Origin: Saccoglossus kowalevskii
Taxonomy: Eukaryota > Hemichordata > Enteropneusta > Harrimaniidae
Direction: 5' to 3'
DNA: 30,961 nucleotides
Assembly (NCBI RefSeq): GCF_000003605.2
Contig: NW_003140823.1
Span: 97,936 to 128,896, forward strand
The notes below the pieces were generated by a model that was given only the letters and a program-made list of their open reading frames with translations, made no database searches and was not told the DNA's origin. This document shows positions 1-30,961 of the stretch, piece after piece. How positions within the stretch are numbered: the first letter of the stretch is position 1; each line of letters starts with the position of its first letter. A program made the translations under genes and the position numbers.

Positions 1-303
<303 letters not shown>

Positions 304-460
304 TGTCATTTTTTATATTTTACCATTGTTTCCTATGGTAGGGATGTTGATATCTATGAGATATCTAACAGAAAATTTAACTAAATACAGCATGGCAGCT
401 GATAACACATTTGTATATTTAAGAATTTTATAAAATATAAGATTACTTTTTGTGTTACAG

Positions 461-648
461 GTCATCAAGTCAGTTGAGAAAGGTTACAGACTGCCACCAC
501 CGATGGACTGCCCACAAGCATTACACCAACTTATGCTCGATACATGGCAAAAGGACCGTATCAATCGACCTACATTTTTAAATATTGTGAATACGCTTGA
601 CAGGCTTATTAGGAATCCATCAACTCTTAAAAATATCATTAAAGCTAG
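461..648 (+). CDS. Eph receptor tyrosine kinase, exon encoding the C-terminal end of the kinase domain
   Basis: The product is a receptor tyrosine kinase for ephrins, acting at the plasma membrane in contact-dependent guidance and boundary signalling. This exon encodes the last part of the kinase lobe. It reads [18 protein letters not shown], then [17 protein letters not shown] (the family's HQLMLDCWQKDR..RP block with Thr where Cys is usual), and ends with [12 protein letters not shown]. The acceptor is ttacag before 461 (phase 0). The donor is AG|gtaagt after 648, leaving two bases that complete an Arg codon with the next exon. The preceding exons (ligand-binding domain, transmembrane segment, most of the kinase) lie outside the window. 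The wording matches Eph receptors closely; EphA versus EphB type cannot be decided, and invertebrates commonly have a single Eph. Confidence 0.95.
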
Positions 649-973
649 GTAAGTAAATAAAAATACTAAATATATGAACAAACCTTTCCTCTATGTTAAA
701 CATGAAAATATTGAATTAGGTTCTAGATTTACCACCATAGCTATGATATTTGTTATTTAAAATTGTGTAAAGTAAGATTTTTAGAGTCAGCAATTTTTTC
801 ACGCCCAAAATTCAGTGCAATTTTTGTTCACAATTTGTTAAATTTGTTCTACATTTCATCATCATTTTGGACCCATACAGACAGTTCCAGATATTATCAA
901 CATTTCTTGTGGAGGAGTAAAACTGGACAAAATCACTTTGGTGCCAAAAAATTACAATTGTCTGCAATTAATT

Positions 974-1035
974 TGGATGTTGTAAAAATTACTGGAAATG
1001 TTGTAAAAATTACTGGAAATGTTGTAAAAATTGGT
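974..1035. repeat. 21-bp tandem repeat, about three copies
   Basis: A 21-bp unit beginning gttgtaaaaattactgg is repeated head to tail, the first two copies nearly perfect and the third diverging at its end. It lies in the Eph intron. Confidence 0.85.
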
Positions 1036-1779
1036 TTCTGCTGATTGTAGATGAAAGCTGATAGTGTTTTTTGTTGATAACATACCAAGGTGTGTCAGTG
1101 GAATTTGTACACATTGCCGTATGATGTCATAGTTAACTGTTTCTGGCAGAAAGTGTTAATCACAAAATGGAGAAATCAATAAGTCTAGAACATTCATGTC
1201 TTTGCAATCAAGTTTTTACTACGTTAATCAGTTGGTTTTATTGTCAGCAGAATGTAAGAATATTAACATGTGTCCCCTTTGGTGTTATTCTTAGTGTGTA
1301 TAAAGGTGATTGACCACAGGGGAGATACTACGTTGCTTCAGATAGCGTTTTTCGCTGCAGGAAATTCCGATCTTTTAATAGTGTTTTATAGCTTTTTGTT
1401 AAAACTAACAAACTTTACTCTTGCTGACATCAATCAAGTCTTCGTAGAGAGTGCAGTTTTTGTATTCCATTCAGTTTGATCACCCGCTCCTCTATCGTCC
1501 AATGCCCCCCTCAGTGATTTTTTGGTTATAATGGCTTTTAGTGCATACGGTAGATTATATAATTTATTGCTCGGTTCAGTACTGAGTAGTTGGAACCCAG
1601 TGGTGAGTTAATGTGTTTCTTGTCATCATTGATGATACATAATTAGAGTTGAATAAGTTCATATTGTCGGATAGTGTTTAGTCTCTGCAACTTGCATCTT
1701 TAACCATATGTCTTCATCTTTCAAGTCAGTTTCTAGAAACAAATAACTTTGATCAAAATATCTTATTTGGTTGCAATTC

Positions 1780-2346
1780 TTTTAGAAAAGATATGCAAAT
1801 GACCATGCATAACATTTCAAATCATTTGCCTAGTTCCACAGAAGACTCTTGTAATTGGCTGTTTCAGAAAGTATATGCAAATGAGTTTGTCATGTGGTAC
1901 ATTTGACCTCATTTGCATAGTTCCACAGAAGATAGTCTCTTGTAATTGGCTGTTTCAGAAAGTATATGCAAATGAGTTTGCCATGTGGTACATCTCAACT
2001 CATTTGCATAGTTCTACTGAAGATAGACTCTCGTAATTGGCTTGTTTCAGAAAGTATATGCAAATGAGCATGCCATGTGGTACATATCACCTCATTTGCA
2101 TAGTTCCACTGAAGATAGACTTTTGTAATTGGCTTGTTTCAGGAAGTATATGCAAATGAGCATGCCATGTGGTACATCTCAACTCATTTGCATAGTTCCA
2201 CTGAAGATAGACTCTTGTAATTGGCTTGTTTCAGAAAGTATATTCAAATGAGCATGCCATGTGGTACATTTCACCTCATTTGCATAGTTCTACTGAAGAT
2301 AGACTCTTGTAATTGGCTTGTTTCAGAAAGTATATGCAAATGAGCA
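1780..2346. repeat. 92-bp satellite with paired octamer (ATGCAAAT) motifs
   Basis: The marker gtttcag recurs at 1861, 1952, 2044, 2136, 2228 and 2320, a period of 91-92 bp. A more degenerate unit precedes it. Most units contain an inverted pair: ATGCAAATGAG, a spacer of about 22 bp, then CTCATTTGCAT (for example 1875-1885 and 1908-1918). The arms contain the POU/Oct octamer. One unit has the octamer changed to ATTCAAAT (about 2240). Confidence 0.93.
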
Positions 2347-3739
2347 TAATATAGTCTCACAAGAAAAATTCCAATTGTAATGATTTTAATGTAAAGGATT
2401 TTAGACAATCATCCCAATAATTATATAATTTGCATGTTAATGTATAAGAAATTCAAAACATTTTAAAGTTTTAATGTTCTTGATGACAATGAGGCTAGTA
2501 TAGATATAATAATGATTTTGGAGAAGAAAATGTCTGGTGACCAGGTTGAAAGAACTTTTGTACCATCTTCTGTACCTACTGCTGAGACATGTAGACTGTC
2601 AAATATTACAATTAATGTACCTGATGTTGGATCAAAAGCTTAATGAAGTGTCAAATTTAATACTTTTAATAGATATTTATACTTACAAAGGTAAAAATGT
2701 CATCGATATAACTTAAGATATCAAGTCTGGGAGATAGACAACCATAGTGTGTCACATAAATCAATAAATAGCATTAGAAGATGCTCTCCAGTGGTTACAT
2801 CATCTGTACAAGCAACTGACTCTTGTATTTGTAGCAATTTTCTCATTTTTCACAAAGTTTTCTTCACATCTACTGTCATACAAAATCTTTCTCTATTTTC
2901 TGACACCTTTGATTTATTTTTTAATGACTGAATTCAAATCCTTCTTTGGTAAATTTAGCAACAATTGTAACCCTGTGATCTTTGTGAGATATCTCTAAAT
3001 GTTTTTTCAGTTGTCATTTTGTGTAAGTTTCCAGCCCTATGATTGCATATGAATAACATGATTACTAAAATAATAGGTCTCAATGAAAACCTATTAGTTT
3101 TAGTTCTTCACAAACATTCTTAAAATGAATAATTTAATAAATTTATATGATTTTGATTGATTGTAAGATAATTTTTATTTTAAAGTTTAATACATGTTAT
3201 GTTACACACAGCAGACAATCAAAATGTTTTACTTTGAATATTTTACATTCCTGATGTAAATCTCAGTTCAATGTGCAATAAAAAAAATCGAGAAGACAAT
3301 CTATGCTTTGCATCCTGATTGAAGCGCCACTAAGGAGAATTGCATCTCTGACTGATTATAGAAATAAAAGATGGCATGGATGATTTATCTCCTCAATCTC
3401 TAGATCAATCTAAGCCTCTAATCCAAAAAGTCTAATCTTCTTCCCAATTGCATATTTTGCCTAATTTTTCATGCTGTTTGGTTTTTACATCCCAATCAAC
3501 AATTTTTAGATCTAGTTGGATATGATTACATTCGTGTCATGTCTTGTATTAAACAGCAAACAAATGTGTGCATTCAGAAGGGTTGTCATGGAAACATCAT
3601 GCTCACTTCGAATTTAAGATGTCTACATTAACTCAAATACAAAACATTTCTTTTTTCAACTACGAATTCATATAGATATTTATAACTTTGATAACTTTCT
3701 CTATATTCCTACTAATGTTTGATTACTTTCATCTTTCAG

Positions 3740-4007
3740 GCCGTACAATCCTCTTGACCCGAGCACACCTGATATGACACAGTTTAGAAGCGTTGCTGAA
3801 TGGCTGGAAAGTATAAAGATGGGGCGATACATTAACGCATTTGCTGAAGCAGGGTACCTGAAATTAGACGATGTTGTGCGATTGATGCTGCATGACTTGC
3901 CAAGGATAGGAATAACATTAGTGGGACACCAAAAGAAAATAATGAACAGTATTCAGGCACTTCGAACGCAAATGGGCAAAGATAACGTGATACCTGTGCT
4001 TGTATAG
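3740..4007 (+). CDS. Eph receptor tyrosine kinase, terminal exon with SAM domain and PDZ-binding tail
   Basis: This is the last coding exon of the Eph receptor. After the split Arg codon comes a short linker (PYNPLDPSTPDM), then a SAM domain. Clear Eph SAM wording includes SVAEWLESIKMGRYINAF, EAGYLKLDDVVRL and ITLVGHQKKIMNSIQ. SAM domains mediate oligomerisation and adaptor binding in Eph signalling. The protein ends in ...VIPVLV followed by TAG at 4005-4007. Val-Leu-Val fits a class II PDZ-binding motif, as in many Eph receptors. The acceptor at 3739/3740 and phase 1 agree exactly with the upstream donor. SAM domain and tail are both encoded in one exon. Confidence 0.96.
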
Positions 4008-4320
4008 CTGCACATACAAGGGTACCCACCGTGCCTTGATAGCGATGACAGTGACACGTGATTATAAATGGCATGTACATGGGTACCTATGTTTGTATGT
4101 ATAGCTACACCATCAGGGGTACCCGCAGTGTACTTGCAAAGTACTGTATATGTATATGCAAATTATATGCAAATGTGACATTTGTTGCGTCACTGGGCAT
4201 GCTCAGATGATAAATTCAATGGATTTCTTCCCATGATTCTTTGCTGAGACAGAGGTCATTGAGCATGTTCAGTTCAGAAAAAACTATAGTTGCACAGTGT
4301 ATGTGGTGTTTTATAATAAA
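4008..4320 (+). other. Probable 3'UTR of the Eph receptor gene with AATAAA signal
   Basis: The sequence after the stop contains several gggtacc words (about 4019-4126). Two ATGCAAAT-like octamers lie near 4156 and 4168. An AATAAA sits at 4315-4320, about 310 bp after the stop, and is the first plausible polyadenylation signal. Cleavage itself cannot be seen. Confidence 0.6.
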
Positions 4321-4603
4321 GATATGGTAGTGATTTAAAAAATACGTAAAAGTAAACTAGTGCTTCTTGTTTTTCATATATATGTTACCTTGACAAGCTG
4401 CCTGCAGATTGTGTATATTACACAAAACTACTCTTCCAAAAACATACAAAAGCAATATGGTGGCTTAAATCCAAAAAAGTGGATTGAAAAAAAAATGTCA
4501 ACAACATTTCCTGTATGTCTGGTAAACATTAGCATTAATTATTTATTTCATCTATTCTAGGTGAATGAATGGCCTTCCGCCACTTTGTTTTTGGGGACAT
4601 TAA

Positions 4604-4760
4604 AGCGGGGGAGTCGTCACCTGCGCATGCGTCAGATGGTCATAGCGTGTCATTATTTACAAACAAGCGTCTGCCAATGAGCCCTTGCTATTTTAGCGTG
4701 TGCTGTTATTGTCGCTTGTGACTCAATTTCCGAGTGTGTGCAGGTGACGATCCTGACGCT
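4604..4760. mobile_element. MITE flanked by TTAA, copy A (piggyBac-like target site)
   Basis: The element is bounded by TTAA at 4600-4603 and 4761-4764. The left end AGCGGGGGAGTCGTCACCTG and the reverse complement of the right end (AGCGTCAGGATCGTCACCTG) form imperfect terminal inverted repeats. No ORF. The TTAA flank suggests a piggyBac-type transposase acting in trans. Two relatives lie at 16227-16341 and about 17449-17575. Confidence 0.75.
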
Positions 4761-4764
4761 TTAA

Positions 4765-7617
4765 AAATGATTGAAATGTCTTGTGTAATCTGACATTATT
4801 CTATTTTCTTCGTAAAAAGAAGCTGTTATGTAAATACTTAAACATGACAAAAAGTGTCTTTGGTCAATATCTTTTCAATTATTTTTAATTTTTATTTATA
4901 CATTGCAGTTTCTAGTTCTGTTCCTTTTATTTTGTTCAAAAATGTCCACTGCCAGAACTAGAGATATTTTATATTTAAAATAATCGCTTTGTGTTCGTTA
5001 AATGTTGCATTGTTTCATGGATAATGCCTTTTAAATGAAATCCCAGCTATTTCTTTTATAATACCTCTGTTTGTTTGCGTTCCTCCTTGTGTACTGAACA
5101 TGGTGTTTCCTAATCATGAAAAAGTTGGGTTAAACCATTATGTAAATAAGGGTATGAAGGGACTAGTTTGGAGGTGCTGATCTGCTTATTTGTGTAAAAT
5201 TAATTAGGTTGAAAATAACACGCATTTTAATTAACATATCAAAATTGTTATAAACAAGAAAAATATAAAAATAAGTCATATGTTAATATATTTAAAAAAA
5301 ACTTGTGTATTTTAGGGAAAAGGCTAAAATAAAAGAGTAGTGCAAAAACTTTTTATTCTGTATAGCTATTTTTAAATTATTAATTTGTTGTTATCCTGGG
5401 AAGAGGTGGTGGAATTCATAACACTAAGTGTTCTATCATTATCTGTAATTTGATACATGATACAACGCTCTGCTGTATTAATATTTTTAATTGTATTTTT
5501 GTAACTGTTTTTTTTTTGGTTGTCATGACATTTTTCTTTATAAAAAAAAATGTATATGAGATTTTAGAAAGTTGACAATTTCATTTACCGTTGACATTGA
5601 ACAGCAGCTCTCATCTGTGTTTTGTTTTTTGAAATGTACTTAACTTTTTATGCTTCTCCCCCTGAATGGTTTTGCACAACATTATTTGCAGTTTGCTAAT
5701 TTGTATTTTTCAATCTATGAGCTAAAATTAGTTTTGTTGCACTAAATTAATAAACACATGGTGATATGTCATGTGATGCGATGTGTCATGTGATATGTCA
5801 CGTCACAGGGCACATATTTATGATAAGGGTATGCAAATAGCTGGAAAAGCCAGCTTAAAAAATAATTTTTCATGTACCTAGGTGCTGTTTGCATATGCTT
5901 AGCTAAATACAGTAACATTTTGCTCCATGTATATTGATATCGCATACTTAATTTTGGTTCAGTAGTTACATGGATTGAAAAATGACAAAAAATGCAGATT
6001 ATAGCCCTTTTATCCAATTTCTCTTATCTTCCAACAAAATGACATTTTTAATGACTTTTTCTTTTATATGATCATGTCTTGTATATAGTGTACATAATGG
6101 AGCATCAGGAGGGAGGGGGTTGTTAGTAAGTAGAACTGTATATAAAGAGCAAAAGGGAGGGGGGAGGGGGAGGGGGGTACTTTTATGTCAGAATACACAG
6201 TGTATTTTGGGAAGCCTAGAACAGATTTTTTTCACTTTAATTTGTCCCACCTATGGAAGTAAATTTACTGGTGCTATTGACTCATTTTTTATGAAAGCAT
6301 GGTTTCCCATCACAAGATAAGCTGATCACCCTTGTAATAATAGTTTAGTCTGGCCTTATGAATATTGTAATGTTCCTGTGGGACATCCCATTGCTGTATA
6401 GGGATGAACAGCCCTGTTTTCAACCCACCTGCACAGAGACTCAATGAATTTAGTGTTGATATCCAGTGTTGTAAATTCCTTTTTAAAACCTTTGGAACTC
6501 ACAATGTGAATGATGGCATGTAATATTCTTTTACAATTGAAAATGTTAAATTTCCTGATTTTGACATGTTTAATCATGTGATGTATATACAGCGTCATTC
6601 TACCTAATTAATAGATTTTACTCAAATTGAAGTTTAATTCTCAACCAGATTAAAATATACGAGAGCAGACTAGGACTAATTAATTACTGCCTTTGTGCTG
6701 CACTTAATTTTAACTGAAAAACTACAATTTTGTTTATAGTTCATTCTCTCTGATTTATCAATCAGTATAATTTCTCACTAAATTATCCTTCATTTGAGTA
6801 CCATATTTGTTTTATTAGAAGTAGACATAAACCAAAACATGCCTATACATATGCAGAGTCAATAAATTAGAACTTCATATAACTATAGACACATTTCTGT
6901 CATGTACTACTAATAGAGCAAATATGGTATAATGAAAACCAAAATTAAAGTGAATACATAATTTGCAATCCAACTATTTTTTTGACACCAGCAACTTCAT
7001 TTTTGGTTGCATGATAGTACCTGCAACCGTTTATTTAAAATTCCTTGAAAGGAACCAAGTTTATACATATTAGACCCTGTAGATATCAAATCCTGTAGAA
7101 ATCAAAATAAACATAATTAAGCAGGAATTTATTGGTAAGAAGTAACACTGGAGTTCAATGAAATGAAAATGAACATCATTGCATGATTTTACAGACTTTT
7201 TTGGCAAGATTATGGCAACCATTTTCTTGTTTTATTTTATTGTAAACACAGCTATAATGTATTGTTCAATGTGTTGGACAGATAGCACTGAACCTTGCAA
7301 GTTGCAAATGTTTTCAATTTGTCAACACACTAGTTTTTGTCCCACCCAAAGTTCGTATTTTTGTTAATATTTTGAAGTGTGTCTGTACAGGACATGCCTT
7401 CCAGCTTGTAAATGGAAATATATACAGAAATAAATTTGTATTTGCTTGAAAAATAAACCCCTTGTTAGACTTGTGTGGTGCATGAGAAGTATATCTGTGT
7501 TGTATGGGAACAGTTGTATTGTGAAAGACTACTATTGTATATGGTGATCATTGATTTGCACGATACTGCCATTTTGAACGAGGATCATTGCTTTTCACAA
7601 TACTGCTATTCAGCAAA
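4765..7617. other. Intergenic sequence, no gene recognised
   Basis: AT-rich sequence between the convergent Eph and MIIP-like genes. Open frames here are short and have neither codon structure nor family motifs. The only local structures noted are CATGTGA/ATGTCA-type repeats at about 5760-5810 and a G-run cluster near 6155. Confidence 0.7.
6155..6177 (+). other. G-run cluster, potential G-quadruplex
   Basis: Four G runs (3, 6, 5 and 6 Gs) are separated by single A residues, with another G-rich stretch just upstream near 6109-6119. This satisfies the usual intramolecular quadruplex pattern with one-base loops. It is isolated in AT-rich sequence. Confidence 0.7.
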
Positions 7618-8035
7618 TCGGGTCAAATTACGCCATTATGATTGGCCTCTAAGGGGTCAAGATACCTACACCATGATCGGCCAATCTTGCCATAGCACAC
7701 CACCATAATTGGCCAATATGATCAAAGTACCTCGCCATGATTGATCAATAGAGTAAAAGCACTTTAGCATGTTTGGCCAATCGAGTCAAGGTACCCCACC
7801 ATGATTGGCCAATCTGGTCATAGTACCCAACTGTGATTGGCCAATGTTGTCAAAGTACCTTGCCATGATTGACCAATCACGTAAAAGCACTTCAGCATGA
7901 TTGGCCAATCGAGTCAAAGTACTGCACCATGATCGGCCATGATTGACCAATGGGGGGAAAAATACCCCCATCATGATTAGCTATTAAGGGATTAAAGTAC
8001 CCTGCCGTGATTGGCCAATGGTGTTAAAGTACTGG
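7618..8035. repeat. Minisatellite with CCATGATTGGCCAAT core, array 1
   Basis: About 12 degenerate units of roughly 31-38 bp each carry a core like CCATGATTGGCCAAT followed by a spacer like gtcaaagtac. ATTGGCCAAT is itself palindromic and contains CCAAT in both directions. A related array lies at 12288-12620. Confidence 0.9.
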
Positions 8036-8322
8036 TGTTATCATTCATCATTTAGAATGTAATAGAATTACTCATAATTATAATTGCCCCATTTACATGT
8101 ACGTACCAAGAGCACTTATCAATTTATTTATTCCACCATTTCAAGTTATTGGAATATATGATACAAAAAAAAAGAAAAAATGAAGCACATTACATTTTGA
8201 ATGGTGGGAACCAAGGAAATAGTTTGAATCTTATGTAAAAAAAAATAATTGATAAATAAATATCTTCATGAATAAGAGAAATTAGAAACAAAAAAATTTA
8301 GCAAAATAACAGAAAAAATGTA

Positions 8323-8534
8323 TACTGTAAAATGACTAATTTTCACTGGGTTTAAATTTCACTGATTTACCATTTCAGGCATCTTCAGTGGGTTTTAAAT
8401 TCACGGTTTTATCATTTAGATAATGTGTTCTATGCTAAATTTTACATATTCACTGGGTTTTAATTTAGCGCATTTTTCTAGTCAGCGAAATAAGCCAAAT
8501 TAAAACCCAGTGAATAATTAACCCCTTTACAGTA
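8323..8534. mobile_element. MITE with TACTGTAAA / TTTACAGTA ends
   Basis: The terminal inverted repeats are TACTGTAAA (8323-8331) and TTTACAGTA (8526-8534). Inside them a second inverted block, TTCACTGGGTTT near the left and AAACCCAGTGAA near the right, extends the similarity. The CACTGGGTTTTAA word occurs three times direct and once inverted. No ORF; a non-autonomous DNA element of about 212 bp. Target duplication is uncertain. Confidence 0.72.
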
Positions 8535-8639
8535 TTTATACTCCATTGTAAGTAGATTACAGATATTTTAAGCAAATATGATCATTATGTAAACAAAAAT
8601 ACTAATAATAAGTGGATAAATAAATATCACAAATAGTAT

Positions 8640-9770
8640 GTGAGGTAACTATAATAACAGAGAATAATATCAGGCTGTGTTAAGTAATTTTTAAATTTTT
8701 AAGAGAAAGCTTGAACTTTGAATGTGACTTAAGGTTTTGATAGCAAATGGAAGGAGTTCCACAGATGCACTGTTGAGTACTGCAATGAATTCTGGGTAAT
8801 TATGAGGTTGACAGCTGGTACAAAGAAGTCATCATTGCATTTTGACCGTGTATTGTATGTATCATGGGGTAACACTCTAGAATGTGTAGTTTTTGAAAAA
8901 TGTGATTAAGTGGACTAACTTTTTTTGTAATTTAAGCACAGGGTTAATAAAAGATTTAAAGGTATTACCCCATATTTCAATACAGTATGTCAAATGAGGC
9001 AAAATTAAGCAATTATACAATATTAATAAAATGTGTTGAGGGAGTAAGAATCTTATTTGTCTGAAGACTCTGATTTTAGAACTTATTTTACTTGACACCA
9101 AGGTAGATAGCATGAGATGCACATTCAATCAGTTTATTGTTAATTGTGAGCCACCCTTCAATATTTGCATGCATGGTTAGTTTTTAAAATCATGTAATTT
9201 GTTTTGTCAATGTTGATCATGAGTTTATTTGACTTGACCAAGTTTCTCATCCAAGTTTTACAAATTAATTTTGGAACTGTTGGATGAAAAAAAAAAAAAT
9301 TGTGTCATCGATGAAGAGTCTGAACTTAAAATATTAGATGAATTACACCTAACATTGATGTAAATTAGAAAAAGCAGAGAGCCTTGAGAACCCTGTGGGA
9401 CCTGCATAAAATATGCTGGTTATCCAACAGACTTCCATTTACATGAAGATACTGTTTACGTAATTGTAAATAAGATTGTAATCATCTCAAAGTAACACCA
9501 CAAGACTGTAGTGCTCCAATTTCTTCATGAAAACTGGCTTTCCACAAATTGATAAAGATACCCAAAGTCATACACCTAGTATCCATATGTTCAACACTAT
9601 CTGTCGTTAAGTCTTATAATGATAGTTTTGATACTGTTATTGGCTCGGAAAATTGAGCTTTGGAAAGAATGTCTATCCAGGTAAGAATACAGCTGCTTAT
9701 TAAAAAGAGATTCAAATATTTTACAAAAGACAGGTGAAATAGAACGATAGTAATTTTTTATTTATACAGT
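8640..9770 (-). pseudogene. Decayed non-LTR retrotransposon (reverse transcriptase remnant)
   Basis: Read on the minus strand with frameshifts and stops, the order matches a LINE reverse transcriptase. At about 9700-9755 there is YYRSISPVFCKIFE (fingers region, cf. YRPIS). GVPQGS followed by LLFLIYIN lies at about 9365-9410 (the palm motif before the YxDD box). INIDKTNY is near 9210. An intact 83-codon piece at 8877-9128 has LLPQHILLILYN and LILPHLTYCIEIWGN, then LQKKLVHLIT. A worn tail resembling WNSLP..IK lies near 8740-8790. No catalytic YxDD block is readable. It is a dead copy, perhaps of the Jockey/CR1/RTE-like groups; the clade is not determined. Confidence 0.85.
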
Positions 9771-9959
9771 AAAATAATTTTGTAATTTTCAAGCTGTCAA
9801 ACATGTATATGGCAATGAAGATAAAGATTAGCCAAGTTAAGCCAGCCATCTTGTGCAGCTCATTTAAAAAAAAAAAAATTGTAGTAGCCAAGAGATCCTA
9901 GTCAGATTATCTAATTTGGCAAAATATTCTTGGTTTATAAGTCCTCATTGGGACAAAGT

Positions 9960-10560
9960 CAGAATATGGGGACTAATTTCACCTCTCTGCATCTGTATTC
10001 TGGACATGTCTAGGCTGATGACATTCAAACTTCAAACATACATGTTAGAAGAGATATGACAGCCATTTTATTACCAATAAAATCAAGCATTTCTGTCATT
10101 CTGGAACCACATGTCGTGTGTGGATGGATTTTGTTTGAATTTGGTGCATTGGTTTTAATTTAATCTTGATGCACATCACTTTGTTATTCAAAATGATCAT
10201 CTGGCATTCATTTTGTTTGTAAGGCCTATCCTCAAACATACCTGGACGGATCACATTCAAACTTCATACACAACATCCTACATCATATGCATGTATGTTT
10301 AGCTAACTGATCCAAAACAAGATGGCCAAATGGCGGCCATTCTAGTGCTGAAAATTCATCTGAATAAATACTATTCTGTATGTCATTCATGTAAAGAGAA
10401 ATTTCATTCAAACTTGGTATATAGATTGTATTTTAGATTGTGTGTTGGCCATAATCATTGACATCCCTTCACCAATCATGTTACACATATGCACATGCAA
10501 CTATTTCATAATCCAATTACAGATTGCCAAATGACGTCAATTTTATAAGTGCATTATTAG
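9960..10560 (+). mobile_element. Degenerate core-repeat (HINE/pearl-like) element, relative of the 22727-23800 element
   Basis: Several phrases match, in the same order, the intact element at 22727-23800. Examples are tggatggattttgtttgaat (cf. tggacggattttgttcaaat), ttgatgcacatcactt (cf. ttgatgcacgtcattt) and gatggccaaatggcggccat (cf. gatagccaaatggcggccg). No terminal hairpin survives. The divergence marks it as an old copy. Confidence 0.75.
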
Positions 10561-10865
10561 ATCTGGACTATACACAAACCCTGAGGTTACCAGTTACAAA
10601 ATACAGAGTCCTGGATTCATTAATATCTCATTTTAATATATACATATAAATTGTACAATCATTACACAGAAAGGAAATTAAATCACAACAACAGTGAAGT
10701 CAAGTAATTGAGAATATTATTAATAACAGTCTTGATTTACATGACTGCACTGAAAACTTAGTTCACATCTAGGGAAGAATTATTCCTAGAAATTTAAATA
10801 TATTATTAAATATTAATAATTGGCCACATATTGTAAAATAGAATCTTGTTTAGTTCCATGCAAAA
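10561..10865. other. Intergenic AT-rich sequence
   Basis: No gene, RNA or recognisable repeat was seen between the old core-repeat element and the purine-rich minisatellite. Confidence 0.6.
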
Positions 10866-10867
10866 TA

Positions 10868-11105
10868 CAATTGGAGGAGAGTATCAGGAGGGGATAGATT
10901 GTAGAAGAGTTTTGGAGAGAGGGGATAGATTGTACGAGAGTATCAGAAGAAGGGGGAGGGGATAGATTGGAGCAGAGTATCAGAAGGAGGGGATAGATTG
11001 TAGAAGAGTGTCGGAGAGAGGGGATAGATTGTAGGAGAGTATCAGAAGGAGGGGGAGAGGATAGATTGGAGGAGAGTATCAGAAGAAGGGGAGGGAATAG
11101 ACTGC
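10868..11105. repeat. Purine-rich minisatellite (about 32-37 bp unit)
   Basis: About seven degenerate units share ggggatagattg, then gagagtatcagaagga. The plus strand is almost all purine apart from the tagattg word. The long minus-strand open frame here (Leu/Ser/Pro-rich, SIPSL/TIYPLL repeats) follows the repeat unit and is not a gene. Confidence 0.88.
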
Positions 11106-11241
11106 ATAGATACTTGGTTCTTGAAAACACCATCTGTCTAGATGACAAACATACATCAAAAACATTTTCTAAAACATAAACTTAAAATTAAAAGAAATGA
11201 CCTCACAAAAAAAATCATATACATTCTGAATATTGCTATGA

Positions 11242-11247
11242 TTTATT
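11242..11247 (-). terminator. Candidate polyadenylation signal of the MIIP-like gene
   Basis: TTTATT on the plus strand is AATAAA on the gene's strand, about 317 bp beyond the stop codon. It is the nearest canonical signal I found; use is inferred. Confidence 0.4.
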
Positions 11248-11563
11248 CAGGTTTGGTCCATCAGAAGACCAAGAAGAAATTGTTATAGCGCCCTCATTGA
11301 CATTAACCAAAAAATCCACAGATTTTGAAAGGAGGTGTTTAAATTCATTTTGACATTTCTGTTTTGATTATTTTAGTTTTAATACTGTCATATGCATATG
11401 TAATAAACCAATGTAATAAGCAATAATTGAATAATCATGCATCAATCAAATTTGTATCCCACATTGGAAACATTAAAATATCTTTTGTTTTTTCAACACA
11501 ATTTAGCTGTTATATGCTGCCCTCACAGTCACAGATGCACAACTTCTTATAGGACATGTCAGA

Positions 11564-11734
11564 TCACAGTAAAGGGTAATTTGTTGATTTTGGGGGCGGT
11601 AACTTCTCAAACGGTCTTTCTTTCTCGATCTGCTGCATACTGTACCGTAGTGAGTGTGACGTATTCAAAAGACTTGATGTCCTCTTCGATGAAGACAATG
11701 AAACTGGAACTTTGTTCGCCCATTTGCCGATGGT
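11564..11734 (-). CDS. MIIP: MIIP-like, coding exon 7 (terminal)
   Basis: The acceptor taatag lies just above 11734 (phase 0). It encodes 56 residues and stop TGA at 11564-11566. It is Ser-rich, then has a basic/acidic stretch (QQIEKERPFEKLPPPK). Only the ML/LPPP-type tail recalls the vertebrate C-terminus, so this is the least certain exon; the splice phase and stop support it. Confidence 0.72.
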   Translation of the reverse strand, partial: TIGKWANKVPVSLSSSKRTSSLLNTSHSLRYSMQQIEKERPFEKLPPPKSTNYPLL

Positions 11735-14700
11735 CTATTAAAATCAGAGAACATACATACATGAGTGACACGCAATAGTATCCATGACAACCTGGCATTG
11801 AAACATCTAACATTTACAGTTTACATCTATACATGACATAAGTATGGACAAACAAACAAATTCTGATCACCTATTAGAGCAGTAATTGTTATGGTAGATC
11901 TATCTCTCCAATTCCTACCTTGATTTGAATCAAAAACAAAGCTACTGGGGGAGTTTCATTCAGTTACAGACATGACTATAAAAGTGCTCGTTTTCATCCA
12001 GACTTGTTAACACCAGGATAGACCATTAAATTGCAGTTATGATAGAGAGTTGAACATGTAGCCGTGTTGTCTAAAACATGGATACGGTATGGAAGTACAT
12101 GACAGTAAAATCACTCACCGACATAGCAGCTGCTTTACTGGGAACATCCAATGAGTCCTTCAAATCCATACTGTGTGCAGAAGGCATCATAGATGGTTTA
12201 GACGACTCCCATCCTGCAAGGCAATGCTGGGTACAAATAAAGTATAGAAAGAATAATTAGAGTGGTGAGATTAGGGTACACATGTGGTTACACTACCATG
12301 ATTGGTCAATTGGTTAGACTAGCATACCATGATTGGTCAATTGGTTAGACTAGTATACTATGATTGGTCATTTGGTTAGACTAGCATAGTATGATTGGTC
12401 AATTGGTTAGACTAGCATACCATGATTGGTCAATTGATTAGACTAGCATACCATGATTGGTCAATTGGTTAGACTAGCATACTATGATTTGTCAATTTGG
12501 TTATAGACTAGCATACCATGATTGGCCAATTTGTTAGACTAGCATACCATGATTGGTCAATTGGTTAGACTAGCATACCATGATTGGTCAATAGCCTGGA
12601 CTAGCATACCATGATTGGTTAATTATCATACACACTGAATATTGACTGTAGTGTACATCCATAAAATGATAAACTTACCTGTGAAAGAGCATAAGAATCA
12701 GAAGGATCAAAACTTTTTCTTCTGTGCGGCCTGAGACGATAGGGCGACACAAGGGTGCTTCTTGGAATGCTGACTCTGAAGTAAAGAAATATTATAATGT
12801 TAAACCATCTGATTGTCAGACTTCAATAATGTGATGCATATTTCTACCTAACTTATAATCAGACTGTTTTTTAACATGTTTGGGTTAATAATTGAAGATA
12901 CAGAACTATTTTGCTATAACAAATTCCCATCATGCAATATGATGAAAATGTGACGAAAGTACAGGCTTTGATTTCAAGTTTATGGTCACTGGTTTACACA
13001 CCTCATACTACATCTGTAACTACAGGATAACAACCAAATACAGCACGTCTCAGTAAAATGTTGTTCTCTTATACAAGTTCTGATTGGATGCAAATCCTTT
13101 AAAACTTGAACATAATTTGCATATGAAGTTGATCATACTGTTAGCAGCAGATGAAACACAATCAGAGCGCCTCCCATCAGAATGGCAATCATGTTGATTA
13201 CTCTGGATAATGATATAATGGTCTTCTCACCTGATATATGATGGTGAACCCCTTCTATTATCTTGCCGCCGTCCTGTTTTACAGATTGGGCATTCACTGT
13301 CGCCGTCAGTGGTTTTATGAATTGGTACAGCATACAGGCGATTATTCAGTGCATAGCTATGTATACCTACAAATAACATGATAATATGATTGCTTAAATT
13401 AACTTTGCATATTAAAGCGACATTAACTATCTCAAAATAAATTGTTTAAATAAAAAAAAAATCATGATTAAAACTAATATATTTCCCTGATCATAAGCCC
13501 CTCCCTGAGTATAAGCACAAGCGTCCACTTTTAAACGGTAAACGAGTTGATGGCATCCCTGATTATAAGCCCAGGATGTCGATGACATATTAAAATATGC
13601 GTGTAAAAAGAGTGTTTCGTTGCATAAAAATCATGCTTAGTACGGTAGTTTGATTCGTGAAACCTGGTCACTGGACATTGTTTTACTTTCCCTGAATAAT
13701 CCTGTCCATTGAAACTATGATGAATGGGGTGTGAACAAGTAAACTATTCTTCGACGTGATCTGTTGGTGGCTCAGTTTTTAAGGGATAAATCACTATTTT
13801 TTTGTTGAAATCAGTGCTAACAGATCACATTTTAACAACAAAATTACAGTGTCAATAATCAGAAAACTTCTTCAGTATTACACAGCATTTTGATTGGTTC
13901 AAATCGTGCTGAAAAACATCATGGCGGAAAGTGCTTTGCATGGAGAGTTTGTGTATGATTAAAAAACATCCCAAAACAAAGATAATGATAGAGATCTTGT
14001 CTTCAACTGTTTTCCCACAGACCGTACCCATTTTTACACTGTGAAGTCAGAAGATATGTAAATTGTATTGTAATAAAATCATTTAATGTGTGTATTTTTA
14101 TGAACATGTTTGTTTCTTCATTGTGGACTCATTTCACTTTTTTTTCTTCAAAAAGACCTATTATCACCCCGAGTCTGGTATGGTGAACCTAAGATGTTAT
14201 TGGATAATTTTACATTGGTGGTAAAATGGTTACAATGGTAAACCAAAAAAAAAACATCTTTTCTGAGGTAGTTCTAGAGTAAAAGCCCATCCATTATTTT
14301 CCTTGATTTTACACGTTGAGGCACATGCCATTGAGAGTGTCACAGTCCTCTCTGTTCTAGTAGTTTAATACACGACAAATGAAATGTCAGCATATTGTGC
14401 AAAAAAGAGCGAAAATGTTTGTCAATCAAAATGGCGACCAGGCAATCATCTTGAATTGGATTGTGACATAATCAACTTTTATTGATGTGCTAGAACACAA
14501 TCATCTGTGAATCTGTGAATGTAATTGCACAGTGAGAATTCAAGATATATTGCATAGAATCTTGACAAAAATCAACTTGCATCTTTGTGAAATAATACAC
14601 TGCCTTTGTACTGCATAAACTTAGGAATTGTATTCTCAAGTTATAGGCAAAAAATAAGTATTTTTGACGAAAAAATAGGCACCAGTTGGCCAATTTTGAA

Positions 14701-17700
14701 AAAAAAAAAATATTGACTCAGTATGCCAGCAGGTATCATCCATATTTTAAGTTTGAACAGACTAGGCCTACACAACTATTTTGGGGTAAATATGGCTGCC
14801 AATCAGCCGTTTTGTATCTGAACAGAAAGAAAATATGGGGTATATGTATATCATCATGTATCAACCATGTTCTAAGTTGGGAGGAAATCAGTTCATATAC
14901 ACTTCAGAGATACTGCGCCTGCTGGACAGATGGAACACAATCCATAAGCCCCCAGACTGTCAGGGTTAATGATGCATAGAAGCGTTACACATTGCATTTG
15001 ATTTGTCGAGCATGGGGGATAGAGGGGTGTCAGGGTGGGGTCGTCCCTTTTGTTGGTTGTCAATTTTTAGAGGACTCTAGGTAAATAAATTTTCTAATTT
15101 TCACAATTATGACACACTTTGAGGGTTATCAAACCCAATTTTGGAGAAGATACAAAAATGTATATATCGCATTTTTTATTGCATCAATGATGTGTCAAAA
15201 ATAACTATTTCTGGAATCCCTTTGTGTCAGTGATGTGTTAAAATGACTTAGAGGGCACACTGAATAGAACTCTACTCCAAACTATGAGCACTATTGGGTT
15301 ATGTATGCCAGAGAAATCAAGACAGACACATTGTAATTAACAAAAATAAACACATTAACCTGAAAGCAGATATGTATTGTCATTATATTGCGTCGTCTGA
15401 GGACATGTTCAAGCATTATGACTAAGTCAAATGTTACGTCCGGATCAGATCACAAATCATACAATGCATGATAAAAATTGTTGATTCCTATCTCAAAAAT
15501 GGCATATTTATTTTGAATATATTGAGTTCTTGTACAAATAGCAATGAAAAATACTTACATTTGTGTTCATCCTTTTCTTCAACACTAGAAGATGTCATCT
15601 TAGGTTTACTTGTCTTTGGTGATTTTGTAGATTTTGGAGTTACAGGCCTAGAAAATAGAAATAAATATCAAAAACGAAACTGCTCATTCAAAATTGAACT
15701 GTGGAAATGGCAACATAGATATAAAGACAAAACATTGTGTACACTTTTATTAGATAGTAACACTACCGGTATGTCCTCCTTCAGAGTAAAGAAACAAGAG
15801 ATAAACTCACTCTTCAGTGAATGATCTATGTTGACATTCATTGTTGTTGACTCGTCGAAACTCACGAATCTCATCAAAAAACGTCTGCGACTTTTCTGCA
15901 ATCGATTCATCATTTTCAAGAAGACCAGCTATCCAATCATAACCAAGTAGTGGTTGTGCATTTCTTTCATCAAAGTCTGCAGGCAGTCTTGGATCAGGTG
16001 AAATGAAACTGACTTTAGCTTGAGACTAAACACAAATGAAAACAAAAATATTATTATTAAGCAAGCTGGCATTCACTTTTTATTATTTTATATTTTTATT
16101 TATTTATTTCACCAGTATAAAAACAAAATTTGTACATGTTCATGTACAGGACAAAATTGTATTATACTGTGAGGTCCATGGAAATAATCCATTTGGACTA
16201 GTCTAGTCCATGGCCCTTAATATTAAAGGGCGGCAGTCGTCACGCCGCGTCCTGTTCGATATGGGACTCATAGCGACGTATACAACGCGTGTAAAATATA
16301 ATGTTTGTTTACATGAAATTCAACGCGACGATCACCGTGCTTTAAATAATAAATTAAGTCGTCATATAAGTCACAGTAAACAAACAAAAGTAATGAATTA
16401 AATAAATGAGATCAACTAGTAAATAATATAATCAATCATCACAATGAATGAATGAATGAATGAATGAATGGATATTCAAATTATTTAATAAGAGTATTCA
16501 AAATTGCATACTTTAAGATGCAAACACTGATTTAAGCATTCTTTCTGACATTTAATTTACAAAACTAAAATGTTACTCAGTGGGATTAAAGGAATTTTAA
16601 TTTTATTCAGGTTAAATTTTATGGACATGTCTATAATCTTGTGAATATTAATTAAAATCAGTCTATGAAATGTAATTTTTAAGCCCAGTTCATGCTGAAT
16701 GTGTAATTTACACATAGTTACAAAAAATGTTGAAGGATGACATTTTCAATATTCAAGATAGCTGAACATTAGTTTTCATAAGAACACTATAAAATCTGTC
16801 TTCTCTAGTGGCTGTGGAGAAACAAGTTATTATCAAATTTATTCTTTTCTAGTAATTATCAAATTTATTCATTTCTGGTTTTCATCTCTCGCTATTTTTA
16901 ACATAGGAGCAACACATATATTGCATCCTACAATGATAAAGTTTCCAAACAGTTATAAATTGGAATATATTCAACTTGACCCACACAAAACAGACATATT
17001 TATTATTATTATTTTTTTTTATCACTACTTTAGTCTTAGTGTTTTGTATTATTAGTCTAGTTTTGTTTAGTGTAAGTGTAAATATTTTAATTCCCCCTGG
17101 GGAATTTGATGTGTTTAATAAAAGTAAAGTAAGTCAGAGTGGGTGTTGTTTACATTTCATCATTTACGCACTTAAGCACCAATATTGTTGCATATTGCTT
17201 TGGATCAAACAGAGGAACGGAACACACACTCATAACTGCACTTCATATTTGGTGCAATTTGCTTCAAGTATCCTGTAAAGGTTATCAAAGTAAGGTTACT
17301 GCTGGTGTATGCATTCTGTGTATTATCTCTAACATATCTACCCCATTTTGCTATAGCAGGACCCATGATGTTTGAGGGGGCAGCCAACAACCAAATGTAA
17401 ATAATGCATATTCTGACAATGCTGTGAAACAAGGGGTAAACAGACACCTTAAAGCAGGAGAGTCGTCACCTACGCATGTGGCAGATGACAATAACATGTT
17501 GTTGCATCTACCCATGTACTGTTATCGTCACTTAGGCCTCAATTCCTGTGTGCACAGCACACCTCCGCTTTCATTTATCCAATATGTTATTTGTAGAATT
17601 CCAACACTTGCAGTCACCTGTATCTTATTTCTTTCATTCACAACAAATTCATGGTGTTGGTTTACCCTTGGATCCATCGCATTAGTGGGCGTTATTTATA

Positions 17701-18773
17701 TTTGTTTGTATTCTGCCCACTCAAACACCACCATGGATACTGCTATAGCAAAATTAGATGCATGCGCAAGACAATACACTGAATGTGCATGCGAACACTA
17801 GCAATAACCTAAGGTTAATTCCCGTCGCATGATATTTTAATGAAATTATGCCAAATTCAAAGTGTAAATAAGATTGTTACGGATAAAATCTGGAGGTTCT
17901 AGAAATTTTTAGATTGTGTTTAGTTCATCTGTTTCATTGCGCATCAATTTGCTGTGCATCCACCTATAGCAGGATCCATGGCTGTGTTGGGTGAACAGCC
18001 AGCGACTGAATGTAAATAACGCCCACTCTGACAACGCAGTTGATCCAGGGCTAGTGTTGGTCACAATGGCTTACCTTGTTGTTTTTTCCTCCTGGAGTCA
18101 TGAGAATAGATTTTGGAGGTTTACTCATATCCCTGACTAGCTTGGCATGTCTACGATCATTTCCATGAGCCAGCAACTCTTCTTCATATTTTGGGACATA
18201 TTTCCTTGGTCTCAAACCTTCTCGTTTGCTCCTTTCAGTAAATGAGTTCAAGAATTCTGAATAACGACATGTATTATCCTCTTCCTGGGCTTGGCAATAA
18301 TTTTTCTTAGGGAGAGGAACACTGGATGACTTTGTTGGTATCTTCTTTGAGTTCTTGCCATCTGTTGCTGTAAGAAAACTACCCATCAACTCCTGAGATT
18401 TGTTTGGAGTTTCTGTCCATTGTCGCTGAATTGGTGACTTATTTCTTGAAGGAGTAACAGAGCGTGGTTTGCGAGGTCGTTTGGGTGTGCTACTTGTAAC
18501 AGTCCTTGTTCTTTCCACTATAACGTGCTTGTTGCGAGTTTTTTTTCCAACTGGACTACGATCTCGGTAGTCTGGATGAATGCTACTTACATTAGAAACT
18601 TCAAATTCATTTTGTTGCTGCAAAGGAGTCTTCAGTCGAGGACTTCTCGATTTTCTAATCGGTCGATTGGAGGATGAAACTGAGCTTTTCACATTTTCTT
18701 GGTTGCGCCTTAACTGGTCCAAAAGGATTTGGTTGTCATTTCTCAGCTTAGCAAGACGTTTGATATCTGACAT
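11564..18773 (-). CDS. MIIP: MIIP-like protein (migration and invasion inhibitory protein homologue), complete, seven coding exons
   Basis: Joining exons 18773-18075, 16025-15811, 15647-15559, 13366-13231, 12775-12679, 12226-12119 and 11734-11564 gives 504 codons plus stop. Every junction is GT-AG and the phases agree. Landmarks in order: a short N-terminal heptad-like Leu segment (LAKLRNDNQILLDQL), a long basic Ser/Pro-rich region, PKSIL, AKVSF, GYDWIAGLLE then FFDEIREFRRVNNNEC, NNRLYAVPI with CPIC, VSIPRSTL with PHRRKSFDPSDS, and HCLAGW. These blocks occur in the same order in vertebrate MIIP, known as a regulator of migration and mitosis through partners such as IGFBP2 and HDAC6. The protein is longer than human MIIP (about 388 aa), mostly in the N-terminal half. 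Family assignment rests on remembered motifs, not alignment. Function in this animal is inferred only. Confidence 0.87.
12119..12226 (-). CDS. MIIP: MIIP-like, coding exon 6
   Basis: Acceptor cccag, then HCLAGWESSKPS, ending ...KAAAMS before gtgagt. It is 36 codons, phase 0 at both ends. HCL.GW is a conserved MIIP word. Confidence 0.85.
12288..12620. repeat. 31-bp minisatellite with CCATGATTGGTCAAT core, array 2
   Basis: About 10-11 units with a regular 31-bp spacing (core at 12296, 12327 and so on) each read like ccatgattggtcaattgg then ttagactagcata. It lies in the MIIP-like intron between coding exons 5 and 6. The core is the same as in the array at 7618-8035. Confidence 0.95.
12679..12775 (-). 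CDS. MIIP: MIIP-like, coding exon 5
   Basis: Acceptor cttcag; one base completes an Arg codon from exon 4, then 32 codons from VSIPRSTL to DPSDSYALSQ, ending CAG|gtaagt. PHRRKSFDPSDS is among the best matches to vertebrate MIIP. Confidence 0.92.
13231..13366 (-). CDS. MIIP: MIIP-like, coding exon 4 with Cys motif
   Basis: Acceptor ttgtag; the first two bases complete a Cys codon split from exon 3. It encodes CIHSYALNNRLYAVPI, a linker, CPIC and a basic tail, and ends ATCAG|gtgaga (phase 2). The CPIC pair is retained. The first pair, CxxC in vertebrates as I recall, reads Cys-Ile-His-Ser here, so only one of its cysteines is present. Confidence 0.9.
13480..13860. mobile_element. Possible fragment of a DNA element with repeated CCTGA(T)TATAAGCCC words
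   Basis: Three spaced words, cctgatcataagcccc, cctgagtataagcac and cctgattataagccc, lie at 13488-13574 and are followed by CpG-containing sequence unlike its surroundings. No ends or ORF could be defined, so the class is not assigned. Confidence 0.3.
13861..15037. other. Intron sequence of the MIIP-like gene, nothing recognised
   Basis: AT-rich intron 3 sequence. A 97-codon plus-strand open frame at 14686-14979 lies antisense inside the intron; it has no recognisable domain and starts in a poly-A run, so it is not called. Confidence 0.6.
15038..15290 (+). repeat. Dispersed repeat family X, copy 1
   Basis: It shares ordered similarity with 21389-21635 in the same orientation. Shared words include ttttagaggactctagg / ttttggaggactatagg, ggaatccctttgtgtcagtg / ggaatacctttgtgtcaatg, and a closing aaaatgacttag / aaaatggcttaa. 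Class unknown, probably a mobile element body. Confidence 0.65.
15559..15647 (-). CDS. MIIP: MIIP-like, coding exon 3
   Basis: Acceptor ttctag, phase 2 in and phase 1 out. It encodes a Lys/Thr/Ser-rich linker (PVTPKSTKSPKTSKPKM ... EEKDEHK) and ends AAA T|gtaagt, which forms Cys with exon 4. Low-complexity content makes homology weak, but both junction phases fit exactly. Confidence 0.82.
15811..16025 (-). CDS. MIIP: MIIP-like, coding exon 2
   Basis: Acceptor tttag, phase 0. It encodes SQAKVSFISPDPRLP, then LLGYDWIAGLLEND and FFDEIREFRRVNNNEC, and ends at donor gtgagt in phase 2. GYDWIAG...FF..I.EFR..N..EC is the most diagnostic MIIP block in the window. Confidence 0.95.
16227..16341. mobile_element. 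MITE flanked by TTAA, copy B
   Basis: It is flanked by TTAA at 16223-16226 and 16342-16345. The left end AGGGCGGCAGTCGTC and the reversed right end AGCACGGTGATCGTC are imperfect inverted repeats related to those of 4604-4760. It is CpG-rich against an AT-rich background. It lies in MIIP-like intron 1. Confidence 0.65.
16443..16470. repeat. (AATG)n microsatellite
   Basis: Seven tandem AATG units. Confidence 0.95.
17060..17130 (+). mobile_element. Possible 3' end of a non-LTR retrotransposon
   Basis: A small hairpin word, attccccctggggaat, is followed by aataaaagtaaagtaa. A hairpin of this type followed by short A-rich repeats is common at LINE 3' ends (CR1/L2-like groups). No coding part is recognised upstream. 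Confidence 0.4.
17347..17440 (+). repeat. About 95-bp repeat family Y, copy 1 (left arm of an inverted pair)
   Basis: From ttttgctatagcagg to aaggggtaaac. The reverse complement of 17659-17754 matches it along its length (ttttgctatagcag ... gggtaaac), and a direct copy lies at 17960-18055. Confidence 0.8.
17449..17575. mobile_element. MITE fragment, copy C of the TTAA family
   Basis: The left end TTAA then AGCAGGAGAGTCGTCACCTA is close to copy A (AGCGGGGGAGTCGTCACCTG). The body matches too (gttatcgtcactt / gttattgtcgctt, then ctcaattcc / ctcaatttcc). The right terminus is worn, with no TTAA. It sits between the two arms of repeat Y. Confidence 0.7.
17659..17754 (-). repeat. Repeat family Y, copy 2 (inverted)
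   Basis: Inverted relative to 17347-17440 and 17960-18055. The contiguous word gggcgttattta is shared with copy 3 (taaataacgccc). Confidence 0.8.
17960..18058 (+). repeat. Repeat family Y, copy 3, adjoining the MIIP-like exon 1 donor
   Basis: Contains ctatagcaggatccatgg, tgtaaataacgcccactctg and gttgatccaggg. It ends within about 16 bp of the exon 1 splice donor (18073-18074). Confidence 0.75.
18075..18773 (-). CDS. MIIP: MIIP-like, coding exon 1
   Basis: The longest exon (233 codons) starts at the ATG at 18771-18773. The Leu-rich start MSDIKRLAKLRNDNQILLDQ resembles the vertebrate N-terminus in spacing. A basic Ser/Arg/Pro-rich region follows with many SP/TP sites, then PKYEEELLAHG and PPKSILMTPGGKNNK at donor AAG|gtaagc. 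The Arg/Lys-Ser-Pro density suggests nuclear localisation or phosphorylation (inference). An upstream UTR exon is likely (see 18774-19739). Confidence 0.9.
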
Positions 18774-19739
18774 TGCAAGTTCGATCTTGAAGCATCAGAA
18801 TAAAATAAACGTTAAAGAAATGGCACACGCAAACGCATAAATAGAATTCAACTGTGGATCGATATGACGAGACGAACAGGCAACGAAATTCCTGCAATCT
18901 CGTTGAACAAGTTCTAGCTTGTTTTGACACATTCCAAATTTCAAAGTGACGAGTTTCAGTTATCGCGTTTTGTCCATATGATTTTTTCTCACAATTCATT
19001 GCATATCGAGTTTACTTACCTTAACGTCTCTTTTTTATTAAAATGTAAATCTAAGACATGGGTTAGAAATTATACAAAAGAGAATACAACTGGTAAACAT
19101 TTACACAGATAATTTCAGGTTCAGATTGACCGCCATGTTCTCGACGACTTTTGAACTCAGTCAGGTGACCACTCTGTCGGGATTTGATTGGCTGAGCTAG
19201 CCCCTTGCTTCTTAGGGCGTTCGTCCTTCACGTTCAGTAAGTTGAAATACGACAATAATGTTAATAATTTGAGCGATTCGAAACTGACAGACATGAATGG
19301 GAAATATAGTGTATGTACTTATAGAGCTTTCGCGCGGTACATGACCCAAGTTGACCCAGAGATATACAAAAGTAAACATTACTGGGGCGACCTATCTAAC
19401 TCTTTAAAAACGAAATGTTGAGGTCCGTTTTGAAAAAAGGGTCAACATAGCCGGTAAACGCGTGTGTATTTCTACCGACATTTAACGATTTTTTTACTCA
19501 AAATATAGCAGGGAAATACTAAGCAACCCGAAATCGTTAATGTGAATTAACCAAAATAAATATTATCATTTTTTCAAAAGGCTGGGGTGTTTTTATAGTG
19601 CACGCCCTCAGTCGTTCACCCAAGAAAGGTGTGACACGCAGACGTTGGTTTTAGAAACTTGCTACGTGTTATCGTCGTTGATACAGTTATTATCGCTGTT
19701 TACTTTTGTCAACTCAGTTTGTTTGGTTTGTCATCGTGA
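18774..19739. promoter_or_regulatory. Divergent promoter interval between the MIIP-like and XXYLT1-like genes
   Basis: The two ATGs are 966 bp apart, head to head. On the minus strand a good donor, CGTTAAG|gtaagt (junction at 19019/19020), and a plausible acceptor, gcttcaag (ending 18786), predict a 5'UTR intron of about 234 bp. The remaining segment has an inverted CCAAT box (ATTGG at 19187-19191), a YY1-like CGCCATGTT at 19131-19139 and more CpG than the surroundings. Transcription starts are not visible. Confidence 0.6.
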
Positions 19740-21206
19740 ATGCGTCGATCAACGACCAGTAGTGATAACGATCACAGTAAATCTGATAAAGAGTCTGAAG
19801 ACACTATGCAGTACGTGAATTATTCGCGTGCCCGATCCCGGGATAAGCTGGGTCACCAAGGGCTCACTCGACAGTGTAAAATGGCAGCCAGTAGCTGCTT
19901 AAGAAATCTTTTCCGTTTACGTATTGTCAAGGTTCTTGTTTTAGTCGTTTTCCTGGGTAGTGTAGTGTATATGTTTCATGAGCTTACATCAACTCTTTCC
20001 AATTCGAGTCGTCAGAATATTGTGAACACTCGCGACGATAATGTTGACGCCGCTGTTAAAAATTACAAAGGTAAAATCGGAGAAAGTTTGAAGGACGATT
20101 TGAAACAAAATATACCAGTTGTTGATAAAGGACAACAACAACTTTCTAAGCAAATTGTTGAACCACCACAACACAATGCTGCTCAAAATGACGGTGGTTC
20201 TCGACAGCAGCCAGCTATGCCTCAAGCACCGGATGCTCAAAATCTGCAATTTCAACGTGCAGCAGACCCACCAGTGCAGCAACAACAGAAGCAGCCACAG
20301 CTGCAACAACATCAGAAAATTCAGAATCAGGTGAAGCAAAATATAGCAGAAGCACGTGATCACCAGAAGCAGCTTGATGCTATCAAGCAGCAACATAAAC
20401 TGCAGAAAAATGCTGCTGTTGAACAGCAGGCTCAACTTAATGTCATTAAGCAAGAACCAAACGTGGTGCAGCAAAACATACAACAGGTTCAACCTAATGT
20501 GATGAAGCAGGATCCTTTGCTGCAGTCCCACAATGCTGCTGTTCCTCTTCATGCAGGCCAGAACCAGCAACAAGCCCAAGCTGGTTACAAGCAGGAGCCT
20601 TTACTGTTGAAGGATGTACAGCAACAACAGGTTGTACAAGAGCAAGCAGTACAACAGCAGCCAAAACCACCTGTTCCAGTGCTGCAACAACAGCAGCCAA
20701 AACCACCTGTTCCAGTGCAACAACAACAACAACAGCAAAAACAACCACCTGTTCCAGTGCAGCAACAGCAACAACCCCAAGTTCCAGTGCAGCAACAGCA
20801 ACAACCCCAAGTTCCAGTGCAGCAACAGCAACAACCACCCGTTCCAGTGCAGCAACAGCAACAACCCCAAGTTCCAGTGCAGCAACAACAACCACCCGTT
20901 CCAGTGCAGCAACAACAACCACCCGTTCCAGTGCAGCAACAGCCTGTTGTGGATCAACAACAAGTAATGCAGTCGTATGATAAAAAATCAAAACCAGAGT
21001 TTGACCACACTGTCATAATGACACTCACCAATGCTGCAACACAACCTGTACTGCGTGAAAAATTCCGAGTGACTCTGAGTTCACTATTGCAGCACTCCTC
21101 CATCAACATTAATTTCTACATAACAACAGATAAAGCTAGTGAGCAGTTCATCACTACTATTGTTCAGGAAATTGTCAAAAAAGTACAGCCCAAAGTCAAA
21201 TTTCAG
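19740..21206 (+). CDS. Type II membrane glycosyltransferase, XXYLT1-like, first coding exon (partial gene)
   Basis: This exon encodes 489 residues and ends AAATTTCAG|gtaagt in phase 0. The ATG is preceded by an in-frame TGA at 19737-19739. Residues 1-58 are polar and basic (cytoplasmic), and about 60-80 are one membrane segment (VKVLVLVVFLGSVVYMF). Residues ~85-415 form a long Gln-rich stem including nine VPV-poly-Q repeats. From about 420 a glycosyltransferase-like start appears: FDHTVIMTLTNA, LREKFRVTLSSLLQHSS, INFYITTDKAS. The last part resembles the opening of xyloside xylosyltransferase 1, a GT8-related Golgi/ER enzyme that extends O-glucose-xylose on EGF repeats, as on Notch. The catalytic DxD and the rest must lie downstream; I found no further exon before the window ends. 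Another GT8-like enzyme is possible. Confidence 0.62.
20655..20945 (+). repeat. Coding minisatellite: VPV-(Q)n repeats in the stem
   Basis: Nine degenerate units of about 27-39 bp share ccngttccagtgcagcaaca and encode PPVPVQQQQ or PQVPVQQQQ. Pure Gln-codon tracts (cag/caa mixed) lie between. Several units are near-identical, for example the two consecutive PQVPV units at 20776-20835, pointing to recent slippage or unequal exchange. Unit lengths are multiples of three. Confidence 0.93.
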
Positions 21207-21388
21207 GTAAGTTGTGTATTTTTATATTCTTTTTCTGTTTACCCTATCCCTCTAAACAGTGTATGCTCTAATTAACAGTGTTTTGTGATTTTTGGGAGTT
21301 GAAATAGAAATTAAGTGAGTCAATTTGAACATAGTAACATTCCTCATTTGATTCATCAAGCATAAGGAAAAAAAACCTGATAATCGGG

Positions 21389-21635
21389 TGATCTCACCTT
21401 TTGTCAGCGATTTTTGGAGGACTATAGGTGGCATGTGGTGCCATTTATGTATAATTAAATCATTAAATTCATGTCTTATTTCATAATTGTGATACGTTTT
21501 GATGTTAGCATGCCTTTGTTTTTTATTCTGCTATTGTTGCATAAAAAATCACTTTTTCTGGTTGTGTCATTTGGGAATACCTTTGTGTCAATGACATGTG
21601 AAAATGGCTTAAAGCAAGCATACTGCTTGTAAATT
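21389..21635 (+). repeat. Dispersed repeat family X, copy 2
   Basis: A diverged copy of 15038-15290, same orientation and order of words (see that entry). It lies just inside the presumed intron of the XXYLT1-like gene. Confidence 0.65.
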
Positions 21636-21944
21636 ATTTTTTGTTTTTTAATGTTGGTGTCTCATCATGTGACCTGTGCTGATGACAATACATTACATAT
21701 ATGTATATGCCATAGTGTGAAAGTACGGAAATTCATTTTCTGTTCTTGCCCGTTTGGAAATTGAAAACTAAGTAGGAAGAAGTAAATGGCTTCGTCGATC
21801 CTGCACACCTTTTATCTGACATCTTGTAAAACTGATCAATTTTCACTGCTTGGAACTTTCACTATTTGATGATTGGGACTCACTGTCTTTAAGACCTTAG
21901 TGACATGTTTACTGTTAACAATTCTTTAAAGAAGAGCATTTTCA

Positions 21945-23964
21945 CTTGAGGTAGAGATGCAGTTTACCTGACAGGTATTTTAATTAGTTAATTAGGAAAC
22001 CAAGATGACCTCCCTTGTTCACAAAACTATATATTTTCGGAAAGCTTATTGTATGAATTTTAAAGTTTTGTTAGTATTATATTTTTATGGACACTGTAGT
22101 TTGAAATATGCACAAAAATGTGCTTTTTTGGTCAAAAGTGATTTAAAAAAAATTAGCTTCTAAACCATGCTTCTGTTTCCTGTCAAAATTGGTTTATGGG
22201 TACATCTGTTTACTATGAAGAAAGCGCCGGCTTGAAAAATGTCTACCAGTTGTCAATTTGTAGGGCAGCAGCTCCAATTTCACTACTTCAAGTTTATGCA
22301 TAAATTAACACCCAGGCTAGTTGTCTGTACGATTGTTGTAGTACTATTCAACTAAAAACAATGCCCCGCCGGCGTTTTGATGATAAACACATTGCTAATC
22401 AGTTGTGAAAATTTCAAAACAAAAGGTCAAAGCGTCTACAAGCTATTTTTTTTTAAAGTTCTGGAATGTGCACTAAAAAGAAGCTGAGATAATTGCTAAT
22501 TTGCATAACAATTCACTCAGTAAGAAGTTTGCTAATGCTCATAATTAAAATGGCTGTAACAGTTCCAAATTGAAATGTATTATCGTTTTGTTAAAAGTTA
22601 AACATAGTGCATAATATGGAGATCCCGTCATTTCTTTTTTTTCACCATGTTTCTTTTTTATTATTTATGTACAGCCTTGCTAAATCTTGCTAAGCATTCA
22701 AAAGAGAGAATGTTTGCACCTGTTATTAGTCCCCGTTCGGACGCAGTCCGAAAACGGGGACTTATGTTTTGCCCTGTGTGCGTCCGTCCGTCCGTCCGTG
22801 CGTCCGTGCTTCCGTGCGTCCGTGCGTCCGTGATCACCTGTATCTCGAACATGCATGGACCGATTGAGTTCAAACTTCACTCATACATCACACATTATAT
22901 GGGACATATGCACATGCATTTTTTTCATGATCCGATTAACGATAGCCGAATAGCGGCCATTTTAAGGCCGAAAATGCATCAAAATCGCACATTTTCACCA
23001 TTCCGGACCCGGATCTCAGTTATGCATGGACGGATTTTGTTCAAATTTGGTACATACATCAAACATAATAGGACCTTGATGCACGTCATTTTTTTTTTTG
23101 GATCGGGTTCGAAATGGCCGACTGGCGGCCATTTTGTTTTAAAGAATTCAGTTCTGGATCCGTATCTGAGACATGCTTGGATTGATCGAGTTCAAACTTC
23201 ACACACACAAGGTACATCATGTCACAAATATGTATGTGCATTTGTTTCATGATCTCATTAACGATAGCCAAATGGCGGCCGCTTTAAGGCCGAAACTGCA
23301 TTGAAATCGCACATTTTCACCATTCCGGACCCGGATCTCAGTTATGCATGGACGGATTTCATTCAAACTTGGTACATACATTAAACATAATAGGACCTTG
23401 ATGCACGTCATTTTTTTTTTTCGGATCAAGTTCGAAATAGCCGACTGGCGGCCATTTTGTTTTAAAGAATTCAGTTCTGGATCCGTATCCGAGACATGCT
23501 TGGATTGATCGAGTTCAAACTTCACACACACAAGATACATCATGTCACAAATATGTATGTGCATTTGTATCATGATCTCATTAACGATAGCCAAATGGCG
23601 GCCGCTTTAAGGCCGAAAATGCATCAAAATCACGTATTTTCACAATTCCAGAACCGGATCTCAGTCATGCATGGATGGATTTTGTTCAGATTTAGCACAA
23701 TGTGTTGTACATATGCAGGTGCATTTCGGTCATGATCTGCTTTGAATGTATATGTCACTCAAATATGAACGGAACGGGGACGTGTCATTGACAATGACTT
23801 GTCTATATTTTAAAATCGTTTTTTGAGTATGTTCCACTATTTGCAATTCTACAAAATTTCAACAGTCTATAGCCAAGACTTTTTGGATAATAAAAAAAAT
23901 AAAAAAAAGAAAAAAAAAAAAATTTCACTCTCAAGTGCCCACGAACCTGCATCTCTACCTTAAG
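21945..23964. mobile_element. 2-kb element bounded by 18-bp inverted repeats, with a nested insertion
   Basis: CTTGAGGTAGAGATGCAG at 21945-21962 and its near-perfect reverse complement at 23947-23964 (17 of 18) bound the unit. No transposase ORF is visible. The core-repeat element at about 22727-23800 sits inside, so the host element would be about 0.95 kb. An inner pair, gcgccggc (about 22226) and gccggcgt (about 22367), may mark another small repeat. No clear target duplication was found. Confidence 0.6.
22727..23800 (+). mobile_element. Core-repeat element 1 (HINE/pearl-like, non-autonomous)
   Basis: The 5' hairpin at 22729-22761 is GTCCCCGTT / AACGGGGAC (9-bp stem), with inner CGGAC / GTCCG, a GCA loop and a two-base bulge. 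A CGTCCG microsatellite follows (22782-22831). The core repeats with a 322-323-bp period (gatagcc at 22941, 23263, 23586), each period made of two related ~161-bp halves. At 23773-23781 the AACGGGGAC arm recurs, followed by the short hairpin GTCATTG-A-CAATGAC and then TTGT. No coding capacity; open frames just follow the repeats. The layout fits Helentron-associated or pearl elements (inference). Confidence 0.78.
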
Positions 23965-24500
23965 CTGAATATAATAGTTAATTTATTACACACCATTTTG
24001 TGGTGACACCAATTGTTACCATGTGCAGTAGAATCTCATTCAGACTAATTTACAACAAAATTGGTTGAATTGTGATTTTTGCATTTGTTCCCCTTTGCCT
24101 GCCCATAATATGATTTATAAATTTACATCAAGGTTTTTGTTTTTGCTGCAATTATATTTTTAGAAACAAATGTTAGTTCAAATTGTAATGGTGTCCATGT
24201 CTCCTGCTGTACGTTTCACCCCAGGAGGCTTTTACACATGTACAATGACTAAAAAAAATAGGTGTGTACCTTCTTTGTGAATATAGGATGAGTTATTGTC
24301 ACCCAAAGTTTATTGACCTGTTTTCTACCACTTTACAGACACTATAAGTTCACATTTGAATATTAAACATTCAACCCTAGTCTGATGAATTTAGTTGTCA
24401 CATTTCATAAGATGACAATATTTCAATTATTCATGTTGTTGAAAAGTATTTGTATGTGAGATGAGCTAGATTCTATAGCCACATCACAACATGTCATTGG
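23965..24500. other. Non-coding AT-rich sequence
   Basis: No gene or defined repeat seen between the nested element and the old core-repeat copy. Confidence 0.6.
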
Positions 24501-24810
24501 TGATTGTGTGTCGTCTCTCATCCACCAACAATTGCATTTTGGACTTCTTTTCGAAAACTACTAGTTTTATTGCTTTGATATGTAGGTATCTTAGGTGGAC
24601 CTCAGTCAGATTTGTTTGTTTCGTGATGATATTTTCTAATTATAATTCTAATTATTAATAATATTTTAAGCAAATATTTTGATCATTTTTGTTATCAATT
24701 TCTTGAAAACTTGCTTAATTTCTTGATACTTGGTATGTAAGTACTATAGGTCAATGTCCTTGTACCAAATCACTGTGAATTAATTTGTATCATCATGAAT
24801 GAATTCAGAT
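24500..24810 (+). mobile_element. Degenerate core-repeat element, relative of the 26173-27340 element
   Basis: About two worn ~155-bp units. The words ggacttcttttcgaaaacta, gctttgatatgtaggta, ggtggacctcagtcagattt and tcgtgatgatatt parallel the intact element (gacttcttcttgaaaacta, gctttgatacttggt, tagacctctctt, tcatgttgatatc). Terminal hairpins are not recognisable. Confidence 0.7.
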
Positions 24811-26172
24811 GTGTCAGAATAATATTCAAAATAGATATCACATGAAATTCAAAGAAAACACAAAAATGTGAAACGATTGCCAATATTCAGATGCACTGAA
24901 GGTAAAATATGTGCCACAATTCATGCAAAATCAACCAATCAAATCTTTCACTTAATGAAAGTCCCAACACCCTAATACAGCTTTATAAATGATCTCACAT
25001 TGCAACCATGAGTAGAAGCATACATGTATTACTCGTAGAAAATTGTGTCCTCTTCTATTGAAAATTTGATTTATTACATATCTGAAATAAATGTTGTCTG
25101 TATTCATAATGCAGCGTAGTAGAGATATTCCTATCGGATCATTATTCTAATTATTACTCTATAGACTCTGTTCAACAGGTATTACAAATGATATTGCTGT
25201 AACAGATGTTTCTAATGTCATACTTTATTTGCTAACAAAATAAAAAGTGTAATCCAAAAATTTATTCACTTGTCAAATTGTTCAAAATCATTCTGTTGAT
25301 CTTTATAGTACAATATGTTATATTAAAATAATTTTGCTGCGATCACAACTTTCAATAATTCTGTATCCAAAAATATCATCAGATAAATTCAACACAGCAT
25401 TTTTTGGGAAAATTTTTTTTTTTAATTTTTATGAAAAATCAAAATAAAAGCACAAATTTAAGGCATCTCCATTGATTTTAAAATAAAAAATTGAGCAGAA
25501 ACTTTTCATTCAATTTATGGGCTTTATTTCGCAAAGCGTATTTGAAACATATCAAAATACCAATGCCATAATGCACCAGTACAATCCCAGAGATTGTGTA
25601 GCCACCATTAACCTTGTCACTACCAGTTCCCTCTTTTCATCACAAATTCACAAAATAGTCCTGTTTCATAGTGTGCACTTTCATTTAGACGTTTGGGACA
25701 ATTTCCAAAAAATATTACACTGCAGAAAAATTTGGTCAAAAAAGTCTAGTGGTGAAAAGGTTAAAGATTTGGTAAAAAGTGAAAAAATGTACAAATTTGT
25801 GAACACCAATTTTTGATTGTGGGAATTTTAGATAAACAGTAGACACAGCTACCAAGTAAAAATGATGAAAAATCAATACATTACAAATTTTTAATATTTT
25901 GCTTAAAGCGAAAGGTTTCATCAAATCATTGACAATAAGCAAAATCTATTTCCATGGAGATGACTTTACGATCTTCTCATAGCATTAATTAAACTCTGAT
26001 CTGGTTGCCATTTTGAATCAACAATTGGCCAAAATATATACAAATGAGGTTTATAATTCAAAAGCTATTTTGTGTTTTCTAAATTTGTTCTTTTGTTTGT
26101 CAAATGAACAGTAATGCAGCCAAATTCCAGAAAATACTGGTGTGAAAAGTATGAGCTCCACCATCCATTTTT
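24811..26172. other. Non-coding AT-rich sequence
   Basis: No exon or RNA gene recognised. A 99-codon open frame at 25517-25816 has no family motif, no plausible splice context tying it to the upstream gene, and AT-driven composition. Confidence 0.6.
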
Positions 26173-27340
26173 AGCTCCGCTGTCGACTTTGTCGAGCGGA
26201 GCTTATCATATGAGTGATTGTCCGCCGTCGTCCGTGTCAATGTTTTACTTTTTTGACTTCTTCTTGAAAACTACAAGCCTGAATGCTTTGATACTTGGTG
26301 TATATGTACCTTGGGTAGACCTCTCTTAGGTTTGTTCATTTCATGTTGATATCTTCAATTCTCTAATTTTGGTGAATATTTTTGTCATTTTTGGTAAAAA
26401 GTGATATTTTCGACTTCTTGTTAAAAACCGCAAGTGCAATTGCTTTGATATTACATATATAGGTACTACATGTGAACCTCTCTCAGATTTGTTCATTTTG
26501 TAATGATATCTTTAATTCTCTAATTTTGGTGAATATTTTTATCATTTTTAGTAAAAAGTGATATTTTCGACTTCTTGTTAAAAACCGCAAGTCCAATTGC
26601 TTTGATACTACATATATAGGTACTACATGTGGACCTTTTTCAGATTTGTTCATTTCGTGATGATATCTTCAATTCTCTAATTTTGGTGAATATTTTTGTA
26701 ATTTTTGGTAAAAAGTGATATTTTCGACTTCTTGTTAAAAACCAATAGTCTGATTGCTTTGATATTACATATATAGGTACTACATGTGGACCTCTCTCAG
26801 ATTTGTTCATTTTGTGATGGTATCTTCAATTCTCTAATTTTGGTGAATATTTTTGTAATTTTTGGTAAAAAGTGATATTTTCGACTTCTTGTTAAAAACC
26901 AAAAGTTCAATTGCTTTGATATTACATATTTAGATACTACATGATGTAGACCTTTCTCAGATTTGTTCATTTCGTGATGATATCTTCGATTCTATAATTT
27001 TGGTGAATATTTTTGTCATTTTTGGTAAAAAATGATATTTTCGACTTCTTGTAAAAAAACAATAGTCTGATTGCTTTGATATTACATATATAGGTACTAC
27101 ATGTGGACCTCTCTCAGATTTGTTCATTTTGTGATGATATCTTCAATTCTCTAATTTTGGTGAATATTTTTGTCATTTTTGGTAATAAGTGATATTTTCG
27201 ACTTCTTGTTAAAAACTGTAAGTCTGATTGCTTTGATACTATACATATTGTTCATTTTCTAATGATGTCTTCAGTTCTTTAATTGAAATGTGCATTGCTA
27301 ACAGCGGAGCTATCTCAGCCGATAGACTGCTTGTTTTTAA
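26173..27340 (+). mobile_element. Core-repeat element 2 (HINE/pearl-like, non-autonomous)
   Basis: The 5' hairpin at 26173-26203 is AGCTCCGCT / AGCGGAGCT (9-bp stem), inner CGAC / GTCG, loop TTT, two-base bulge. A short cgccgtcgtccgtg segment follows. The core has about seven units; gtgatattttcgacttc recurs at 26401, 26558, 26715, 26872, ~27032 (atgatatt variant) and 27189, a 157-bp period with one of 160. At 27303-27311 the AGCGGAGCT arm recurs, then the small hairpin CTATC...GATAG and CTTGTTTTT. No coding capacity. Confidence 0.8.
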
Positions 27341-27521
27341 TCAAAATTGTATTTTTGTTACTTTGTTTTTGTACAGATATTCAAAGGTGATTCTGTTCTT
27401 TTATGGTCATGTACAGAGGTTTTGTTACCTTTTTTCTGGTTGTGAAATACAGTAGCATATGTTTAAAAAAAACACAATCTTTTGACTTGAAAATTGTTAT
27501 TTATAAACATACATTTACGGG

Positions 27522-27570
27522 TATGTCAGGACGTTTATGATTAATAAAGTTTCTATTAAATAAGTCTTTT
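27522..27570 (+). repeat. Direct repeat Z, copy 1 (contains AATAAA)
   Basis: The stretch from tatgtcagg through tttatgattaataaagtttc to aagtcttt is repeated at 27942-27995 with few changes. The SINE lies between the copies. Confidence 0.88.
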
Positions 27571-27719
27571 CTTTTTAATGTCACTGTTGTCTCTCCTGAC
27601 TTTCCTTTTGTATATGCAGGTTTTAAGTGCTGACATATAGTGCATTTTTGCCACAGAAGCCATATTCATGTTTTTGGACTACACACATGACGGGGCTGTG
27701 CGGCCATCTCTTTATCAAA

Positions 27720-27940
27720 TGGCAATTTAATGTGCTATCCTGGCATCAACCAGGCTCCTGCGGACCTTAACCAAGGTTCCCCTAAAGTCGCATTCATTAG
27801 TGAATCTCGGCCAGTGAAATTGGCCTTCCCATTGAGTCTGTGACACACCCAGGGTAGGGGTGTTCAGCCTGAAGTAGGATTTGAACTTGGGTCTACCGAT
27901 CATGAGTCTGATGTGACAACCACTAAGCTACCAGTGATCA
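27720..27940 (-). mobile_element. tRNA-derived SINE
   Basis: On the minus strand the head carries a box A-like TGGTAGCTTAGTGG (about 27922-27935) and a box B-like AGTTCAAATCC (about 27876-27886). These are internal RNA polymerase III promoter elements at tRNA-like spacing, without a foldable full cloverleaf. A non-tRNA body follows (ctgaacacccctaccctggg ... ggttaaggtccgcagg). No poly-A tail is clear. A degraded tRNA gene is less likely, given the ~150-bp body. Confidence 0.78.
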
Positions 27941-27941
27941 T

Positions 27942-27995
27942 TATGTCGGGACTTTTATGATTAATAAAGTTTCTAGTGTTATTAATTAAGTCTTT
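27942..27995 (+). repeat. Direct repeat Z, copy 2 (contains AATAAA)
   Basis: The second copy of 27522-27570, offset 420 bp, with an inserted gtgttat-like segment near its end. It begins right after the SINE head. Confidence 0.88.
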
Positions 27996-28029
27996 GTATG
28001 TTATAATATTTAATATATAATAGGGATTT

Positions 28030-28285
28030 TTTTAAACAAGGGAACAGGGGTGCAGCGCCCTCATGCCATGGCCATGCGCCCCCTTACCCTGGGTAGCAGA
28101 TCCTCTGACAACCATAAAAGTCTGAATGACCAGGGATCACATGTGGCCACAGTCTTCAACTGTGACCTGTCTGATAGTAATTTTTTGCACAAAGGAAGCC
28201 ATAGAATGCTCCACACCATGGTAGGGAGAACCCTATCTCCCCCACTTGGTGGCGCCACTGAATTGCAGTGCTCTCTTTTGCATTT
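28030..28285. other. GC-richer island of unknown nature
   Basis: From ggggtgcagcgccctcatg to ggtggcgccactgaattgc the composition is clearly richer in GC than the flanks, and overlapping open frames occur on both strands (81 and 65 codons). No family motif or Pol III boxes were found. It may be the body of an unknown repeat. Confidence 0.35.
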
Positions 28286-30592
28286 TTTTTTCTAAAAAAA
28301 AACCCTGGTATTTTTATTTTATTTGGGAAATAATTGTTTTTATTTGAATCCTCTTGTATGCGTCAGAAGTACCATACCAACAAGAACAGAGACACTTGGA
28401 ATTTTGTAGGCATATTCTCAATGTCGACAACAAAACAAGTACTATTGGGTACAGGTGCAAAACTGGACAATTTTGATTAATTGCCGAGTTCAGTACCAGG
28501 TGATAAAAATGGATACAAAACAACAGACCAATGAGTTTCACATACCATGCCATATAAAGGATATAGAACAATATTGCTACAAAAACACCTGGTTGGACAA
28601 TCTTTACAGATCAAAGCAAAAGACAAAATTTACACCAAATCAATATCCAAAAATAAGTTCCAAGATAAAACTAAAGAATATTGTCATGACTTGTGAATCA
28701 ATGACATTAACAGATCAGATTCCAAACTCAGAATATATCATTTACTATAAGGGTCAAAATCAATATTTCACTGTATTTGCATTTACATGATGAAAGAAAT
28801 GATATTAAATTATTATCTTAAATCCAACTTACAAGTCACAAACTTGAAATAGAACTTGGTAGACACAGAAGACCAAAAACTCTGCAAAAAATGCAACTTT
28901 CTGGAGGATATTATTATTGTTATTTACAAAGAAGAAAGAAAGAAACTATATTTTGAAGTCTGTAATACAAACATTGACAATGACTTTTTTTAAACTGATA
29001 TTACTGTCATTATTAATTGATAAACATTATTACTCAGTCAAGGTCTTGTATTTATTCATAATGCCATATGTTCCTAGGTAATAGACAAATACATGTAATC
29101 CTTTGATCTATTGTGGCTAAACAGAAATAAATGTTTATATATAAATATGTACATATTTGAAACTTATGCTTGTGTCATACATGTGTTGGTCGGGTAAAAT
29201 TTTGATACAATTGGATATACATGTAATGGTTATGTAGATTAGTCTTATTTTTATTTTGTATACCTTCATATAACTTTATATACAATATTAACCAGTGTTA
29301 AAGTTGTATTATGGGATGTATTTCATTGTGGTAATTGCGTAGAATGGATGTGGTGTGTTCCATTGATGGAGGTCCCAAACTTTGTATATACCAGTAGCGT
29401 AACCAATCTAAACCAAACAAATGGAACTGAGAAGTTTACAGAGATATTCAGATTAACACATCAGCTGAAAGCCTCTAAGGATAGTCAAAATTAAAAATTA
29501 AAACTGGCGTTAGTAGACAATGTACTTTTATACAATTTTAATAGTCCCTGTCATTGTTTTTATTTACATTACATACTACTAAGTAATGTGCGTTTATTAA
29601 CATTTTCTTTCATGCTTACCCTGAAAGGGTTGAAAAAAAAATACAAAAAAAAAGAAAACAAGTCATAAACTACCAAGACAAGTCATAATTGACAGTATTG
29701 GATGGGTTTTACATACTAATGAAGTACATGTACATACTTTGATTGGTTTTTTCAATGTAAAATATACAAACTTTTCTAAATATCTGCATATGAAAAAGGT
29801 ATGGAACAAAATAAATTTTGTCAGCTCTTGAAATTCACTTTAGCTTCTTATTTCTGCTTTGAGGAAATTATCTTGACCTTTTTGAGGAATGTCAGTCTTG
29901 TTGAATTTCAATTCTGTCACTATATACTACTGAAGGTTTGCCAATGTATTCCCACACTCAAACAATTAGTACACTACACAGTTGTCCTACCAGTAGTTCA
30001 CATATTGTAAGGTTATTTTGAGAATACTACAAAGTATGCTCAAAGGCAGCATAGGATTGGATCAAATGATGTGTAGGTTGGAAGATCAGTCAGTGTTAAC
30101 CCATACTGCCTGAATGCATACTTTGCGGTATCCTTGTGATAACATCATTATCTTCAGCACATAGTTCTGCAGGGATATAGTGGTACCAGCTTCTGTCCAT
30201 ATGAAGTCATATCTGGAGCATTCAGATAGACATTTATACAGTGCTTAATTGAAGACACTGCACTAGATCTGATCAATATAATTAATAACTGTATATGGTC
30301 ATGTGACCTCATTAAAAATGTGAAATTATCATCAGGTGGACTATTCCTGATGGACATTCAACATAGGAACATAGAACGGTAATCCTCCTTCACAACTATT
30401 TGAGCTTGTTGTGGGTATGTCTACCATGATTAATCAATCAAGCAGTACTTACACAGTGTACCATGAGTAAACAAAAACTTGTGCATACATACATGTGAGA
30501 AAAGAAAAGCATTTTTTGACAATATAATATATATGATAGTATATAAAAGGCCCCAAAAGACTATTTTACCATATTTATTCATGTGTTCAACC
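28286..30592. other. Non-coding AT-rich sequence
   Basis: No supported exon, RNA gene or defined repeat. The 111-codon open frame at 28455-28790 (Lys/Gln/Ile-rich) shows no domain I recognise. A single decayed word near 30422-30450 (taccatgattaatcaatc) recalls the CCATGATTGG minisatellite core. Confidence 0.6.
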
Positions 30593-30902
30593 ACAGTCCC
30601 TCTATCACCGGTCTGGAAACGCCTATTGTTTTACGTGTGAATCGGCGGGATTAGTGGGCTAACGCTTGTAACGGCTCTCCGTGAAGCGCGGTACTATACT
30701 GTTGATAGCTTCGAGATACATCGCGTCCAGTGCTGTGATCTATTTTTTAATGTTTCCAGAACAAATATTTTTTACCATAGTTGATTCGTAACGTCTTTGT
30801 TTTTAAGGAGAGTAAGTTTCGTTGTATACAATATGTTGATGCTTAACGTTTTCTTGTGTGAAATTATGTCTTTTTCACCTTTTGTAATAGAGGGACTGTG
30901 CT
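30593..30902. mobile_element. Inverted-repeat-bounded element near the window end
   Basis: CACAGTCCCTCTATCAC at 30593-30609 and its reverse complement, with one mismatch, at 30886-30902 bound about 310 bp. The left half is CpG-rich relative to the region. No ORF, and no convincing target duplication. A MITE is likeliest; an unannotated first exon or promoter inside it is possible. Confidence 0.62.
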
Positions 30903-30961
30903 GTGACTTGTAAACTGACTCGTTTTTTCTGTTCCTCTCATTAACGGTACATTCTTGACAA

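Follow-up and report, generated by a model that had tools for sequence, protein, structure and literature searches.

Two elements in the window (the whole 30,961-nucleotide stretch of Saccoglossus kowalevskii DNA analysed here), designated A and B, each belong to a separate family of HINEs, the non-autonomous rolling-circle transposons of Helitron2/Helentron type that also include DINE-1, pearl and Cg_HINE; we give this assignment a probability of about 0.94. As this layout has already been published for HINE/DINE-1 and Helitron2, A and B add new members to an established class, and the only new point is the repeated, base-exact landing of one family at the 3' ends of others.

Anatomy of elements A and B

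Both elements lie on the plus strand and were delimited by aligned copies and, for A, also by an empty site. Element A spans 1076 bp (22727–23802) and element B 1163 bp (26172–27334); of the limits proposed in an initial annotation (22727–23800 and 26173–27340), the start of A was retained, while the end of A and both ends of B had to be moved. Element A follows the target tetranucleotide TTAT (22723–22726), the empty site reading CCTGTTAT directly joined to CTATATTT. Its 5' hairpin consists of the 5' subterminal inverted repeat (subTIR) AGTCCCCGTT (22728–22737), the inner stem and loop CGGAC-GCA-GTCCG plus an AA bulge (22738–22752), and the internal inverted repeat (IR) AACGGGGACT, complementary to the subTIR (22753–22762) and followed by CTTAT (22761–22765). 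It has an outer stem of 9 bp, the bulge on the 3' strand, an inner stem of 6 bp and a GCA loop, although the stems fold equally well as 10 + 5 bp. A microsatellite (CGTC/CGTGCGTC; 22781–22832) and the core (22840–23682) follow, and then the 3' subTIR AACGGGGAC (23773–23781), the 3' hairpin GTCATT-GAC-AATGAC (23784–23798), each of whose pairs is kept in 27 or all of 28 copies, and the terminus TTGT (23799–23802). Two mechanical open reading frames (ORFs) of 201 and 115 aa overlap element A.

Element B is built on the same plan, with the 5' subTIR AGCTCCGCT (26173–26181), a GT bulge, the inner stem CGAC/GTCG and a TTT loop (26182–26194), the internal IR AGCGGAGCT (26195–26203) followed by CTTAT (26202–26206), a short GTCC/GTC microsatellite linker that was read directly and varies between copies (26220–26235), a core (26318–27248), the 3' subTIR AGCGGAGCT (27303–27311), a 3' hairpin (27316–27329) and the terminus CTTGT (27330–27334). 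No ORF of at least 90 aa was found inside it. Its 5' hairpin has an outer stem of 9 bp, the bulge on the 5' strand and an inner stem of 4 bp, so the two hairpins are alike rather than identical in shape, as had been claimed, with bulges on opposite strands and inner stems of 6 (A) and 4 bp (B). We confirmed that the outer 3' arm of each hairpin recurs exactly once, AACGGGGAC at 22753 and 23773 and AGCGGAGCT at 26195 and 27303. The tandem core of about 157–161 bp holds for B (157 bp, 5.9 copies), whereas in A the ~161-bp unit is present but fused into a 323-bp higher-order repeat of 2.6 copies. A second small hairpin with TTGT is likewise present in both elements, but the CTATC/GATAG pairing seen in the window B holds in only 15 of 30 B copies. 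The real 3' hairpin of B is CAGCC-GANA-GGCTG, which directly precedes CTTGT with all five pairs intact in 27 of 30 copies and is broken in the window copy (A at 27326, G in the family consensus).

No alignable sequence is common to A and B (best blastn E value 1.9), and the view that they share almost none stands apart from CTTAT, found after both 5' hairpins, and CTTGT, which closes both elements; the termini are thus not wholly unrelated. A scan of the window for the architecture gave ten matches, namely A, B and eight within a single 92-bp tandem array, compared to a mean of 0.23 and a maximum of one in 30 dinucleotide shuffles, so the architecture exceeds chance. A more stringent scan, over the window plus 64 loci that had been retrieved mostly by similarity to A and B, gave only A and B arms (reversed control 0), the B arm type also in shifted registers. 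The arms differ between A and B and are kept within each family; a third family, C, has an arm nearly that of A, with a different 3' hairpin and much of the core different.

Copies, ends and targets across the genome

A and B are both high-copy families: the 572-Mb genome holds 890 exact A-type 5' ends and 935 B 5' hairpins with perfect arms, and reversed controls gave 0 for each. Copies were chosen by score (the best 40 of 3499 and 40 of 4043 candidates, with 28 loci examined for each), a sample that favours intact ones. Their alignment placed the ends at TTNT^TAG...CTTGT^ (^ marks the element boundary), with TAGTCCCCGTT and TAGCTCCGCT as end sequences of the two families. The left tetramer was TTNT for 27/30 A and 27/29 B ends (together 54/59, background 3.9%) and TNNT in 59/59 (background 10.2%), with a bias towards TTAT or TTTT for A and TTTT for B; the base left of the element was T in all 59, and the 3' end was CTTGT in 28/28 A and 29/31 B cases. 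The initial annotation had named ends falling elsewhere, or a hairpin and 3' arm not consistently present, as the outcome that would count against it; the copies did not show this, and 28 of 30 A and 22 of 29 B 5' ends were paired with their own 3' end. All three arms were exact in 20/28 and 12/22 full copies of A and B, respectively. Shortened copies also occur, for instance one lacking the A 5' hairpin (L007) and one with a cut B hairpin (L059).

Empty sites, which the annotation had also suggested looking for, were found without duplication for three of 50 flank pairs, all three of them A and the window's A among them; its flank without A lies at L006:2852–2966 (95.7% identity over 115 bases). 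Junction-spanning alignments numbered 41 and came from six of the 50 pairs, including 31 for an A inside a B (L048), six for L002 and one for the window. Three candidates were rejected: L003 and L038, where A's own 3' end had been matched by the 3' end of a C element in the flank, and L005, where the alignment was weak (73.6% over 72 bases). None of the 22 B flank pairs gave an empty site. Target duplications are absent, a single T that could belong to either side excepted, and for B this result comes only from junctions in different loci. For B inserted in B, the left junction ACTTTT^TAG was read in L062 and L064 and the right junction CTTGT^TTGACTTC in L065 and L074, the two halves thus coming from different loci, and the uninterrupted sequence ACTTTTTTGACTTC is present in the window. 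Two B composites, L062 and L064, carry two 5' ends and one 3' end.

These observations also bear on two other readings of the elements. Satellite DNA flanked by hairpins through chance, with the array rather than the ends as the unit, would account for the B-core repeats that fill the 10 kb examined on each of two contigs (~62 copies each). We consider it barely credible, since 27 of the 28 full A copies consist of a single unit of 1031–1096 bp with the same ends, and the empty sites refute it for dispersed A copies; for B, the argument against it comes from the common ends. If the elements were cut-and-paste MITEs, having subterminal inverted repeats and duplicating TT or T at the target, they would likewise be short, numerous and T-targeted with inverted repeats near their ends, and DINE-1 was once classed in this way (PMC2374699). 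However, the ends are asymmetric (5' arm terminal, 3' arm 21–23 bases inside), the empty sites show no duplication beyond the one ambiguous T, and some composites have two 5' ends but a single 3' end, which makes this reading very unlikely.

Comparison with known Helitron2 and HINE families

The likeness to pearl/HINE elements that had been proposed was borne out, as A and B have subTIRs with the 3' copy internal, a complementary IR next to the 5' subTIR (published for some families), a microsatellite and central tandem repeats, a palindrome near the 3' end, and a T-rich target without duplication, the single-T ambiguity aside. As in Helitron2, the 5' hairpin contains the 5' asymmetric terminal inverted repeat (ATIR), the 3' ATIR lies directly upstream of the 3' hairpin, and insertion follows TTTT or a T-rich tetranucleotide. 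The features of canonical Helitrons (Helitron1; 5' TC, 3' CTRR, insertion between A and T) were not found, the ends being TAG...CTTGT with a T on the left in 59/59, nor was the combination of inverted repeats at both termini with a target duplication that marks TIR DNA transposons and MITEs.

The initial annotation had regarded both the shape of the hairpins and the function of the repeated arm as less described. This did not hold: published descriptions of the anatomy cover DINE-1 (PMC2374699), Helentrons/HINEs (PMC4067079), Cg_HINEs (PMC7492417) and Helitron2 (PMC3627910), and a role has been proposed, since in Helitron2 the 5' ATIR forms the 5' hairpin, the 3' ATIR lies just upstream of the 3' hairpin, and pairing of the two was suggested to destroy the 5' hairpin and set the end point (PMC3627910). 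A and B share with Helitron2 asymmetric TIRs of 8–15 bp in this arrangement, a first base T and insertion after TTTT without duplication, and differ in their TTNT target (for A also TTAT), lack of autonomy and tandem cores (PMC3627910). Compared by described layout, the Cg_HINEs match in 5' subTIR, complementary IR, GTCY/GTCC microsatellite, central repeats, 3' subTIR, 3' palindrome and an oligo-T target without duplication, while their arm-to-IR gap is 1–12 bp and the A/B spacer is 13–15 bases and itself a short stem-loop; the Pacific oyster genome holds 11 Cg_HINE elements with no partner linked to them (PMC7492417). Drosophila DINE-1 has subTIRs of several types (three in D. willistoni), a partial IR beside the 5' subTIR, a GTCY microsatellite, central repeats and a 3' hairpin, but its 13-bp subTIRs are of other sequence and its IR is only partial (PMC2374699, PMC4067079). 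Fusarium FoHeli1/2 share hairpins at both ends, ATIRs, a TNAT target and composites of several 5' ends with one 3' end, and differ in being fungal, transposase-coding and ending in ATTTT (PMC5148889).

By analogy with this class, a Helentron Rep/helicase would nick at TTNT^T beside the 5' hairpin and peel off one strand, stop at the 3' arm and hairpin, cut after CTTGT and join the freed strand to a target behind TTNT. Two mutually exclusive pairings are available among the arms (5' arm, complement and 3' copy), the local 5' hairpin or the pairing of 5' and 3' ends, the latter being the published end-point suggestion.

A elements behind the 3' ends of other families

Junctions at which A directly follows CTTGT numbered 26, of which 13 lie directly behind a HINE 3' hairpin (at most two mismatches) and the other 13 have at least seven mismatches to HINE 3' hairpins. 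A B-type 3' hairpin stands exactly before A in seven places with differing B ends, compared to 0.02–0.07 expected; counting exact B ends only, the number is two rather than seven (0.018 expected, P = 0.00015). The five junctions of C with A are all identical and may represent one composite that has spread. A comparison site inside B, the foot of its 5' hairpin (GAGCTTAT), was rejected as equally hot, since, of four A insertions there, only one (C3323, L048) falls within a genuine B 5' hairpin; this single insertion against 0.03–0.10 expected proves little. At C2272, an A insertion at GAGCTTAT follows another hairpin-like stretch. B at CTTGT is rare, with five exact junctions, at best one of them behind a diverged A-like end (4/13 mismatched).

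The excess of A behind B-type 3' hairpins suggests that HINE 3' termini may attract insertions across family boundaries. That the 3' hairpin and CTTGT of a resident copy form a favoured landing site, even for a family with unrelated arms, is supported but not proven. Tentatively, such termini would be hot because the Rep applies the same rule at its three cutting places, reading TTNT both in the donor's left flank and in the target, and CTTGT where the element ends on its 3' side. A resident 3' end, recognised and nicked by the same Rep, would then act as acceptor, and the position of A exactly behind 3' hairpins of B, C and A-like type would be accounted for.

An alternative explanation, to which we give slightly less than even odds, is that A and B depend on separate Helentrons, each with a Rep co-evolved to read the arm of its own family. 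The arms that separate A from B and are kept within families fit this idea, as do the nearly common arm of A and C, whose 3' hairpins, and much of whose cores, differ, the different target biases of A and B, and the published use of subTIR types as a family criterion (PMC4067079). The landing of A behind B's 3' hairpin far above expectation argues against it and hints at shared machinery, and no partner for A or B appeared in the loci read. The genome does hold a gene of Helentron type: Rep matches on C1479 are followed by PIF1 and endonuclease segments, and the L017 Rep carries the motif EFQQCGSPHTH. Searches with the PF14214 profile gave eight matches on seven contigs (11 candidates) and with the L017 Rep 26 matches on 11 contigs (36 candidates). 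The sequence read for partner ends comprised the surroundings of the matches on the seven PF14214 contigs and 4.9 kb of C1479, but not seven further L017-Rep contigs, another site on C1873 or the greater part of C1479. In these loci no Rep-gene element was bounded by A or B arms; runs of N lie near the gene on three of the seven PF14214 contigs (C2261, C3364 and C2109). C3364 carries an A-like and a B 3' end upstream of its Rep, at distances of about 6 and 8 kb, which were read as separate HINEs.

Overall, the anatomy of A and B repeats the published Helitron2/HINE plan in another genome and is of use mainly for annotation, and it is the base-exact enrichment behind another family's 3' hairpins that could matter. 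If resident 3' termini are hot for other families, families with unrelated arms would use one common machinery, and counts of such junctions offer a test, applicable to any genome rich in HINEs, of whether Helentron Reps share targets across families. Landing at 3' ends would also be a simple source of composites and of tandem arrays that feed satellite DNA.

Two abundant HINE families with recurrent ends

Elements A (22727-23802) and B (26172-27334), window copies of two families of HINEs (non-autonomous elements of the Helitron2/Helentron type), lie on the same strand, 2.4 kb apart. Both carry the 5' hairpin and the outer 3' arm recurring exactly once that the initial annotation had described, and we confirmed that their sequences cannot be aligned with each other (best blastn E 1.9). 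A scanner for hairpins with a recurring arm returned 10 matches in the real window, comprising A, B and eight within a 92-bp tandem array, compared to a mean of 0.23 and a maximum of 1 in 30 dinucleotide shuffles of the window, indicating that the combination goes beyond chance. The array (1812-2347) triggers the scanner through inverted arms in its units (ATGCAAATG / CATTTGCAT). The B core is a 157-bp repeat, and the A core an approximately 161-bp unit fixed within a 323-bp repeat (unit alignment score 113, compared to 36 for the best of 200 shuffles). CTTAT directly follows both 5' hairpins (22761-22765 and 26202-26206), an echo of CTTGT after both 3' hairpins.

A first look at the 572-Mb assembly (4830 contigs) returned 3499 A and 4043 B candidates; 40 per family were scored. 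On both strands, the exact A-type 5' end TAGTCCCCGTTCGGAC occurred 890 times, a count that can include related families bearing the motif, such as C (a third HINE family, see below). B 5' hairpins whose 9-bp arms match perfectly occurred 935 times and the exact B 3' end AGCCGANAGGCTGCTTGT 1620 times; each reversed-pattern control gave 0. For each family 28 loci were fetched, including the window's own copy, and ends were counted in the window and 64 loci, after two window duplicates and eight Rep loci had been excluded from the first 74. Aligning copies, as the initial annotation had proposed, showed that the ends recur (5' ends: A 30, B 29; 3' ends: A 28, B 31): elements begin with TAG and end in CTTGT (28/28 A, 29/31 B), the base to their left is T in 59/59 5' ends, and the left tetramer is TTNT in 27/30 A and 27/29 B, compared to a background of 3.9%. 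All three arms (5' subTIR, complementary internal IR and 3' subTIR) matched exactly in 20/28 full A and 12/22 full B copies, and the median divergence from the consensus was 2.4% for A (27 copies) and 3.3% for B (13 copies below 1250 bp).

For 50 full copies (28 A, 22 B), the two 60-base flanks were fused and searched against the fetched DNA, a small set; three pairs, all of A, gave clean empty sites (slashes mark junctions): for the window's own A (L006, CCTGTTAT/CTATATTT), for an A within a tandem repeat (L002, CAGTTAT/TTGCTGC, present in six sister repeats) and for an A within a B element (L048, GAGCTTAT/CATATGAG). The remaining 47 pairs had no acceptable empty site in this small set. For B the evidence on the insertion site is indirect and comes from B inserted into B, with the left junction ACTTTT/TAG (L062, L064) and the right junction CTTGT/TTGACTTC (L065, L074) stemming from different loci; the uninterrupted form is ACTTTTTTGACTTC. 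No target duplication was found at accepted junctions, except for a single T of ambiguous assignment.

Terminal hairpins and published relatives

The 5' hairpins, annotated initially as identical in shape, are alike but not identical: both have a two-base bulge, but A's (AA) lies on the 3' strand and B's (GT) on the 5' strand. Folding with DNA parameters gave B an inner stem of 4 pairs and A one of 6, or of 5 where the outer stem is taken as 10 bp. A second hairpin is likewise present in B, but the pairing seen in the window copy did not hold across 30 copies, in which a different hairpin, CAGCC-GANA-GGCTG, abuts CTTGT and pairs fully in 27. The pairing visible in the window, CTATC/GATAG, with a variable column in its middle, was formed in 15/30; at 27326 the window copy shows A in place of the family's G. 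Family C was found with 3' ends at three loci (L003, L038, L049), L038 being a full copy. Its arms are nearly those of A and its core is related to A's (68% over 561 bases), but its 3' hairpin, GCCATGCATGGC, is unlike A's and is directly followed by TTGT. The arm was thus kept while the 3' hairpin sequence changed, and what A, B and C have in common is the plan of arm, hairpin and (C)TTGT.

Relatives are also found as remnants. A degenerate A/C-type element at 9935-10545 (+) shows a hairpin, AAGTCCTCAT...ATATGGGGACT, and 67-74% similarity in parts of its core, its 3' end not being recognised on reading the sequence; a short C-type core remnant lies at 14789-14878 (-; 69% over 91 bases), and a single diverged B-core monomer at 24527-24705 (+), between A and B (67-73% alike). 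Tandem arrays at 7656-7939 and 12294-12624, 4.4 kb apart with units of ~31-32 bp, have CCATGATTGGYCAAT in common. At L065 (C2876) and L074 (C2586), B-core arrays of about 62 copies with embedded B ends fill the fetched 10 kb, apparently a satellite grown out of the HINE core.

The features of A and B closely match published HINE and Helitron2 descriptions, bearing out the resemblance to HINEs noted initially. The HINE plan is given as 5' subTIR, complementary IR, GTCY-type microsatellite, central repeats, 3' subTIR and palindrome (PMC7492417), and a partial IR adjoining the 5' subTIR, a 3' hairpin and several subTIR types (five across eleven species, three in D. willistoni) are reported in PMC2374699. 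Such ends are described as common to HINEs and their Helentron partners, with the subTIR defining families (PMC4067079). In Helitron2, the 5' ATIR forms the 5' hairpin and the 3' ATIR immediately precedes the 3' hairpin; insertion occurs behind TTTT and produces no duplication, and ATIR-ATIR pairing is proposed to disrupt the 5' hairpin and define the end point (PMC3627910). Given this published anatomy and pairing proposal, the initial view that the conserved shape and the function of the repeated arm were less described is not supported. The B composites at L062 and L064 resemble elements with multiple 5' ends and a single 3' end, explained by self-insertion (PMC5148889). A and B are ordinary in kind and well supported.

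A Helentron-type gene and a presumed mechanism

Few Rep-like sequences were found, and stops interrupt most of them. Contig C1479 (6400-12785, minus strand; partly in L075/L076) has Rep matches followed by segments of a PIF1 helicase and an endonuclease, some of which score below the curated cut-off, and the frame is broken in places; a Helentron-type gene is thus present in this genome. No element ends were found for it, its 5' side running off the contig, and neither an A nor a B arm motif occurs in the 4 kb examined towards its 3' side. None of the loci examined held an autonomous partner with A or B ends, and the oyster HINEs were likewise not linked to a partner (PMC7492417). A second Rep-like gene (L017/L025, C2261:3149374-3152127, minus strand) is a 977-codon open frame with DUF6570 and Helitron_like_N, around which no terminal repeats were recognised.

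Beyond the ends, target, absence of duplication, copy number and composites observed here, we infer the Rep/helicase steps for A and B from their class and from work on Helraiser, in which a hairpin at the 3' end serves as the terminator and the circles that form have precisely joined ends (PMC4778049). Rep/helicase would nick at the left end between TTNT and T, one strand would then be displaced until halted at the 3' arm and hairpin, and after a cut behind CTTGT the strand would be joined behind TTNT. The internal IR may give the 5' arm two options, a local hairpin or pairing with the 3' arm.

A insertions behind HINE 3' ends

Across the genome, CTTGT immediately precedes the start of 26 A-type elements, as counted with a pattern that omits sites with C at its first position. 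At 13 of these junctions the preceding 13 bases lie within two mismatches of a HINE 3' hairpin (7 B-type, 5 C-type, 1 A-like), and the other 13 have at least 7 differences from all three hairpin types. The seven B-type junctions all differ (2 exact, 2 with one mismatch, 3 with two); the five C-type junctions are identical and perhaps represent one spread composite. By chance, some 0.001 matches to the B end were expected. The seven cases of A following a B 3' end compare to 0.018 to 0.065 expected from how many TTGT sites the window holds and how often A uses TTGT (4/30), assuming 1620 to 6000 B ends; with exact B ends only, 2 were observed compared to 0.018 (P 0.00015). A T-rich comparison site in B, at the foot of the 5' hairpin, had 1 A insertion compared to 0.03 to 0.10 expected, and as a control it is therefore weak. 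Among the 59 A or B 5' ends of the fetched DNA, four lay within 300 bases after a HINE 3' end, each of them no more than 4 bases away (two C to A, one A to B, one B to B); an oppositely oriented 3' end preceded none of the 59. For B behind CTTGT the pattern was weaker, with 5 exact junctions and at best one after a diverged A-like end.

It is already reported that distantly related Helitrons of bat and maize can directly adjoin one another (PMC4067079); a narrow search of the literature did not find enrichment behind 3' ends, or a target/terminus rule, stated. The enrichment of A behind 3' ends speaks mildly against the idea, raised in the initial annotation, that each family has a recognition factor of its own. 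While the description of A and B serves mainly for annotation, the idea that a resident HINE 3' hairpin with CTTGT is a favoured landing site for other HINEs alone merits follow-up.
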